Under the pieces are notes generated by a model, which ran no database searches, had not been told where the DNA came from, and was given only the letters and a program-made list of their open reading frames with translations. This document shows, one piece after another, positions 1 through 64,000 of a stretch of 64,000 nt of DNA (positions are counted from its first letter, which is position 1; every line of letters starts with the position of its first letter). The stretch is from Phycisphaerales bacterium (GTDB lineage: Bacteria; Planctomycetota; Phycisphaerae; Phycisphaerales; UBA1924). The position numbers were made by a program, and so were the translations under genes. Location of the stretch: the NCBI GenBank assembly GCA_040221175.1, contig JAVJVK010000004.1, positions 1 through 64,000 of the forward strand. Reading direction: 5' to 3'.

Positions 1-366
1 GCGCATGCGCTCCGCTCGCGGACTCGCTGCGCGGATGCTCCGGCGCCACCGTGCACGCCCACGCTCACCCTGCCCCCCGCGCCGCAGCATCCGCCGAGCG
101 AGTCTTCGAGCGAAAGCGCATGCGGAGGCGAGGCGGCCCCCCGCCGCCCGGGCGTCAGCCCGCAAGCGAGTCTTCGAGCGCCTCAAGAAAACTACCTTTG
201 GTCGAGCCCCGGCGCAGCGTCCCGTCTTCGGGGCGCTCCGCCGGGGCGTCGAACTTCGGCGCACCCCCACAGCACGGTGCGCCCAACCCACCGCGCCCCC
301 AGCGCAGCACGAAGGGCGCACCCATGCGCGCCCCTCGCACCACACGCGACGTCGGTGACCGGGCGT
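1..366. other. gene-free left edge with repeats and a hairpin
   Basis: No convincing coding frame is seen; the open frames here are GC-bias artefacts rich in Arg, Pro and Ala. The stretch holds a 15-bp direct repeat (GCGAGTCTTCGAGCG at 98-112 and 166-180) and a long hairpin at 202-252, listed separately. The minus-strand gene that follows stops at 367, so this is its downstream region. Confidence 0.5.
202..252 (-). terminator. long hairpin, probable terminator of the minus-strand pair
   Basis: Perfect arms CCCCGGCG (207-214) and CGCCGGGG (239-246) are continued inside by AGCG/CGCT and CCCG/CGGG around a TCTT loop. A further five pairs extend the stem outward (TCGA/TCGA plus G206-C247, with G248 bulged). 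Read on the minus strand, a T-rich run (TTTTCTT, 191-185) follows about ten bases beyond the stem base, which fits an intrinsic terminator about 115 bases after the stop codon at 367. The gap between stem and T-run is longer than ideal, so a different RNA or DNA role is possible. Confidence 0.5.
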
Positions 367-1062
367 CTACGACGCCTCGCTCTCCACCGCCGGCCCCTGG
401 GCGATGATGGTCGCCTGCTGTGCTTCGCTCTGGTTGCCCGCCCCGTAGCGGACCGTGAAGCTGGCGGCCAGGCCGTCCTTGGTGGTCGTCTGCGCCGTCA
501 CGCGGTAGGCGATCACCGTGCTGGTGCCAAGGAAGGTCGAGTCCTCGAACTCGCGCTTCTTGGCGTTGAGCAGGAACTCGAAGGGCCCCTGGGGATCCTG
601 CTGGCGCTCGACCTTGTAGGTCACCGCCTTGACCCCCGCGGGGTGGTCGCAGGTGAAGGTGAAGCGCAGGCCCCCGCCGTCGAGCAGCTGGCGCGTAAAG
701 CCCTCGGGCGTGCCGGGGGCGGGGCTGGGGCCGGGGTCGGCCGGCAGGGGGATCTGCGCGGTGGTGAAGATCGAGTCCGGGTTGCCCTTGCTGCGGGCGA
801 AGCCGCGGATCTGGGTGACCTGGCCCGAGGCCTTGGCGCGCATGGCCTTGACCCCCGCGCGGTAGTCGGCGCCCTTGGCGTCGGCCAGGGCCTGGGCGGT
901 GAGCCACTGCGTCTTGAGGTCCTTGGCCTCCGAGAGCAGGGTGCCCAGGTCGGCCACTTCGAGCGGATCCAGGCCGATGGTCAGCCCCGCGGCCGACCAC
1001 ACGGGCACGCGCGTCTCGACCCAGTCGATGGCTTGCAGTGCGTTGTGCGGCACCGTGCTCAT
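367..1062 (-). CDS. hypothetical protein with C-terminal fibronectin-III-like half
   Basis: 231 residues, function unknown. Residues 1-95 look helical and Ala/Lys-rich. A Pro-rich linker (about 105-120, PADPGPSPAPGTPEG) leads to a beta-rich half that resembles a fibronectin type III fold (alternating strands, 'TYKVERQ', 'IAYRVTA'). There is no signal peptide or membrane segment, so it is probably cytoplasmic. The start ATG overlaps the stop of the upstream 40-codon gene in an ATGA, and GGAGG lies just upstream (read on the minus strand), so translation of the two is likely coupled. The fold assignment is inference from strand pattern only. Confidence 0.75.
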   Translation of the reverse strand: MSTVPHNALQAIDWVETRVPVWSAAGLTIGLDPLEVADLGTLLSEAKDLKTQWLTAQALADAKGADYRAGVKAMRAKASGQVTQIRGFARSKGNPDSIFTTAQIPLPADPGPSPAPGTPEGFTRQLLDGGGLRFTFTCDHPAGVKAVTYKVERQQDPQGPFEFLLNAKKREFEDSTFLGTSTVIAYRVTAQTTTKDGLAASFTVRYGAGNQSEAQQATIIAQGPAVESEAS

Positions 1063-1181
1063 GACACACCTCCTTCACGGGTCGCCTCGGCGGCGGGCCC
1101 ATGCGCCGCGAGCGCGGCGCGAACATAAGAACGGGTAATGCGGCCACGAGCGCCGCCCGGCGTAACAAGAGCGCTGTTCAT
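1059..1181 (-). CDS. small 40-residue coupled leader gene
   Basis: A short frame encoding a basic 40-residue peptide (begins MNSALVTPGG, ends REGGVS). Support comes from a strong Shine-Dalgarno sequence GAGGAG eight bases before its ATG and from its TGA stop overlapping the start of the 231-residue gene as ATGA. No family is recognised. It could be a real small protein or a translated leader that sets expression of the next gene. The ATG at 1181 is chosen over upstream in-frame starts because of the ribosome site. Confidence 0.5.
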   Translation of the reverse strand: MNSALVTPGGARGRITRSYVRAALAAHGPAAEATREGGVS

Positions 1182-1757
1182 CGGAACAACTCCTCGCGAG
1201 CGTCGTGGCCCGCTGGACCGGCGGCCACCATGGCCCCGGCGTGGGAACGTCATCGAGCCGTTGCGAACGCGCCTGCACGAAAAAGCATCACAATCCGAAA
1301 AATCGTCATCGCCCGCGCACGCCGCACGGTCCCAGAACCGGGCGAACCGCCCCGGCGCGGCCCGGGGCGGGGCCCAGCGTCCGAAAAGCCAGCGCGCACG
1401 CGCCGATCACGGTACCGAGATCGTCCATCACGGTACCGAGATCGTCCATCGCGGCACCGGGATGGGCCATCGCGGATGCGTCAAGCGCCAACATGGATGC
1501 GAGGTGGGGCGATCGGGATGCGTCTTCGGCCATCACGGATGCGTGCCGGGCGATCGCGGGTGCGCGATCGCCCGATCGGGAGGCGCGATGGGCGGTTGCC
1601 GATGGGCGTTGGGACGATCGGGATGCGCATGGGCCGCCACGGATGCGGGACGCGGCGGCCCCGGGCATCCGACGACCCGAGATCCGGCAAAGCAATCTGG
1701 GCAATCTGGGGAACGGCTGGCTAAGCTAGCCTGTACGCCGGTCGACAGGGAGGTTCG
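1182..1757. other. 576-bp divergent intergenic region
   Basis: It lies between the minus-strand pair and the plus-strand SUMF1 gene. Positions 1278-1313 form a relatively AT-rich patch (runs of A) that may hold the minus-strand promoter. Positions 1405-1656 are a degenerate 21-bp tandem repeat, listed separately. The SUMF1 gene has a Shine-Dalgarno sequence GGGAGGT shortly before its ATG. A TAGCCT hexamer at about 1729-1734 is a candidate -10 element for it. Confidence 0.6.
1405..1656. repeat. 12 x 21-bp degenerate tandem repeat
   Basis: Twelve consecutive 21-bp units keep exact phase without insertions. Units 1 and 2 differ at one base (GATCACGGTACCGAGATCGTC and CATCACGG...). Later units share a core like CATCGCGGATGCG, with variable tails. 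Because 21 is a multiple of three, every frame across it reads as a seven-residue repeat (for example HHGTEIV on the plus strand, MDDLGTV on the minus strand). None of these frames has a credible start or neighbour context, so the array is treated as non-coding. It ends about 100 bp before the SUMF1 start codon. Confidence 0.8.
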
Positions 1758-2798
1758 ATGATCAGGACGATCGCCCGACACGCGCTCTGCATCGCCGCCG
1801 CGGCCACTGGGATGGCTGCGAGCCCGGGCGTCGCGCAGACCGTCCCCCCAAGCTACGGGTTCGACTTCGTGATGGTGGGCGACCCCGGGAATCGCGGCGC
1901 GACCGCCGCCGAAGCGCCCATGTGGAACCGGGATCTCTACGGGCCGCTGGGAGCCGTCGATCACGCCTTCCGCATCACACGCACCGAAGTGACGAACGCG
2001 CAATACCTCGAGTTCCTCAACGCGTACAGCGCCACGCCCGGCTACGTCTGGGACCCCAGCATGGTCAGCACGTCGATCGCCATCGAGCGCTTCGGCCCCT
2101 CGGGCAACCCCATCTACTACGTGCTCCCGGGCGCCGAGAACTACGGCGCCGACGTCGGCTTCCGATACGCCGCGAGGTTCGCCAACTGGCTGCACAACGA
2201 CAAGGGCAGCGACCTCGCGGACTTCGAGGCCGGCGTGTACGACACGAGCACGTTCCGCGACGATCCGGTGACGGGCCTCCCCCTCGATCAGGTCGATCGA
2301 TCCCCCGACGCGAAATTCTTCATCCCTTCGATCCACGAGTGGATGAAGGCGGCCCACTGGGACCCCAACCGCGACGGACCCGGCCAGGGGGGCTTCTGGC
2401 AGTACCCCAACGGCGGCGACGAGCCCCTGGTCACCGGCATCCCCGGCGAGCCGGGGTCCGAGACCAGTGCCGGGCTCGCGCTGTTGTTCGGCGAGTACAC
2501 GCGCATTGACGTCGGCCTATATCCAGACTCGGCCAGCCCGTGGGGCATGCTCGACGCCTCCGGCGGCTTGTCGGAGATGACCGAGTCGGTCTCCGACTTC
2601 ACACGCTTCAAGTTGTTCCGGCCCGGAACGAGTACCGCGGCGCTGGATCCTGCGCTCGAAGACCGCCTCGATTACTTCTTCTCGCAGACCCGCCCCACAA
2701 GCTTGAATGGCTTTCGGATGGCCGGCGTCGTCCCCGCGCCGGGGAGCATTGCGGTCATGCTCGGGTGCGCGATGGTGTGCGGTCGCAGGCGTGCGTGA
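1758..2798 (+). CDS. secreted SUMF1/FGE-like domain protein with PEP-CTERM-like tail
   Basis: 346 residues. Residues 1-26 form a signal peptide ending in AQ. The body matches the formylglycine-generating-enzyme/sulfatase-modifying fold: 'RITRTEVTNAQYLEFLNA' near 70, 'GFRYAARFANWLHN' near 135, 'FFIPSIHEWMKAAHWDP' near 190 and 'SPWGMLDASGGLSEMTE' near 260. No obvious catalytic Cys pair is present, so it is probably a binding or structural member rather than a formylglycine-forming enzyme. The C-terminus (VPAPGSIAVMLGC then RRR) looks like a planctomycetal PEP-CTERM sorting signal with a short hydrophobic stretch and basic end. GGGAGGT upstream supports this start. Confidence 0.85.
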   Translation: MIRTIARHALCIAAAATGMAASPGVAQTVPPSYGFDFVMVGDPGNRGATAAEAPMWNRDLYGPLGAVDHAFRITRTEVTNAQYLEFLNAYSATPGYVWDPSMVSTSIAIERFGPSGNPIYYVLPGAENYGADVGFRYAARFANWLHNDKGSDLADFEAGVYDTSTFRDDPVTGLPLDQVDRSPDAKFFIPSIHEWMKAAHWDPNRDGPGQGGFWQYPNGGDEPLVTGIPGEPGSETSAGLALLFGEYTRIDVGLYPDSASPWGMLDASGGLSEMTESVSDFTRFKLFRPGTSTAALDPALEDRLDYFFSQTRPTSLNGFRMAGVVPAPGSIAVMLGCAMVCGRRRA

Positions 2799-2811
2799 CC
2801 GGCTCGTGAAG

Positions 2812-2935
2812 AGCACCTCCGCGTCCTCTGCGACCTCCGCGTTCGAGCACTTCCTCCGCTCATCCCCTCGCTCGCGCGAGGGGCTCGTGGGTTCTTGGTG
2901 CGCGACCTCTTCGCGTCCTTCGCGTCCAATGCCTG
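2812..2935. repeat. candidate dispersed inverted-repeat element
   Basis: Two short quasi-repeats of the form 'CTCCGCGTCCTCTGCGACCT' and 'CTCTTCGCGTCCTTCGCGTC' flank the hairpin at 2864-2883. Both read as rows of Asp-Ala-Glu/Ala-Lys-Asp on the minus strand. From memory, similar CTCTGCG/CTTCGCG strings recur between genes in several bacterial phyla. Copy number in this genome cannot be seen from one window. Confidence 0.4.
2864..2883 (+). terminator. 8-bp stem hairpin after the SUMF1 gene
   Basis: Perfect arms CCCCTCGC/GCGAGGGG with loop TCGC lie 66 bases after the SUMF1 stop, followed by the mixed stretch CTCGTGGGTTCTTGG. The T-rich tail is weak. The hairpin may end SUMF1 transcription, or may simply be the centre of the surrounding repeat-like element. 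Confidence 0.4.
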
Positions 2936-2993
2936 ACGTGAACCCGCCCTCATCACCCCCCCACCACCCGGCGAGCGTCCATAGCCTTGGGCG

Positions 2994-3398
2994 ATGGCAC
3001 GGCCCCCGATCGATCCGCAGCACGCCGCCCGCGCCCTGGAGCGCGTCCGCACCGTCTCGAGCTGGATGGACACGCGCTATCGCGTGCCGGGGACGAGCTA
3101 CAGGTTCGGCTTGGATCCTATCATCAGCCTGCTGCCGGTGGTTGGCGACACGGCGTCGCTGCTGATCAGCGTGTACCCGATCCTGGAGGCCAAGCGGGCG
3201 GGCGTGCGGCGGCGGACGCTGGCGAAGATGCTGGCGAACCTGGGGCTCGACTGGCTGGTGGGGCTGATCCCGCTGATCGGCGTCATCCCCGACGCGTGGT
3301 ACAAGGCCAACACGCGGAACCTGAAGCTGCTGGAGAAGGAGCTGGGCGGTCCCAAGGGCGGTCCGGATCGGAGCACTCGGCATACGGTTGGCCCATGA
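2994..3398 (+). CDS. DUF4112 family membrane-associated protein
   Basis: 134 residues. It matches the DUF4112 family pattern: an N-terminal helix ending 'YRVPGTSYRFGLDPIISLLPVVGD' (30-53), a first hydrophobic segment, and the second 'GLDWLVGLIPLIGVIPDAWYKANTRNLKLLE' (88-118). Family function is unknown; two amphipathic or membrane segments suggest it sits at the inner membrane. The stop overlaps the triosephosphate isomerase start (ATGA), so the two are co-transcribed. The start has no Shine-Dalgarno sequence, but TAGCCT lies six bases upstream, like a -10 element of a leaderless mRNA. Confidence 0.85.
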   Translation: MARPPIDPQHAARALERVRTVSSWMDTRYRVPGTSYRFGLDPIISLLPVVGDTASLLISVYPILEAKRAGVRRRTLAKMLANLGLDWLVGLIPLIGVIPDAWYKANTRNLKLLEKELGGPKGGPDRSTRHTVGP

Positions 3399-4195
3399 GC
3401 ACCCACACCGGCAGCACCCCCACCAGCAAGAAGCGCCGCACCTTCATCGGCGGCAACTGGAAGATGAACACGACCAGGGGCCAGGCCCTGGAGCTGGCCG
3501 CCGACGTGGGACGGGCGGTGAGCGGCGTGGGGCAGCGTGAGGCGCAGGTCGCCATCTACCCGCCCTTCGTGTGGCTCGAAACCATCCGCTCGAGCGTCGG
3601 GGCGACGGGCCTGTTGCTGGGCGCCCAGGACTGCTCGCCCGAGGCCAACGGCGCCCACACCGGCGACGTGTCGCTGGCGATGCTCACCGAGTGCGGCGTG
3701 TCGACGGTGCTGGTCGGCCACAGCGAGCGGCGGCACGGGCTCAAGGAAGCCGAGGGGCGCATCGCCGCCAAGCTGCGGGCCGTGCTCGACGCGGGGCTCA
3801 CTGGCGTCCTGTGCATCGGCGAGACGCTCGAGGAGCGCGAGGCCGGCAAGACCGACGCCGTGAACGAGGCCCAGCTCCGCAGCGCGCTCGAGAGCACCAA
3901 GATCGTCCGCCACGACCACCTGGTCGTCGCCTACGAGCCGGTCTGGGCCATCGGCACCGGCAAGACCGCCAGCGCGAGCGACGCCCAGGCGGCGCACGAA
4001 AACACCCGCAAGGTCCTGGACGACCTGCTTGGAAGCGACGCCGCCACCGCCATCCGCATCATCTACGGCGGCTCCATGAAGCCCGCCAACGCGAAGGAGT
4101 TGATGGCCCAGCCCGACGTCGACGGCGGCCTCATCGGCGGCGCGTCGCTGAAGGCCGAGGACTTCCTGGCCATCGTCGACGCCGCCAGCGCATAA
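3395..4195 (+). CDS. tpiA: triosephosphate isomerase
   Basis: 266 residues; interconverts dihydroxyacetone phosphate and glyceraldehyde 3-phosphate in glycolysis/gluconeogenesis. All catalytic landmarks are present: NWKM with Lys23, HSERR with His109, and YEPVWAIGTG with Glu181 and flexible loop 6, followed by the phosphate-binding IIYGGSMKPANA and GGLIGGASL segments. There is a short extra N-terminal tail of about 15 residues (STHTGSTPTSKKRR). The ATG at 3395 is chosen because it overlaps the DUF4112 stop and gives normal family length; the same frame stays open upstream only because of GC bias. Confidence 0.97.
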   Translation: MSTHTGSTPTSKKRRTFIGGNWKMNTTRGQALELAADVGRAVSGVGQREAQVAIYPPFVWLETIRSSVGATGLLLGAQDCSPEANGAHTGDVSLAMLTECGVSTVLVGHSERRHGLKEAEGRIAAKLRAVLDAGLTGVLCIGETLEEREAGKTDAVNEAQLRSALESTKIVRHDHLVVAYEPVWAIGTGKTASASDAQAAHENTRKVLDDLLGSDAATAIRIIYGGSMKPANAKELMAQPDVDGGLIGGASLKAEDFLAIVDAASA

Positions 4196-4199
4196 GACA

Positions 4200-4221
4200 A
4201 CCGCGTGCCTGAGCACGCGGT
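4200..4221 (+). terminator. hairpin terminator after tpiA
   Basis: A perfect nine-pair stem ACCGCGTGC/GCACGCGGT with loop CTGA begins five bases after the tpiA stop and is followed by TCTCGTTCAATC. The T-run is imperfect, but the position and stem quality fit a terminator ending the DUF4112-tpiA unit before the convergent ahcY gene. Confidence 0.6.
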
Positions 4222-4302
4222 CTCGTTCAATCAGTCACCCCACGAAGCCAACGCGTCGGGCTACGCCCGCGCACGGCCCCGCCGGCGAGGCGACAAGATG
4301 AC

Positions 4303-5793
<1,491 letters not shown>

Positions 5794-5874
5794 GTTTCGT
5801 TCCTCTTCCTTGACAGTTGGTTCGTTGTTGCGGTTTCCACACGACCCCCGGCATTGCGGGGCCCGATGCTCACG

Positions 5875-6837
5875 TTAACTTGGTTTTTTGCGTATGGGCC
5901 TGGCCGTCGCGGCAAATACCTCCGGCCCGCGCGCCACGGGTGAACTGCGGAGCACGCGATGGCCGCTGATCTGCAGCCCGGCCGCGGCGGCCCACTCGTT
6001 CAACTGGTCCTGCGAGATGCCCAGCCAGCGATGGCCCATCTCCAGGCGAAATTCCTCGCGACCGTGCGGCTGCATATCGACGATGAGCACGCGTCCGCCT
6101 GGCTTGAGCACGCGGGCGGCCTCACGCAGCGCCGCCTCGGGGTGCTCCAGGTGATGGAGCACCAGGCCCAGCACGGCCAGATCGATGCTGGCATCCTCGA
6201 GCGGCAGCCGCTCGGCGTCGCCCAGCTTCAGTTCGACGTTGTCCGGCGTGCCCAAGCGGTTGCGCGCCGCCTCGAGCATGGTCGGCTCGCGATCGATGCC
6301 AATGACTCGGGCCGCGACCGGCGCGAGCATGCCCGCGAACACGCCCGTGCCGCAGCCGATGTCGGCCACGACCATGTCGCCCGGCAGCAGTGACGCGAGC
6401 GCTTCGCCAGCGTACCGCTCGCCGAAGAGCTCGCGGCTGACGTCGTCCCACTCGGCGCCCACGCGTCCAAAAAACGCGGCCGAGCCGGGCCTGCGGTCGG
6501 CAATCACGGCGCGAAGGCGGCGCGTGTCGGCGTCGAGTTCGGCGCTACCCGTGGCTTCGCGAACCTGGCTCCACACGCCGCGGAGCTCGGGCGGCAGGTC
6601 GTCGCTGACGCAGCGGTAGAGCGTTGCCGTTCCGGCCGCACGACGCTGCACCCAACCATGCTCGGCCAGCAGTTTCAGGCGCCGGCTGACGGTCGACTGC
6701 GGGAGTTGCAGGACCTGGGCGATCTCACCGACGGCCAGTTCCTCGGCCTCGAGCACTCTGAGCATGCGCAAACGCACGCCATCGGCGATGGCCGAGAGCG
6801 CGGCGGCAATGTCATTGAGTGCGTCGACGGTCTTCAT
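5875..6837 (-). CDS. ArsR-type HTH fused to SAM-dependent methyltransferase, probable methyl-cycle regulator
   Basis: 320 residues. Residues 1-85 are an ArsR-type winged helix (recognition helix about 45-57, LPQSTVSRRLKLL). Residues 150-270 are a class I methyltransferase with motif I 'VADIGCGTG' at 158-165, acidic motif II 'GIDREPTM', and 'LGLVLHHLEHPEAALREAARVLKPGG'. Such fusions next to ahcY are taken to sense S-adenosylmethionine/homocysteine. Start choice: ATG 6837 gives a normal ArsR N-terminus. The earlier in-frame TTG at 6882 is part of a good -35 element (TTGGCT), which argues against starting there. A perfect palindrome overlaps the start codon and -10 element, so autorepression is likely. 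An alternative ATG at 6867 cannot be excluded. Confidence 0.85.
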   Translation of the reverse strand: MKTVDALNDIAAALSAIADGVRLRMLRVLEAEELAVGEIAQVLQLPQSTVSRRLKLLAEHGWVQRRAAGTATLYRCVSDDLPPELRGVWSQVREATGSAELDADTRRLRAVIADRRPGSAAFFGRVGAEWDDVSRELFGERYAGEALASLLPGDMVVADIGCGTGVFAGMLAPVAARVIGIDREPTMLEAARNRLGTPDNVELKLGDAERLPLEDASIDLAVLGLVLHHLEHPEAALREAARVLKPGGRVLIVDMQPHGREEFRLEMGHRWLGISQDQLNEWAAAAGLQISGHRVLRSSPVARGPEVFAATARPIRKKPS

Positions 6838-6882
6838 CCGTTTACCCGGATGAAGTGTAGAAGGCATCAGGGCGTGAGCCAA
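6832..6882 (-). promoter_or_regulatory. promoter and palindromic operator of the ArsR-methyltransferase/ahcY unit
   Basis: Read on the minus strand: TTGGCT (6882-6877), a 17-bp spacer, TACACT (6859-6854), then an inverted repeat CTTCATCCG-N6-CGGATGAAG (arms 6847-6855 and 6832-6840). The palindrome starts inside the -10 element, covers the expected transcription start, and reaches into codons 1-2 of the regulator. This is the position for a repressor that blocks RNA polymerase. The link to this particular ArsR protein is inference from proximity. Confidence 0.65.
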
Positions 6883-6904
6883 ACCGATGCCTGAAAATCA
6901 GGGA

Positions 6905-7639
6905 TTACCCACGAGGCTCGGGCTCCGGCGGAGCTGCATCCGGCGCCAGGACGCCCTCTTCCACGGCCTCGCGTGGCACGCGGACGAACGTCCGGCCCGG
7001 CGTCTCACCCAGGGCCCGAATGCGTTCGGCGATGACCGGATCGGAGTAATCGAACCACAATGCCATCGCGTACCGCTCCAATGCACGCTTGGTGTCGCCG
7101 ATGCCGTGATAGAACTCGGCGAGTTTCAACTGCGGCTCCCTGCTCATGCCGCGATCGACGCGGGCCGCCGCCAGCAGGGCCCGTTCGGCTTCGTCCGGAT
7201 CACCGATTTCCTCGGCGTATCGCGCCAGTCGCAGATAATCCTTCACGGTGCCCGGCTGGCGGGTGCGATCACGCAGCAGTGAAATCAGCCGATTGTCCTC
7301 GCCGGCGCCCTGCAGCGCGGCAATGAGCAGATTCAGCTTTTCCTCGTCCATCGGGTCGTCGCGGTAGACCCGCTCGAGCGGGATGATCGCATCGCCCGGC
7401 CGTTCAAGGGCCAGCAGGGCCTTACCCCGGCCCAGGTCCGATGCCAGCGGCACCGGATAGACCCGGGCGTACTCCTCCCATTCGGCCAGCGCCGTGGCGT
7501 AGTCGCCCCGGTCGTACGCGAGGTTTGCCGCCTCGCGGATCTCGCCGGCGGAGCGTTCCTTCGCACACCCGCTGAGCAGCAGGCCGAGCATGGCAAGGAT
7601 GGACAGGACGGCAACGGTGTGGAATGGCTTGCTGGGCAT
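6905..7639 (-). CDS. TPR-repeat lipoprotein
   Basis: 244 residues. A lipoprotein signal (hydrophobic 'VLSILAMLGLLL' then lipobox LSGC, Cys about 25) leads into helical tetratricopeptide-like repeats from about 32 to 205 ('AANLAYDRGDYATALAEWEEYARVYP' and similar pairs). The tail is Pro/Glu-rich. It is probably anchored to a membrane facing the periplasm, where TPRs scaffold protein complexes; the partner is unknown. The start has no Shine-Dalgarno sequence, but GATAAT lies seven bases upstream (minus strand), suggesting a leaderless mRNA. It is divergent from the phosphoesterase-like gene. Confidence 0.8.
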   Translation of the reverse strand: MPSKPFHTVAVLSILAMLGLLLSGCAKERSAGEIREAANLAYDRGDYATALAEWEEYARVYPVPLASDLGRGKALLALERPGDAIIPLERVYRDDPMDEEKLNLLIAALQGAGEDNRLISLLRDRTRQPGTVKDYLRLARYAEEIGDPDEAERALLAAARVDRGMSREPQLKLAEFYHGIGDTKRALERYAMALWFDYSDPVIAERIRALGETPGRTFVRVPREAVEEGVLAPDAAPPEPEPRG

Positions 7640-7702
7640 AGGTCCGATTATCGGCGCTCCAACTCGCCCTTGGCTACCCCCGGGCCCAACGATTCGCACG
7701 GC

Positions 7703-8071
7703 ATGCTCGAAACCGACCGCTTTCCAACCGTGCTCCTCCGCCACGACCTGCCCGATGGAACGCACCACTACGACTGGATGCTGGCGACCGACGAGGCAGG
7801 TCCGCTGCTCACCTTCCGCCTCGATCGGGACATCAGTCAGGACAACGAACCGTTTGAAGGCCTCCGCCTGCCCCACCACCGACGCCACTACCTGACCTAC
7901 GAGGGACCGATTTCGGGCAATCGCGGCTCGGTGCGACGCGTCCACTCCGGCTGGTGCCGCGTGCTCGAGGCCAACGAAAGCGACCTCCAGGTCCGCCTCC
8001 AACTGGGCATTCGTGACCATGTGCTACGTGGTATCCACGAGGGTTCCGATCGGTTTGTGTTCGGAGAGTGA
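7703..8071 (+). CDS. stand-alone LigD-type 3'-phosphoesterase-like protein
   Basis: 122 residues, the size of one domain. The pattern matches the phosphoesterase (PE) domain found at the N-terminus of bacterial NHEJ ligase D: 'LLRHDLPDGTHHYDWML' (11-27) corresponds to the family's 'HxAxxLHYDLRLE', and 'YEGPISGNRGSVRRVHSGWC' near 68-88 to the 'GxGTVxxWDxG' strand. His and Asp of HHYD are kept, but the Arg two residues after the Asp is replaced by Met, so activity is uncertain. No Ku or ligase gene is nearby. In LigD this domain trims 3' phosphates and ribonucleotides at DNA ends; here the role is inferred only. Confidence 0.65.
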   Translation: MLETDRFPTVLLRHDLPDGTHHYDWMLATDEAGPLLTFRLDRDISQDNEPFEGLRLPHHRRHYLTYEGPISGNRGSVRRVHSGWCRVLEANESDLQVRLQLGIRDHVLRGIHEGSDRFVFGE

Positions 8072-8229
8072 GCAAATTTTGTTTCGGATTTGATGGTCCT
8101 TCGATTAGAATCAATTCAGAACCGCTGGCATGACGCCAAGGTGGGCATCGTGCCGCCCGGCCACGTGGGGTAGTCGGGCCAGTCCGGGGGTATGCCACGG
8201 GCGGACGGCAACTCTCGGGAGCATGCACA

Positions 8230-8556
8230 ATGCTCGACCAGAACCACGCGTCGACCGGCCGCGCCGAAGCCGAAGAGAGCAAGCCCAAGATCCGCACGCT
8301 GGCCAAGCTCGGCGTGACGCCCGAGGATGATTCCGGCTGGCGCCGGCATTCTCAGCTCACCGGGCAGGGCGCTACGCACGTGAAGAGCTTCCACTGCAAG
8401 CTCCAGGGCGATGCGCTGAGCCACCTCGACTCGCAGATCAACGCATGGCTCGAGACCCACGAGGACTGCGAGATCAAGCTGGTGACCACCCAGGTGGGCG
8501 AATGGAGCGACACGCTGGGCAAGGCCTGCCATCTGATCGTCCAGGTCTGGGTATAA
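8230..8556 (+). CDS. hypothetical protein, 108 residues
   Basis: Function not recognised. Residues 1-25 are polar and probably flexible. Residues 45-108 form a compact alpha/beta pattern ('THVKSFHCKLQGDALSHLDSQINAWLETHEDCEIKLVTTQVG' then 'HLIVQVWV'), like small planctomycetal proteins that bind a partner rather than catalyse. Two Cys (about 56 and 77) and several His are present without a metal motif. GGGAG lies just upstream of the ATG. A 158-bp leader with several small hairpins separates it from the phosphoesterase-like gene. Confidence 0.65.
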   Translation: MLDQNHASTGRAEAEESKPKIRTLAKLGVTPEDDSGWRRHSQLTGQGATHVKSFHCKLQGDALSHLDSQINAWLETHEDCEIKLVTTQVGEWSDTLGKACHLIVQVWV

Positions 8557-8618
8557 CGACTCGGGCAATTCTCGCCATCGGCTGAGCCTGGCTGCCATGA
8601 CACGCCGATATCCCCGGC

Positions 8619-10418
8619 GTGTGTGGTATCGTTGCAATTGCACGCGGCGCGGGCGTGGACATTTCGGTGTCTCGGTCGCAAGCCGTGCGCATGCGGGATG
8701 CGCTGGCTCATCGAGGCCCCGACGGCGCTGGGGTGTGGCATGCGCCGGGGGTCTTCCTGGGTCAGCGGCGGCTGGAGGTCATCGCGCCGGGTGAGGCCGG
8801 CCGCCAGCCGATGGCGTCCAGCGATGGGCGATGGATGGTGGTGTACAACGGCGAGCTGTACAACGACCCCGAACTGCGCGGCCGATTGGCGCTCGAGGGG
8901 CACGCTCCCGACTCGCCCAGCGATACCGCCACGCTCTGCCAGGTGCTTTCGGCATGGGGGCCTCACGGCCTCCGCCGATGCCGGGGCATGTTTGCAATCG
9001 TCGCCTACGACACACTCGAAGAGCGTCTGGTCCTGGCGCGCGATCCGCTGGGCATCAAGCCGTTGGTCTACGCATGGGCCCAACCACCCGATGGGAGCGG
9101 GCCGGAACTCGTGGTGGCCAGCGAAGTCACCGCCCTGTTCGAACACCCCCACCTTTCTCCAAGGGTCGACCCGCTCGGGCTGGCCGCGTATCTGTGCACG
9201 ATCCGGCTGAGCACCGAAGGGCGGACGCTGTTCGACGGCGTGTCGATGCTGCCGCCGGGCCACGTGCTGGAGTTTGATCTCCGCGATTGCGCCATGCCGC
9301 GTCGGCAATGGCAGCTTCCCATCGAAGGTGAGCCCGCGGACGACCTGCGCAGCATCGTTGAAGATTCGGTCTCCCAGCACCTGCGATCGGACGTGCCCGT
9401 GTGCCTCCTGCTGAGCGGTGGATTGGACAGCACCATCATCGCCGCGACGACGCGGGCCCACCGGAGGCGACTGCCCACGTTCGCTGCCGGCGGAGAAGAA
9501 GACGGCACCGAGAGCGATACGGCATACGCCGCCCGACTGGCCGAACAGTGGCAACTGCCCCACCACGCCATCCAGATGACGCCCGATCGATTTGTGTCTG
9601 GCGTCCGGACGCTCATCGAACGAACCGGCCAGCCCGTCAGCACGCCCAACGAAATCGCGATCCACGCACTGGGCTGCGCCATCCGAGCCGGTGGCTGCAA
9701 GGTCGTATTGACCGGTGAGGGAGCCGATGAACTCTTTGGCGGCTATCACGGCCCGCTCATGCAGGCGGCAGCGTACGTTGACGCCGGTGGAGATGATCCG
9801 GCCGTCGCGTTCCTGGTGCAGAATGCCTGGGTCCCGCCACAATTGCTGCCAAGGCTGTTGAGTCCGAAGCTCGCGAGGATCGCCGAGTTCGGCGGCTGGC
9901 TCGTCCAGGCATATCGCGATGCGTACGAGCACGAGGCGGCGCGACCGGGGCCAACGCTCGGCCCGCGCGACGAGGCGTTGCGTGCGCACATGCGTCTGGT
10001 TCGTCGCACCAACCTCACGGGCCTGCTCCAGCGCGTCGACAGCACGCTCTCGCAGTCGGGCGTTGAAGGGCGCACGCCCCTGGCCGATCGCGTCGTCGCC
10101 GCCATCGCGGATCAACTGCCGATGGACCAGAAGTTCGATCCCACGCTACCGGCCCATCAGGGCACGAAGGTGGCTCTACGGGCTGCCTTTGCAAACGTTG
10201 TTCCGCCGGAGATCCTTCGACGTCCCAAGGCGAGCTTCCCGCTGCCCTTCCAGAACTGGCTCGCACCCTTGCTTGCGGATCTGGCCGATGATCCCCTCGT
10301 CGAGGAGTTTTTTGATCGAGCCACGTTCGAGCGTGTGGCGAGCGATCCCGGGGAGCACTGGCAGTTGGCCTGGCCCATGGTGAACGTCGGGCTCTGGGCG
10401 AGGCGGTGGTTCGGCTAA
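8619..10418 (+). CDS. asnB: asparagine synthase (glutamine-hydrolysing)
   Basis: 599 residues; makes asparagine from aspartate, ATP and glutamine. The N-terminal class II glutaminase domain starts with the nucleophile Cys2 (MCGIVAIARGAG), with 'LAHRGPDGAGVW' (29-40) and 'VVYNGELYND' (74-83). The synthetase half has the PP-loop SGGLDS at 266-271 and 'GEGADELFGGY' near 365. The start is GTG, required so that Cys2 becomes N-terminal. GATATC lies six bases upstream and no Shine-Dalgarno sequence is seen. Family members also amidate cell-wall or metabolite substrates, so asparagine as the true product is likely but not proven. Confidence 0.9.
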   Translation: MCGIVAIARGAGVDISVSRSQAVRMRDALAHRGPDGAGVWHAPGVFLGQRRLEVIAPGEAGRQPMASSDGRWMVVYNGELYNDPELRGRLALEGHAPDSPSDTATLCQVLSAWGPHGLRRCRGMFAIVAYDTLEERLVLARDPLGIKPLVYAWAQPPDGSGPELVVASEVTALFEHPHLSPRVDPLGLAAYLCTIRLSTEGRTLFDGVSMLPPGHVLEFDLRDCAMPRRQWQLPIEGEPADDLRSIVEDSVSQHLRSDVPVCLLLSGGLDSTIIAATTRAHRRRLPTFAAGGEEDGTESDTAYAARLAEQWQLPHHAIQMTPDRFVSGVRTLIERTGQPVSTPNEIAIHALGCAIRAGGCKVVLTGEGADELFGGYHGPLMQAAAYVDAGGDDPAVAFLVQNAWVPPQLLPRLLSPKLARIAEFGGWLVQAYRDAYEHEAARPGPTLGPRDEALRAHMRLVRRTNLTGLLQRVDSTLSQSGVEGRTPLADRVVAAIADQLPMDQKFDPTLPAHQGTKVALRAAFANVVPPEILRRPKASFPLPFQNWLAPLLADLADDPLVEEFFDRATFERVASDPGEHWQLAWPMVNVGLWARRWFG

Positions 10419-10424
10419 GACCAA

Positions 10425-10787
10425 CTAGGAGGCCTGGGCCTTGGTGAGGTCCTCGCAGGCGGCAAAGAGCCCCGCCAATGCGTGCTTCGCGTGATCGCTC
10501 AGGTCTACGAATTTGAGGCCGATCTCTCGCGTGAACATCGTGGGGCGCGTCGACCAGGCCAGCGTCACGCGGAGCGGGAGCACCTCGGTCATGCCGTGCA
10601 GCTCGACCTCGAACGGTCCATAGGTCTCCAGGGGCGGCCAAGGCTTGCCGCGCACGCGAATGCCCCCCGGCCCGATATCCATGACCCGACCAAGAGTCGT
10701 ACGCAGGTGGCGGATCTCGATTCGACCGACGCTGCGGCGATCCGAGGCCTTGAGCCAATGGGCATGAGAGCGGTAGACGTCGTGCAT
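10425..10787 (-). CDS. PilZ domain protein
   Basis: 120 residues, essentially one PilZ domain, the c-di-GMP receptor module. The arginine motif is present (DRRSVGR, about 16-22), and the second motif appears as 'DIGPGGIRV' (consensus D/NxSxxG, with Ser replaced by Gly). The strands 'FEVELHGMTEVLPLRVTLAW' and 'IGLKFVDL' complete the barrel. A soluble adaptor acting on motility, pili or exopolysaccharide is probable. It is convergent with asnB, six bases apart. The ATG at 10787 is chosen because the frame upstream lacks family similarity. Confidence 0.8.
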   Translation of the reverse strand: MHDVYRSHAHWLKASDRRSVGRIEIRHLRTTLGRVMDIGPGGIRVRGKPWPPLETYGPFEVELHGMTEVLPLRVTLAWSTRPTMFTREIGLKFVDLSDHAKHALAGLFAACEDLTKAQAS

Positions 10788-10921
10788 GATCCTTGCAGAT
10801 CGACACGCCGTGGCGGATTCGTCGGTTGACGCGGTGCGCCACCGCCCCCATGGGTGGATTTGAACCGGTTGTGACAGCCGTGCCGGCTTGATCGGCCCCG
10901 GCGTGTGGTCTATGACAGGCG

Positions 10922-11299
10922 ATGCCCGATCCGAGCCTGCTCGAAGCCTTCCCAACGCCGGTTGACACGCCCTTCACGGTGGAGCACGTGGCCGAGGAGT
11001 TCACATCCCTGTGCCCGAAGACGGGGCATCCCGACTTTGGCGAGGTCGTGGTCGTGTTTCAGCCCGCGGCGGGCAGTTCGGGCGGGCTGTGCGTTGAGTT
11101 GAAGAGCTTGAAGATGTACCTGCAGTCGTTCCGCAACGAGGGCATCTTCTACGAAGCCGTCACGAATCGCATCCGGGACGACCTGTCCGAGTTGATGCAG
11201 CCGACCTGGTTGCGCGTCACCACCCACTGGCGGGGCCGCGGCGGAATACGTTCAGTGATCAGGGCCGATCACGGCACGGTCCCTCCCAACGTCGCCTGA
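10922..11299 (+). CDS. queF: NADPH-dependent 7-cyano-7-deazaguanine reductase
   Basis: 125 residues, the unimodular QueF size. It reduces preQ0 to preQ1 in queuosine synthesis. Landmarks: 'EFTSLCPKTGHPDFGEVVVVF' with catalytic Cys32 and Asp39, 'CVELKSLKMYLQSFRNEGIFYEAVTNRI' (the QueF signature with ELKSLK and E-x-x-x-N), and the C-terminal 'TTHWRGRGGI'. Its pathway partners queC and queE lie 17 kb away. The start lacks a Shine-Dalgarno sequence, but TATGAC sits five bases upstream. Confidence 0.95.
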   Translation: MPDPSLLEAFPTPVDTPFTVEHVAEEFTSLCPKTGHPDFGEVVVVFQPAAGSSGGLCVELKSLKMYLQSFRNEGIFYEAVTNRIRDDLSELMQPTWLRVTTHWRGRGGIRSVIRADHGTVPPNVA

Positions 11300-11331
11300 C
11301 CGTCCCCCGACCGAAAGCGAGTTTGCATCCC

Positions 11332-12318
11332 ATGAGCGGTACACCCAAGCGAGTCCTCCTCTGCGACGTCTGCGAGGGCGAGCACGTCAGCGGTCCGTTT
11401 GCGATCATCAACGCGCAGCTCGGCAAGACGCGCACCGACAAGCTCTACCTCCGCTGCCTGCTCTCTGACAAGTCAGGCACGGCTCCCGGACGCATGTGGT
11501 CGATCGATGAGTCGGCGTACAACCGGCTGCCGGCGGAAGGGTTCGTGTGGGTGGAAGGCGATGCCCAAGCCTACCAGGGCGAGATGCAGATCATCATCCA
11601 GTCGATCGATCCGTTCGATCCCAACGAGGAGATGATCCGCGAGTTGCTGCCCGCCTCCAAGCGAAACCCAGACGAAATGTTCGCCGAGTTGGGCGCGATA
11701 TTCGATACCCTCGAACATCCTTCCGCACAGAAGCTGGCGCGGGCGTTCCTCGATGACCAGCCGCTGATGTCGGCGTTCCGCACGGCTCCGGCGGCCAAGG
11801 TATTGCACCACGCCTATCTGGGCGGCTTGCTCGAGCACACGCTGCAATTGTGCAAGCTCGCCGACCGCATGCTGCCCTTGTATCCGGACCTCAATCGCGA
11901 CCTGATCCTGCTCGGACTGTTCCTGCACGACATCGCCAAGACCCGTGAATTGAAGTATGACCGGGCGTTTGACTACTCCGATCGCGGCCTGCTGGTTGGC
12001 CACATTGTCGATGGCGTGATCCTGCTGCGCGAGAAGGTGTATCAGGACGGGATCGACATGCCCCCGAACGCCATCATGGTGCTCGAGCACATCATCCTCT
12101 CGCATCATGGCGTGCCCGAATACGGCGCAGCGAAGATCCCCTCCACGCCCGAGGCCATCTTCGTATCCAACTTAGACGATCTGGACGCCAAGACGGAAAT
12201 GGCCCTGGTGGCCGCCAAGAGAGATCGCACCGATGGACCGGACCTGCGCGGGCCCTTCACCGAGAAGCACTGGGCCCTGAATACCCGCGTGTATCGCCCC
12301 GATCCGCTGCGCGAATAG
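11332..12318 (+). CDS. YhaM-like 3'-5' exonuclease, OB-fold plus HD domain
   Basis: 328 residues. The N-terminal OB-fold-like domain (8-95: 'GPFAIINAQLGKTRTDKLYLRCLLSDKSG', 'FVWVEGDAQAYQGEMQIIIQSI') resembles the nucleic-acid-binding half of Bacillus YhaM/CbfI. The HD phosphohydrolase domain has 'LHHAYLGGLLEHT' (158-170), the His-Asp pair in 'LFLHDIAKT' (199-200) and 'HIILSHHG' (about 250). Family members trim RNA or single-stranded DNA 3' ends. The cysteines of 'LLCDVCEGEH' at 9-18 are unusual. The ATG at 11332 is preferred over the TTG nine bases upstream. Confidence 0.8.
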   Translation: MSGTPKRVLLCDVCEGEHVSGPFAIINAQLGKTRTDKLYLRCLLSDKSGTAPGRMWSIDESAYNRLPAEGFVWVEGDAQAYQGEMQIIIQSIDPFDPNEEMIRELLPASKRNPDEMFAELGAIFDTLEHPSAQKLARAFLDDQPLMSAFRTAPAAKVLHHAYLGGLLEHTLQLCKLADRMLPLYPDLNRDLILLGLFLHDIAKTRELKYDRAFDYSDRGLLVGHIVDGVILLREKVYQDGIDMPPNAIMVLEHIILSHHGVPEYGAAKIPSTPEAIFVSNLDDLDAKTEMALVAAKRDRTDGPDLRGPFTEKHWALNTRVYRPDPLRE

Positions 12319-12347
12319 TGCGCCCATTGCCGGGGATACCATTGGGT

Positions 12348-13061
12348 ATGAGCGACGAGATCGCCATCCAGGTCAACTTCGGCAAGCCCATGCCGCTCTT
12401 CCCGCTGGGCGTCGTGGCCCTCATGCCCCAGCAGGTGGCGCCGTTCCACATCTTCGAGCCGCGCTATCGCCAGATGATCGGCGATGCCCTCGACGGCTCG
12501 GGTCAGATCGCCATGGCCACGTACGACACGAGCAACCTGCAATCGTTCGACTACAGCGGCGAATCATTGCCGCTGCGTCCGGCGGTGTGCATCGGGCAGG
12601 TGTTCCAGCACGAGAAGCTCCCCGATGGGCACTACAACATCCTGCTCCAGGGCATCTGCCGGGCCAGAATCGTCGACGAGCATCCGCCCGAGGGTGAGCG
12701 GCGGTATCGCACCGCATACCTCGAGCCGCTCGACCTGCCGGGCCAGAGCGTCGAGAGCCTTGAAACCGCTCGGCAGAAGCTCACCGAGCACCTGACTGCG
12801 TGGCCGCTCCAACAGCTCCGCACGGCCTCCTGGGTGGTGGAGCGACTGGAGAACGAGCAGATCCCCGACTCGGCGGCGTTCGAGCTCGTGTGCTTCTCAC
12901 TCTTTACGGATCCTGAATTGCGATATCAGCTCTTAGCCGAGCCCGATGCGCAGCGACGCGTTCAACTGGTCGAGCTTGCGCTCCGCGACATGGCTCGGAT
13001 TATTCGCAACGCCGCGGCACAGCACCCCGAACGCTGGCCCAAGGGCGTGAGCTGGAACTGA
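12348..13061 (+). CDS. Lon N-terminal (substrate-binding) domain protein
   Basis: 237 residues; only the N-terminal LON domain, without AAA or protease parts. Typical opening 'MPLFPLGVVALMPQQVAPFHIFEPRYRQMIGDALD' (19-53) and later 'GICRARIVDEHPPEGERRYRTAYLEPLD', followed by a helical half 'LTAWPLQQL...VVERLENEQIPDSAAFELVCFSL'. Such stand-alone forms have no settled function; substrate binding or adaptor roles are proposed. TACCAT lies five bases before the ATG and there is no Shine-Dalgarno sequence, so transcription may start at the codon. A GTG 30 bases upstream is less likely. Confidence 0.85.
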   Translation: MSDEIAIQVNFGKPMPLFPLGVVALMPQQVAPFHIFEPRYRQMIGDALDGSGQIAMATYDTSNLQSFDYSGESLPLRPAVCIGQVFQHEKLPDGHYNILLQGICRARIVDEHPPEGERRYRTAYLEPLDLPGQSVESLETARQKLTEHLTAWPLQQLRTASWVVERLENEQIPDSAAFELVCFSLFTDPELRYQLLAEPDAQRRVQLVELALRDMARIIRNAAAQHPERWPKGVSWN

Positions 13062-13084
13062 GCGTTTCCCCGCAAGCGTCGGAA

Positions 13085-14194
13085 TTACACGTTGAACAGG
13101 AAGTGGCAGACGTCACCGTCACGCATGACGTAGTCCTTGCCCTCCACGCGCATCTTGCCCGCTTCCTTGATGGCCTTCTCGCTGCCGTACTGATCGAGCA
13201 CGTCCACGCTGTAGATGTTGGCGCGGATGAATCCTCGCTCGAAGTCCGTATGGATGACACCGGCCGCCTGTGGGGCCGTCGCACCCTGACGCACCGTCCA
13301 GGCCCTGATTTCCTTCTCGCCGGCGGTGTAGAAGCTCTGCAAGCCAAGGAGCCGGTAGGCCTCGCGCGCCAGCTTCGCCAATGCCGGCTCGTCCATCCCG
13401 TAATCGGCCAGCATTTCCACCTTGTCGGCTGGATCGAGTTCGGCCAGTTCGCTCTCGATCTTGGCGCAGACGGGTACGAACGCGTTTCCTTCGCTGCGTG
13501 CATGCGCCGCGACCAGTTGTGCCATGTCTCCCTGGCCGGCGGCATCGCTTTCGTCGACGTTGGCGATGTACAGGATGGGCTTTGCGGTGATCAGACCCAG
13601 GCCCCTCCAGGCCTTTCGCTGCTCGGCATCGATGATGCTTTCGGCAATCACCCGTGCGGGCCTGCCTTCATCCAGGACGGGCTTGATCTTCTGCAGCACC
13701 GCGAACCGGGCCACCGCCTCGGGCTCGCGACTCTTGGCGGCGCGCTCGGCCTTGGACAGTGCGCTCTCGACGGCCTGGAGATCGGCCAGCAGCAGTTCGC
13801 TGTTGATGGTCGCGATATCGCGCATCGGATCGACCGAGCCATCGACGTGCAGGATTTCCTCACCGCCGGGTGCCTTGGTGAAGCACCGCACGACCTGAGC
13901 GATGGCGTCGACCTCGCGGATGTTGCTCAAGAATGCATTGCCCTTGCCCGCGCCCTCGCTCGCCCCGCGCACCAGGCCGGCGATATCCACCAGCCGCATG
14001 ACGGCGGGAATGACCTTCTGGGTCTTGATGTGCTTTTCGATGCGGGCGAGGTTCGGGTCGGGGATGGGCACGATGCCGACGTTGGGCTCGATAGTGGCAA
14101 ACGGGTAGTTCGCCGCCAGAGCGCCGGCATTCGTCAATGCGTTGAAGAGGGTCGACTTGCCGACGTTGGGCAGTCCGACGATGCCTGCGTCCAT
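13085..14194 (-). CDS. ychF: ribosome-associated P-loop NTPase YchF
   Basis: 369 residues, Obg-like family, usual length. P-loop 'GLPNVGKST' at 7-15, switch region '[21 protein letters not shown]' near 68-88, and the C-terminal TGS domain ('[39 protein letters not shown]', ending '[11 protein letters not shown]'). Family members hydrolyse ATP in preference to GTP and act at the ribosome in stress responses. Isolated gene, convergent with the Lon-N gene. The tRNA-Arg gene lies upstream on the other strand. Confidence 0.95.
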
Positions 14195-14366
14195 GGGGTG
14201 GGGTTCCGGTGCTTGGGGCGTTTCGATCTGAAAGGGGCAAAGGTATGCGCGCCCGCGTCCATCTTGCGGTTATCTGGCGGCCCAATCCGCCCCGCGCCTG
14301 GCCCGAGGACCGATCTCGTGGTCTACTTGCCGGTGAGGTCCGGGGTACACTGTCGCCTGAACGCGA

Positions 14367-14749
14367 GCGCTCGTAGCTCAGCAGGACAGAGCAACGGTTT
14401 CCTTCGGCAAGAGGGGCCCGGCCCGGAAACGGGCCGAGGCGAACCGGGTGAACTCGGGGAAACCCCACCCACGATCTGGTCGTGGCGGGCAATCCCGAGC
14501 CGAGCCGTCGGCGGGGCCCGGGCACGCTCCGAGAGCGAGTCTGGTGCTGGCGGAAGGTGTAGAGACCAGCAGGTGAGCCGCCCCGGCAATACCCCTGCAC
14601 CGGCGGTGGTTGATGCCACCAACGGAAGCGCCCGGCGCCCTCCCCGGCACGCAACGACGCGCCGGCGGGCGAAGAGATGGTCCGGTCCGTGGCGAAAGCC
14701 TCGGGGTTACCGAAACCGTAGGTCGGAGGTTCGAGTCCTCCCGGGCGCG
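14367..14749 (+). tRNA. tRNA-Arg(CCU) interrupted by a group I intron
   Basis: Exons 14367-14403 and 14713-14749 join to a complete tRNA. The acceptor stem GCGCTCG/CGGGCGC has one G-U pair. The D arm is GCTC...GAGC and the anticodon stem ACGGT/ACCGT. The loop TTCCTAA carries anticodon CCU at 34-36. The variable loop is AGGTC, the T arm GGAGG-TTCGAGT-CCTCC, and the discriminator is G; CCA is not encoded. It reads the AGG codon. Without removal of 309 nt the anticodon loop cannot form. No second tRNA-Arg(CCU) gene is visible in the window, so if none exists elsewhere splicing would be needed to decode AGG. Confidence 0.9.
14404..14712 (+). ncRNA. group I self-splicing intron (IC3-like) in tRNA-Arg(CCU)
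   Basis: 309 nt inserted between tRNA positions 36 and 37. P1: exon UCCU plus intron UC pair with GAGGGG (14411-14416) across a GGCAA loop, placing the required U-G wobble at the 5' splice site (U14403-G14413). P2 is a stem GCCCG-GAAA-CGGGC (14421-14434). P4 pairs CTCGGG (14453-14458) with CCCGAG (14494-14499) in the Q-like element 'AATCCCGAGC'. The R-like element 'GGTGTAGAGACCA' (14556-14568) pairs with the S-like 'TGGTCC' (14678-14683) to form P7 (GACCA/TGGTC). The intron ends in G14712. No homing-endonuclease frame fits. Splice points are inferred from tRNA geometry. Confidence 0.88.
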
Positions 14750-14823
14750 TTGTACCAGGAAGCCGGCGAATGGAATGCCGGCGACACACCAGGACGGAGC
14801 CACAGCCTCTCGCGGAGGCGGGC

Positions 14824-15228
14824 ATGGCGCGGCATCGATTCTTTCTTCTCAGCCTCACGGGGCTTGCGCTCGTGGTCCAGGGCTGCACGGCGACCCGCAC
14901 CCACCAACGAACGCCCCGGCCGACCTTCGCGCAGGCTGCGCCGGCCTCGAGCACCGAGTCGTGGGCCAGCGTGATGCCCATGCCGGGCGTCGAACAAGAC
15001 TCGACGGCCCTGGCACGGCGCGACGTGGCGCTCGGCCTCCCGCCTCCGGGGTTCACCAGCGTCTCTGGTTCGTGGCGGCAGAACGAGCGACCATCGATCG
15101 ATCGGTACTGGCTGGTGCCGTTGCCTCGTTCTCCACGAACGCTCCTGTTCTTCACCAGCCCGGCGCAGCGCGAACGCCGTGCGCCACGGGTCCCCTACGG
15201 GGCCCATCCGTGGCACACGGCGTGGTAA
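14824..15228 (+). CDS. small lipoprotein, function unknown
   Basis: 134 residues. The signal segment 'RHRFFLLSLTGLALVV' is followed by lipobox VQGC with Cys21, so the mature protein is lipid-anchored. The rest is Pro/Arg/Ser-rich with no recognised fold ('SGSWRQNERPSIDRYWLVPLPRSPRTLLFFTSPAQRERR'). It lies 75 bp after the tRNA gene on the same strand. A start at 14770 would add 18 residues before the signal and is less likely. Confidence 0.65.
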   Translation: MARHRFFLLSLTGLALVVQGCTATRTHQRTPRPTFAQAAPASSTESWASVMPMPGVEQDSTALARRDVALGLPPPGFTSVSGSWRQNERPSIDRYWLVPLPRSPRTLLFFTSPAQRERRAPRVPYGAHPWHTAW

Positions 15229-15240
15229 CGAACGGCGTGT

Positions 15241-15259
15241 CGGCCTCCCGGTGAGGCCG
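15241..15259. terminator. hairpin between convergent genes
   Basis: Perfect seven-pair stem CGGCCTC/GAGGCCG with loop CCGGT, centred in the 47-bp gap between the lipoprotein gene and the fibro-slime gene. Position suggests a bidirectional terminator; T-runs are poor on both sides. Confidence 0.4.
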
Positions 15260-15275
15260 GCTGGTGAACGCTGGA

Positions 15276-16229
15276 TCAGTCGAACGCGGCGCTGTTGCTG
15301 GGCAACTCGACGGTGCGCAGACGCAGCGTGGTCTCGATTCGGAAGTTCGAGCGCGTGTAGTGGCGTTCGGCAAAGAACACCTTCAACTCGTACTCCCCAC
15401 CGTCTTCCAGGAAGTTCAGGCGGCTCAGGTCGACCGTCTGGCTGACGGCGCCGTGGACGCCGCCGATGTCGATCACCATCTTGCCGTCGATGAACACCCA
15501 GACGTCGTCATCGCCGAAGAACGTGAACGTGTTGTCCGCGTCTGCGTCGTAGACGAACTTGGTGGCCAGTTCGTAGGTGAAGTGGTAGTTGTGGCCCCAC
15601 TGGTCGCCCGCGGGGTTGCCGTACAGCTCACCATCGATGGGGAAGAACCCCTGGATGCCCTCCTGGCCGCTGTCGTCGTGCGCATGGAACACGTACCGGT
15701 CGGTGCCCGGCTCGCGCGTCAGCGTGATATCCACCGGCTTGGACAGGTTAACGCCCGGCACGTTGCGGAACCACTGGCTGAAGCTCTCGGCGCTCGTGAA
15801 GACGTTACCGCTCTGGGCGTCCAGCGTGCCATAGCTATCGCCCTCGCGGTTCTCCATGTAATCCACGTTGGACGCGAAGGGGAACATGCTGCGGCCCTGC
15901 TCGTCCTTGAACGCTCCGCTGATCTTGAAGCCCTTGTTGCCATCGCGCAGGGTGGGCTTGCCGTCCGAGTCCAGCTCGAAGGCGACCCAACCGACGCGCA
16001 GGCCGGTGTTGTACCGCTGGAAGTCCGGGTGCCCGCCCTCGGTGCTGGGACGGAAGTCGCGGACCGTGCCGGTCAGGACCAACTCGGTGGGCAGATCGGC
16101 GTAGGGATCCGAACTCTGCCCGTCCTGAGCGCTGGCCACGGTTGTGCCGCAGGCCAGAGCGACGATGCCGGCCACGCCGACCGCGCCTGCGGCCCGCACG
16201 ATCCGGCGAGAAGATTGACCATTTCGCAT
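15276..16229 (-). CDS. secreted fibro-slime domain protein
   Basis: 317 residues. The N-terminal signal peptide contains SRRIVRAAG and the hydrophobic 'AVGVAGIVALACGTTVASAQ' (about 10-36); the twin Arg could suit Tat export. The rest matches the fibro-slime domain (TIGR02148 type): 'LTGTVRDFRPSTEGGHPDFQ', 'FTYELATKFVYDADADNTFTFFGDDDVWVFIDGKMVIDIGGVHG' and 'LEVKVFFAERH'-like 'YELKVFFAERHYTRSNFRIETTL', the end of a PA14-like carbohydrate or adhesion module. Secreted or surface adhesin role is inferred. ATG 16229 is chosen because GGAGG sits eight bases upstream, inside the alternative ATG 16241. Confidence 0.85.
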   Translation of the reverse strand: MRNGQSSRRIVRAAGAVGVAGIVALACGTTVASAQDGQSSDPYADLPTELVLTGTVRDFRPSTEGGHPDFQRYNTGLRVGWVAFELDSDGKPTLRDGNKGFKISGAFKDEQGRSMFPFASNVDYMENREGDSYGTLDAQSGNVFTSAESFSQWFRNVPGVNLSKPVDITLTREPGTDRYVFHAHDDSGQEGIQGFFPIDGELYGNPAGDQWGHNYHFTYELATKFVYDADADNTFTFFGDDDVWVFIDGKMVIDIGGVHGAVSQTVDLSRLNFLEDGGEYELKVFFAERHYTRSNFRIETTLRLRTVELPSNSAAFD

Positions 16230-16529
16230 CGTTGCCTCCATGCCGGAACATCCGGCGTACGTCACGCACCCCCACACGGGGTGCTGGAATCCACGCCTAC
16301 ACCCTCGATTGCGCGCTCGCAGGCGGCCACGCGTCGCACGAAATTCCTGCCTGCGAGTTGGCCGGATGTGCGGGATGGGAAACCCCGCCGGATCGGCCTG
16401 GGCCGATTCCAACGTCTGGGGCCGCCAACCGTCGATGTAAACGACAGGCCGTAGCCGTTCCCGGACGCCGTGCTCGCGTAGGCTGGGGCCATCCAATCGG
16501 GTCGGTCGAGATACATCGGAGACGCACGC
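16230..16529. other. 300-bp divergent intergenic region before murA
   Basis: Holds the promoters of the fibro-slime gene (minus) and murA (plus). A perfect seven-pair hairpin GCACCCC-CACAC-GGGGTGC lies at 16266-16284 in the fibro-slime leader. TAGGCT near 16482 is a possible -10 element for murA, about 40 bases before its ATG. No coding frame is supported. Confidence 0.5.
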
Positions 16530-17885
16530 ATGGACGCGTTTGTAATCGAGGGCGGCAAGCCCATTTCCGGCAGATTCGAGGTTCACGGCTCGAAGAACGC
16601 AGCCCTTCCGATGCTGGCGGCGGCCCTGCTCACGGACGAGCCCGTCGAACTCTCGGACGTCCCCAGGCTCGAAGACATCTCGAACATGCTCCGACTGCTG
16701 GCCGAGTTGGGCGTGGACGTTACCGAGCAGGACGGCCCCAGCCGCGGCGGACGCCTGGTCCGCACGGTGGTCACCGATACGAGCCTGAGCCACGCCCGAT
16801 ACGACATCGTCCGCACGATGCGCGCCGGTGTGTGCGTCCTGGGCCCCATGCTGGCGCGTCGCGGCGAGGCTCGCATCTCCATGCCGGGCGGCTGCGCGAT
16901 CGGTCCTCGCCCCATCGATCTGCACCTGAAGGGCCTGGCGGCCCTGGGAGCGTCGATCAGCCTTTCTAATGGCGATGTCGTTGCCAAGGCCCCTGCGGGC
17001 GGCCTGAAGGGCGCCACGGTCTTTCTGGGCGGCCCCTTTGGCTCCACGGTGCTCGGCACGGCGAACATCATGAGCGCCGCCACCCTGGCCCATGGCCGAA
17101 CCGTGATCGAATCGGCGGCCTGCGAGCCCGAAGTGGTCGATCTGGGCCGGCTGCTCCAGAGCATGGGCGCCCGCATTTCGGGCCTGGGTACGCCCCGCAT
17201 CGTTATCGATGGGGTCGAGCAATTGGACGGCGCCACCCGGCGGATCATGCCCGATCGCATTGAAGCGGGCACCTATGCGATGGCGGCGGCCATGACGCGG
17301 GGCGAACTGACGATCGCCAACTGGCCCGTGGATGCTCTTGTCGGTCCCTTCGAGATGCTCCGGGCAGCGGGCATCGAGCTCGAACTGAGCGAACACGCCC
17401 CGCTCGAGACCACCGGGGGTGATTCGATCCGTGCGACCGCGTTCGTTCGTCGGACGGGAGCGCTCAGGCCGGTGGAACTGACTACCCAGCCGTTCCCCGG
17501 ATTCCCGACGGACCTGCAGGCCCAGGCTCTGGCTCTGCTGACGTTGGCCGATGGAAACTCGATCATCACCGAGAAGATCTTCCCCGAGCGATTCCTGCAC
17601 GTGGCCGAGTTGCTACGCATGGGCGCCCAGATCATCCGCCACGGCCCCACAGCGGTCATCAGCGGCGTCCCGAAGCTCGTGGGCGCGCCCGTCATGGCGA
17701 GCGACCTGCGAGCGTCGGCTGGCCTGGTCCTGGCGGGGCTGGCCGCCCGCGGACGCACGATCGTGCGACGCGTGTACCACCTCGATCGTGGCTACCAGCG
17801 CATGGACGAGTACCTCAACGGACTGGGCGCCGACATCCAGCGGGTGAACGAGAAGTCGCTCGAAGAGGTCGCCGTGCCGGTCTAG
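16530..17885 (+). CDS. murA: UDP-N-acetylglucosamine 1-carboxyvinyltransferase
   Basis: 451 residues; first committed step of peptidoglycan synthesis, adding enolpyruvate from PEP to UDP-GlcNAc in the cytoplasm. Seen: 'VHGSKNAALPMLAAALL' (18-34) with catalytic Lys/Asn, 'PGGCAIGPRPIDLHLKGL' (119-136) with the PEP-binding Cys122 (the fosfomycin target) and the basic 'RPIDLH' motif, and 'DRIEAGTYAMAAA' with the catalytic Asp. Length is about 30 residues above E. coli MurA, mostly in loops near 70-80 and 300. Its 3' end overlaps the convergent Trm112 gene by four bases. Confidence 0.96.
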   Translation: MDAFVIEGGKPISGRFEVHGSKNAALPMLAAALLTDEPVELSDVPRLEDISNMLRLLAELGVDVTEQDGPSRGGRLVRTVVTDTSLSHARYDIVRTMRAGVCVLGPMLARRGEARISMPGGCAIGPRPIDLHLKGLAALGASISLSNGDVVAKAPAGGLKGATVFLGGPFGSTVLGTANIMSAATLAHGRTVIESAACEPEVVDLGRLLQSMGARISGLGTPRIVIDGVEQLDGATRRIMPDRIEAGTYAMAAAMTRGELTIANWPVDALVGPFEMLRAAGIELELSEHAPLETTGGDSIRATAFVRRTGALRPVELTTQPFPGFPTDLQAQALALLTLADGNSIITEKIFPERFLHVAELLRMGAQIIRHGPTAVISGVPKLVGAPVMASDLRASAGLVLAGLAARGRTIVRRVYHLDRGYQRMDEYLNGLGADIQRVNEKSLEEVAVPV

Positions 17886-18079
17886 GCCTGAAGCTTCTCG
17901 GCAGCCGAGGGAACGAGGACCGGAATGCCCCCGCGAACCGGGTATCGGAGGGGTTCGCCCACGACGCGGATCCAGCATCCGTCCGGCTCGAGCTGCAAGG
18001 GCTTCCCCGTGACGGGGCAGCGAAGTTGCTCGGGTAGCTGCGCTTGGTCGGCGTGGTCTTGAGGTTGGTTACTCTTCAT
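17882..18079 (-). CDS. Trm112-like zinc-ribbon family small protein
   Basis: 65 residues. The core 'LRCPVTGKPLQLEPDGCWI...GEPLRYPVRGGIPVLVPSAAEKLQ' matches the bacterial Trm112/YcaR family. The usual CPxC knuckle is reduced to CPVT, leaving Cys21 and Cys35, so zinc binding may be lost. Relatives elsewhere act as small partners of methyltransferases; the partner here is unknown. Its ATG lies 11 bp inside the HPr gene, so it is the last gene of the hpf-ptsN-ptsH unit. Confidence 0.8.
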   Translation of the reverse strand: MKSNQPQDHADQAQLPEQLRCPVTGKPLQLEPDGCWIRVVGEPLRYPVRGGIPVLVPSAAEKLQA

Positions 18080-18344
18080 CGAAGCCTCGCGCGAACAGAT
18101 CCGAAAGGGCCTTGCAGGCCTCGTCCGCGTCGTCGCCGCGTGCGATGACCTCCAGTTCGACGCCCTGCGTCGCGGCCAGGAGCATGATCTGCATGATCGA
18201 CTTGCCGTCGATCTCCTGATCGTCGCGCTTGAGCGCAATCTGGCTCTTGAACTGCTGGGCGCAGTCGGCAACCGCCGTCGCGGGGCGTGCGTGCAGCCCG
18301 AGACGGTTGACGACCTTCACCTTGGCGGCGCACTCCTTGGCCAA
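18069..18344 (-). CDS. ptsH: phosphocarrier protein HPr
   Basis: 91 residues. It accepts phosphate from enzyme I and passes it to EIIA. Active-site 'NRLGLHARPA' with His18, and 'DGKSIMQIMLLA' with Ser49, the residue targeted by HPr kinase in other bacteria. Acidic C-terminus. It lies 26 bp after ptsN on the same strand. No sugar permease is present in the window, which fits a regulatory (PTS-Ntr-type) system; enzyme I is not in this window. Confidence 0.95.
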   Translation of the reverse strand: MAKECAAKVKVVNRLGLHARPATAVADCAQQFKSQIALKRDDQEIDGKSIMQIMLLAATQGVELEVIARGDDADEACKALSDLFARGFDEE

Positions 18345-18370
18345 TCCGTATCTCCGTGGCGAAGCGGTGC

Positions 18371-18853
18371 TCAGCCGGGCAGCTTCTGGTGGTCGGCCTC
18401 GTGGAGCAACTCGATGATCTCCTCGCGCGTGGATGCCTGCCTCAGGAATCGCCGGAAGGTCTCATTGCCCAGGCTCTTGAAGATGACCTCCATGGCCTTG
18501 AGGTGGTCTTCGGGGCTGTTCTCCGGGCTGAGCAGGAGCACGACCGAATAGACCGGCTGCCGGTCGAGGGCGCTGAAGTCGATGCCCTTGCTGCTCCGCG
18601 CCACGCCCGCGGCCATCTTCGAAACGCCCGGGTGCTTGACGTGTGGGACGGCTACGCCACGCCCGAAGCCGGTCGAGCCCTTGCGCTCACGCTCGAGCAC
18701 CGCCGCCACGAGCTCGTCGCGATGTTCGGCCTTGGCGGCCCCCGCGGCCACCAGGGCGTCGATGATCTCGACGATGGCGTCATCTCGCTCGGTTGCCTCC
18801 AACTCGGGCAACACCGCTTCGGGATTCACGATCTCGGTAAGCTTCATGGCCAT
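18371..18853 (-). CDS. ptsN: PTS EIIA(Ntr)-like protein
   Basis: 160 residues, EIIA-2/mannitol-fructose type fold. The phosphorylation motif is 'GFGRGVAVPHVKHPGV' with His71, and the family signature 'RERKGSTGFG' precedes it. It starts two bases after the hpf stop. A second ATG six bases later (MKLTE) is equally possible. EIIA(Ntr) proteins regulate potassium, nitrogen and stress systems by their phosphorylation state. Its neighbours hpf and ptsH support that reading, as in the rpoN-hpf-ptsN arrangement of proteobacteria, though rpoN itself is 32 kb away here. Confidence 0.92.
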   Translation of the reverse strand: MAMKLTEIVNPEAVLPELEATERDDAIVEIIDALVAAGAAKAEHRDELVAAVLERERKGSTGFGRGVAVPHVKHPGVSKMAAGVARSSKGIDFSALDRQPVYSVVLLLSPENSPEDHLKAMEVIFKSLGNETFRRFLRQASTREEIIELLHEADHQKLPG

Positions 18854-18855
18854 AA

Positions 18856-19173
18856 CTAGTGCGCCTGCCTCTTCTGCACCTTGACCTTGTCGTGCAGATC
18901 GCTCAGCTGGCGGATGCCCTTGTGCTGCACGGAATCGATCACGCCGTAGAGATCCCCACCCTTGTCCTTGCTGACCAGGTCGCCGTGGTGCTCGACGTCG
19001 ACGATCAGTTCGACGTCGAACGAGTCTCCGGTCGAGGTCGTGTGGTGCTCGATCGTCCAGGTCACCGACTGGATGCGGTCGTAGAAGCGAGTGAGCTTCT
19101 CGGACTTCTCCTCGGCGTGCTGGCGGATCGCGTCGGTGATCGTGATGTGACGGCCGACGACTTCGATGCGCAT
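18856..19173 (-). CDS. hpf: ribosome hibernation promoting factor, short form
   Basis: 105 residues with the beta-alpha-beta fold of HPF/YfiA: 'MRIEVVGRHITITDAIRQHAEEKSEKLTRFYDRI' then 'VTWTIEHH' and 'DVELIVDVEHHGDLVSKDKGGDLYGVIDSVQHKGIRQLSDLHDKVKVQK'. Without the long C-terminal dimerisation domain it is a short-type HPF that binds idle 30S subunits. An AAGGGAT ribosome site lies upstream of the ATG at 19173. It is the first gene of the hpf-ptsN-ptsH-Trm112 run, 40 bp after the DUF502 gene. Confidence 0.92.
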   Translation of the reverse strand: MRIEVVGRHITITDAIRQHAEEKSEKLTRFYDRIQSVTWTIEHHTTSTGDSFDVELIVDVEHHGDLVSKDKGGDLYGVIDSVQHKGIRQLSDLHDKVKVQKRQAH

Positions 19174-19213
19174 GGTGTCTATCCCTTCTATCCGGCTGTT
19201 CGTGCCGGTGTGC

Positions 19214-20092
19214 TCAAGCATACCCACCCGGGCGATCGGGACGCGTGGCGGGAGCCTGGGACGCCGTCTGCGGCGTCCGGGACTGGGCCACCTGCGGCTC
19301 GACGGTCGTCGGGGGGGTAAACCGGTCGGGAACCAGCGTCCCGCCGGTGATGAAGAAACGGATGGCCTCGTCGATGGACATCGGCACGTCGATGGCCTCG
19401 TCGCGGGGCACGGTAATCGCAAAGCCGGTAAAGGGCGTGGGCGTGGAGGGAATGAAGACCGCAATGCACGGGACGCCGGTCGCCTCGTGGATGGTCGAAA
19501 TCGAGTCGCTGGTGACCAGCCCCATGGTCCAGATGCCGCGACGGGGGTACTGGACCATCACGACGCGGCGAAAGGCGACCTTGCGTTCGCCCATGATCAG
19601 TTCGACCACCTGCTTGACGTGGGGATAGACCTGCTTGAATCCGGGAATCTGGGCGATCAGACGCTCGACGCGCGCGTAGACCCGGCGGCCGAGGTAGTTT
19701 CCCAGCAACAGGCCGGCCAGGTAGATCAACATGATGGCCACCAGCAGGCCGGCCGCCTGGAGGTACCAGTGCTGGTTCCAGAACTCGCCCAACTGCTTTC
19801 GGACCAGGTGCTCGCGCACCGCGGTGGTCGATCGGCCGCGGAAGGGCCTGCCCTCGGGCGACGCGAGGAATTCGTCGATCTCGCCCGGCTCGACCAGCAT
19901 GAACTCGGGCCGCTGGTCTTCGGGCGTCACCCTTGGGGCAATCTCCACCACGACAACGCGGATGCCGCGATTGATGGGCTCGGCGACGTTGTTGAAGAGG
20001 AAGACAAACGCCTGCCAGAGCAACCACAGCGTCAGGATGGAGGGAAGGAGCACTGCCAGACCGCGCCCGAAGAACCGCTTGAAGTCCTCCAT
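19214..20092 (-). CDS. DUF502 family inner-membrane protein
   Basis: 292 residues. Two transmembrane segments ('GLAVLLPSILTLWLLWQAFVFLF', about 11-33, and 'YLQAAGLLVAIMLIYLAGLLLGNYLG', about 110-135) frame an extra loop, then the DUF502 core 'IPGFKQVYPHVKQVVELI' and 'VVMVQYPRRGIWTMGLVTSD' followed by 'VFIPSTPTPFTGFAITVPRDEAIDVPMSIDEAIRFFITGG'. Function unknown; it is a conserved integral membrane family. The tail is Pro/Thr-rich. ATG 20092 is preferred over a GTG seven codons earlier because AGGAAAG sits eight bases upstream. Confidence 0.88.
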   Translation of the reverse strand: MEDFKRFFGRGLAVLLPSILTLWLLWQAFVFLFNNVAEPINRGIRVVVVEIAPRVTPEDQRPEFMLVEPGEIDEFLASPEGRPFRGRSTTAVREHLVRKQLGEFWNQHWYLQAAGLLVAIMLIYLAGLLLGNYLGRRVYARVERLIAQIPGFKQVYPHVKQVVELIMGERKVAFRRVVMVQYPRRGIWTMGLVTSDSISTIHEATGVPCIAVFIPSTPTPFTGFAITVPRDEAIDVPMSIDEAIRFFITGGTLVPDRFTPPTTVEPQVAQSRTPQTASQAPATRPDRPGGYA

Positions 20093-20266
20093 GAAGCTTT
20101 CCTGGCGTGCCACGCGACAGATCCCCTTCAGCGTTGGACCGTTCGGCGACGCAGGATTCGGCTAGGGAGTGCTGGGCTTCGAGCCCCACTGACGGCGGGG
20201 CCGCGCGGGCGGGAACGCCGACGCTCCGTGCCGGCTCCTGGTCCAGGCGGATCGGGTCCGGAGGAA

Positions 20267-20340
20267 TGGGCCTGACAGGATTCGAACCTGTGACCTCACC
20301 GTTATCAGCGGTGCGCTCTGACCAACTGAGCTACAAGCCC
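20267..20340 (-). tRNA. tRNA-Ile(GAU)
   Basis: On the minus strand: acceptor GGGCTTG/CAGGCCC (one G-U pair), D arm GCTC...GAGC, anticodon stem with loop carrying GAT, T arm around GTTCGAAT, and discriminator A. CCA is not encoded. It is a stand-alone gene rather than part of an rRNA spacer, since no rRNA flanks it. Confidence 0.95.
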
Positions 20341-20453
20341 GGACCGCCGAGTGTATCGGCTCTTCGGCGTGAGTCAACGATACGCAACGCCCCTTCAGGC
20401 CGACCCACCGCGTAGCCTTGGGCCCAAGGAGGGACGCACCAGCGTCCGAGTAC

Positions 20454-21803
20454 ATGCCGAACACCATGCTCAGTCGATTGCGGAGGGCCCTCCCCCTCGC
20501 CACCCGCGTCCTGGCCGGGATCCTGCTGCTTGGCGGGGCGATCGGCCTGTTCCAGATTCTCAAGGCCACCAAGGCCGATCCCGCCCTCAGCGAAGAGGCG
20601 GGGCTGCCGCCGTTGGTTCGAACCGTCGAGGTCCAGCGGGTCGAGACGGCCCGTCCCTGGACCGGCTACGGCACGGTTCGAGTCATGACCTCCGCCCGTG
20701 TGGCCGTCCAGGTGGCCGGCCGGGTCGTCCATCGGCCCGATTCGATCGAGGCGGGACTGTCCGTCGAGCGGGGAGACCTGATCGTCCGGATCGATGCCAG
20801 CGACTTTGAGCGGAGGGTGACGGCTCTTGAGGGCGCGGTGGCGGCGCTCGACGCCCAGCTCGATCAGTTGGACGTCGAGGCCGCCTCGCTTGACGAGCAA
20901 CTCACCCTGGTCCTCGAGGAAGCTGAGATCGCCCAGCGGGAGTACGAGCGTGCCCGCGACATCTACGAGACCCGCGGCGCCGGCACGCCCACCGAGGTCG
21001 ACCAGAAGCTCGCTGCCTACCGGCGGGCCGCCCGCGAAGCTGCGGCCCTGGAGCAGCAGTCCAAGTCGATCCCCGCCCGTCGCGCCGCCCTTGAGGCCAA
21101 TCTTTCGTCGCAGCGGGCCGAGTTGGGCCTCGCACGCCAGGACCTGGAACGGGCGACCGTCAATGCTCCTATTTCGGGGATGCTCCAGGATGTCTCCCTG
21201 GATGAAGGCGACTTCGCACGCGTGGGTGACCCGGCGGTCCGCATCGTCGATCTGCGTCGCCTTGAACTGCCGCTGCTGCTGCCGGCATCGGCCGCCGGCG
21301 ATATTTCGATCGGCGACGAGGTCGAGATCAGCCTCGAATCGGGTTCGGATGCCCGTTGGAACGGGCGCATAACCCGACTGGCGCCAGAGGCGGATGCGCA
21401 GACGCGATCGATCCGGGTATTCGTCGAGATCGTTCAGGAATTGGAGCGCGACGACCGCGGGATGCTGTCGCCCACCAACGGCGTCATCCTGCGACCGGGC
21501 ATGTTCGTCGTGGGCCGGGTGCTGCCGAGTCGGCCCACGGCACACCTGTTCGTGCCGCGACGCGCGGTCGTGCAATCGGGTGTGCTCGTCGCGGAGCTCA
21601 ACTCGCCCGCCCGTGCCCGCCGGGTCGACGTGCAGACGCTCTTTGCGCTCGAAGGGCAGATCGAAGGTGGCCCGACCGACGAGCAGCAGTGGCTGGCCGT
21701 GCAGGCCGACCTGCGTGAGGGCGAATCCGTGCTGGTCTCGAACCTCGACGACCTTCGGGATGGCTCTCCGATCCGCGTCGGCGAGCCCAAGGAATCGCCA
21801 TGA
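20454..21803 (+). CDS. RND efflux periplasmic adaptor (membrane fusion protein)
   Basis: 449 residues. The N-terminal anchor 'LATRVLAGILLLGGAIGLFQIL' (about 12-33) is followed by lipoyl-like and coiled-coil segments ('EGAVAALDAQLDQLDVEAASLDEQLTLVLEEAEIAQREYERARD', about 125-175), the second lipoyl strand 'ATVNAPISGMLQDVSLDEGDFARVGDPAVRIVDL', and beta-barrel and C-terminal domains. It links the inner-membrane pump to an outer component. Its stop overlaps the pump gene (ATGA). ATG 20454 is chosen; an ATG 12 bases later is also possible. GGAGGG near 20428 is too far upstream to serve either. Confidence 0.9.
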   Translation: MPNTMLSRLRRALPLATRVLAGILLLGGAIGLFQILKATKADPALSEEAGLPPLVRTVEVQRVETARPWTGYGTVRVMTSARVAVQVAGRVVHRPDSIEAGLSVERGDLIVRIDASDFERRVTALEGAVAALDAQLDQLDVEAASLDEQLTLVLEEAEIAQREYERARDIYETRGAGTPTEVDQKLAAYRRAAREAAALEQQSKSIPARRAALEANLSSQRAELGLARQDLERATVNAPISGMLQDVSLDEGDFARVGDPAVRIVDLRRLELPLLLPASAAGDISIGDEVEISLESGSDARWNGRITRLAPEADAQTRSIRVFVEIVQELERDDRGMLSPTNGVILRPGMFVVGRVLPSRPTAHLFVPRRAVVQSGVLVAELNSPARARRVDVQTLFALEGQIEGGPTDEQQWLAVQADLREGESVLVSNLDDLRDGSPIRVGEPKESP

Positions 21804-24800
21804 GCCTGCCTGCCTTCGGTGTCCGCAAGCCCGTGGTGGCCAACCTGGTGATGTTCGCGATCATCGGCGCCGGCGTGTTGCTGGGCCTTGGTCTGCGTCG
21901 GGAATTCTTCCCCGAAGTCAGGCCCAACCGCGTCGTCGTGTCTGCGCCATATCCGGGTGCATCTCCCGATGAAATCGAGCGTTCACTGGCGATCAAGATC
22001 GAGGATCGAGTCGCTGACCTGCGTGACGTGGTCGAGATCAATACCACGGTCACCGAGGGCAGCGCGCAGCTCATCATCGAGTTCGAAGACTCGATCGATA
22101 TTGACGAAGCGGTCAGCGACGTCAAGCGCGAGGTCGACGCGCTCCAAGACCTGCCCGAGCAGTCCGAACGAATCATCGTCGACAAGCTCGAGCCCAATCT
22201 ACCCGCCGTCATCCTATCGATTTATGGCGACACGAGCGAGCGGGCCCTCAAGGAAGCCGCGCTGGCGATTCGCGAAGACTTGCGTGCGCTGCCGGGCATG
22301 GCCGACGTCACGATCGACGGTATTCGGACCGATGAGATCCGCGTCTCGGTCAGGCCGCAAGCCATGGTCGAGCATGGCCTCAGCCTGCCGATGATTGCCG
22401 ACCGCGTGCGCGCTGCTATGCGCGAGTTGCCCGGCGGTACGGTTCGCACCGGCACGCAGACGCTTTCGGTTCGCACCGTTCGTGTCGAAGAAGACGCTCA
22501 ACTGGTCGCCGACATCGTGGTCAAGAGCGAGGGCGGTCGCGTGCTGCGGCTGGGCGACATTGCCGACGTTGTCTACGGCTTCCGCGATACGGACCTGATC
22601 ACCCGGCTTGAGGGCAAGCCCGCCGTTTCACTGACGTGCTTTCAGGTGGGCGATACGGACGTGGTCAAGATTGCCGAGCTCACGAAGGCCTACACGGCCG
22701 GCATGCGTGGTGAATCGCTGGAACTCACGATCGGCGAGCGCATTGCAAGGGTGATGCGAGACCTGCAAAACCAGCGGCTGGAGGCGCAGGGCAAGCCACT
22801 GGATCTCAGCCCTGTCTCGGATCGATTGCTTGCCTACGAAGCAGGGCAGAAGTGGATGGGTCGCCTCCCGGGTGAGGCTCGTATCACCACCGATCTCGCG
22901 CGATTCGTCACGGGTCGGCTCGAATTGCTCACGCGAAATGCGCTGCAGGGCGGTGCGTTGGTGTTCCTGGTGCTCGTGCTGCTTCTGAACTGGCGCGTGT
23001 CATTCTGGGTTGCCATCGGGCTGATTATTTCATTGGCCGGGACGATCGCCATGATGCGCATGACCGGCATCACGCTGAACCTGCTCACGATGTTCGGGCT
23101 GATCGTGGTCATCGGCATCCTGGTCGACGACGCCATCGTGGTCGCCGAGAACATCGTGGCGCGGCACGAAGAGGGCATGCCACCGATGCAAGCCGCCATC
23201 GAGGGCGCCGGGCAGGTCAGCTGGCCCGTGGTGACGACCGTGCTCACGACGGTGTTCGCCTTCCTGCCGCTCGCACTGATCGAGGGCCAGATCGGCGACT
23301 TCCTGGCGGCCCTACCCGTGGTCGTGGCCGTCGCGTTGCTCGTGTCGCTGGTTGAGTGCCTGTTCATCCTTCCCAGCCACATGGCGCACACGTTGCGCGC
23401 CACCGATCGAGCCGAACGCTCGGGCAAGGTCTCCAGGCTGGAACGATTCGAGGCGCGCTACGACCACTGGCGAGACAGGCTCTTCTCGCGGCTGCTCATC
23501 CCACACTACACCCGCATGCTCGTACGATGCATCCGGTACCGATACCTGACTCTCTCGGCCGCCATTGCGATCGTGATCGCCTCGGCTGCGATGGTCGCCG
23601 GCGGCCGCCTTGAGTTCATCTTCTTCGAAACCGAAGACGCCGAATCGGTGAACGTCACGCTGCGCATGCCCATCGGCACGCCCGTGGGAGAAACCGATGC
23701 CATCGTACGCCGCATCGAGCAGGCAGCGTTCGACCAGCCCGAAGTGGCCAGCGCCTATTCGTCGGTGGGCTCCATCGGCGACGTCAACGGCGAGGGCGGG
23801 GACCTCAGCCAGCCACACCTGGGCCAGATCTTCCTGGAATTGAACCCGGTCGAACAACGCGACCGCACCAGCAACGACGTCATCCTGGCCATCCGCGAAC
23901 AACTCGGTGAACTGCCGGGCGTCAAGAGCCTGCGATTCGAGCCAATCGGCGGCGGGCCGGGCGGCGTCGCAATCAGCCTGGGCGTGGTCGGCGACAACAC
24001 CGAGCGGGCCACCGTCGTGGTGGAACGGCTCAAAGACATGCTCGACGAGATCGAGGCCGTCTTTGATATCGAAGACGACGCCGATTCCGGCCAGCGGGAG
24101 CTGCGATTCGAACTGAAGGACGGAGCAACGGAACTGGGCTTCACCCGGGCATCGCTGGGCGAACAGATCCGCGGCGCAGTATTCGGGCTCGAGCCGCACA
24201 CGTTTGCCGGCAACCGCGAGGACGTCAAGGTTCGCGTGACGCTGCCAAAGGAGACACGCTCGAGCCCGGTCGCGCTGGAAGATACCTACGTGTTCTCGCC
24301 CGCCGGCCAGGCCGTGCCGCTCATCGAGGTGGCGAGCATCGAGGAGGGCCGCGGCTATGCCACCGTTCGCCGGCTCGACCGTGAACGCATCATAACGGTG
24401 AGCGCCGACGTCAACCGACAGCTTGGCAACCCCGAAGAGATCGTGGCGTCGCTGCGGCCAAAGCTCGTTGCGCTCGAGCGCGAGTTTCCCGGAATTCGCA
24501 TCGTCGAGCGTGGCCGGCAGAAGGACGTGGCCGAGAGCTTTGCCACGCTCCCGCTGGGCATGGCCGTGGCCGCAGGCTTGATCTTCGTGACGCTTGCCTG
24601 GCTGTTCTCCAGCTACCTGCAGCCGCTCATCGTCATGGCGGCCATTCCGTTCGCGACGGTGGGCATGATCTGGGGCCATCTCGCGCTCGGATTCGCCATG
24701 ACCTTCCTCTCGCTCATCGGCTTCGTGGCGCTCTCGGGCATCGTTGTCAATGACTCGCTGATTTTCATGGAGTTCTTCAATGAGCGCAAGAGGCGATCCG

Positions 24801-25117
24801 CGAGCCTGCCCCTTGCACTGATCCGCGCGGGACGGGCGCGTCTGCGGCCCATCCTGCTCACGACCATCACGACCGTCCTGGGCTTGACGCCGCTGATGCT
24901 CGAGCAGTCGTTCCAAGCCCGATTCCTGATCCCCATGGCCATTACGATTGCGTGCGGACTCATGTCGGCCACGGCCATCATCCTGCTCGTTCTGCCGTCG
25001 ATGCTGGCCATCCTCAACGACGTTAAGGTAGCGGCGCGAATGGCGTGGACCGGTTCCAGATCGAAGGTGAGCAACGGCAATGACGCGCTCGATGAGCCGA
25101 CCTCCACGGCTTCGTAG
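21800..25117 (+). CDS. RND efflux pump, AcrB/HAE family
   Basis: 1,105 residues, twelve-helix RND architecture: N-terminal segment 'VANLVMFAIIGAGVLLGLGL', the first periplasmic loop (about 30-380), helices 2-6 ('VFLVLVLLLNWRVSFWVAIGLIISLAGTIAMMR' and 'MFGLIVVIGILVDDAIVVAENI', the latter with the proton-relay Asp pair), a second large loop, and helices 8-12 ('FVALSGIVVNDSLIFMEFFNERKRR'). It exports hydrophobic compounds by proton exchange with the adaptor upstream; substrate unknown. An outer-membrane TolC-like gene is not in the window. The last 38 bases overlap the hydrolase gene. Confidence 0.93.
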   Translation: MSLPAFGVRKPVVANLVMFAIIGAGVLLGLGLRREFFPEVRPNRVVVSAPYPGASPDEIERSLAIKIEDRVADLRDVVEINTTVTEGSAQLIIEFEDSIDIDEAVSDVKREVDALQDLPEQSERIIVDKLEPNLPAVILSIYGDTSERALKEAALAIREDLRALPGMADVTIDGIRTDEIRVSVRPQAMVEHGLSLPMIADRVRAAMRELPGGTVRTGTQTLSVRTVRVEEDAQLVADIVVKSEGGRVLRLGDIADVVYGFRDTDLITRLEGKPAVSLTCFQVGDTDVVKIAELTKAYTAGMRGESLELTIGERIARVMRDLQNQRLEAQGKPLDLSPVSDRLLAYEAGQKWMGRLPGEARITTDLARFVTGRLELLTRNALQGGALVFLVLVLLLNWRVSFWVAIGLIISLAGTIAMMRMTGITLNLLTMFGLIVVIGILVDDAIVVAENIVARHEEGMPPMQAAIEGAGQVSWPVVTTVLTTVFAFLPLALIEGQIGDFLAALPVVVAVALLVSLVECLFILPSHMAHTLRATDRAERSGKVSRLERFEARYDHWRDRLFSRLLIPHYTRMLVRCIRYRYLTLSAAIAIVIASAAMVAGGRLEFIFFETEDAESVNVTLRMPIGTPVGETDAIVRRIEQAAFDQPEVASAYSSVGSIGDVNGEGGDLSQPHLGQIFLELNPVEQRDRTSNDVILAIREQLGELPGVKSLRFEPIGGGPGGVAISLGVVGDNTERATVVVERLKDMLDEIEAVFDIEDDADSGQRELRFELKDGATELGFTRASLGEQIRGAVFGLEPHTFAGNREDVKVRVTLPKETRSSPVALEDTYVFSPAGQAVPLIEVASIEEGRGYATVRRLDRERIITVSADVNRQLGNPEEIVASLRPKLVALEREFPGIRIVERGRQKDVAESFATLPLGMAVAAGLIFVTLAWLFSSYLQPLIVMAAIPFATVGMIWGHLALGFAMTFLSLIGFVALSGIVVNDSLIFMEFFNERKRRSASLPLALIRAGRARLRPILLTTITTVLGLTPLMLEQSFQARFLIPMAITIACGLMSATAIILLVLPSMLAILNDVKVAARMAWTGSRSKVSNGNDALDEPTSTAS

Positions 25118-25916
25118 GATCGCCCGTGGCGCGATCCGCCTGGGCATCATCGTCACTACCATGGGAGCGGTGCTCATGGCCGTTGGCCTGATCTTTTCGC
25201 CCGATCGGGCAATGATCTTTCCCGCGGCCATCGCCGGTCCGTTGCCACCCCCGCCAAAGGGCGTCGAGGCGTTGCAAACCGACGCGGGCCAGGTCTGGCT
25301 GCTCCCGGCATCGGCCGACGAACCCGCGCCACTCATGCTGCTGTTCCACGGCAACGGCGAGAACATCGCCAACCTGCTGCCGACGGCCAAGGCCTACCAG
25401 GCCCGGGGGTTGGCGGTCGCGATGGTCGAGTATCCCGGTTATGGCGGGACGGCTGGTCGCCCCACGCAGGCCTCTGTGACGAGGGCCGCGATTGCCGGCT
25501 ACGACGAACTCGTGGCACGGAAAGACATCGATGGCGGGCGGATTCTGGCCCATGGTTTCTCGCTCGGAGGGGCGGTTGCAGCACAACTGGCGGAACAACG
25601 CTCGATTTCGGGGCTCATCCTCGAGTCAACGTTCACGAGCATGCCCGCCATGTACCGCTCCATGCGCATCCCCGGATTCCTGTGCCGAGACCCTTTCCGC
25701 ACCGATCGAGTACTCGCAGGGTTCGATCGCCCGGTGCTCCTGCTGCATGGGCGAAACGACACCATCGTGCCGCCGTCGCACAGCGCCGAATTGCTTGCCA
25801 TCTCGCCCGACGCCACGCTCCACGAGATGGACGGAGGCCACAACGACGGCCCGTCGGATCCCGCCGCGTACTGGCGCGCCATTGACGCCTTCGTCGGCCG
25901 CGCTCTCGATCGGTAG
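25080..25916 (+). CDS. alpha/beta hydrolase, ABHD13-like
   Basis: 278 residues. An N-terminal hydrophobic anchor ('LGIIVTTMGAVLMAVGLIF', about 21-39) precedes an alpha/beta hydrolase fold. Seen: oxyanion 'FHGNGENIANLL' near 90, nucleophile Ser in 'AHGFSLGGAVA' near 160, acid in 'LLLHGRNDTIVPP' near 220, and catalytic His in 'MDGGHND' near 252. The membrane-tethered form resembles ABHD12/13 and bacterial BEM46-type esterases; substrate unknown. The start lies inside the RND gene, which suggests co-expression. A second ATG at 25092 is possible. It ends two bases before the convergent protease gene. Confidence 0.88.
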   Translation: MTRSMSRPPRLRRIARGAIRLGIIVTTMGAVLMAVGLIFSPDRAMIFPAAIAGPLPPPPKGVEALQTDAGQVWLLPASADEPAPLMLLFHGNGENIANLLPTAKAYQARGLAVAMVEYPGYGGTAGRPTQASVTRAAIAGYDELVARKDIDGGRILAHGFSLGGAVAAQLAEQRSISGLILESTFTSMPAMYRSMRIPGFLCRDPFRTDRVLAGFDRPVLLLHGRNDTIVPPSHSAELLAISPDATLHEMDGGHNDGPSDPAAYWRAIDAFVGRALDR

Positions 25917-25917
25917 G

Positions 25918-27453
25918 TCAGCTCCGCAGACGCACGACGGCGCTCTTGCGTCGCCCGCCGTTGGCGAACTCGACCCGCACTCCGGTATCGAGATCGGCGC
26001 GCTCCATCACGGAGATGAGCTGCTCGACCGTGCGGACTTCGCGGTCGTTGATCGAAAGGATAACGTCGCCCGGCTTGAGTCCCAGGGCACTCGCGGGCGT
26101 CTGCGGATCAACGGCGATCACGTACACGCCCTGGCCGGGCATGCCCGGGAGATTCAAGGGCATGGACTCATCGATGGTGAGCCCCTGCACGCCAAGCGTC
26201 TCGACGGCCTTCGCACGCTCGTCGAGGGCTCGCTCCAACTCGGCCTTCTGCGCCTCCTGGGCCAACCGAATGAGTTCGTCGCCGCCGGTCACTTCGGCTT
26301 CGAGCCGCAGGGTCTGGCCATCGCGGATGATGTCGAGCGTAATCGGCGTGCCCGGCCGCGTGAGCCCGACGAGATTCCGAAGCCGGTTAAAGTTCTCGGT
26401 CTGTCGCCCATTGATCGCGATGATGACGTCGCCGGGCAGCACACCCGCCAAGTCGGCCGGCCCATCTTCGATCACGGTCTGCACGTAGACACCCACGGGC
26501 AGTTCCCGCCCTGTGTCGGCAGCGAGGTCGGTGGTGTTCACGAGATCGCTGACGCCCAGGAAGCCTTGTTCGAGCCGGCCGGTTTCACGCACGTTCTCGA
26601 AAACGCTGGTCGCGATGGCGCTCGGGATGGCAAAGCCGATGCCCACCGAGCCGCCGCCCGACGAGGCGATCATCGAGTTGATCCCGACCAGTTCGCCGTG
26701 CAGGTTGACCAGTGGCCCCCCGCTGTTGCCCGGATTGATCGCCGCGTCGGTCTGAATGAACTCTTCGAATCGGTCGACGCGTTGCCGGCTGGCGGTGCGA
26801 GGCGTGAGACCGCTCCGCCCCTTCGCGCTCACGATGCCGGCGGTGACGGTGTGGTCAAGGCCAAACGGACTCCCGACCGCCACGACCCAATCGCCCACCT
26901 GCAGCTCGTCGCTGTCGGCGATGCGCGCGGGCGTCAGGTCGCTGGCGTCCAGACGGAGCACGGCCAGGTCGGTACCGGGGTCCGACCCCACGATCTGAGC
27001 GGCCACTTCCCGTCCATCGGCGAGGGTGACGACGACTTCATCGGCGCCCTGGATCACGTGATGGTTGGTCAGGGCGAAACCGTCTGACGTCACGATGACG
27101 CCCGAGCCCACGCCCGAGGGCAGCGTCTCTTCCTGGCGCACGATGCGACCAAATCGATCGCGGACGCGACGGGAGACCTTGCGAGCAGTCTGAATGTGGA
27201 TGACCGAAGGCTCGATGGTCTGGGACGCGTGGCGGAATACGCGACTGAGGCTTCCGGCGAAAGCCACATCGGCGCGCACCTCATCAGGGAGATCCTCATC
27301 CTGCACGCGGTCCTGGGAATGGGCAAACACCAGCCCGGACTGCGTGCCGCTGGGTTCCTGCTGAGCGCCCGCATCCGTGGGAAGCATCGAAGCGGCGATC
27401 CCGGTGACAGCCGCCAGTGTGGCGGCGCACAACACGGTCATCCTGATCGACAT
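25918..27453 (-). CDS. DegP/HtrA-like serine protease with two PDZ domains
   Basis: 511 residues. Signal peptide 1-30 (MSIRMTVLCAAT... ending DAGA). Trypsin-like domain with triad His132 ('LTNHHVI'), Asp162 ('GTDLAVLRLD') and Ser244 ('NPGNSGGPLVN'). PDZ1 follows ('GVYVQTVIEDGPADLAGVLPGDVIIAINGRQTENFNRLRNLV') and PDZ2 ('GVYVIAVDPQTPASALGLKPGDVILSINDREVRTVEQLISV'). It degrades or refolds damaged envelope proteins in the periplasm. A consensus AGGAGGT lies just before the ATG at 27453; the longer reading to 27510 adds residues without a ribosome site. Confidence 0.93.
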   Translation of the reverse strand: MSIRMTVLCAATLAAVTGIAASMLPTDAGAQQEPSGTQSGLVFAHSQDRVQDEDLPDEVRADVAFAGSLSRVFRHASQTIEPSVIHIQTARKVSRRVRDRFGRIVRQEETLPSGVGSGVIVTSDGFALTNHHVIQGADEVVVTLADGREVAAQIVGSDPGTDLAVLRLDASDLTPARIADSDELQVGDWVVAVGSPFGLDHTVTAGIVSAKGRSGLTPRTASRQRVDRFEEFIQTDAAINPGNSGGPLVNLHGELVGINSMIASSGGGSVGIGFAIPSAIATSVFENVRETGRLEQGFLGVSDLVNTTDLAADTGRELPVGVYVQTVIEDGPADLAGVLPGDVIIAINGRQTENFNRLRNLVGLTRPGTPITLDIIRDGQTLRLEAEVTGGDELIRLAQEAQKAELERALDERAKAVETLGVQGLTIDESMPLNLPGMPGQGVYVIAVDPQTPASALGLKPGDVILSINDREVRTVEQLISVMERADLDTGVRVEFANGGRRKSAVVRLRS

Positions 27454-27576
27454 GCGCACCTCCTTGTAGGTCATGACCAACACTATTGACCGCGCCCGGC
27501 CCGTGTTCACTGTATCTTGGGACGCGCACCCCGAACATTGCCTGCGTTTGGTTTTTGCAAGGCATGCGATCCAGAT

Positions 27577-28287
27577 CTAGGTACCGCGTGTATTGCCGAA
27601 GAGCTCGATTTGCAGCCGGTGGCAATAGCGCCAGCCTCGCGCCACGCAGGCGTCCACAAGCCATCCCAATGATGCCGGATCAGGGCTGGCGACCCCTTCG
27701 GGCATGAGCAGCACATCGCCCGACTCGACTTCGCGAAGCTGGCTGAGCAGTTGCTCGATCTCTGGCAGGTCGGTCTCAGACGCCACCACGAACTTCAGCT
27801 GGCGCTGGGGATGGTCGGCAAGCAACGCGTGTAGGGCCTGAAGATTGAGGCGCTGCCGCTCGTGTCGCACGGCAATGGCTCCGGAGGGGTCTCGCGGGTC
27901 ATCGTGCGGCGTGCTGTTGGCCAGTTTGGGACTCAGGCTCAGCAGATCGCAATGAACCGAGCGATGGACGGTCCCGGCGGTTTCGATGGTGACGTGCACG
28001 CCCAGGTCCGCCAGGCCGCGCGCGAGATCGGCAATGGGTTCGAAGATCATTGGCTCGCCGCCGGTCAGCACCGCATGCCCGATGCGGCTGTCCCGCGCTT
28101 CTCGAAGGAGCTCGTCGATCGTGCGCCGGTCGCCCTTGGGCTCCCAGCTTGCATAGGGAGTATCGCACCAGCCGCAGCGGAGGTTGCATCCGGCCACGCG
28201 CACGAACCACGAGGGCATGCCCGTGAGCTTTCCCTCGCCCTGGATTGAGACAAAGGTCTCGGCAATGGGCAACGCAGCGGACGTCAT
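27577..28287 (-). CDS. queE: 7-carboxy-7-deazaguanine synthase
   Basis: 236 residues, radical-SAM enzyme converting 6-carboxytetrahydropterin to CDG in queuosine synthesis. The [4Fe-4S] motif is C34-x3-C38-x2-C41 (CNLRCGWC) with the family's preceding '[23 protein letters not shown]'. '[11 protein letters not shown]' is the SAM-binding GGEP. Its ATG overlaps the queC stop (ATGA), so it is translated after queC. The other pathway genes are queC (next to it) and queF (17 kb away); queD was not seen in the window. Confidence 0.95.
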
Positions 28288-28973
28288 GCGTACCTCGTGG
28301 GGTCATGCACGCCCGCGGCCTCGAAGCCTCGCCGACGAAGGATGCAGGCTTCGCAACGGCCGCAGGCGATCGGACCTGCACCATCGTCCGCAGGGTCATA
28401 GCACGAAGTCGTGAGCGAAAAGTCAACGCCCGCAGTCGCGCCCGCGCGCACGATGTCGGCCTTGCTCAACTCAAGAAGTGGCGTTCGCACCCGGAGCGGG
28501 CTGGCTCCCTGCGTGCCCCGGCGGGTTGCAAGCGTCGCGGCGCGGGCGAACGCATCGATGAAGTCTGGGCGACAATCGGGATACCCAGAGTAGTCCACGG
28601 CATTCACTCCGATGAAGACGTTCTGCGCCTCGTTCGTCTCGGCGTATGCGGTGGCAATGGACAGGAACACGAGGTTGCGCGCGGGCACGTACGTCGATGG
28701 GATTCCTTCGCTGCCAGGTTCGGCCTGGTCTTTGGGAACATCTCCGCCGGTGGTCAGCGAGGACCCTGCAAAGGGCCCCACGTCGAGGGTGTACACGGTG
28801 TGCGAGGCGGCGCCGAGGCTGCTGGCAACGGCGGCCGCACACCGCAATTCACCTCGATGACGTTGACCGTAGTCGAAGGAGAGCGCGTGGCACTCGTATC
28901 CCTCCTGGCGGGCCAGCGCGAGGCAGGTGGCGCTATCGAGCCCGCCACTGAGCAGGACGACCGCCCGGCTCAT
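28284..28973 (-). CDS. queC: 7-cyano-7-deazaguanine synthase
   Basis: 229 residues; ATP-dependent conversion of CDG to preQ0. The PP-loop SGGLDS is at 9-14, '[12 protein letters not shown]' near 32, and a zinc motif near the C-terminus ('[28 protein letters not shown]'). The start overlaps the trmB stop (ATGA), and the stop overlaps queE. The trmB-queC-queE run therefore couples two tRNA-modifying activities on one transcript. Confidence 0.96.
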
Positions 28974-29704
28974 CTGGCACCGTCCTGCTTGACGAGGATC
29001 GCACCGCGGGGCGTCGCGCCGAGTTCCTTGAACTTGCGCTCGAAGTTGCTTCCGATCAGCCCGCCCTCCGGGGCCGACGGAAGCTTGGGCAGTGCATTCC
29101 GCTCGAACGGGACGTGGTGAAACCCCGACGGCACGGCCTCGCACCATGCCGCAAACTGTCGCTCGTAGAACGCCCAGAGCTCGTCGTGATCGGTGGCCAG
29201 GCGAAGTTCGCCACCCGGTCGAAGCACGCGCCAGGCATCAGCCAGGAATCCGTCCCGCAACACGCGATTCTTGTGGTGCTTGCGCTTCGGCCACGGATCG
29301 GAGTAGTACAGGTGGAGCGTGTGCACGCACGCGTCAGAGACGCGCCATTTCAGGAACGCGACCGCATCGCCTCGCAGCACCCGGACGTTGGACAGCACGC
29401 CGGACTCGCGATGACGCCGAACGCGATCGGCGGTGTAAAAGTAGACGTCCGGATCTTGCTCGATGGCAAGGAAATTGCTGTTCGGGCGAGCACGGGCAGC
29501 CTCGACGAGGTAGCCACCCTTGCCCGGTCCGACCTCGACCTCCAGCGGGCGATCAGGGTGCTCGAACCAGCGGGAGGGGTCGGCCTTGGCCGCATCGGGC
29601 CGTTGCAGCAAGTCGTCGGGCAGCGGGCCCAGTTCATCCCTGGTAACGCCCACGGCACCCGGGGCGTCGTCGAGCGTTCTTCCTCTCCCAAGATCGCTGG
29701 GCAT
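28970..29704 (-). CDS. trmB: tRNA (guanine-N7-)-methyltransferase
   Basis: 244 residues; makes m7G46 in tRNA using S-adenosylmethionine. '[33 protein letters not shown]' (about 53-85) is motif I, and '[20 protein letters not shown]' is the family's catalytic DPWPKKRH segment, followed by '[16 protein letters not shown]'. The first 45 residues are an unconserved acidic/basic extension. The ATG overlaps the stop of the GNAT gene by one base. Downstream queC overlaps its stop. Confidence 0.95.
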
Positions 29705-30303
29705 CAGACCGGCTCCCTGGGTTGCAGCGTCTTGCTCATGATCAGGCTGAGGTAGTTCGTGTAGGGCCACTGCCACGTCTGCACGACGCGATAGCCGCGA
29801 CGCTCGTAGTACTCGCGCAGCGGGGCATCGGGCTCGGCCATGCTCAGGGCGAGTTCCGTGGCGCCGAGCGCCAGGGTCTCCTGTTCCACGCGATTCAGCA
29901 GCGCCGAACCCACGCCACCGCGCTGAAGAGTCGGCTCGACGGCAAACTGCGAGAAGTGGGTCACGTCCTTGCGCAAGAACCATGGGGGGAAGGCCGCGTC
30001 TTCGCGTTCCTGAAACAGGATGGCGCCAAGCAGCCGCTCGGCCAGCCGAGACGACGGGGCCCCGCCTGCGGGCGTGAGCGCGAGGAACGTCTGCCCTCGA
30101 TAACAGCGCTGGCGGGTGATCTCGACGGACTGGCGGCCCGCCAGCGGATCCATGCCGCGGTCCCGCTGGCTCTGGTAGGCACGGTGCAACAGCGCCGTGA
30201 TCGGTGCAATCGGGTCGGTTGCCAGCAACGGCCGCACCGACACGGCGGGTGCGCTGGAGGGACCAGAATCGGGCTTCGGTTGGCTTGTGTCAGGCTGGGA
30301 CAT
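29704..30303 (-). CDS. GNAT family N-acetyltransferase
   Basis: 199 residues. After a disordered Ser/Pro-rich head (1-25), the GNAT core is visible: an early 'ITALLHRAYQSQRDRGM', the acetyl-CoA-binding 'FSQFAVEPTLQRGGVGSALLNRVEQETLALGATELALSMAE' (about 120-160; motif R/Q-x-x-G-x-G/A as QRGGVG), and 'LREYYERRGYRVV' typical of the C-terminal strand. The substrate is not predictable. It heads the run leading into trmB-queC-queE. It is divergent from the thioesterase gene, 62 bp apart. Confidence 0.85.
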   Translation of the reverse strand: MSQPDTSQPKPDSGPSSAPAVSVRPLLATDPIAPITALLHRAYQSQRDRGMDPLAGRQSVEITRQRCYRGQTFLALTPAGGAPSSRLAERLLGAILFQEREDAAFPPWFLRKDVTHFSQFAVEPTLQRGGVGSALLNRVEQETLALGATELALSMAEPDAPLREYYERRGYRVVQTWQWPYTNYLSLIMSKTLQPREPV

Positions 30304-30350
30304 CCGGCAGGGGGTCGCTTCCGTGGCTTGGGGCGTACGGGGAACTGTAA

Positions 30351-30368
30351 CGCTAGACTCGCCGCGTG
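30351..30368 (+). promoter_or_regulatory. -10-like TAGACT ahead of the thioesterase start
   Basis: CGCTAGACTCGCCGCGTG, ending in the GTG start. TAGACT (30354-30359) lies six bases before GTG, the place expected for a -10 element of a leaderless mRNA. The same 18 bases occur ahead of rpoN at 51138-51155. No good -35 hexamer is seen at 17 bp. Confidence 0.4.
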
Positions 30369-30833
30369 CCCGTTACGCCCCCACAGCCAGCCCAATCGAG
30401 CGGTCCTTCGTCTTCGACCGACCTCCGCGTTCGGTATTGCGAGTGCGACCCGATGGGGGTTGCCCACCACGCGAGCTTCGTACCGTGGCTCGAAATGGCC
30501 CGAACAGAGGCCCTGCGCGCCAGCGGCAGGACCTATGCCCAGATGGAGGCCGACGGCGTGTTCCTGGTGGTCACGAAGCTGGATCTGGCTTTCAGGCGTC
30601 CTGCGCGGTACGACGACGTGCTCCGCATCCGCTGCCGGGCATCGGTCGCCGGCCGGGCCCGCCTTCGGCACGACTACGAGATCGAACTGCTGGAGGCGGG
30701 CGATGGTAAAGAATCCCGGCTCGACGGCCGACCGCTCGTGACGGCCAATACGGAACTGGCGTGTGTTGATGCGACCGGCCGGCCCACGCCGATGCCTCAG
30801 TGGCTGATCGAGGTCGTGCAAGGGCGCTCATAG
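30366..30833 (+). CDS. acyl-CoA thioesterase, YbgC/4-hydroxybenzoyl-CoA type
   Basis: 155 residues, hot-dog fold. 'LRVRYCECDPMGVAHHASFVPWLEMARTEALRASG' (20-54) holds the catalytic Asp of YxxxDxxG/A (CDPMGVAHH), then 'VTKLDLAFRRPARYDDVLRIRC' and 'RLRHDYEI'. It hydrolyses acyl-CoA thioesters in the cytoplasm; chain length unknown. GTG start, chosen because nothing family-like lies upstream. The AsmA-like gene begins 26 bp downstream, so they may be co-transcribed. Confidence 0.88.
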   Translation: MPVTPPQPAQSSGPSSSTDLRVRYCECDPMGVAHHASFVPWLEMARTEALRASGRTYAQMEADGVFLVVTKLDLAFRRPARYDDVLRIRCRASVAGRARLRHDYEIELLEAGDGKESRLDGRPLVTANTELACVDATGRPTPMPQWLIEVVQGRS

Positions 30834-30859
30834 CCGCTCTGGCCTGGCCCGGAGAACGC

Positions 30860-33800
30860 ATGACCGAGCACCCCGACGAAGCCAGCCCCCAGTCAAAGCC
30901 CAGAGCGCGGCTGCGGCGGTGGTTCGTTCGGTTTGTCCTGCTCATGTGCCTGGCCGCGATCGCGGGGGCTGTTGCAATCGGCCTGCTGCTCACGTCTGCC
31001 GCGGGCGTCATCCTTCGCCCCAAACTCGAGCAGGAACTCGGCGTCCGGGTGGAGGGCGGCTCGCTCAAGCTCGACATGGGTGGAGACATCATCATCGAGA
31101 GCGTCACGTTCCGAACGCCCGAGCCCACCGACGCGCTCGACCCACGAGGCGAGGCATCGCGGTTCCTGCACGTCAAGCGAGGCCGGATCCTGCTCGGCTG
31201 GCGTGGCAAGCTGCGAGGCGGCGCCCTGGTGCGGCGGGTGGAAATCTTCGATGCCGACGTCCGCCTGACCAAGCCCCTGGAAGACTTTGACCTCAATATT
31301 CTGGCGGTCGAGCCACCGACGAGCCAGGGCGCCGGCGCCGGTTCGCTGCCGAGCATCATCGTGCACCACGCCAGCGTCCTGCTGGGCGAGCACGATGGGA
31401 GCGGCAACATCTTCGAGCTTCGAACGCTCCCGATCGTCGCATCGTTGCGAAGTTCGAGAGAGAGCCCCGGCGCCTTCGACGTGACGGCCTTCGAAGACCC
31501 CAAGCTCAGTACGAGCGTCAAGCCACTTCGCTTCGAGGGCCAGCTTGGTCCGGACGGTTTCTCGGGCACGCTTGGCGGCATCGACATGGCAGACTTCCCG
31601 CCCGACACGATCCCCCTCCAACTCCGCGAGGTCTACGAGGAGCTGCGCGTCGGTGGGCGTACGCGCGGGGCCACGGTTCGCTACGACCAGTCAACCGACG
31701 TGCTCGAACTCGTGCTGGACTTCCAGGCAAGTTCTGCGCAGCCCGCGCCGTTCGAAGAGGACTCAGCCATCGACGCACGCCTCGACCTGCGCGTGCCGGT
31801 TCCGGTGGATGAAGCGGGCACGCTGAGGCCACTCATTCCGACCAGCGGCAGCGGGCGGGTGCGACTCGTGCAGCGGCCGGCACCCGAGAGCGGGGACTCG
31901 ATATCGTGGCGCGCGTTGCAGGCCCCGTCGGAGCCAGGGGAATCAACCCCGGGCAAGCGCACGCTCATGGTAGAGGGAAGCCTGACCAGTACCATCGAAG
32001 ACCTGAAAGTCTACATCGATCTGCGGCTCTGGCTGGGCAATGCCGAGCCGCTGTATGAATTCCAGGTCGCCACGCTCGAACCTTATGCGTTCACCACCGA
32101 TGCGCCGTGGCTGAGCCGGCCGACGCCTGTTCTTGAGAAGGTCTCCCAGGTCCTGGAGATGTTCGAGCCCGCTGGCACGGTGTCGCTCTCGGCCCGCGTG
32201 GCCCAGGTTGCCGAGGGTGAGGGCGTGCGGCAAGAGGTTTCCGGCCGGGGCACGATCCGGGACGCGGGGATGCAGTTCGAATACTTCCCCTATCCCGTGT
32301 CGGGCGTCAGCGGATCGATCGAGATCGACGATGGAACGATCGGCCTGATGAACCTGCGCGGGGCCACGCGCGCGGGCACACCAGTTGCCGCTTCGACCAT
32401 CATTATGCTTGACGAGGTTGCCACGGGCGTTGACGTCGACGTGCGAGCCCTTGGCGTTCCATATGACGACACCTTGCGCCAGACGCTTGACGCGGTGGCA
32501 CCGGAGATCCGGCAGATCATCCTGAACGAGGACGCGCTGGCCGATCTGTATACTCAGGGTTTGGCGCGTGAGCCGGGCACGCCTGGCCGATCGCCAGCCT
32601 TCGCCCTTGGCGGCCAGGCTGATGCACGCGTACGGGTGACGCGCACCACAGGCGTGGACAACAGCACGACGGTGCACGTGGATGTTCGCAGCAGCAAGTT
32701 TGGTCTGCTGCCCGAGGCCTTCCCGCTCCCAATCATCGGAACCGATGTTCTGCTGACCGTCGATCTGCCCTCGGAGCAAGACACCATTCTCAAGGGCAAG
32801 CCTCGCTTCCTGCAAGTCGCAGCGAACCAAGCCAAGGCCACGACGCTGGCCGGTGGCGATGCCGTGGCGGACGTCGTCGTTCGAGTGCCCCTGGATGAAC
32901 CACCCGGCGAAGAACGCTCGACTACCGTACACGTCGACGTCGACGCTACGGATGTTCCCATCCAGCCTGTGTTGTTGTCGGCCATCCCGACGGGCGAACC
33001 ACGGGAAGGGTCGTCATTTCCCGATGGTCCGCGCGGCATTCTTTATGACCTGCGGCCAAGGGGCGACATCGACGCGCAGGTCGAGGTCACGCGGGATGAT
33101 CGCGGCGAACTTGACTGGTGGGCCCAGATCCAGCCGCAGGAGGCCACCCTTTCGCCAGTGGCGCTCGAACTGCGCCGTCCATTGGTCATCAATGACGTTG
33201 TCGGCGACATTCGCGTCGACGATGCCGGCCTTCGCGGCGAACTGAACGGCCGGGCGTCGGTCGGCGGCGAGGTGAGCGCGACGATTCGTGCTGACTTTCA
33301 GAGCGACGCCGTTCTCGCAGTGGTCAATACCCAGGACCTGAATCTTCAGGCGCCCGTCGAAGACGCCGTGGCCGTCTTCGCACCCGATCTCGCCCGTGCG
33401 CTGGCCGAGGCTCGGAGGACGTTCCAGGTGCGGGGCGTCGCAGACATCGCCACGAACGTGCGCTCCGCCGAGGCGAAGACATCGGCCGAGGTCCGCATCG
33501 CCGGCGTCGACCGGCTGCGATTTGACTGGCTGGGTGGTCGCATGGGCCTCGACGCCGCCCGCGGATCGGTCATCGTCACGACCGGCCAGTCGGGACCGCT
33601 CGTTTCGTTCGACAGGGTCGTGGGCGAGGGAAGCTTCGATGGCGAGTCCATCGGGCGCGTCCGGATGCGGGGCGAGATCCCGCTGGATGCCCTGCGCGAA
33701 GCTGGGAGCCGGCTCGAACGACCAACCACGCTCGATATCGAGATCCAGGGCGGCCGTCTGGAATCCAGGCTCTTGCGCACCCTCGCCGGCAATCGGACGG

Positions 33801-35317
33801 CGACTGAGTCGGGTTCATTCCTCGACCGCTGGGACGTCCAAGGGGAGTACGACGCACTGGTCGCGCTCCGCACGCCAGCGTATGAAGGCAATGGCACGGG
33901 CGCACGGCCGTTGCGCGAGTTCGAGCTTTCGCCCTATGACGCATCGTTTGTTCGCGAGGGCACCCGCTGTTTCGTGCCCTGGATCAGCGGCGTGATCGCC
34001 GGCAAGGAATTGGTTGCCAGTCCCTTGGGGCCGGGCGGGGCTTCGCAATACGCGGGCGAAGTGGACTACCTCACGCTTGGTGGCGACGACTGGTGGGTAT
34101 CGCTGGACGGCTTCTGGCGCTCCGAAGGTGGTGTCCAGAGCGAAATCGAGGCGGATCTGGACGGACGAATCCGGGCGAGCGATGCAGAAGAGTCACGGGT
34201 GAGGGGCGTACCGGTTCCATTGCTGGGCATCTTCCCGGCAGGCGTCGAGCGATCGTTGGAAGCCATGAATGCCACGAGCGATGGCGACATCACGATCCCG
34301 CGCGGCAGGCTCCGGATCGTCTCGAAGGAACAGGCCGACCCACGCATCGAAGTGGATGCCCTGCTCGGCCTGGAGCGCCTGCTCCTTGGAACGCGTGCCG
34401 ACGATGACGCTCCCGACGCCGATCGCCCCATCGCGATCCTCGAGCGGGCGGCCATGAGCGTCCAAAGCGACACGGAGCACCCACTGCTGCGCGCAACGCT
34501 GGACCTTTCGGCCGCGGAGGGCCGGGTGTGGGGCCTGGCGGTGAATGATGCGCAGCTGCTCGCCGACGTACGCCTGGATGGCACGATCTCCCTGCCGGTC
34601 ATTCGAGCCGTTGCGGGTGGTGGTCGCGTGGCCGGCAGGGGGTCGGTGACGCTGGGGCAGGCCGACGGGGAGCGCGCGCGTTATGCGCTGGATCTGTCCG
34701 GATCGGGTCTGTACACCGAACAAGTCGTCGCGGCCCTTCAGGATCGCCAGCCCGAGATGGTGCGGGGCGCGGGAGACCTCGATCTCTCGCTGGGCCTTGA
34801 AGGCACGGTGGGCGAACCCGACCGGTATCGAGGCCGGGGATCGATGCGGATTCGGGGCGGATCTCCGGTCGAACTTCCGCTTGCCATTCGGGCCGCCGTC
34901 GAGGCCATGAACGTGAACTTCGGGGCCGATCAGTACGACGCGATGAACGGCGACTTCTACATCGTCGGACAGACGTTGACGTTTACGCGGCTGGCGGTTA
35001 GCTCCGACGCGGTGATCCTGGACGGGCTCGGTACCGTTGATCTGGGCAGCGGCGCCCTGGACATGAGCATCACAACCCGCCCAACCCGCGACACGGCCCT
35101 TCGATCGATGTTCCGAGCGCTGCGGGACGTCATCGTCTCGGTGAATCTGAGGGGCACGCTCGACGACCCCGCGCCGGCGCCAAAGCCCCAGGCCCTGGTT
35201 GGTCCGCTGGATCGCCTGCGGCGGATGATCCAGGGCGGGCTCGATTACGAGGAATGGTCGAAGGAACGCCTCCGACGATACTCGCGTCAGCGGGGCGAGC
35301 CGGACAGCGGCTGGTGA
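30860..35317 (+). CDS. giant AsmA-like envelope protein
   Basis: 1,485 residues. One N-terminal transmembrane segment ('FVRFVLLMCLAAIAGAVAIGLLLTSAAGVIL', about 23-53) anchors a long, beta-rich periplasmic body made of repeated AsmA/TamB-like strands: 'VEGGSLKLDMGGDIIIESVTF', 'GSIEIDDGTIGLMNLRGATRAG', 'RGVADIATNVRSAEAKTSAEVRIAG', and a conserved-looking end ('DFYIVGQTLTFTRLAVSSDAVILDGLGTVDLGSGALDMSITTRPT'). Such proteins are thought to bridge inner and outer membranes and move phospholipids, by analogy with AsmA/TamB/YhdP. Shine-Dalgarno GGAGAA lies before ATG 30860. The family call is by pattern, not alignment. Confidence 0.75.
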   Translation: MTEHPDEASPQSKPRARLRRWFVRFVLLMCLAAIAGAVAIGLLLTSAAGVILRPKLEQELGVRVEGGSLKLDMGGDIIIESVTFRTPEPTDALDPRGEASRFLHVKRGRILLGWRGKLRGGALVRRVEIFDADVRLTKPLEDFDLNILAVEPPTSQGAGAGSLPSIIVHHASVLLGEHDGSGNIFELRTLPIVASLRSSRESPGAFDVTAFEDPKLSTSVKPLRFEGQLGPDGFSGTLGGIDMADFPPDTIPLQLREVYEELRVGGRTRGATVRYDQSTDVLELVLDFQASSAQPAPFEEDSAIDARLDLRVPVPVDEAGTLRPLIPTSGSGRVRLVQRPAPESGDSISWRALQAPSEPGESTPGKRTLMVEGSLTSTIEDLKVYIDLRLWLGNAEPLYEFQVATLEPYAFTTDAPWLSRPTPVLEKVSQVLEMFEPAGTVSLSARVAQVAEGEGVRQEVSGRGTIRDAGMQFEYFPYPVSGVSGSIEIDDGTIGLMNLRGATRAGTPVAASTIIMLDEVATGVDVDVRALGVPYDDTLRQTLDAVAPEIRQIILNEDALADLYTQGLAREPGTPGRSPAFALGGQADARVRVTRTTGVDNSTTVHVDVRSSKFGLLPEAFPLPIIGTDVLLTVDLPSEQDTILKGKPRFLQVAANQAKATTLAGGDAVADVVVRVPLDEPPGEERSTTVHVDVDATDVPIQPVLLSAIPTGEPREGSSFPDGPRGILYDLRPRGDIDAQVEVTRDDRGELDWWAQIQPQEATLSPVALELRRPLVINDVVGDIRVDDAGLRGELNGRASVGGEVSATIRADFQSDAVLAVVNTQDLNLQAPVEDAVAVFAPDLARALAEARRTFQVRGVADIATNVRSAEAKTSAEVRIAGVDRLRFDWLGGRMGLDAARGSVIVTTGQSGPLVSFDRVVGEGSFDGESIGRVRMRGEIPLDALREAGSRLERPTTLDIEIQGGRLESRLLRTLAGNRTATESGSFLDRWDVQGEYDALVALRTPAYEGNGTGARPLREFELSPYDASFVREGTRCFVPWISGVIAGKELVASPLGPGGASQYAGEVDYLTLGGDDWWVSLDGFWRSEGGVQSEIEADLDGRIRASDAEESRVRGVPVPLLGIFPAGVERSLEAMNATSDGDITIPRGRLRIVSKEQADPRIEVDALLGLERLLLGTRADDDAPDADRPIAILERAAMSVQSDTEHPLLRATLDLSAAEGRVWGLAVNDAQLLADVRLDGTISLPVIRAVAGGGRVAGRGSVTLGQADGERARYALDLSGSGLYTEQVVAALQDRQPEMVRGAGDLDLSLGLEGTVGEPDRYRGRGSMRIRGGSPVELPLAIRAAVEAMNVNFGADQYDAMNGDFYIVGQTLTFTRLAVSSDAVILDGLGTVDLGSGALDMSITTRPTRDTALRSMFRALRDVIVSVNLRGTLDDPAPAPKPQALVGPLDRLRRMIQGGLDYEEWSKERLRRYSRQRGEPDSGW

Positions 35318-35365
35318 CCGCCTTCGGGCCAACCGGGGGCCCATGTGCTGCTACCCTATGGGCCC

Positions 35366-36445
35366 ATGCAGGACGGCACGGACCCCACCACGACGGACGA
35401 CCTCCAGACGCCAAACCCGCGGGCCGACTGGCAAGCCATCGGCAAGCGCATCGACGAACTGGTCGAGATGGTTGCGCCGGACAACGCACAGGCGTTTGAC
35501 CGCAAGCTCGTAGCCGAACTGGTCGCCGCGGGCCTGAAGCTCTTGCCCGACGGCCGCAACCGCGGCGAACTCAAGCTCCTGACGGCGGCGATGAAGGAGC
35601 TTCGCTACGCCTACCGGGTGTTTGGTCGCTACGAGCAGGCGCAGAAGATCACGATCTTCGGCTCCGCCCGCACGCCCGAGGATCATCCGGACTTCGAGTC
35701 CTGCGTCGAGTTCTCCAAGGATATGGCCGAAGCGGGCTGGATGGTCATCACCGGAGCGGGCGACGGCATCATGAAGGCCGGCCACGTGGGCCCGGGCAAG
35801 GCGGCCAGCTTCGGCGTGGCGATCCGCCTGCCGTTCGAGACCACCGCGAACACGGTCATCCACGGCGATGAGAAGCTCATCCACTTCCGCTACTTCTTCA
35901 CACGCAAGCTCATGTTCCTTTCCCAGGCACAGGCCGTCGCCCTGTTCCCAGGCGGCTTTGGAACCATGGACGAGGCCTACGAGACGCTGACGCTCATCCA
36001 GACCGGAAAGAGCGGCATGATCCCGATCGTCATGTTGGAAGGACAGGGCGGCGGATACTGGGACGAGTTCCACGCGTTCGCTCGTAATGCCCTGTTGAGC
36101 CGGCAGATGATCAGCGAAGACGACACCTCGTTGTATTACCACGCCAAGTCTCCGTGTGACGCCGTCAAGCACGTCCTGGACTTCTATCGAAACTACCACA
36201 GCTCCCGGTACGCGGGCGACGAGCTCATCATCCGCGTCCGCAGGCGCCTGGAGGCCGAGCACCTGGACACGCTGAATCACGAATTCGCCCGTCTGGTCAA
36301 GGAAGGGCAGATCCGCCAGGGCGGTCCACACGAATACGAGGATGAATTCCTGGATCTGCCGAGGATCAGCTTTACGCACACGAGGCGAGACTTCGGGCTG
36401 GTCCGCAAGCTGATCGATCGAATCAACCAGCTCGACGCGTCCTGA
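35366..36445 (+). CDS. LOG family nucleotide hydrolase (lysine-decarboxylase-like)
   Basis: 359 residues. Central Rossmann-like domain with 'KITIFGSARTPED' (about 98-110), 'VITGAGDGIMKAGHVGPGKA' and the family signature 'ALFPGGFGTMDEAYETLTLIQTGK' near 195-220 (PGGxGTxxE). LOG proteins cleave nucleoside monophosphates (cytokinin activation in plants, purine nucleotides in bacteria). Extra N- and C-terminal helical regions of about 85 and 100 residues make it larger than the plant enzymes. The ATG at 35366 has TACCCT eight bases upstream. A GTG 21 bases earlier is possible. Confidence 0.85.
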   Translation: MQDGTDPTTTDDLQTPNPRADWQAIGKRIDELVEMVAPDNAQAFDRKLVAELVAAGLKLLPDGRNRGELKLLTAAMKELRYAYRVFGRYEQAQKITIFGSARTPEDHPDFESCVEFSKDMAEAGWMVITGAGDGIMKAGHVGPGKAASFGVAIRLPFETTANTVIHGDEKLIHFRYFFTRKLMFLSQAQAVALFPGGFGTMDEAYETLTLIQTGKSGMIPIVMLEGQGGGYWDEFHAFARNALLSRQMISEDDTSLYYHAKSPCDAVKHVLDFYRNYHSSRYAGDELIIRVRRRLEAEHLDTLNHEFARLVKEGQIRQGGPHEYEDEFLDLPRISFTHTRRDFGLVRKLIDRINQLDAS

Positions 36446-36450
36446 ACGCC

Positions 36451-37524
36451 ATGCCGCCATCGCGCACGGACATTCTGCGAAGATCTACCGCCGCTCTGGC
36501 AGCGCTGTCGACTTGTCTTTGGATGGCCGGTTGCGCACGACAGGTTCGGATTCCTGATGCTCCGCCACCCGTCGATACCACGCCGGTCACCCAGTTGGCC
36601 GGGTATGGCATGGAGTTGCGCGTCTGGGCGCTCGATGCGACTTCCTGGAAGCGGATCCGCAATAACGCCGAACTGGAGCGTCTGTATGGCGAGTGGCTGG
36701 CGATCGAAGCCCAGCGCACCGCCGACGCAGCCGAGACGAAATCAGAATCAGACAGCCAACGCGAGACCACGGGGCCGTCGCCCGTGCCTGATGACGGTCA
36801 TCCGGCCACGTTTGAAGCGTTCGTTGCCGCCCGCTCGGAGTCGACGCCCGAGCAACCCGGCCTGGATGCGCTTTCCAGCTACGCAAGCACGCACGGCGTG
36901 CTCGACGCGGCGGCTGAACGTATCTGGATCCAGAACGGGCTGCGTTTCGCACTCGTTCCGATTGAGGAACTCGCCGCGCTCCGCGACGCGCTGGGTGTTC
37001 CCGGCCCGCTGGAACGCACCTGGTGGGGCGTGACGACCACCTGGTCGCACATGGCCAAGGGCGTGCCATTCTCAAGCCACCGAATCGACACAGACGCGGG
37101 GCCGTTGATGCTGGGGCCGGGCCGCCTGGCGCTGATCGGGCGAGCCTGGCCGGCCCCGGGAACGAGCGACCCAGTCTTGCGCCTGGAGTTTTGCCCGCAG
37201 TTCATTCGCGCCGACGATGCGAGCAAGAGTTTCCGCGCCCGACTGACGTCCAGGCTCGAAACCGATCAAGGCCCGCCGAGCGATCTGGACGCTGGCCCAG
37301 TGTTCGAGCGATTGCTCCTGCGAGGCTCGATTCCGCTCGGCTCGGCGCTGATCATCACCGCCGGTCGCGACGCCGAGAAGCCCCAGCAGATCGGTCCGCT
37401 GCTGACCGGCTCGAACATTGGGCAATCCACGCTGTCGACTGTCGGGCCCGATGGGCAGGTCCGCCCAGTCGCGCTGGTGGTGGTCCCGGTTCTGCCCGAG
37501 TGGTTCTCGCTGAGCGGGGACTGA
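36451..37524 (+). CDS. lipoprotein of unknown function
   Basis: 357 residues. Lipoprotein signal 1-28 (positively charged head, 'TAALAALSTCLWM', lipobox MAGC with Cys28). The mature protein is mostly soluble with no recognised domain; 'TQLAGYGMELRVWALD' near 48 and 'FERLLLRGSIPLGSALIITAG' near 290 look like beta-strands of a secretin/pilus-accessory type, but this is a weak impression. It starts six bases after the LOG gene and is probably in the same transcript. Confidence 0.7.
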   Translation: MPPSRTDILRRSTAALAALSTCLWMAGCARQVRIPDAPPPVDTTPVTQLAGYGMELRVWALDATSWKRIRNNAELERLYGEWLAIEAQRTADAAETKSESDSQRETTGPSPVPDDGHPATFEAFVAARSESTPEQPGLDALSSYASTHGVLDAAAERIWIQNGLRFALVPIEELAALRDALGVPGPLERTWWGVTTTWSHMAKGVPFSSHRIDTDAGPLMLGPGRLALIGRAWPAPGTSDPVLRLEFCPQFIRADDASKSFRARLTSRLETDQGPPSDLDAGPVFERLLLRGSIPLGSALIITAGRDAEKPQQIGPLLTGSNIGQSTLSTVGPDGQVRPVALVVVPVLPEWFSLSGD

Positions 37525-37652
37525 CCCGTACGCAGGCCCGATGCTTCGAAGCCGCGGGCCGCCACCCCTACCATCGCACCCCGTGGGCGGCCTCTAGGGG
37601 CGAACCCGTACACACTCTCTCCCGATGGAGCACGGCTGCATTGCAGAACCTT

Positions 37653-38624
37653 GTGTCGATTCACCTTGTGTCGATTCTCTGGTTGATCCTTGGCATCGCT
37701 TTGCTGGTCGGCGGCGCCGAGGTCATGATCCGTGGCGCTACCGAATTGGCCCGTCGGCTGGGCGTGCCCACGTTCATCATCGGCCTGACCGTCGTGGCCT
37801 TCGGCACCAGCATGCCGGAAATGGCGACCGGGGTGGGCGCAGTGCTCAAGGGTCAGAGCGATCTGATCGTCGGCACGGTCATCGGTTCGAACATCGCCAA
37901 CATCGGTCTGGTGCTGGGGCTCGCCGCGGTGATCAAGCCCGCACGTGTTCGCGGCGGGGTGGTCCGTCGCGAAGTGCCGATGCTCATCATCGTTTCGCTT
38001 GCCCTCGTGGCCACGCTCTTCGGCGGGTCGGTGAGCCGGCCCGAGGCCGTCCTCCTGGTCATCGGCTTCGCGGCGTTTATTGCGTGGACGCTGTACGCCT
38101 CCAGGCACCTCGATCCCGAAGACTCGGCGCTAGTCATCGAAGCCGAGGATGAGCAGGCAGAAGGAAAGCCGCCGATGAGCGTCGGCCTCAGCCTGGTGCT
38201 CGTTGGGATCGGGCTCGGTGGCATGGTCATCGGTTCCGACCGGGCAGTTCTGGGCGCGACCGACCTGGCCTCAGCGATGGGCGTGCCGGCATTCATTATC
38301 GGCCTGACGATGGTCGCCCTGGGCACGTCGCTTCCCGAAGTGGTGACCACCGTCATGGCCGCCCTGAAGGGGCACTCGGATCTGGCCGTGGGCAACGTCC
38401 TTGGGTCCAATATCTTCAATGTGCTCTGCGTCGTGGGCGTGAGCGGCCTCATCGGCGAACTTCAGGTTCCCGACATTGCCATCCAGCGCGACGCCTGGGT
38501 CATGCTCGGGCTCACGCTGGTCCTCCTGCCCATCATGGTGACGCAGTTCACGGTGAGCCGGACCGAGGGCTGCGTGCTGCTTGCCGTCTATGCGGTCTAC
38601 GTTGGCCTGGTTGTCGCCATGTAG
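37653..38624 (+). CDS. calcium/sodium antiporter, CaCA family
   Basis: 323 residues, ten transmembrane helices in two inverted repeats. Alpha-repeat motifs 'VVAFGTSMPEMATGV' (about 50-64) and 'MVALGTSLPEVVTTV' (about 223-237), plus paired 'GTVIGSNIANIGLV' and 'GNVLGSNIFNVLCV', are diagnostic. An acidic cytoplasmic loop lies between the halves ('DSALVIEAEDEQAEGK'). It exports Ca2+ in exchange for Na+ or H+. No ATG is available: GTG 37653, TTG 37641 and GTG 37668 are all possible. A 15-bp tandem duplication (37650-37679) sits at the start, giving LVSIHLVSIL. Confidence 0.9.
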   Translation: MSIHLVSILWLILGIALLVGGAEVMIRGATELARRLGVPTFIIGLTVVAFGTSMPEMATGVGAVLKGQSDLIVGTVIGSNIANIGLVLGLAAVIKPARVRGGVVRREVPMLIIVSLALVATLFGGSVSRPEAVLLVIGFAAFIAWTLYASRHLDPEDSALVIEAEDEQAEGKPPMSVGLSLVLVGIGLGGMVIGSDRAVLGATDLASAMGVPAFIIGLTMVALGTSLPEVVTTVMAALKGHSDLAVGNVLGSNIFNVLCVVGVSGLIGELQVPDIAIQRDAWVMLGLTLVLLPIMVTQFTVSRTEGCVLLAVYAVYVGLVVAM

Positions 38625-38671
38625 CCCCATAATCACGGAATGAGGCCCTTTTGCTCGTTTCCGGGGCCTTG

Positions 38672-38686
38672 TGGCACGCTGGATGC
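38672..38686 (+). promoter_or_regulatory. candidate sigma-54 promoter for the HD-GYP-like gene
   Basis: TGGCACGCTGGATGC matches the -24/-12 pattern TGGCACG-N4-TTGC except for A in place of the first T of TTGC, and keeps exactly ten bases between GG and GC. Expected transcription start is near 38697, about 50 bases before the ATG at 38749. rpoN is present in this window. Only one such site near a plausible target gene was noticed, so chance matching must be considered. Confidence 0.4.
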
Positions 38687-38748
38687 CAATTGCCGCCTCG
38701 ATGCAGCCGATGGAACGGGTACGTCTCACAGACACCCGGAGATCGACC

Positions 38749-40047
38749 ATGCTGCGCGTATCGATGCACGAAGCCACCGAAGGCATGCGTCTTGCCTTGC
38801 CTGTCTACCACCCCCAGCGCGGTGGACCCGTGTTGCTCAAGGCCGACGTGACACTCGATTCGCGGCTGATCGCTCGATTACGCGAGATCAATCTGCGTGA
38901 GATCTACATACATTATCCGGGGATGTCGTTCCTGAGCCGGTTCGTCAGCCCTGCCATCATGCAGGCACGTGCGGAATTGAGCCAGCACGTCCTGGCTGCG
39001 CTGGACGAGGTCGCAGCCAATGCCGTCGCGCGTCTGGACTACACGGCTTACAAGCGGGCCATTGTCGGGCTCATCGAGCAACTCGTACATGCTCCGACAG
39101 CGGCCTACTACCTGGAAGAGCTTGCCACGGCCGACACCCCGCAGGGCCGGCACGCCAACGCGGTGTGCTATCTGAGCGTGCTGATGGGTCTGAAGCTGGG
39201 CGACTACCTGATCGCAGAGCGGCCGAGGCTGCATCCCAATCACGCTCGGGACGTGACGTCGCTAGGCGTCGGCGCCATGCTGCACGATGTTGGCATGCTC
39301 CGGCTTCCTCCGGAGACACTTCGACGCTGGAATCGCGAGCATGACCAAAGCGACCCGCATTGGCAGCGACACGTCAAACTGGGCTTCGACATGGTGCGAG
39401 ATGGCATCGATCCCTCCGCCGCAGCGGTGGTATTGCATCACCACCAGGCGCACGATGGGTCGGGGTTTCCGAGGCGCAAGCAACTCGGTGGCGGCTCTGT
39501 CCCGTTGAAGGGCAAGGAGATCCACGCGTTCGCACGAATCGTCGCGGTGGCCGACGCGTTCGATCGGTTTCGAAATAGCAGCGATGCGCCCGGTGCTGAC
39601 TCGGTGCCGCAGGTCCGCCGCTCGACGGTGGCAACGCTGCGGGAGATGGTCCTTGGCGAGTCTGCCAAGCGATTCGATCCGACCGTCCTCAAGGCGCTGA
39701 TCGCCTGCGTCCCGGCATATGCACCCGGATCCATCGTGACGCTCAACGATGGCCGCAGAGCGGTGGTCTGCAACTGGCGCCACGACGACCCCTGCCGACC
39801 CCGTGTGCTACCGATCGACACCCTTCAAGCCGCCGTGAGCGCTTCGCGACAAGGTTCAAGGTTCGTCGAAGACGATGAGCCCAAGCAGTTGACGGATCTG
39901 GCCTCCTCGCCCGATCTGTTCATCGTCGAAGCCGAGGGCCTGGACGTCTCGAAGGAAAACTTCGTCCTGCCCAGCGCCAAGTCGTTCGACCTGCGTCAGG
40001 CCGATCGCGACCGGATCAATCGAGCCGAGACGCTCGAGACGACCTGA
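38749..40047 (+). CDS. HD-GYP-like c-di-GMP phosphodiesterase homologue with degenerate motif
   Basis: 432 residues. The N-terminal region (1-115) is a DUF3391-like extension ('MRLALPVYHPQRGGPVLLKADVTLDSRLIARLREINLREIYI'). The HD domain has 'GVGAMLHDVGMLRLPPETLRRWN' (His-Asp intact, Lys of HDxGK replaced by Met), 'HWQRHVKLGFDMVRD' and 'VVLHHHQAHDGSGFPRRKQL', where GYP is GFP. Then 'ARIVAVADAFDRF'. The C-terminal 80 residues are acidic. Metal ligands are mostly kept, so it may hydrolyse or only bind c-di-GMP. GGAG eight bases upstream supports ATG 38749. The promoter may depend on sigma-54. Confidence 0.82.
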   Translation: MLRVSMHEATEGMRLALPVYHPQRGGPVLLKADVTLDSRLIARLREINLREIYIHYPGMSFLSRFVSPAIMQARAELSQHVLAALDEVAANAVARLDYTAYKRAIVGLIEQLVHAPTAAYYLEELATADTPQGRHANAVCYLSVLMGLKLGDYLIAERPRLHPNHARDVTSLGVGAMLHDVGMLRLPPETLRRWNREHDQSDPHWQRHVKLGFDMVRDGIDPSAAAVVLHHHQAHDGSGFPRRKQLGGGSVPLKGKEIHAFARIVAVADAFDRFRNSSDAPGADSVPQVRRSTVATLREMVLGESAKRFDPTVLKALIACVPAYAPGSIVTLNDGRRAVVCNWRHDDPCRPRVLPIDTLQAAVSASRQGSRFVEDDEPKQLTDLASSPDLFIVEAEGLDVSKENFVLPSAKSFDLRQADRDRINRAETLETT

Positions 40048-40055
40048 CGGCTGAA

Positions 40056-41801
40056 TCAGCCAGCCGGCTGCTGCTCGGGTTCCGTCGGTTCCTCATTGGC
40101 CGTCGCCACTGGCGTGGCCTCGCCCAGCGCGGCTTCGGTTTCGTCCGCAGCGTCACCGCTCTCGTCGGCAGCCTGGGCGACCTCGGTTTGGTCAGCCTGC
40201 GGCTCCGTTCGGGCAGAACGACTGGACGGCGCGGCCGGGCGATCCGGAACCGGCTGACCGTTCTCATCGAGGGTGAAGCCGACCGTTTGCAGACGAGCCT
40301 GATCCCACGGCTGCTTGAGCACCTCACCGGGCTCGGGCGCGCGAACCAGAACCGCGTCTCCGGCCGACAAACCGGCCAGAACCTCGGCCTCGGTCTCGCT
40401 GCGACGACCCAGGCGGATCGGCACGCGCTCGTAACGTGTCCCGTTGGGCTTGTACACGTAACGCAACCGCCCCTCGCTGAAGACAGCCTGCACCGGGATG
40501 GTCAAGGCGTCGTCGACACGGTCCATTACGATGGTGGCCTCGGCCCGCATCGAAGGCTTGAGCTCCTTGGCGCGTTCGCCGGGCTGAAGCAGAATGCGCA
40601 CGGTGTATTCGCGCAGGTTCGGATCGCGCCAGTTGCCGCTCTCGGCCAGGACACCAATGGATTCCACCGTGCCGGGGAGGATGGCGGTGCCCAAGGCCTC
40701 GATCTGGACGTTGGCAGCCTGACCGGGCGTCAGCCGGCCGGCCAGTGATTCATGCACGCGGACCGAAGCGACCATTTCGGAGGTATCGGGCAGGATGATG
40801 AGCACCTCGTTGGGTGAGACTTCCATGCCGGGCTCGGGCGGATCATCGTTCCAACGGCCCCGGCGAGTGCTCGAGTTATAGACGACCAGCCCGTCGTTGG
40901 GAGCCTTGATCTCGCAGTAGCCCAGCTGCTCGCGGTGCTTGGCAAGGCGCTCCTCGCGGAGCTCGAGCTGCCGGCGCGCGTTCTTGCGGTTGGCGTCCTT
41001 GCTCGCTAGCTCGATGGCGTTCTGCTTGCGGACGCGATCAACCTTCGCCTCGGCCTCTTCGACGGCACTGGTCCGCTGCTTCTCATCGCGCGGACGCTGG
41101 TAGTCGCGGTACGTGTCCAGCGCCAGGCGAGCCTGCTTGACGCGAGACTCGGCCTCGAGCAACTGGATCTGTTCCTGATCGAAGTCGTTCTTGCTCTTGA
41201 AGTTCTTGGCGAACAGCTCCTTGCTCTGCTCGAACTTGTCCTTCAGCCGATCGAAGTTGCGCGTTGCGCTATCCAAGTCAGCCTGCAGGCGCTCGAGTTC
41301 CTTAGGGTCGTCGCCATCGCGCCACTGCTGCAGCGCCAGTTGCGCGAGCTCAAGCTCGAGGTTGGCCGCACGAAGGTTCGATTCGTTGTCGCTAACCTGG
41401 ATGAGGTAGGCATTCTCGGCTGCTTCCAGATCGGCCCGCGCCGTTTCGACCCGGCTTTCCTCTTCGGTGATCTCCTGTTCGATGGCTTCGCTGTTGAGCG
41501 TGAACAACACATCGCCCTTGGTCACCCGGGTGCCTTCGTCGACGATGGTCGTCAAGGTGGCCCGGCTATCGAGCTTGTTCCTTATCTCGACCTGCTGGCG
41601 GGCCTCAAGCTCGCCGGTCGCGATGGTCTGGATCTCGAAGTCGCGGATTGCGGCGGCCACGACGTCGCTGGTCTGGACGGTGTCCATACCGTCCAGTTGG
41701 GTCGCGGCGTACCAGCCCCCGCCGCCGATGACCGCCAAGGCCACCACGGCCCCGGCTGCCTTGACCAGCAACCCACCCCGCCTCATTCGTGCCTGTCCCA
41801 T
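40056..41801 (-). CDS. HlyD/MacA-type periplasmic adaptor
   Basis: 581 residues. Transmembrane anchor 'LLVKAAGAVVALAVIGGGGWYAATQL' (11-36), then barrel-sandwich 'ATGELEARQQVEIRNKLDSRATLTTIVDEGTRVTKGDVLFTLNSEAI', a long coiled coil ('EQEITEEESRVETARADLEAAENAYLI' and 'VDRVRKQNAIELASKDANRKNARRQLELREERLAKHREQL', about 105-290), the returning 'CEIKAPNDGLVVYN', a beta-barrel domain, and an Ala/Glu/Pro-rich tail of about 85 residues. It resembles MacA-like adaptors that work with ABC transporters, but no partner permease is in the window. AAGGTGAT precedes the ATG. Confidence 0.85.
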   Translation of the reverse strand: MGQARMRRGGLLVKAAGAVVALAVIGGGGWYAATQLDGMDTVQTSDVVAAAIRDFEIQTIATGELEARQQVEIRNKLDSRATLTTIVDEGTRVTKGDVLFTLNSEAIEQEITEEESRVETARADLEAAENAYLIQVSDNESNLRAANLELELAQLALQQWRDGDDPKELERLQADLDSATRNFDRLKDKFEQSKELFAKNFKSKNDFDQEQIQLLEAESRVKQARLALDTYRDYQRPRDEKQRTSAVEEAEAKVDRVRKQNAIELASKDANRKNARRQLELREERLAKHREQLGYCEIKAPNDGLVVYNSSTRRGRWNDDPPEPGMEVSPNEVLIILPDTSEMVASVRVHESLAGRLTPGQAANVQIEALGTAILPGTVESIGVLAESGNWRDPNLREYTVRILLQPGERAKELKPSMRAEATIVMDRVDDALTIPVQAVFSEGRLRYVYKPNGTRYERVPIRLGRRSETEAEVLAGLSAGDAVLVRAPEPGEVLKQPWDQARLQTVGFTLDENGQPVPDRPAAPSSRSARTEPQADQTEVAQAADESGDAADETEAALGEATPVATANEEPTEPEQQPAG

Positions 41802-42000
41802 CGATCACCTTCCCCAGGGTCCTGCCCGTGAGATGTTCCTCGAGTCCGATCCGGCTGATGCTCGCATTCGTCTTGGAGCCGGTCCATCGGCATCCGAGCG
41901 AGTTGGACACTAGCGTTGAACCACTCAGAGCCCCGATTGGTTCCCCCCCGTCGCCGAAAACCCTGAAAATCGTGGGCCAGTCCCGGGAGAAAACGGCCAC

Positions 42001-42723
42001 ATGAACAAAGGCGCCTCCAGTTCCGGCGATGCCCCGTGGCTCATGGCCGTCGCGGCGCCGGCCGAAGCCGTGGCCGTTCTCAACGGCCTGGCGGTGGCCT
42101 CATCGCCGCCACCGGAATGGCAGCCAGTGGAGGTCTCCGACGGCCTGCACCTGCTGGTGACCGGCGTCGGGAAGGCCAACGCCGCCGGCGCCGCCGCTCT
42201 TGCATTGGGTGCAGAGGGTTTTGGTGCGTTGCTGAACTTGGGCATCTGCGGATCGCTGCCCATCGTCACCCCGCTGGCTATGGGCGATTCGATCGGGGCC
42301 ACTCGATCCATCTATGCGGACGAGGGGCTGCAACTGCCCGACGGATCATTCGTGGGCTGTGCCGATATGGGTTTTCCCCTAGGCCCATTCGATGACTGGG
42401 GTATACGGGCAGACGCCGACTTGTTGGATCGACTGGCGTCCTTGGTGTCCGTCACCGCTCCGATCGCCACGGTCTCGACGTGTTCTGGGACCGACGCGCT
42501 GGCTCGGACCGTTGTCGAACGGACGTGGGCGGTTGCCGAGGCGATGGAAGGAGCCGCTCTCGGGCAGGTTGCCGCGCGGCTTGGCGTTCCGTTCCTGGAG
42601 ATGCGTGTGGTCAGCAACACGACCGGCGATCGCGACCGCCAGACGTGGTCGATCGGCAAGGCCCTTGAGGGCGTCAGCCGCCTGGCTCGCGGCGTGCGAG
42701 ACATCGCCGCTTCGCCCCGATAA
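42001..42723 (+). CDS. mqnB: futalosine hydrolase
   Basis: 240 residues, nucleoside-phosphorylase-like fold. 'GVGKANAAGAAALALG' near 55, 'GFGALLNLGICGSL' near 75-88, 'AVAEAMEGAALGQVAARLGVPFLEMRVVSNTTGDRDRQTWSI' (about 178-220) with the catalytic Glu of AMEGA and the futalosine-specific 'SNxxGDRDRxxW' stretch. It releases the base from futalosine in the alternative menaquinone pathway. Other mqn genes are not in the window. Shine-Dalgarno GGGAG lies about 12 bases upstream of the ATG. It is divergent from the adaptor gene. Confidence 0.88.
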   Translation: MNKGASSSGDAPWLMAVAAPAEAVAVLNGLAVASSPPPEWQPVEVSDGLHLLVTGVGKANAAGAAALALGAEGFGALLNLGICGSLPIVTPLAMGDSIGATRSIYADEGLQLPDGSFVGCADMGFPLGPFDDWGIRADADLLDRLASLVSVTAPIATVSTCSGTDALARTVVERTWAVAEAMEGAALGQVAARLGVPFLEMRVVSNTTGDRDRQTWSIGKALEGVSRLARGVRDIAASPR

Positions 42724-42900
42724 CCGACCGATCGCACCGACGAGGCGGGTTGCGCCGGCGATACGGGTGTTCATGTTCGACAAAGTCGGACGGTCTCCTG
42801 AATTGGATGTCTCGAAGGACCGATTCCTTGGGCTGCGGCTCGGAAATCGCGCGGCCGTGCTGCGCGTAATGGACGGTTCAGGGCAGGTCAGGGGGCCACT

Positions 42901-44190
42901 GTGGGCATCTCTCTGAAAACACTCTCGGCGATCGGTTCGACGCGGCTCATCGGGGGCTCGATGTCGCCCATCGCGTTTGAATTTGGGACGGCCGAGTTGA
43001 AGGTGCTGCAGATCGCCACCGGCCAGAACCCGCATCTGATTGCAGCCGCGGCGCTCGAGATGCCCTCGCGGCTTCGTCGGGACGCTCAGGCACGGCTCGC
43101 GTTCCAGATCGAGGCCCTGCCGAAGCTGGTGAAGGCGGGCGGCTTCAAGGGCAAGCGGGCTGTGTGCTCGATGCCCAGCGCGATGTCGTTCTGCAAGCAC
43201 CTCAAGATCGTCCGGGCCGAGGGCGTGGGCATGGACACCCTGGTGCGAGCCAAAATCCAGGCTGCGATGGGCTGTGATCCCAGTGCATTGGTCTACCGCT
43301 GGGTGCCCGTGGAGAATGCCGCTTCCAGCAACCGCGGCGAAGTGATCTGCATGGGCGCCGGCCGCGACGTGATCCAGCGCCTGATGCGGGCCTTGAAGGC
43401 CGCAAAGCTCGAACCCGTGGCGATGCACAGCGACTTCCAGGCAATTCTGACGGCCATGCACGCCTGCACGCGACACCTGGAAGATCACGAGGACAAGCCC
43501 ACCCTGTACCTGGAACTTGGCGCCGGCGGCTCACGGGTGCTGGTGGGTGACGGCGAGCGACTCGCGTTTGCCAAGTTCGTGGAGATCGGCGGCAAGCACC
43601 TGGACGAGGCGATCGCCCGCGAGCAGAACATCGACATGGAGATGGCCCGTTCGGTCCGCCTGAACCTGCAGACGCTGGTACCCGAGGCCGTGGCGTCACC
43701 AGCCGCTTCCAGGGACGAGAGCGCGGATCGCCCCGGAGCCGGTTCGGGTCTGGCAATGCTTGAGGCAGCGCTGAAGCGCTCTCGCGCCACGCCTAGCAAC
43801 GAAGAGAACGGCGGCAGCGCGGTCATGGCTGCTCTTGATGAGAGTGCCGTCGGCATGGAAACGCTCGACGAGACGATGTCGCGCACCGGAACCGATCTAA
43901 CCGAGCCGCTGGAGATCCTGACCGACGAGGTCCAGATGTGCGTCCGGTATTACAACGGCCTGTGTCCGCAGCGCAAGATCGAACGGGTCGTGTTCCTCGG
44001 CGGCGAGTCGCGTCAGATGGCCCTGTGCACCCACATCGCCCGACGCCTGAACCTGCCGGCCCAGGTCGCCGACCCGCTGGCGCGTGTTACCCGGACCGGC
44101 AATGAACCCTGCATCGGCACGGACCTCAGCGGCAGCCAGCCCGGATGGGCGGTTGCATTGGGCTTGTGCCTTCGTCCAACCGATCTTTGA
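42901..44190 (+). CDS. pilM: PilM-like type IV pilus assembly protein
   Basis: 429 residues, actin/FtsA-like fold as in PilM. The opening is 'SPIAFEFGTAELKVLQIATGQ' (about 21-41), equivalent to the family's 'IGLDIGSSSVKVVEL'; later 'TLYLELGAGGSRVLVGDGERLAFAKFVEIGGKHLDEAIA' near 200-240 and 'IERVVFLGGESRQM' near 360. PilM sits under the inner membrane and binds the PilN tail. A low-complexity insert of about 60 residues lies near 260-320. GTG 42901 with AGGGGG upstream is used; ATG 42961 (MSPIAFEFG) is a serious alternative. First gene of the pilM-N-O-P-B unit. Confidence 0.85.
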   Translation: MGISLKTLSAIGSTRLIGGSMSPIAFEFGTAELKVLQIATGQNPHLIAAAALEMPSRLRRDAQARLAFQIEALPKLVKAGGFKGKRAVCSMPSAMSFCKHLKIVRAEGVGMDTLVRAKIQAAMGCDPSALVYRWVPVENAASSNRGEVICMGAGRDVIQRLMRALKAAKLEPVAMHSDFQAILTAMHACTRHLEDHEDKPTLYLELGAGGSRVLVGDGERLAFAKFVEIGGKHLDEAIAREQNIDMEMARSVRLNLQTLVPEAVASPAASRDESADRPGAGSGLAMLEAALKRSRATPSNEENGGSAVMAALDESAVGMETLDETMSRTGTDLTEPLEILTDEVQMCVRYYNGLCPQRKIERVVFLGGESRQMALCTHIARRLNLPAQVADPLARVTRTGNEPCIGTDLSGSQPGWAVALGLCLRPTDL

Positions 44191-44216
44191 ACAGGCACGG
44201 AGCTACGGAGGATCGC

Positions 44217-45083
44217 ATGCTCGGACCATCCAGTGATCAGAATCAGCAAGGCGGCGCGCTCGGCGGAGGCTTCCTCCCCGAGGACTACGTCCAACGCAAG
44301 GCCGAGGGACGGGCCAACATTATCGGCCTCACGCTGTTCTGCGCGGTCATGGGCACCGTGGTCGCTGCGTTCTTCGTCACCAACCGAAACTGGAAGTCGG
44401 TCCACGAAGAGCGCGAGGCAATCGCGGTCCAGTACACCGCTGCCGAACCCGAGATCGAGTTGCTGATCAAGCTGGAAGAACAAAAAGAGCAGATGCTCCA
44501 GAAGGCCGAGATCGTGACGGCTCTGATCGAGCCGGTGCCGCGCAGCATCCTCATGGCTGAGTTGGTGACGCGGATGCCCGAGGAGATGACGTTGCTCACG
44601 GTGGAGCTCAAGGGCCGACGTGTCGCCGACGCGGCGCCGACCAAGACCGCCGATGCGCAGCAACGTCGCACGAGCGTCCGAGGTCGCCAGGCCGGTTCTC
44701 TCGGAGGCACCAAGACCGGCGCCACGGCCGAAGAGGACGAGAAGAAGGTGATCCTGCCGCCGCGGTACGAGTACACGCTCACGCTCACGGGCGTGACGGC
44801 AGAGAACGGTGAGATCGCCGACTATCTGGATGGGCTGAAGCTCTCTCCGCTCCTGCGGCGCGTGGAGCTGCACTACGCCGAAAGCCAGAAGATGAAGGAC
44901 CGGGAACTGCGCAAGTTCCAGATCAGCGCCGAGATCGACCCCAGGGCCGACGCTCGCGGCATCGAGCCGCTCGCTTCCCCCGAGGCCCTGGCGGGCGGAG
45001 AGCCGACGCCGACCGAAGAGTCCAACGAGGAAGAGGGCGGCGAGGCGATGGTGATCGAGCCCGACAACGGAGAGGGGCTGTAA
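44217..45083 (+). CDS. pilN: PilN-like inner-membrane pilus platform protein
   Basis: 288 residues. Cytoplasmic head (1-38), a single transmembrane helix ('IIGLTLFCAVMGTVVAAFFVT', about 35-55), a coiled coil ('EIELLIKLEEQKEQMLQKAEIVTALIEPVPRSILMAELV'), then a ferredoxin-like periplasmic domain with 'YEYTLTLTGVTAENGEIADYLDGLKLSPLLRRVELHYAESQ'. Residues 135-180 are a charged insert and the tail is acidic. It pairs with PilO. A GGAG lies before ATG 44217. The gene starts 26 bp after pilM. Confidence 0.8.
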   Translation: MLGPSSDQNQQGGALGGGFLPEDYVQRKAEGRANIIGLTLFCAVMGTVVAAFFVTNRNWKSVHEEREAIAVQYTAAEPEIELLIKLEEQKEQMLQKAEIVTALIEPVPRSILMAELVTRMPEEMTLLTVELKGRRVADAAPTKTADAQQRRTSVRGRQAGSLGGTKTGATAEEDEKKVILPPRYEYTLTLTGVTAENGEIADYLDGLKLSPLLRRVELHYAESQKMKDRELRKFQISAEIDPRADARGIEPLASPEALAGGEPTPTEESNEEEGGEAMVIEPDNGEGL

Positions 45084-45084
45084 C

Positions 45085-45621
45085 ATGAAGTTTGGCATTC
45101 GAGAGTTCGTGCTCCTTCTGGTGCTGTTCGCGGTCCCCCTTGCCAGCTACTGGTTCGTGTTCCGTCCGCAGAACACGCAGATTGATCGCGCCCGCGAGGA
45201 GATCGCTCTGCGACGCGAGAAGCTCGAGAAGCTCCAGCAAGAGAGCGCCCGTCGCGGCACGCTGGAAGCAGCCACCACGCAGATCGCCGAACGCATCGAG
45301 GCAATCGAGGCTCGGCTGCCGACCAACAAGGAGCTGTCGGACGTCGTCCGTCAGATCTCCGAACTCGCCAACAAGGCTGGGCTCCAGCAGCCTTCCATCG
45401 TGGCCGAGAAGCCCGTCAAGGCGGCCCTGTACATGGAGCAGCCGCTGAAGATCGAGATGACCGGCGACTTCCGGGGCTTCTACAAGTTTCTGCTGGAACT
45501 CGAACGGCTGGATCGCATCACGCGGCTCCCGGAGATGACCGTCCGTCGATCGGACAAGGTCGATGGACACATGGTGGCCGAGTTCACCCTGAGCATCTAC
45601 TTCCAGGATGAGGAGGCCTGA
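45085..45621 (+). CDS. pilO: PilO-like inner-membrane pilus platform protein
   Basis: 178 residues. N-terminal transmembrane helix ('FVLLLVLFAVPLASYWFVFRP', about 7-27), a coiled coil ('QIDRAREEIALRREKLEKLQQESARRGTLEAATTQIAERIEAIEARLP'), and a small ferredoxin-like domain ('EMTGDFRGFYKFLLELERLDRITRLPEMTVRRSDKV'). PilO dimerises with PilN in the assembly platform. It begins one base after pilN and its stop shares an A with the next start (TGATG). Confidence 0.85.
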   Translation: MKFGIREFVLLLVLFAVPLASYWFVFRPQNTQIDRAREEIALRREKLEKLQQESARRGTLEAATTQIAERIEAIEARLPTNKELSDVVRQISELANKAGLQQPSIVAEKPVKAALYMEQPLKIEMTGDFRGFYKFLLELERLDRITRLPEMTVRRSDKVDGHMVAEFTLSIYFQDEEA

Positions 45622-46226
45622 TGAGCACCGACCCTTCGATGACGTCCGAGCCAACGGGCGAGGAAGCGAAGATCACCGAGTCCTATTCGGCTGAGACCCG
45701 CAGCCGTCTGCCCATCCAGGTCGCGGTCGTCGCGGGCGTCCTCCTGGTCGCCGGCGGGGTGATCTATTGGATGCACCACCGTGGCATCGCGCCGGCCAAG
45801 CTGCTCAAGCCGATGGAGATGCGGTACACCATCGAACAGACGCAGGCGCGGCACTACGAGGGAGAGGATCGCATCCTGCGATCGCTGGCCCAAGCCGGGC
45901 CGCCGCCGCAGATCCCGCTTGAAGAAATCCAGGAGAATCCCTTCCGCCTGGAGCGGACTCCCGAGACCGAAGACCCCATCATGCCGGTCGAGCGTGCGCC
46001 CGTTCGAGACCAGGTGCTCGTGCAGGCCGAGCAGATCCTCGACTCGATGCGCATCGAGATGGTGCTCAACAGTGACACTCGGCCGCTGGCCAAGATCAAT
46101 GGTCGCGTGTACCAGGTCGGCGAGAAGGTCGACGGCGTCCTCGAGATCGTTTCGATCTCGGGTCGCTCGGTGACCTTCCGCGCCAAGACGCTGATGCGGA
46201 CCATCGAGATGAAGGGCAACAACTAA
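45621..46226 (+). CDS. PilP/GspC-like bitopic pilus or secretion protein
   Basis: 201 residues. One transmembrane helix ('IQVAVVAGVLLVAGGVIYWMH', about 32-52), a Pro-rich linker with 'IPLEEIQENPFRLER', and a C-terminal HR-like beta domain ('MRIEMVLNSDTRPLAKINGRVYQVGEKVDGVLEIVSISGRSVTFRAKT', about 140-190), like PilP or GspC that link the platform to the secretin. Its place directly after pilO supports this. No PilQ/GspD secretin gene is in the window. Confidence 0.75.
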   Translation: MSTDPSMTSEPTGEEAKITESYSAETRSRLPIQVAVVAGVLLVAGGVIYWMHHRGIAPAKLLKPMEMRYTIEQTQARHYEGEDRILRSLAQAGPPPQIPLEEIQENPFRLERTPETEDPIMPVERAPVRDQVLVQAEQILDSMRIEMVLNSDTRPLAKINGRVYQVGEKVDGVLEIVSISGRSVTFRAKTLMRTIEMKGNN

Positions 46227-46251
46227 TCGACTGGCCGGGGATGCGCTTCAG

Positions 46252-48261
46252 ATGAGCAAGTACAACATCGATGACATCCTCAGCGAGTTGACCGACTCGG
46301 GCTCTCCCGAGGACAAGGGCAAGCGCAAGGGCAAGGCTGCCCGGCACCGCATCGACGAGTCGGAGCAGGCGTTCAGCCCGCTGCCCTCGATGCCCGCACA
46401 CCAGGGCGAGGGCGGTCGCGCCTCGGTCGAACATGATCCGGCCGTCAAGCAGAAGCCTCAAGGCGCCCCGAACGCCCGGGTCGGCAAGGCCATCAGCGAC
46501 GTGTACGCACCGGATGCCAGTTCGGTGGGCGACGAGTACGACACGACCGAACTTGCCCAGTTGCTCATCGACAAGGGCGCCGTGTCGGCCGAGGACATGT
46601 CGCAGGCGCAGGCCATCGTCAAGCAGACGCCCGGCCGCCGTTTGGTCGAGGTACTGCTGGAGCGCGGGGCCGATGAAATCGCGGTGCAGCGATGCGTGGC
46701 AGAGAATGCCGGGCTCGCATTCGAGCGCATCGATCTGGATGCCGGCCTGGATGGCGGCTTCGATGGCGCGATGTTGCAACGACTTGGCGGCGACTACTGC
46801 CGGGACCACCTGGTGCTGCCGCTACGCAGCGAAGGCCAGCGTGCCGTCATCGGAGTCGTACGCCCGGACGACGTGTTCCTGTTCGACGAGCTCCGCGAGA
46901 TGCTGGGTGTCGTCGGCGTCAAAATCATCGTAGTAACAAGCTTCGACATCAAGGGCGCGCTCGAAGTGGCCGGGTTGGGCGAGCACGAGGAAGAACCCGA
47001 GGACGTCGATCTCAGCGAGATCCTCGACCAGGTCGACGAACAAGACGTCCAGGTCGAGAAGAACGACAGCCAGGAAGTCGACCTGGAGCAGAAGGCCGGC
47101 GAGAGCCCGGTCATCCGCTACGTGAACTACATCATTCAGCAAGCGATCAAGGATGGGGCCAGCGATATCCACATCGAGCCGGCCGACAAGAAGCTCAAGG
47201 TGCGCTTCCGTATCGATGGGGTGCTGTTCGAGGCCATGAACCCGCCGGCGTCGATGTCGGCGGCCATCACCAGCCGCCTGAAGATCATGGCCAACCTGGA
47301 CATCTCCGAGCGGCGCATTCCCCAGGATGGTCGCATCCGCTGCGTGGTGGCGGGTCGCAAGCTCGATCTGCGTATGTCGACGCTGCCCAATACGTATGGC
47401 GAGAAGACCGTCATGCGTATCCTGGACACCAAAAGCATCAACGTGCAGCTCGAGGATCTTGGCTTCAGCGAAGACGCCTTGCAGGTCTGGCGTGGCCTGG
47501 TGACGGCGCCGCACGGCATCACGCTGGTGACCGGCCCGACCGGTTCGGGTAAGACAACCACGCTGTACGCTTCGCTGCGAACGCTCGACAAGAACAAGAT
47601 GAACATCTCGACCGTCGAGGATCCGGTGGAATACCATCTGGACGGCGTCACGCAGACGCAGACGCACGAAAAGATCGGGATGACGTTTGCCAAGGCCCTC
47701 AAGGCCCTCTTGCGTCAGGACCCCGACGTCATCATGCTGGGCGAGATCCGCGACATGGAGACCGCCATGACGGCGGTGCAGGCCGCCCTCACGGGCCACC
47801 TGGTGCTGAGCACCCTGCACACCAACGATGCGCCATCGAGCATCACGCGCCTGGTCAACATTGGGCTTGAGCCCTTCCTCGTGGGCGCCGCCGTGAATGG
47901 CGTGCTGGCCCAGCGCCTGCTCCGCCGCCTGTGCAAGCATTGCAAGGCCGAAGAACGCCCCAGCGAGGAAATGGCCGAATACCTCGAGATGCAGGGCATG
48001 GCCGCGGACAAGATCTGGACGGCCAAGGGCTGCGACAAGTGCCGCGGCACGGGGTACTCGGGCCGTGTGGGCATCTACGAGTTGCTTGCGGTCGATGACC
48101 GGCTGCGCGACGTGGTCGCTGGCAACCCCAACGTCAGTGAGTTCCGGCGAATGTGCCTGGAACGCGGCATGGTCTCGCTGCGCATGGACGGCATGAACAA
48201 GGTCCGCCAGGGCCTTTCGACCGTCCAGGAAGTGCTCCGCGTGACCGACGGAAACCACTGA
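46252..48261 (+). CDS. pilB: type IV pilus/type II secretion assembly ATPase (PilB/GspE)
   Basis: 669 residues, hexameric motor. An N-terminal disordered region (1-75), an MshEN-like domain (about 85-215), the N2 domain ('VIRYVNYIIQQAIKDGASDIHIEPADKKLKVRFRIDG'), Walker A 'GPTGSGKTTT' near 425, 'EDPVEYHLDGVTQTQ', the Asp box 'LLRQDPDVIMLGEIRDMETA', 'ALTGHLVLSTLHTND' and a zinc-finger subdomain 'CKHCKAEE...CDKCRGTGYSGR'. The MshEN domain may bind c-di-GMP, which would link it to the PilZ and HD-GYP genes. Stops 49 bp before the arsenic operon. Confidence 0.92.
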   Translation: MSKYNIDDILSELTDSGSPEDKGKRKGKAARHRIDESEQAFSPLPSMPAHQGEGGRASVEHDPAVKQKPQGAPNARVGKAISDVYAPDASSVGDEYDTTELAQLLIDKGAVSAEDMSQAQAIVKQTPGRRLVEVLLERGADEIAVQRCVAENAGLAFERIDLDAGLDGGFDGAMLQRLGGDYCRDHLVLPLRSEGQRAVIGVVRPDDVFLFDELREMLGVVGVKIIVVTSFDIKGALEVAGLGEHEEEPEDVDLSEILDQVDEQDVQVEKNDSQEVDLEQKAGESPVIRYVNYIIQQAIKDGASDIHIEPADKKLKVRFRIDGVLFEAMNPPASMSAAITSRLKIMANLDISERRIPQDGRIRCVVAGRKLDLRMSTLPNTYGEKTVMRILDTKSINVQLEDLGFSEDALQVWRGLVTAPHGITLVTGPTGSGKTTTLYASLRTLDKNKMNISTVEDPVEYHLDGVTQTQTHEKIGMTFAKALKALLRQDPDVIMLGEIRDMETAMTAVQAALTGHLVLSTLHTNDAPSSITRLVNIGLEPFLVGAAVNGVLAQRLLRRLCKHCKAEERPSEEMAEYLEMQGMAADKIWTAKGCDKCRGTGYSGRVGIYELLAVDDRLRDVVAGNPNVSEFRRMCLERGMVSLRMDGMNKVRQGLSTVQEVLRVTDGNH

Positions 48262-48276
48262 GGCTCTTCGCCGAAC

Positions 48277-48310
48277 TTGACGCCCGCCACCGGGGCACTA
48301 TATTTGCATC
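48277..48310 (+). promoter_or_regulatory. near-consensus promoter of the arsenic operon
   Basis: TTGACG (48277-48282), a 16-bp spacer, TATATT (48299-48304), and only six bases to the arsR ATG. Transcription would begin at or next to the start codon, giving a leaderless arsR. It is one of the strongest sigma-70-like promoters in the window. The ArsR operator presumably overlaps it; no clear dyad was recognised. Confidence 0.7.
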
Positions 48311-48703
48311 ATGGCGTCAGTATCCAAGCCTCGTAGTCCTGCCTCCCCCCGCCAGGCCGTCCGCCGCAAGGCTGCGGTCGATGGCCTGCTGGACCCCGAA
48401 CTGTTCAAAGCCCTGGGCGATCCAACCCGCGTTTTGCTGCTCCGCTGCCTGCTCAAGTGCAAGCGTGCCTGTTCGGTCAGCGAAGTCGCCGAATGCTGCG
48501 ACGTGGACTTCTCCGTGGTCGCCCGGCATCTCTCCCTTCTGGCCCGTGCGGGCGTGCTCGAGGCACGGAAGGAAGGCCGCACGGTGTGGTATACCCCGCG
48601 GTGCGAGCGACTGGGCGAGACCTTCCGGGCACTGGCCGACGCCATCGACGACTGCGCCCCCACCACCACCTGCTGCGGCAGCGATTGCTGCAAGGAGGAC
48701 TAA
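48311..48703 (+). CDS. arsR: ArsR-family arsenite-responsive repressor
   Basis: 130 residues. Winged helix with 'DPELFKALGDPTRVLLLRCLL' (28-48) and recognition region 'CSVSEVAECCDVDFSVVARHLSLLARAGVLEARKEGRTVWY' (about 54-94). The classic ELCVCD arsenite site is absent. Instead there are Cys at 54 and 62-63 and a C-terminal cluster CCGSDCC, like repressors that bind As(III) near the C-terminus. It would leave DNA on binding arsenite and induce arsC-acr3-arsM. Its start is probably leaderless. Confidence 0.9.
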   Translation: MASVSKPRSPASPRQAVRRKAAVDGLLDPELFKALGDPTRVLLLRCLLKCKRACSVSEVAECCDVDFSVVARHLSLLARAGVLEARKEGRTVWYTPRCERLGETFRALADAIDDCAPTTTCCGSDCCKED

Positions 48704-48704
48704 C

Positions 48705-49160
48705 GTGGCCCGCTACGTACCACCCCGCGTGATGTTCCTGTGCACGGGCAACTCGTGCCGAAGCCAGATGGCCGAAGGCTGGGCCCGGCACCTGCTGGGC
48801 GACCGTGTCGAGCCGTGCAGCGCCGGCACGGACCCGCAGGGCCTGAACCCGCTGGCCGTGAAAGCCATGTCCGAGGTCGGCATCGACATATCCGGGTACG
48901 AGAGCAAGTCGATCGCCCAGTGTGAGCCCGACACGCTCGACCTGATCATCACGGTGTGCGGCGCTGCGTTCGAGCAGTGTCCCGTCTTCACGGGCGAGAC
49001 ACGCGTGGTCCACCACGGCTTCGACGACCCACCGAAGCTCGCGGCCAATACCGCAAACGAAGAGGACGCCATGCAGCACTACCGCCGCGTGCGCGACGAG
49101 ATCGGCGAGTACGTCAAGTCGATCCCGAGCCTGTTTCCACGCAAGGACGATCGCGCATGA
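48705..49160 (+). CDS. arsC: arsenate reductase, low-molecular-weight phosphatase type
   Basis: 151 residues; reduces As(V) to As(III) using thioredoxin. P-loop '[16 protein letters not shown]' with Cys13 nucleophile, and the second and third redox Cys in '[16 protein letters not shown]' near 87-94. GTG start with AAGGAGG nine bases upstream, one base after the arsR stop (TAA overlaps nothing). Downstream it overlaps acr3 (ATGA). An ATG nine codons later would cut the first beta-strand. Confidence 0.93.
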
Positions 49161-50248
49161 GCGAACTGGCCTGCGTCCCAACGCCCCGGAAGCGGCTGGG
49201 CGTGCTGGATCGATTCCTCACCCTATGGATCTTCATGGCCATGGGGGTCGGCGTGCTCATCGGCCGCTTCGCCGGCGGCGTTCCCGAGGCACTCGACGCG
49301 ATGACCGTCGGCACCACCAACATCCCCATCGCCATCGGGCTCATCCTCATGATGTACCCGCCGCTCGCGAAGGTCCGCTACGAGAAGCTGCCGGAGGTCT
49401 TCAAGGACTGGAAGATACTGGCACTCTCGCTGATTCAGAATTGGGTCGTGGGCCCGACGCTCATGTTCGTGCTTGCAGTGCTGTTTCTGCGAGACCAGCC
49501 CGAGTACATGACCGGACTCATCCTCGTCGGCCTGGCCCGGTGCATCGCGATGGTGCTCGTCTGGAACGACCTGGCCCGCGGCAGCAGCGACTACGGGGCT
49601 GGGCTCGTCGCGTTCAACAGCATCTTCCAGGTACTTTTCTTCGGCGTGTATGCGTGGATATTCATCACGTTGCTCCCCCCCTTGATCGGGCTTGAGGGCG
49701 CCGTCGTGGACGTCTCGATGGCCGAGGTGTTCCAGAGCGTGCTCATCTACCTGGGCATCCCGTTTATTGCCGGCATGCTCACGCGGCTGTTGCTGAGGCC
49801 GCTCAAGGGTGAGGCCTGGTATAGCGGCGAATTCGTTCCCCGCATCGCGCCCGTCACCCTCGTAGCGCTGCTGGCGACCATCGTGCTGATGTTCTCTCTC
49901 CAGGGCCAACGCATCGTCGAGCTGCCACTGGACATCGTTCGCATCGCAATCCCGCTGACGATCTACTTCGTCGTCATGTTCCTGGTCAGTTTCTTCATGG
50001 CCAGGCGCGTCGGGGCCGATTACCCCCGCGCCGCCACGCTGGCGTTCACCGCCAGCGGGAACAACTTCGAGCTCGCCATCGCCGTTGCCATTGCCGTCTT
50101 TGGCCTGGGCTCGGGCGTTGCCTTTGCCACCGTCGTCGGCCCGCTGGTCGAGGTCCCCGTACTCATCGGCCTTGTATCGGTCTCGCTCTGGCTCGGCCGG
50201 CGCCTGTACTCTCCCGCCACACCCGTTGCCCAAGGAGGCACTCCATGA
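49157..50248 (+). CDS. acr3: arsenite efflux transporter, ACR3 family
   Basis: 363 residues, about ten transmembrane helices ('[17 protein letters not shown]', '[18 protein letters not shown]', '[17 protein letters not shown]', '[22 protein letters not shown]'). The conserved Cys in 'LARCIAMV' is the arsenite-site cysteine of ACR3 proteins. The ATG overlaps the arsC stop. It exports the As(OH)3 made by ArsC. No ArsA ATPase is present. Confidence 0.93.
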
Positions 50249-51111
50249 CCACCACCGATCCCAACGCCGCCCGCGAGAACGTCCTGAAGGGCTACACCAA
50301 GATTGCTCAGGACGGCCAGTGGTCGGGCGTCCAAGCAAGCGACGCCGGCTGCTGCGGAGGCGGCGGCTGCTGCGGCCCCACGACGCTCACCGCCGACCAG
50401 GTCGCCAGCGCTGTCGGCTACGCCCAGGATGACCTTTCGGCCCTGCCACAAGGCGCCAACATGGGCCTGTCGTGCGGCAATCCCACCGCCATCGCCGCGC
50501 TGAAGCCCGGCGAAGTGGTCATCGATCTCGGGGCCGGAGGCGGTATGGATTGCTTTCTGGCGGGCCCGCGCGTGGGCGAGACCGGCCGGGTCATCGGCGT
50601 CGACATGACGCCCGACATGCTGTCCAAGGCCCGCAAGAACATCGAGGGCTACCGCCGCCAGAGTAATCTGGACAACGTCGAGTTCCGCCTGGGCGAGATC
50701 GAGCACCTGCCCATCGCCGACGCCAGCGTCGACGTGGTGCTGAGCAACTGCGTGATCAATCTCTCGGTTGATAAGGCCCAGGTCTGGCGCGAGGTTGCCC
50801 GCGTGCTCAGGCCCGGCGGGCGCGTGGCCGTCAGCGACCTGGCGCTGCTCCAACCCCTGCCCGCCGCCATGGTCGCCGACTTGGAGGCCCTCGTGGGCTG
50901 CGTCGCCGGAGCCGACCTGATCGACACGATCCGAGCGGACATGGAGGCCGCCGGCCTGACCGACATTGAACTGACCAGCAAGCCTGAATACGTCGAGGCC
51001 ATGACCACGTGGCAGGATCCGTTGTACAAGAAGATCATCGCGTCGCTGCCCGAGGGCTCAAAGGTCAGCCAGTACGTGACCAGCCTGGACATCGCCGCCC
51101 GCAAGCCCTGA
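50245..51111 (+). CDS. arsM: arsenite S-adenosylmethionine methyltransferase
   Basis: 288 residues; methylates As(III) stepwise using SAM. SAM-binding '[17 protein letters not shown]' (about 93-109), '[17 protein letters not shown]', '[10 protein letters not shown]'. The substrate cysteines include 'GLSCGNP' near 74 and 'LVGCVAGAD', and a Cys-rich '[15 protein letters not shown]' lies near 33-47. The ATG overlaps the acr3 stop. With arsC and acr3 this gives reduction, export and methylation on one transcript. Confidence 0.93.
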
Positions 51112-51137
51112 AGCGTCGGCTGCCCCCCCGTCCGCCG

Positions 51138-51155
51138 CGCTAGACTCGCCGCGTG
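51138..51155 (+). promoter_or_regulatory. -10-like TAGACT ahead of rpoN
   Basis: The 18 bases CGCTAGACTCGCCGCGTG are identical to those ahead of the thioesterase at 30351-30368. TAGACT (51141-51146) lies six bases before the GTG start, which suggests a leaderless mRNA that is independent of the arsenic operon just upstream. Confidence 0.4.
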
Positions 51156-52706
51156 AGGTTCGACACCAGCCAGCACATGCGTCTCGGGCAGCAGATGAAG
51201 CTGTCGCCCAGGGTCATCCAGTCAATGGAGATCCTGCAGATGCCCCTGGCCGACCTCGAGCAACGCATCGAGGAAGAGCTCGAGAGCAACATGGCGCTCG
51301 AGATCGTCGAGCCGCATGCGGACAAGGCAAAGAGCAAGGACGAAACGGACCGGCCCGACCGCGAGCTCACGATCGAGGACAAGGGCAACGCCGAAGAGGA
51401 CTTCGCTCGACTCGACAGCTTCCAGGCCGACCAGCCTGACGCGGCGGACAATGCCTTCGACGGTCCGAGCCGCCAGAACCTCGAGCCCGGCTCGTCCAGC
51501 CGGGTCTCCGCTGGCGAGCGCGACGGGAAGATGGATGCGATGGCCGCCGCCCCGGCTCGTCAGGCGTCGGTGAGCGAGCAACTCCGTGACCAGTGGGCAT
51601 TAGCCGAAATGGACGCCGAGCTTCGCGCGATGGGGGGCTATCTCATCTCGTTCATCGACGAAGACGGCTACCTCCGCACGCCGCTCGAGGACATCGCCCA
51701 GCAGGCCCCCGAACCGCTGGCCGAACTGGCCGGCGGTCGCGACGAACTGCTCGAACAGTTGCCATGGGTACTCGAGGAAGCCCAGCTCGTGCTCGAGCCC
51801 ACCGGCGTGGGCGCCCGCGATGCCCGCGAGTGCCTGCTGCTGCAGCTCGATGCCGTCCAGCAGGACCCGGACTTCAACGAGGACGAAGCGACCGACGACG
51901 CCATCGAGGCGGCTCGCTGGCTGGTGACCGATCACCTCGATGACCTCATGAACAACCGGCTCCCCAAGATCGCCGAGGCGACAACGCTGACGATGGAGGA
52001 AATCAAGACCGGCGTGCAACTTCTGCGGCGACTGAGCCTGGCGCCGGGCAAGCGTCTTGCGCCAGATCGCAGCGAGCCCATCATTCCGGATGCCATCGTC
52101 GAGTACGACGAGGACAACGACCGCTACGTGGCGTACCTGAATGATCGCAGCCTGATGAATCTTCGGATCAATCGGGACTATTCAGAAATGGTCCGCACCC
52201 GCGAGTTGGATAAGCAGGGGCGGGACTTCGTCCGCAAGAACCTGAGCAACGCCCAGTGGCTCGTGGACGCCATCGGTCAACGACGGGACACGCTGCTCCG
52301 CGTGATCCATGCCGTCATCGACGCTCAGCGAGACTTCTTCGATTACGGGCCCGAAAGCCTAAAGCCGCTGCCAATGACGCAAGTGGCCGAGCAACTGGGC
52401 ATCCACGTCGCAACGGTGTCGCGCGCCGTGGCGGACAAATACCTCCAGACGCCACGGGGCGTCGTGCCCTTGCGACGGTTCTTCACCGGGGGCACGCAGA
52501 ACGACGCGGGAGACGACGTGAGCTGGGCCGCCATCAAGGCCGCCATGCAGGACGTGGTGGATACCGAAAACAAGGCCAAGCCGCTCAGCGACGAGGCCAT
52601 CGTCCGCGAGTTGAAGAAGCGCGGCATCGAGATCGCCCGGCGAACCGTCGCCAAGTATCGCGACCAACTCGGCATCCCGGCCGCACGCATCCGAAAGACC
52701 TATTAG
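51153..52706 (+). CDS. rpoN: RNA polymerase sigma-54 factor
   Basis: 517 residues. Region I '[32 protein letters not shown]' (16-47) is the enhancer-responsive Gln/Leu-rich part, followed by an acidic region II (50-145), the core-binding region III, an HTH ('[37 protein letters not shown]', about 408-444) and the RpoN box '[15 protein letters not shown]' near 495 that contacts the -24 element. GTG start. It is 41 bp after arsM on the same strand but not obviously part of that operon. Its stop overlaps the convergent copA stop by four bases. Confidence 0.95.
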
Positions 52707-54940
52707 TCCCGCGTCTGCTTGTCAATCACCAGCCGGATGCGAATGGCGTTGCCGATCACCAGGAAGTCGCTGACGGCCATTGCACCCGCCGCGACCACGG
52801 GGCCGTGGTCGCCGAGCAATCCGAAAGCTGCCGCCGGAATCGCGATGGCGTTGTAAAGGAACGCCAGGAACAGGTTCTGGCGAATGCCGCGACGCGTTGA
52901 CCGGCCGATGCGGACCAGGTCCACGACCGCCAACGGCCTGTCGCCGGGAATGATCACATCGGCGGATTCCAGCGCGACGTTGCTGCCCGCGTCGATGGCC
53001 ACGCCGATGCCCCCGGCCGACGTCGCGGCCGCCATTGCGGGCGCGTCATTGATGCCGTCTCCCACCATCATGACGGTGTGCCGCGATGCGGCATCGCGTA
53101 CGCGGTCGACCTTGTCCTGCGGCGAGAGACCTGCATCCACGCGCTCCCGCGAAAGTCCGACGCGATCGGCCAGCTTGTGCGCCGGACCCTCTCGATCACC
53201 GGTCAGGATGCGCGGCTCGATGCCGAGGCGATCGAGCTGGCCAACGAACTGATCCGCCCCGGACCGAAGTTCCTCACGAAACTGCACGACGCCTTCCACC
53301 GCGCCGTCGACCAGCACCGCCGATGCCGGTCCCTCATCCAGGGACACGTCGTCGAGCACGTGCCCCTCGCGGCGGGCCACGTCGATCGAGACCAGCTTCG
53401 TCGGACGACCTTGGATGACCCCCACCATGCCCTGGCCGGGCACTTCTCGGGCGTCCTGCGCAGGCTCGTACGAGATGTCGCGTGCCTCTGCCGCCCGCAC
53501 GATAGCTTCGGACAACGGATGGCTCGAGCGACATGCGAGCGCTGCGGCCGTACGGATCAGCTCGTCGCTGGTTTCTTCGCGTACCACTGGATGGCCGCTC
53601 GTAATCGTGCCGGTCTTGTCCAGCAGGGCGACCCTGGCCACCGCGGCACGTTCGAGGGCGCTCGCCGAGCGCACCAGGATGCCACGCCGGCCAGCCGCGC
53701 CCGTTCCGACCATCACAGCCAGCGGCGTGGCCAGTCCGAGCGCGCACGGACACGAGATCACCAGCACCGTGGCCGCCGTGACCACGGCCTTGCTGATGCC
53801 CCCACCCGGCACCAAGAGCCACGCCGTAAAGCTCACGGCCGCGATCGTGATCGAGAGCGGCACGAAGATCGATGAGACCTTGTCGGCCAGTCGCTGGACG
53901 TCGGCCTTGCTGGCCAGCGCATCGGCAACCAGCGCAACCATCCGCCCGAGCGTGCCGCTGGCGCCATCGGTCGTCGCCCGAACGATGGCTGGCGTCCCCA
54001 CCGCGACCGAGCCGGCCATGACCTCATCACCCTCTGTCTTTTCGACGGGCACCGACTCGCCGGTCACCGCTGACTCGTCGAGCGAAGCCGGGCCGAGCAA
54101 GACACCGTCAACCGGGCAACGCTCTCCCGACCTGACCAGCACCAGATCTCCTGGAAGCACTTCGCCCGCGGGAACGACGACTCCGGTGGCATCCTGCTCG
54201 TCGGCCAGCACCACCGCTTCGGTGGGTTGCATCGCCGCCAACTCGCGCAACGCCTTGGTGGTGCCTCGCCTGGCACGCCGTTCCAACCAATGCCCGAGCG
54301 AGATCAGTGTCAGCAAGCCCGTCGCTTCGATGAAGTAGGTCGGGCGCTCGCCGCCCCCGGCAAACGTGATGAATGCGTGCGCGAGCGAGAGCGTGTATGC
54401 CGACGCACTGCCGAGCGACACGAGCGTGTCCATGTTCGTGGTCTTGCGCCGAGCCGCGGCGATGGCCGAGCGATAAAACGCCGAGCCAATGAATATCTGC
54501 GCGATGGTACCGACTGCAAGGGCCACCGCCAGCCCAGGGCCATCGGTCATGTGCAGGCCCAGGCCATGACCGAACCAGTGGGCCAGTTCCATGGGCAGCC
54601 ACAGCACGACGCCAAGGACCACCCGCCATCGCCATGCGTCGGCTTGCCGCGCGTCATCAGCGCCGAGTCGCTTGGCAAGGTCCGCTGCCGCATCGCCCGA
54701 CGAGGCCGGAACGGCCTCGAATCCGGCATCGCGTACGCTACGGGCAAGCACCTGCGGGTCGAGCGATTCGCCCTTCACCAGCGCCGAGCCGCCGGCCAGG
54801 CTGACCATCGCGCTGCGCACGCCGGGCGTCTTGCTCAGGGCCTTCTCGACCCCGGCGACGCAGCCCGCACAGCTCATGCCATCGACCCGCAGCCGTACGA
54901 CCGCGTTCTCATTTTCAACAGCTTGGCTCGTCGTTGTCAT
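52703..54940 (-). CDS. copA: copper-type P1B ATPase
   Basis: 745 residues. One N-terminal heavy-metal domain with 'VDGMSCAGCVAGVEKAL' (18-34), eight predicted transmembrane helices, the transport motif 'CPCALGLATPLAVMVG' (near 393), 'DKTGTITSGHPV' with the phosphorylated Asp (near 435), and 'MVGDGINDAPAMAAAT'. CPC selects Cu(I)/Ag(I). It exports copper from the cytoplasm to the periplasm. It lies nine bases after birA on the same strand. Substrate call follows motif class, not experiment. Confidence 0.93.
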   Translation of the reverse strand: MTTTSQAVENENAVVRLRVDGMSCAGCVAGVEKALSKTPGVRSAMVSLAGGSALVKGESLDPQVLARSVRDAGFEAVPASSGDAAADLAKRLGADDARQADAWRWRVVLGVVLWLPMELAHWFGHGLGLHMTDGPGLAVALAVGTIAQIFIGSAFYRSAIAAARRKTTNMDTLVSLGSASAYTLSLAHAFITFAGGGERPTYFIEATGLLTLISLGHWLERRARRGTTKALRELAAMQPTEAVVLADEQDATGVVVPAGEVLPGDLVLVRSGERCPVDGVLLGPASLDESAVTGESVPVEKTEGDEVMAGSVAVGTPAIVRATTDGASGTLGRMVALVADALASKADVQRLADKVSSIFVPLSITIAAVSFTAWLLVPGGGISKAVVTAATVLVISCPCALGLATPLAVMVGTGAAGRRGILVRSASALERAAVARVALLDKTGTITSGHPVVREETSDELIRTAAALACRSSHPLSEAIVRAAEARDISYEPAQDAREVPGQGMVGVIQGRPTKLVSIDVARREGHVLDDVSLDEGPASAVLVDGAVEGVVQFREELRSGADQFVGQLDRLGIEPRILTGDREGPAHKLADRVGLSRERVDAGLSPQDKVDRVRDAASRHTVMMVGDGINDAPAMAAATSAGGIGVAIDAGSNVALESADVIIPGDRPLAVVDLVRIGRSTRRGIRQNLFLAFLYNAIAIPAAAFGLLGDHGPVVAAGAMAVSDFLVIGNAIRIRLVIDKQTRD

Positions 54941-54949
54941 GGAAGAGGC

Positions 54950-55714
54950 CTAACCCTGAACTGCCCGATGTTCTTCGAGATGGGCGTGGGAAGAATCGAC
55001 TCGCAGACGATTTCCCTCCCGGGTCTCGAGCACCAGCCGCCACTGCGAATCGATGTCAACGACCGTTCCGCCGACGAGCTTCGAACCGACCCGAAACTCG
55101 CAGTACTCGCCGCGCAAGACGCCCACTTCGCGCCATTTCCGGGCGATCGCCTCCTCGGATGCTTCGAGCCATCGAGAGACTGCCTGCAGGACTGCCACGG
55201 CGGTCGCGGGGCGACCGATGGTCACGCCGAGCTCTTCGAGGCTTGCGGCAGGACGGTCTCCAGCGATCGACCATCCCTCGGGAGGTCGGCAGACGTTCAG
55301 GCCGACGCCCACGATCGCCAGAGGCAACGCGCCTTCGATCAGTACGCCGGCGAGCTTACGCATGCCGGTCCCGCGCTGGACTACATCATTCGGCCACTTC
55401 AGCCCCAGGTCTCGGGCTCCGAGACTCTCGCAGGACTCCAGCACGCCCAAGCCCACGGCAAGCGAGAGGCCGGCGACAGGCAGCGCAGATTCCACGCACA
55501 TGCTCATCGAGAGCGATGCGCCCTGGCCGTCATCCCACGTCCGGCCCTGCCGTCCTCGCCCGGCCGTCTGCCGCTTACCAATAACGACCAGGCCCGGGCG
55601 CCCTTGGGCACGCATCCGCGCTTCGCCCTGCGTGGATGGCGTCTCATCCATCAATGCCAGGCGATCGAAGCGTCCAATCGGCATGCGTAGAGCATGCCAT
55701 GCCTCTTCGGTCAT
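54950..55714 (-). CDS. birA: biotin--[acetyl-CoA-carboxylase] ligase
   Basis: 254 residues; attaches biotin to carboxylase carrier proteins. 'MDETPSTQGEAR' near 21, the biotin/ATP loop 'GKRQTAGRGRQGRTWDDGQGASLSMSM' (45-71; GRGRQGR), 'LGLKWPNDVVQRGTGMRKLAGVLIEG' (near 105), and a C-terminal SH3-like part. No N-terminal helix-turn-helix, so it is a monofunctional ligase, not a repressor. Its ATG overlaps the nadC stop (ATGA). Confidence 0.93.
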   Translation of the reverse strand: MTEEAWHALRMPIGRFDRLALMDETPSTQGEARMRAQGRPGLVVIGKRQTAGRGRQGRTWDDGQGASLSMSMCVESALPVAGLSLAVGLGVLESCESLGARDLGLKWPNDVVQRGTGMRKLAGVLIEGALPLAIVGVGLNVCRPPEGWSIAGDRPAASLEELGVTIGRPATAVAVLQAVSRWLEASEEAIARKWREVGVLRGEYCEFRVGSKLVGGTVVDIDSQWRLVLETREGNRLRVDSSHAHLEEHRAVQG

Positions 55715-56640
55715 GCCGGCACGCCCGCATCCAGGCCGATGTCGAGCCACACGGCATGATGGGTGAGCGCACCGATGGCGATGCGATCGACGCCGGTGCG
55801 GGCAACGTCGCCCAGGCCCGACAGCTCGATCCCGCCCGAAGCCTCCAGCAGCGGGCGAGCGCCGCGTCCATTGCGCAACTGCACGGCCTTGGCGAGTTCA
55901 TCGACCGTCATATTGTCCAAGAGGATGATGTCCAGCACGCCATCTTCCAGATCGAGCATTGCTTCGAGCTGTTCGAGCGTGTCGACCTCGACCTCCACGA
56001 AGGCCGGCTCGAATCGGTCGCGCGCAGCCGCTGCCACCGAAGCGACTTTCTCCGCGGCCTGCTTTGGCGTCATTCCGACCAGGTGGTTGTCCTTGATCAG
56101 CACCGCGTCGTGCAAGCCCATGCGGTGGCTGTGGCCGCCGCCACATCGGACGGCGTACTTCTCCAGTTGCCTCAGGCCAGGTGTGGTCTTTCGCGTGTCC
56201 ACGATCTTGGATGTCGAATCCCCGACGGCGCGCACGTAGCGAGATGTCTGCGTCGCCACGCCGCTCAGCCGACTGAGGAGATTCAGCAGCGTTCGCTCGG
56301 CCGCCAGGATCTCACGTCGCGGCCCGAGCAGCGCCCCGAGGCGCTGGTCCTTCTCAATGGTTTCGCCGTCCTTGGCCAGTTCCCTGAAGAGCGTTGTTGG
56401 AGCCAGGACGTCGAGCACGTCGCCTACGGCTTCGAGGCCGCAGATGACGCCAGGCTCGCGAGCGACCACCCAGGCCTCCGAGCGTTCGGATGCCTCGACC
56501 ATGATCGTGGCCGTCGGGTCCTGGTGATCGGGGCCCAGGTCCTCGTCCCGACAGATCTCCAGGAGTCGGCGGGTCAGGCCCGGGGAAACCAGTTGCTTGT
56601 ACCAGTCTGCGGCGGCGGTGTTTGTCGCGTTCTCTGTCAC
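55711..56640 (-). CDS. nadC: nicotinate-nucleotide pyrophosphorylase (carboxylating)
   Basis: 309 residues; quinolinate plus PRPP to nicotinate mononucleotide in NAD synthesis. 'REPGVICGLE' near 60, 'RTLLNLLSRLSGVATQTSRYV' near 115, 'VDTRKTTPGLRQLEKYAVRCGGGHSHRMGLHDAVLIKDNHL' (about 148-188) and 'DIILLDNM', 'EASGGIELSGL' are the family signatures. GTG start with TACGAT five bases upstream and no Shine-Dalgarno sequence. First gene of nadC-birA-copA. Divergent from fabI. Confidence 0.95.
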   Translation of the reverse strand: MTENATNTAAADWYKQLVSPGLTRRLLEICRDEDLGPDHQDPTATIMVEASERSEAWVVAREPGVICGLEAVGDVLDVLAPTTLFRELAKDGETIEKDQRLGALLGPRREILAAERTLLNLLSRLSGVATQTSRYVRAVGDSTSKIVDTRKTTPGLRQLEKYAVRCGGGHSHRMGLHDAVLIKDNHLVGMTPKQAAEKVASVAAAARDRFEPAFVEVEVDTLEQLEAMLDLEDGVLDIILLDNMTVDELAKAVQLRNGRGARPLLEASGGIELSGLGDVARTGVDRIAIGALTHHAVWLDIGLDAGVPA

Positions 56641-56730
56641 GCTCGATCGTATCGCGAACCCGATGCCCGGGCACGGGCTTACACTGGGCGGCGGAGAATC
56701 ACCGAACGGGCCAAGAGCTCTGGAGGCAGC

Positions 56731-57522
56731 ATGGGATTGTTGGATGGCAAGGTCGCCCTCATCGTCGGCATCGCGAACGAACGGTCCTATGCCTGGCACA
56801 TCGCCAAGGCGCTCATCGACCACGGCGCCACGTGCGCCTACACGTGCCTGCCCGGAGAGAAGAACCAGCGCCGCACTGAGCGGGCGGTCCAGGCATTGCC
56901 CGGCAACGGCGGACAGAATCCGCTCGTCGTTCCCATGGATGCCGGGAGCGATGACGACATCGACCAGGCCATCAAGGCGTTCGAGTCCCGCTATCAGGCA
57001 ATGCACGTGCTCGTGCACTCGATCGCCTTTGCCGATCGGACGTACTTGGCCCACGGCCAGTTCATCGAGACCCCGCGCGACGCATTCCTGAGCGCCGTCG
57101 ACATCTCGGCCTACACCCTGCTGGGGCTCAGCCGTCGATGCCGCGACCTGCTGGCGAAGGAGGGCGGCTCGGTCATGGCCATGAGCTACTACGGAGCCGA
57201 GAAGGTCGTTCCCGGGTACAACGTCATGGGCGTCGCCAAGGCGACGCTCGAGGCCACGGCCCGCTATCTGGCGGGCGATCTGGGGGCGCAGGGCATCCGC
57301 GTCAACACGATCTCGGGCGGCTACCTGCGCACGCTGGCATCCAGTGCGGTCGGCGGGGCCGACAAGATCAGCGAGCAGAATCTCGAGCGATCGCCGCTGC
57401 GTCGAAACGTCGAGGGTGGTGACGTGGGAAACACCGCCGTCTACCTGGCCAGCGATTTGAGCGCGGGGGTGACCGGCGAGAACATTTATGTCGATTGTGG
57501 GGCCAACATCGTCGGCGTGTAG
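56731..57522 (+). CDS. fabI: enoyl-[acyl-carrier-protein] reductase, FabI type
   Basis: 263 residues; NADH-dependent last step of the fatty-acid elongation cycle. 'KVALIVGIANERSYAWHIAKAL' (7-28) is the FabI-type nucleotide motif (GxxxxxSxA, not GxxxGxG). 'VHSIAFADR' near 95, the catalytic Tyr/Lys 'MSYYGAEKVVPGYNVMGVAKATLEA' (about 150-172; Y-x6-K) and 'RVNTISGGYLRTLASSA' follow. TGGAGG lies before the ATG. Confidence 0.95.
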   Translation: MGLLDGKVALIVGIANERSYAWHIAKALIDHGATCAYTCLPGEKNQRRTERAVQALPGNGGQNPLVVPMDAGSDDDIDQAIKAFESRYQAMHVLVHSIAFADRTYLAHGQFIETPRDAFLSAVDISAYTLLGLSRRCRDLLAKEGGSVMAMSYYGAEKVVPGYNVMGVAKATLEATARYLAGDLGAQGIRVNTISGGYLRTLASSAVGGADKISEQNLERSPLRRNVEGGDVGNTAVYLASDLSAGVTGENIYVDCGANIVGV

Positions 57523-57530
57523 AGAAATCT

Positions 57531-57551
57531 GGGGCACTTTGTTTGGGTGCC
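57531..57551 (+). promoter_or_regulatory. hairpin after fabI, alternatively a weak sigma-54-like site
   Basis: GGCAC (57533-57537) and GTGCC (57547-57551) form a five-pair stem around a T-rich loop, nine bases after the fabI stop. The same bases (GGCAC-N5-TTGG, with GG-N10-GG) also resemble a sigma-54 site with the final GC changed to GG, pointing at the small gene at 57601. Sequence alone does not decide between the two. Confidence 0.25.
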
Positions 57552-57600
57552 GTGAGGTTATTCTTGAAGGCCGGGGAGCGATCGGGCCGATGACTACGAC

Positions 57601-57861
57601 ATGAGCGTTGCGCCCACCAGTGCGGCAGCGGCATTGGCCTCGCAAGCGGCATCGACGGAACGAGCCAGCAAGGTCCAGACCACCGCGAAGGAAGCCGACA
57701 AGCAGCGTCGGGTGAAGCATGGTCAGCAGACCGGCGATCGCGTCGTCCTGAGCACCGAGGCCGTTCAGCCCAAACAGAGTGCTACCGAACGCTCCGAGGC
57801 CGACCCGCACGAGCAAGCCGTGCCATCGGACGACGTGAGGCACATCGACGTCGAAGGATGA
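57601..57861 (+). CDS. small hypothetical protein, 86 residues
   Basis: Unrecognised. The N-terminal half is an Ala/Lys/Gln-rich helix ('SAAAALASQAASTERASKVQTTAKEADKQRRVK'), then 'GDRVVLSTEAVQ', which faintly recalls the 'DxVxLSxxA' segment of FlgM-type anti-sigma factors. The C-terminal helix expected of FlgM is missing, and no flagellar gene is nearby. The ATG at 57601 has no clear ribosome site. The tail is acidic and probably unstructured. Confidence 0.45.
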   Translation: MSVAPTSAAAALASQAASTERASKVQTTAKEADKQRRVKHGQQTGDRVVLSTEAVQPKQSATERSEADPHEQAVPSDDVRHIDVEG

Positions 57862-57877
57862 TGCCCCGTCTTCCGGC

Positions 57878-59389
57878 TCAGGCAGCCAGCGAACGAACGG
57901 TGGAGAGCGCTTCGATCATCGCCAGAACCTGCTCTCGCGTCTCGGGATTGACCGTGAGCCAGTCGGCGGTCATCACCTCGTCCACGACGTCGTCGAGCAC
58001 GTAGGCAACGCGGGGACGGTCAATCAATGCCGTTGCGTAGGCCAGGCCGGCGGCGAGTTTGCCCAGCGTCTCGGCTCCACCCCGGTTGTATGAGATGTCG
58101 GAGATCAGGTACTCCATCGGGTCGACCAGCGGTTCGGGACGCTCGATCGACAGTCGCTCGTGCCCGGTCAGCATCAGGTCGAACCCAAGGACTTCGTGTC
58201 CCCCGGCGAACGCGGCCACGCACGCTCGAAGGCAGGTTTCGCCTTCGGCCGGACCGAGGCGCCCAATCGTGCGGGCGGCGGCCACGCGCTCGTCGGGGAG
58301 CATGCCGCAACCCGTCCAGGAGAGGTACGCGGCCAGCAGGCGCATCGCGGCATAGTCCACATCGCCGATACCGTCTCGCTGCCGCTGGTGGAGCATCGCC
58401 GCCAGGTTCGAGCAGGCACGGTCGAGCGCCGGATCCGAGACGACCGGCGAGCCGAGCATCAGGCCGAGCGCTGGCCGCCCGCGCAGGCGGTCGCCGAATC
58501 CCAGCCGGCTCGGATAACGGCCGAGCAAGGCCGCGACCTCCAGCAACGATCGCAACACCGCTACGGCGCCGGCATCGCTCCAGTCGAACGACGCCAGGGT
58601 CACACGCGCAGGATCGATGCGCAAGGGGAACAGCGAGGAGTAACTCAGCGGCAGCGCAAGCGACCAGTCGTGCCAGGCAGCCGGGTCATCGGGGCTCTCG
58701 GTCACATGGATCACCACCGCGCCATCCGGCTGGCGTTGCTCGATCACGGCATCGAAGCCGAGCCGTCGCCATGTCGACGCGTCGCCTTGGCCGGCAAAGG
58801 GCACGAGCAGCACGTCGAGCGCTCCCGGAACTCGCTTCAGTTCTACAAGGTGCTCTTCGGCCAGACGAACGCCAATCCGGAGAGGGACTGCGAGCGACGC
58901 CCCGGGCGTCCCGCCGGCCTCGCGCAGCCGCTCGAGCCACGCGGGAACCTGACCGCCGGAGCAACTGCGGATGATTGAAATGGCACCTTCGGTCGTACCC
59001 GCCAGCAACTGCCGCGGCAACGAAACGGCGGACGGCAGCGCCGGGGCTTCCGTGTGAGTAACGGCCTCATCGACCGTCGCCGTCACCGGCTCGGCCTCAT
59101 CGAATTGATCGCGATCTACGCCGGCCTCGGTTAAATGAGCAGATCCGAACCGCCGTGGCGTTGAAGCCATTGCTCGGCCAAAGCACCAGCGGCCGCCAAG
59201 CACGGTCCCGATAATCCAGAGCCCCGCCGGCACGCCCAGGAGCGAGCGTGTAAGCCATGACGCGCCCAGGAGCCACGCCGTGAGCACGACGGCGCACACG
59301 CCGACCACCCACGCAAGTCCCGAGACCGCCGACGTGTCCTGGCCCACCGGAGTGGTCGAGCCCCGCTGCATCCGAAGGGGTGTGTTCAT
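57878..59389 (-). CDS. hypothetical membrane protein
   Basis: 503 residues. Two N-terminal transmembrane helices ('GLAWVVGVCAVVLTAWLLGASWL' and 'LGVPAGLWIIGTVLGGRWCFG', about 24-70) are followed by a soluble region without a recognised family. 'LALPLSYSSLFPLRIDPARVTLASFDWSD' near 235, 'GHEVLGFDLMLTGHERLSI' near 400 and 'MEYLISDISYNRGGAETLGKLAAGLAYATAL' near 430 are possible landmarks for a search. The start at 59389 is used; a GTG nine bases upstream is possible. Function unknown. Confidence 0.65.
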   Translation of the reverse strand: MNTPLRMQRGSTTPVGQDTSAVSGLAWVVGVCAVVLTAWLLGASWLTRSLLGVPAGLWIIGTVLGGRWCFGRAMASTPRRFGSAHLTEAGVDRDQFDEAEPVTATVDEAVTHTEAPALPSAVSLPRQLLAGTTEGAISIIRSCSGGQVPAWLERLREAGGTPGASLAVPLRIGVRLAEEHLVELKRVPGALDVLLVPFAGQGDASTWRRLGFDAVIEQRQPDGAVVIHVTESPDDPAAWHDWSLALPLSYSSLFPLRIDPARVTLASFDWSDAGAVAVLRSLLEVAALLGRYPSRLGFGDRLRGRPALGLMLGSPVVSDPALDRACSNLAAMLHQRQRDGIGDVDYAAMRLLAAYLSWTGCGMLPDERVAAARTIGRLGPAEGETCLRACVAAFAGGHEVLGFDLMLTGHERLSIERPEPLVDPMEYLISDISYNRGGAETLGKLAAGLAYATALIDRPRVAYVLDDVVDEVMTADWLTVNPETREQVLAMIEALSTVRSLAA

Positions 59390-59498
59390 CGTCCCCACAT
59401 CGACTCAGCACGGGCGATGCTGGCGTCGCCAGAACAAGGGCATGCCACGATATGGGTGAATCTGCAGGTCGCGCCGCGTGCGCGGCCGGGACGAATAG

Positions 59499-60326
59499 TT
59501 ATCCGCCGTTGGATGGGTGCTGAAGTCGTTCGAGCGCGGCGATCACGTCACGAGGCTCGGCCCGATTCCGGTAATCAGCATCTAGGAACGCCCAGCGGAT
59601 CTGGCCGTCCTGATCAATGACGTATGTTGCCGCAAGGGGAAGTTCGCCGGACTGGTCTCCGTTGAACGCGCTGAGCCCGAAGTTCTTCTCGTAATTGGCC
59701 TGCACGCCCTCGGTGAGTTCGAAGACAACGCCGTACGCCCGCGCCACGTCGTTGCCGACGTCGCTGAGCACCTGGAATTCCAAGTCACTCTTCTCGGCCG
59801 TGGAGAGCGACTTATCGGGCAGTTCGGGCGTCAACGCGACCAGCGTGGCGCCGAGGCCCTGGATCTCATCGAGCCGCTGCTGATAGGCCGCGAGCGTCAG
59901 ATTGCAGTACGGGCACCAGCCGCCGCGGTACCACAAGAGCACGACCGGCCCCTGTTCCAGCAGGCTGGCAAGGCTGACGTCCTCTCCCTTCTGATTCTGG
60001 AGCGTGAAGCCCGGGGCGTCGTCGCCCACCTTCTTTGCCTGCTCGACGACGCCGGCGTCGACGACGGCCTGGATGCCATCGGCATACAGCGTCTTGATCT
60101 CATCGGTTGCCCGCTGTTCGAAGGCGGCTTTCCTTGCCTCCAGTTCGCTCGCGAGCGTTACGGTCGACGATGGCTCCTCGGTCACGGTCTGCTCCTGGGT
60201 GGCGGCGTCAGGAGCTGGGCCGGAAGCCGATACCTCGGTTTCCTGCTCGCAACCGACCAATGCGAACGAAGCCACGCCCAGCAGGAGCGTGGCCACGGTA
60301 ATGGACGATGTCTTGGGAATGGTCAT
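59499..60326 (-). CDS. peroxiredoxin/thioredoxin-like lipoprotein (AhpC-TSA fold)
   Basis: 275 residues. Lipoprotein signal 1-27 ('VATLLLGVASFALVGC', lipobox LVGC), an Ala/Thr/Glu-rich linker, then 'VGDDAPGFTLQNQKGEDVSLASLLEQGPVVLLWYRGGWCPYCNLTLAAYQQRLDEI' (about 108-160) with CPYC, and 'LATYVIDQDGQIRWAFLDADY'-type ending. CPYC suggests thiol redox or peroxide reduction at the membrane face; the partner is unknown. It lies 60 bp after sdhB on the same strand. Confidence 0.85.
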   Translation of the reverse strand: MTIPKTSSITVATLLLGVASFALVGCEQETEVSASGPAPDAATQEQTVTEEPSSTVTLASELEARKAAFEQRATDEIKTLYADGIQAVVDAGVVEQAKKVGDDAPGFTLQNQKGEDVSLASLLEQGPVVLLWYRGGWCPYCNLTLAAYQQRLDEIQGLGATLVALTPELPDKSLSTAEKSDLEFQVLSDVGNDVARAYGVVFELTEGVQANYEKNFGLSAFNGDQSGELPLAATYVIDQDGQIRWAFLDADYRNRAEPRDVIAALERLQHPSNGG

Positions 60327-60386
60327 GGGGCAGGGACAGAGTGCCCAGCCCACACGTTTATTCCCGGGATCGCCGACTTGCCGAGA

Positions 60387-61190
60387 TTACTTCCGGAACC
60401 AGGAAGTGATGGCGTGCATCGTCACAGCGCGGCCCATGGCGCCGATGGACTCGGTGAGCGGGATCTCCTTGGGACAGACCTTCACGCAATTCTGCGCATT
60501 GCCGCAGTCGACGACGCCGCCGGGGCCCATGAGGGCTTCGAGACGCTCGGCCTTCAGTTGCTTGCCCGTTTCGTGCTCGTTGAACAGTCGCGCCTGGCTG
60601 ATTGCATGGGCGCCGATGAAGCTCGTGGGCCACTGGTCGGGGTCTTCTTCGAGCTGGTACTGCGGACAAGCCTCCAGGCAGCAACCGCACGACATGCAGG
60701 TCGAGAGCTTGTACCGCGTGCCTTGCTTATCAGGCGCTTCCCTGGGACCTGCGCCCAAGTCGTAGGTGCCATCGATCGGGACCCATGCCTTGACCCGCTT
60801 GAGGGCGTGGAAGAGACGCTCGCGGTCGACCCACAGGTCACGAATCACCGGAAACTTGCTCATGGGCTCGAGCGCGATTTCATCGCCCTCGTCTGGCGCA
60901 ATGTTCTCAATGAGCGCGGTGCAGCTCTGCCGAACCTTGCCGTTGATCAGCATCGTGCACGAGCCACAAACCTCTTCCAGACAACCCGAATCCCAGACCA
61001 CGGGCGTCGTCTTCTTGCCCTCGACCGTCGTGGGATGTGCCGCGACCCACTGGAGGCACGAGATGATGTTGCCCCCCGGCTCGCGCGGCACGTCGAAGGT
61101 CTCCCAATACGACGCCTTCCCCGGTCCATCGCACCGCTTGATGCGGATCCGCACGGTCTTGTTCTTGGTGGACTGCTGCGTGGCGATCAT
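60387..61190 (-). CDS. sdhB: succinate dehydrogenase iron-sulfur subunit
   Basis: 267 residues. [2Fe-2S] ligands in 'CLEEVCGSCTMLINGKVRQSC' (near 71-91), [4Fe-4S] 'CMSCGCCLEACPQY' (near 162-175) and [3Fe-4S] 'CGNAQNCVKVCPKEIPLTESI' (near 229-249). It transfers electrons from SdhA to the membrane cytochrome. The ATG is 30 bp after the sdhA stop. The N-terminus 'RIRIKRCDGPGKASYWETFDVP' matches the quinone-side family opening. Confidence 0.95.
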   Translation of the reverse strand: MIATQQSTKNKTVRIRIKRCDGPGKASYWETFDVPREPGGNIISCLQWVAAHPTTVEGKKTTPVVWDSGCLEEVCGSCTMLINGKVRQSCTALIENIAPDEGDEIALEPMSKFPVIRDLWVDRERLFHALKRVKAWVPIDGTYDLGAGPREAPDKQGTRYKLSTCMSCGCCLEACPQYQLEEDPDQWPTSFIGAHAISQARLFNEHETGKQLKAERLEALMGPGGVVDCGNAQNCVKVCPKEIPLTESIGAMGRAVTMHAITSWFRK

Positions 61191-61220
61191 TCGTTGCTCG
61201 CTTCCTTGGACTCGATTGGA

Positions 61221-63302
61221 TCAGCTGCCACTGGTCGCTGCTGGCTTCTTGCCGTTGATGTCCGGCTGGGCATCGGGGTTCGCGACACGCCGGTTTGCCT
61301 TGGGGTCATCGGCCGTCGACGGACCGTTCTTGGCCGGCGAGTCTTCCTCGACCTTGCCGTACGTACGCGGCCGCGGCTTCACCAGGCTCGTCTGCACGTC
61401 TCGGTAGCTGATCTGGTGCTGCTCGGCCCCGGTCTTGCCGGCCACGAATTGGGCGACGGTGGTCTTGAGGAACCGCTCATCGTCGCGATCGGGGAAATCG
61501 GTCCGATAGTGCGAGCCGCGGCTCTCTTCGCGGAGCAGGCTGCACTTGGCGATCGTCTCGGCCAGCACCAGCATGTCGCCCACCGCACGGCTGTAGCTCA
61601 GGGACTGATTGGTCCATGCCGCGGCATCGGCCAGGCGGGCGCGACTGAATCGCTCCCGCAATGAAGCGAGCGTGTCGAGCGTCTTGCCCAGGCGCTCGGC
61701 GGTCTTGACAACCGTGCATGAGGCCTCCATGACCTCGCCCATCTCCTTGCCGATCAGGTAGGGGTTGGTGTCGTCATCGCCTTCGGCGCCTTCCACCGAA
61801 TCGAGCAGCCGGTCGACCTTGGCCTGTTCCTGCTCGACCACGCGATCGAACACGCTCTGATCGACGTTCTCGATGGGCCGCTCGGCGGGCGAGCCTTCCT
61901 TCACAAAGTTGGCCACGCCCTGGCCACAGTACAGGCCGTCGAAGATGCAGCTCAACAGGGCGTTGGCGCCCAGGCGGGTCGCGCCGTGGTAGGCAAAGTT
62001 CACTTCGCCGAAGGCGTAGAGCCCGTCGACGTTGGTCATCATGTTGTTGGGGGCGCCGAGCATCATGCCGCGGCCGGGCTTGGTGTCGATGGGCGCCACC
62101 ATGCCGGGCTTGTGCTCGCCGTGGGGCGTGTCGGGTTCGTAGGTGCCCGGTGTGAACTGCGTCCACATGCCGCCCATGGAGTAGTGGACGGCCGGGAAGA
62201 TGCGCATGGGGTTGAAGCGTGGGTCTTCGCCGGCAAACTTCTCGTAAATCTCCATGATGCCGCCGAGCTTGCGGGTGAGGTACTCGGGGTCCTTGTGGGT
62301 CAGGTCGAGGTAGACCTGGTTCTGGCCGCCGATGCCCATCCCGTCGTTGACGCATACGTCAAAGATTTCGCGGGTGGCAATGTCGCGCGGCACGAGGTTT
62401 CCGTACTTGGGGTAGCGCTCTTCGAGGAAGTACCACCGCTCGCTCTCGGGAATGTCAGCAGGCTTTCGGTCGTCGCCCTTCTTGCGGGGCACCCACACGC
62501 GGCCACCCTCGCCGCGCGCGCTCTCGCTCATCAGGCGGCACTTGTCGGCGCCGGGGATGGCGGTCGGATGCACCTGGATCATCTCGCCGTTGCCGTACCA
62601 CGCACCAGCCTGGTAACACCGGCTGGCAGCACCGCCCGTGCAGATGATGCTGTTGGTGCTCTTGCCGAAAACCAGCCCGCAGCCGCCGGTGGCCATGATG
62701 GTGGCCGCTCCGCGGAACGAGCGGATCTGCATCGTCCGCATGTCTTGGGCCACGATGCCCACGCAACGGCCGTCGCCGTCCAGGCCGTCGACCTCGCCCT
62801 CGATGACCGGCCAGAGGAACTCCCAGAACTCGTACTTCTTGACCAGTCCCGAGGCCTCGTACCGCCGTGTCTGCTCGTCGAGTGCGTACAGCAACTGTTG
62901 GCCCGTGGTGGCGCCGGCGAAATGGGTGCGCTTGAAGAGCGAGCCGCCAAAGAGACGCAGGTCGCGCTGTCCCTCGTTGGTACGGTTGAAGGGCACGCCC
63001 ATGCGGTCGAGCAGGTCGATGACCTTGGGCGCGAAGTTGGCCATCTCGAGCACGGGGCCCTGGTCGGCAAGGTAGTCGCCGCCGTAGATAGTCTCGTCGA
63101 AGTGCTGGTACTCGCTGTAGCCCTGCTGGCGTGCGATCTCGTTACAGGCGTTGATGCCGCCCTGGGCGCACACGCTGTGGCTGCGCTTGACGGGCACCAT
63201 GCTGAACAGGTCGACGGGGATGCCGGCCTCGGCGATCCGCACCGTCGCGGCCAGACCGGCCAAGCCCCCGCCGACGACGATGACGCGTTGCTGCTGCTGC
63301 AC
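61221..63302 (-). CDS. sdhA: succinate dehydrogenase/fumarate reductase flavoprotein
   Basis: 693 residues, larger than E. coli SdhA, as in the SdhCAB cytochrome b558 group. FAD motif 'VIVVGGGLAGLAATVRIAEAG' (7-27), the covalent-FAD His in 'RSHSVCAQGGIN'-type 'HSVCAQGGINAC', 'GAGGMYAQGF'-like 'RMFPAVHYSMGGMWT' region, and 'GANALLSCIFDGLYCGQ'. The C-terminus is a charged, Pro/Lys-rich tail of about 60 residues. GTG start with GGAGG eight bases upstream; the frame stays open upstream but without a ribosome site. 115 bp after sdhC. Confidence 0.94.
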   Translation of the reverse strand: MQQQQRVIVVGGGLAGLAATVRIAEAGIPVDLFSMVPVKRSHSVCAQGGINACNEIARQQGYSEYQHFDETIYGGDYLADQGPVLEMANFAPKVIDLLDRMGVPFNRTNEGQRDLRLFGGSLFKRTHFAGATTGQQLLYALDEQTRRYEASGLVKKYEFWEFLWPVIEGEVDGLDGDGRCVGIVAQDMRTMQIRSFRGAATIMATGGCGLVFGKSTNSIICTGGAASRCYQAGAWYGNGEMIQVHPTAIPGADKCRLMSESARGEGGRVWVPRKKGDDRKPADIPESERWYFLEERYPKYGNLVPRDIATREIFDVCVNDGMGIGGQNQVYLDLTHKDPEYLTRKLGGIMEIYEKFAGEDPRFNPMRIFPAVHYSMGGMWTQFTPGTYEPDTPHGEHKPGMVAPIDTKPGRGMMLGAPNNMMTNVDGLYAFGEVNFAYHGATRLGANALLSCIFDGLYCGQGVANFVKEGSPAERPIENVDQSVFDRVVEQEQAKVDRLLDSVEGAEGDDDTNPYLIGKEMGEVMEASCTVVKTAERLGKTLDTLASLRERFSRARLADAAAWTNQSLSYSRAVGDMLVLAETIAKCSLLREESRGSHYRTDFPDRDDERFLKTTVAQFVAGKTGAEQHQISYRDVQTSLVKPRPRTYGKVEEDSPAKNGPSTADDPKANRRVANPDAQPDINGKKPAATSGS

Positions 63303-63417
63303 TGTGGGGCCTCCGATTCGGTGGACTGCGAAGTCCGTTGCGAGCCTGTGCTTCCGCCCTACCAAAGTATCGCGAGCATCGGCATATTTTCAACCACGAT
63401 TGAAACTCATGAAACCC

Positions 63418-64000
63418 TCAGCCGGTCCGGGGTTTCCAGTCCCCCACCTCACCGGCGTCGGCGGATGGCGCCCGCTCGGTTCCCTCAGCCGGGGGCTCGT
63501 CGGGCTGCTCGATGCCTTTGCTCTCGATGTAGGCCTCGTAGGCCGCCTCGCCCTTCTTCTCTGAGAACATGTGGCGTTCGACGGCGTGGGCCTCGTCGTA
63601 GTTAAGGGTCATCGCTGCAAACAGGGCCGACCAGCCAGCCAGCATGAGCATGGCGCCGATGCCCGCACAGGCGACGCCCCACCGCCGCTGGGCCTTGGCC
63701 GAAATCGTGAGGCCCCACGTAATGGCGGCGGTCCACAGGCCGTTGGCGAAGTGGAAGACCAGCGCGGTCACGCCGACCATGTAGAGCACCGACACGGCGA
63801 CGCCGGCGAGTGTGAAGCCGTCGGTCGACCCCTGCATCGCAGCCGCGAGGGTGGACGCGGAGAAGCTGTGGCTCCACCTGGTGCCCTCGGGAACGAGCCA
63901 AGACCAGCCCCAGCGAAGCGTGGCGACGTGGTACACGATGAAGAGGATGCCAACATAGCCGGTAATGCGCTGGAGCGTGTACCGCCAGTTGTCCTGGTAG
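63418..64000 (-). CDS. sdhC: succinate dehydrogenase cytochrome b558 subunit, 5' end off the window
   Basis: 193 residues visible; the N-terminus lies beyond 64000. Read inward from the edge: 'YTLQRITGYVGILFIVYHVATLRWG', the SdhC-type segment with Arg-x-Thr-Gly and heme-ligand His. Then helices 'LYMVGVTALVFHFANGLWTAAITWGLTIS' and 'WGVACAGIGAMLMLAGWSALFAAM'. A 35-residue acidic tail follows ('GTERAPSADAGEVGDWKPRTG'). It anchors SdhAB and passes electrons to quinone. Partial at the 5' end only. Confidence 0.9.
   Translation of the reverse strand, partial: YQDNWRYTLQRITGYVGILFIVYHVATLRWGWSWLVPEGTRWSHSFSASTLAAAMQGSTDGFTLAGVAVSVLYMVGVTALVFHFANGLWTAAITWGLTISAKAQRRWGVACAGIGAMLMLAGWSALFAAMTLNYDEAHAVERHMFSEKKGEAAYEAYIESKGIEQPDEPPAEGTERAPSADAGEVGDWKPRTG

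Follow-up and report, generated by a model that had tools for sequence, protein, structure and literature searches.

The window, the whole 64,000-nucleotide stretch of DNA that was analysed, carries a tRNA-Arg(CCU) gene whose exons, at 14367-14403 and 14713-14749, lie around a 309-nt insert at 14404-14712. The insert breaks the gene in the anticodon loop, after anticodon position 36. When the exons are joined, ARAGORN reports a single 74-nt tRNA-Arg(cct), and the joined sequence is identical at 68, 68 and 70 of 74 positions to the intact tRNA-Arg(cct) genes of three relatives (L043, L044 and L045). The gene and its neighbour are arranged as follows.

14367..14403, + strand: 5' exon of tRNA-Arg(CCU), up to anticodon position 36 (U); from ARAGORN on the joined exons and from intact homologues
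14404..14712, + strand: very likely a group I intron, 309 nt, with a terminal G; from alignment, structure and covariation
14713..14749, + strand: 3' exon of tRNA-Arg(CCU); from ARAGORN on the joined exons
13085..14194, - strand: YchF/OLA1 GTPase gene, neighbour of the tRNA gene in the window and in the congeners checked (G002, G004 and G006)

In a DNA search of 61 genomes, both the exons and the insert were matched in 12, comprising all seven searched genomes of the window's genus (the match in G007 being in two pieces) and five others of the family. The search also returned 18 further loci (L043-L060), which ARAGORN identifies as 16 uninterrupted tRNA-Arg(cct) genes and two tRNA-Arg(tct) genes. 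As the uninterrupted tRNA-Arg(cct) genes of relatives represent the natural empty site, they fix the boundaries of the intron. An earlier note on this DNA had given the insert the same coordinates, length, U and G splice sites and P7 pairing (GACCA/TGGTC), and had held that the split tRNA is restored only without the insert, all of which agrees with the present analysis.

The structure of the insert was worked out manually for the window copy and evaluated across 12 aligned introns, the window copy included. Its elements are listed here, with their behaviour in the alignment.

14400..14416, + strand: P1, 14400-14405 with 14411-14416; splice-site pair U14403-G14413, a U-G in 12 of 12; two double-change pairs
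14417..14439, + strand: P2 hairpin; changes on both sides in five of nine pairs
14444..14635, + strand: P3, 14444-14450 with 14629-14635; invariant in 12
14453..14499, + strand: P4 (14453-14458 with 14494-14499) around P5 (14463-14465 with 14487-14489); paired in 12 of 12
14504..14558, + strand: P6 (14504-14506 with 14556-14558), invariant, and P6a (14507-14512 with 14546-14551), three double-change pairs
14562..14683, + strand: P7, the guanosine-binding helix, G14562 and G14564-A14568 with U14678-C14683; A14563 bulged; invariant in 12
14569..14598, + strand: P7.1 (14569-14573 with 14594-14598) and P7.1a (14577-14579 with 14585-14587); three double-change pairs
14600..14626, + strand: P7.2 hairpin, by eye from the alignment; absent from one relative (L042)
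14636..14671, + strand: P8, 14636-14640 with 14667-14671; double changes in two of five pairs
14684..14711, + strand: P9.0 (14684-14685 with 14710-14711) and P9, capped by a GAAA loop (14687-14704); terminal G at 14712

Standard pairs occupy 98.4% of the 815 cells of the alignment, and double-sided changes occur in 19 of the 68 pairs (37 cells). None of 500 shuffles attains any of the five structure measures, and shifting the structure by one to three columns lowers pairing to 33-49%. Together, these values argue that the fold is not due to chance. Pairs with double changes are found in P1, P2, P6a, P7.1, P7.1a, P8 and P9, and one-sided variation in P4 (one pair) and P9.0; the inner P9 helix pairs in 81.3% of cells. 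The helices of the group I core, P3, P4, P5, P6, P7 (with its bulged nucleotide) and P8, are paired in all 12 copies. Among these, P3, P5, P6 and P7 are invariant and therefore rest on position and sequence, as covariation is no test there.

Additional comparisons were made at 80 loci among the matches listed. An exact complement of P7 occurs within 200 nt 3' of the 5' strand in 77 of these, in the forms TAGTC (56 loci), AAGTC (16), CAGTC (4) and TGGTC (1). The single TGGTC belongs to L122, which looks to be G032, a member of the window's family. The misses are L106, L093 (the end of the locus is reached) and the chance match L157. A terminal G is present in all 23 extracted introns, a count that carries little weight because a G before the 3' exon was itself part of the pattern searched for. 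The P1 helix with its U-G pair, the succession of P2 to P9, the P7 helix with its bulged A and the covariation in 12 copies suggest that the insert is very likely a group I intron, in line with the original identification.

Standard tools miss this gene. With default ARAGORN and Rfam gathering thresholds, the sole report in the window is a tRNA-Ile at 20267-20340. The Rfam group I model, RF00028, has no match in the window's genome, and none at E<=10 in 14300-14800. The earlier note had named the lack of a covariance-model hit as grounds for refutation; such a hit is indeed lacking for RF00028, but the model itself reaches its cut-off at four of 20 comparison loci drawn from the matches listed (one of them, L157, a chance pattern match) and misses 16, and it is thus too insensitive to serve as a test of membership. 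In its intron mode, ARAGORN calls a tRNA at 73 of the 80 comparison loci among the matches listed. It also finds the window gene, with the insert misplaced and the gene called tRNA-Gly(acc), so the tRNA names it gives to other introns are unsure. A covariance model of the intron 5' core, R1, was built from the 12 copies and finds 78 of the 80 loci among the matches listed; this is mild support and in part unsurprising, because the loci had been chosen by a motif that lies within the model and L122 is apparently a family member. A tRNA-resident ribozyme clade thereby escapes default ARAGORN and RF00028, and genomes that carry it seem to be without tRNA-Arg(CCU).

Group I introns of the IC3 subgroup are defined by missing P7.1 and P7.2 between P7 and P3. 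The window intron had been compared to IC3-type tRNA introns, and it does share with the group I introns of bacterial tRNA anticodon loops (in tRNA-Leu, Ile2, fMet and others, the IC3 types of Azoarcus and cyanobacteria included) the class of host gene, the interrupted loop, the U-G pair in P1 and the R and S elements. However, in the 12 introns P7.1 lies between the 5' strand of P7 and the 3' strand of P3, as does P7.2 in most copies by eye, and the interval that is bare in IC3 is occupied in the window intron. The hairpins characteristic of group IA are both there, P7.1 by covariation and P7.2 by eye. Most of the 80 comparison loci among the matches listed, as representatives of bacterial tRNA introns, pass directly from P7 into P3 by eye, whereas the window intron has P7.1 and P7.2. 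Following L122 and the window, the top R1 scores among the matches listed fall on records of Microgenomatus, Moraniibacteriota, Rhodopila, Parcubacteria and Berkelbacteria (100.3 to 79.5 bits), and a second tier on records of Opitutia, Fibrobacter and Verrucomicrobia (65 to 59 bits); introns in tRNA-Met/Ile2 and tRNA-Leu score 45 bits and below. Among the named comparison loci in the matches listed, the best R1 scores outside the family belong to P7.1-bearing introns. With these scores and the hairpins between P7 and P3, the IC3 comparison becomes doubtful, and the window intron appears to be a P7.1/P7.2-bearing variant rather than IC3-like in outline. As to the host gene, Agrobacterium reportedly has a group I intron in tRNA-Arg(CCU), and ARAGORN assigns the intron of L134, from a Burkholderiales metagenome-assembled genome, to tRNA-Arg(cct).

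P7.1 and P7.2 are named among the features that tell group I classes apart in a review (PMC3984707), and as IA2 features in another paper (PMC4227781). The window intron resembles group IA introns, such as the IA2 introns of phages and IStrons, in these hairpins of domain 7, and differs in that its P9 is one short hairpin as opposed to the P9.1 and P9.2 described for IA2 IStrons (PMC4227781). Furthermore, unlike the IA2 introns of phages and IStrons, it resides in a tRNA, and neither a transposase nor an endonuclease was seen. Additional group I-like introns in tRNA genes, with hairpins that resemble P7.1 by eye, occur in other families of the phylum (L231 and L235).

Group I ribozymes splice by an established chemistry. 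By this scheme, the transcript would fold into a ribozyme, guanosine bound in P7 would cut after U14403, held in P1 by the guide sequence, and the freed 5' exon would then attack after G14712, so that anticodon positions 36 and 37 become linked. We infer that the window intron splices in this way.

Of 163 genomes of the family, 23 are matched by R1, representing 16 of 74 genera, under strict filters by which weak matches are lost. An intact anticodon-arm pattern, with one mismatch allowed, occurs in 75 of the 163; part of these were checked with ARAGORN, and the match in G030 has the anticodon CGT, not CCT. The intron model and the intact pattern were found together in none of the 163 genomes. 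Neither was found in 65, in part because the pattern is narrow, as two genomes, G012 and G066, have an intact gene by ARAGORN. With family members included, R1 matches 20 of 397 genomes in a sample of the class and 14 of 392 in a sample of the phylum. Outside the family, ARAGORN intron mode places R1 introns in tRNA-Asn, Leu, Met, Pro, Gln and Pyl, with unsure placement, and leaves the tRNA of L232 and L236 unnamed; in G608, from another family of the phylum, the exons read as tRNA-Arg(CCU) where ARAGORN says Gln. For a putative planctomycete host, PF07596, a family typical of planctomycetes, gives three weak matches above its cut-off in the window's genome, against none in 14 control genomes. 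Among the papers listed in a literature search with limited coverage of subscription journals, no title or abstract concerns a planctomycete tRNA-Arg group I intron or an intron-split replacement tRNA carried by an element.

Within the window's genus, the intron looks to have been inherited in place beside ychF, being present in all seven genomes searched, with tRNA-Arg(CCU) adjoining ychF in the four checked (G000, G002, G004 and G006). Across the family, intron identity tracks kinship loosely, with a correlation of 0.34 to YchF identity in 17 genomes (136 pairs; G022, with a partial YchF, is in the YchF tree and outside these pairs, and the YchF data contain no row for G001, G003, G005 and G007). 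Within this set, intron identity peaks at 92.6%, between G067 and G182, whose YchF proteins share 60.2% identity. These two form an intron clade with G021 (support 100/98), and unusual exons are common to all three. In the YchF tree, G067 groups with its congeners G012 and G066, apart from G182 and G021. The similarity between the G067 and G182 regions is confined to the tRNA-gene sequence, and the congeners of G182 (G181 and G183) have an intact tRNA-Arg(CCU) of another sequence. The intron tree, from which the G087 intron, truncated by a contig start, was excluded, has good support on two of 20 inner branches. On the scale of the family, the intron has a patchy distribution, and on at least one occasion it probably passed from one genus to another, together with the whole tRNA gene. 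In the relative G067 one vehicle can be seen, an integrative element that disrupts the resident tRNA-Arg(CCU) and supplies an intron-split one in its place.

The most interesting part of this distribution is the link of the intron to integrative elements in the relative G067. In its congeners G012 and G066, tRNA-Arg(CCU) is intact; in G067, an element of about 15 kb has broken the resident intronless gene at the anticodon loop, leaving the following arrangement.

L298:9693-9735: 5' half of the resident tRNA-Arg(CCU), 43 of 43 positions identical to G012
L317:14672-14714: 3' half of the resident gene, 42 of 43 identical to G012, about 15 kb from the 5' half
L298:8237-9547: tyrosine recombinase of the element (PF00589, PF13356, phrog_1)
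L298:7849-8221: complete intron-split tRNA-Arg(CCU) of the element, 15 nt from the recombinase

Compared with the intact G012 locus, one flank is 89% identical across 656 nt and the other 92% identical across 654 nt. The core GTTTCCTAAACG is present at both ends of the element, the tRNA is rebuilt at neither, and the intron falls within the attachment core. The intron-split tRNA sits inside the element and not at the resident locus. Other genes of the element encode a methylase, a HATPase protein with weak similarity to restriction enzymes, and a Prim-Pol protein.

Matches to the G067 recombinase at E<=1e-20 occur in six of 163 family genomes, G067 included. Beside four related recombinases, in G067 contig 12, G084, G092 and G094, there is a complete tRNA-Arg(UCU), and on their other side the 5' half of an ordinary tRNA-Arg(UCU) of the family (compare L307). 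For three of these recombinases, the matching 3' half lies 9-10 kb past the complete tRNA; the fourth is without one in 20 kb. As the comparison holds no empty site, we only infer that these halves are a former resident gene, and the four (L330, L331, L332 and, in G067 contig 12, L328-L329) likely form a family of tRNA-replacing elements. The recombinase of G115 is in two pieces beside a tRNA-Arg(tct), and no resident halves were found in two tRNA-Thr(tgt) cases (G026 and G067 contig 1). The 5' halves of an intronless tRNA-Arg(CCU), cut after CCTAA, are found in G067 and three further genomes, where they are repeated.

L346-L349: repeated tRNA-Arg(CCU) 5' halves in G134
L350-L352: the same in G135
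L353-L354: the same in G020

In G134, three halves and one complete tRNA-Arg(CCU) are spaced 40-44 kb apart, as would result from tandem insertion of elements into the anticodon loop. Sequences weakly similar to the G067 integrase lie near one of these halves and near one of the two tRNA-Arg(CCT) genes of G113.

The G067 case resembles tRNA-dependent lysogeny (PMC10865867) in three traits, namely a host tRNA that is broken and not rebuilt, an element tRNA of the same isotype, and a short core. The twist is that the putative replacement is split by an intron, a word that occurs in the available text of that study once, in the title of a reference. In addition, that system concerns actinobacteriophages and comes with experiments, whereas the G067 element has Prim-Pol and methylase genes. 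In archaea, a model was proposed in which an intron is delivered by attP (PMC3293823), and Randau and Soll, as cited in PMC4390854, regarded tRNA introns as protection against integrases. The archaeal proposals have introns both shielding tRNA genes from integrases and travelling on elements (PMC3293823; PMC4390854; PMC8371274). Intron-containing tRNA genes of Thaumarchaeota do act as integration sites, which argues against a general shield (PMC8371274). The G067 case is like these models in that a mobile element delivers an intron-bearing tRNA and the intron interrupts the attachment site. Unlike in the models, the G067 element carries a whole second tRNA gene, and archaeal tRNA introns depend on an endonuclease for cutting, whereas a group I ribozyme is found here in bacteria. 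G067 provides a bacterial case of an intron-split tRNA as the putative replacement tRNA of an element, and the idea of protection from integrases becomes testable with a self-splicing intron.

For the locus as a whole, we are highly confident that the best explanation is a group I intron in tRNA-Arg(CCU), predicted to be self-splicing, apparently inherited in place within the genus, and patchy and probably transferred in the family. Reverse splicing and ancient inheritance had been proposed for its spread, and to these can now be added the element-borne split tRNA of G067 and an HNH-type frame in a related intron. A purely vertical history, in which an ancient intron was lost many times in the family and transfer is unnecessary, is possible, if rather unlikely: it accords with the presence of the intron in every genus genome searched, with the ychF neighbour in the four checked, and with the use of the same site in G608 by exon reading, but not with the discordance of G067 and G182, which have odd exons in common, or with an intron-split tRNA that in G067 lies within an integrative element, off the resident locus.

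Spread by a homing endonuclease whose gene was later lost is doubtful. In its favour, R1-matching introns of 584 and 575 nt occur in G256 and G355, both of the class, that of G256 containing the HNH-type frame (L223:1562-1972), which matches PHROGs and, against Pfam, nothing at 1e-3 and HNH at E=0.011. However, ARAGORN places these two introns in a different host tRNA, tRNA-Asn(gtt), and the 22 full introns of the family measure 288-349 nt, which leaves little room for an endonuclease gene. The window intron, for its part, has three frames open throughout, none of which matches an endonuclease family, or any other family, in Pfam or PHROG at E<=0.1, in agreement with the claim that it lacks a homing endonuclease.

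Beyond self-splicing and transfer within the family, a bolder and quite unlikely idea is that the intron is retained for its interruption of the attachment site in the anticodon loop, and that elements carry replacement tRNAs proofed in this way, spreading the intron without a homing endonuclease, with the window copy as a settled descendant of such cargo. A split tRNA-Arg(CCU) would still make tRNA, yet might escape integrases that target its anticodon loop. The arrival of the window copy on such an element is conjecture. At E<=1e-20, no G067-type integrase occurs in the window's genome, although distant integrases below that threshold are possible; there is none in the 16 kb around the window tRNA, and a tRNA-half remnant is absent from the window. 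With neither element nor remnant at the locus, shield and cargo both stay at the level of hypotheses for the window. Among 15 intron loci with flanks, copies of tRNA halves are found solely at the element of G067 itself (none at the 14 others), and a Fisher test of the shield with guessed denominators gives p=1, the data having no power.

In the window's genome, 45 tRNA matches above the cut-off and three weaker ones were scanned with ARAGORN, which gives the Arg anticodons CCG, TCT and ACG and no intact tRNA-Arg(CCU). The earlier note had suggested that, if the genome has no intronless copy elsewhere, AGG decoding would depend on self-splicing; such a dependence is doubtful because a tRNA-Arg(UCU) is present (L018), and in three genes of the window five of the 80 Arg codons are AGG. 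The same tRNA-Arg(UCU) and the rarity of AGG could fit a decayed intron in a tRNA pseudogene, with the tRNA no longer made, yet this is very improbable given two intact exons that form a tRNA fold, an intron core kept over 12 copies with compensatory changes, and the intact-arm pattern in none of the 23 intron-bearing family genomes. A tRNA intron spliced by proteins was likewise rejected as unlikely, given the U-G pair, the terminal G and the full P3-P9 core. The tRNA genes of the window's genome look complete save for tRNA-Arg(CCU), with one gene for most anticodons.
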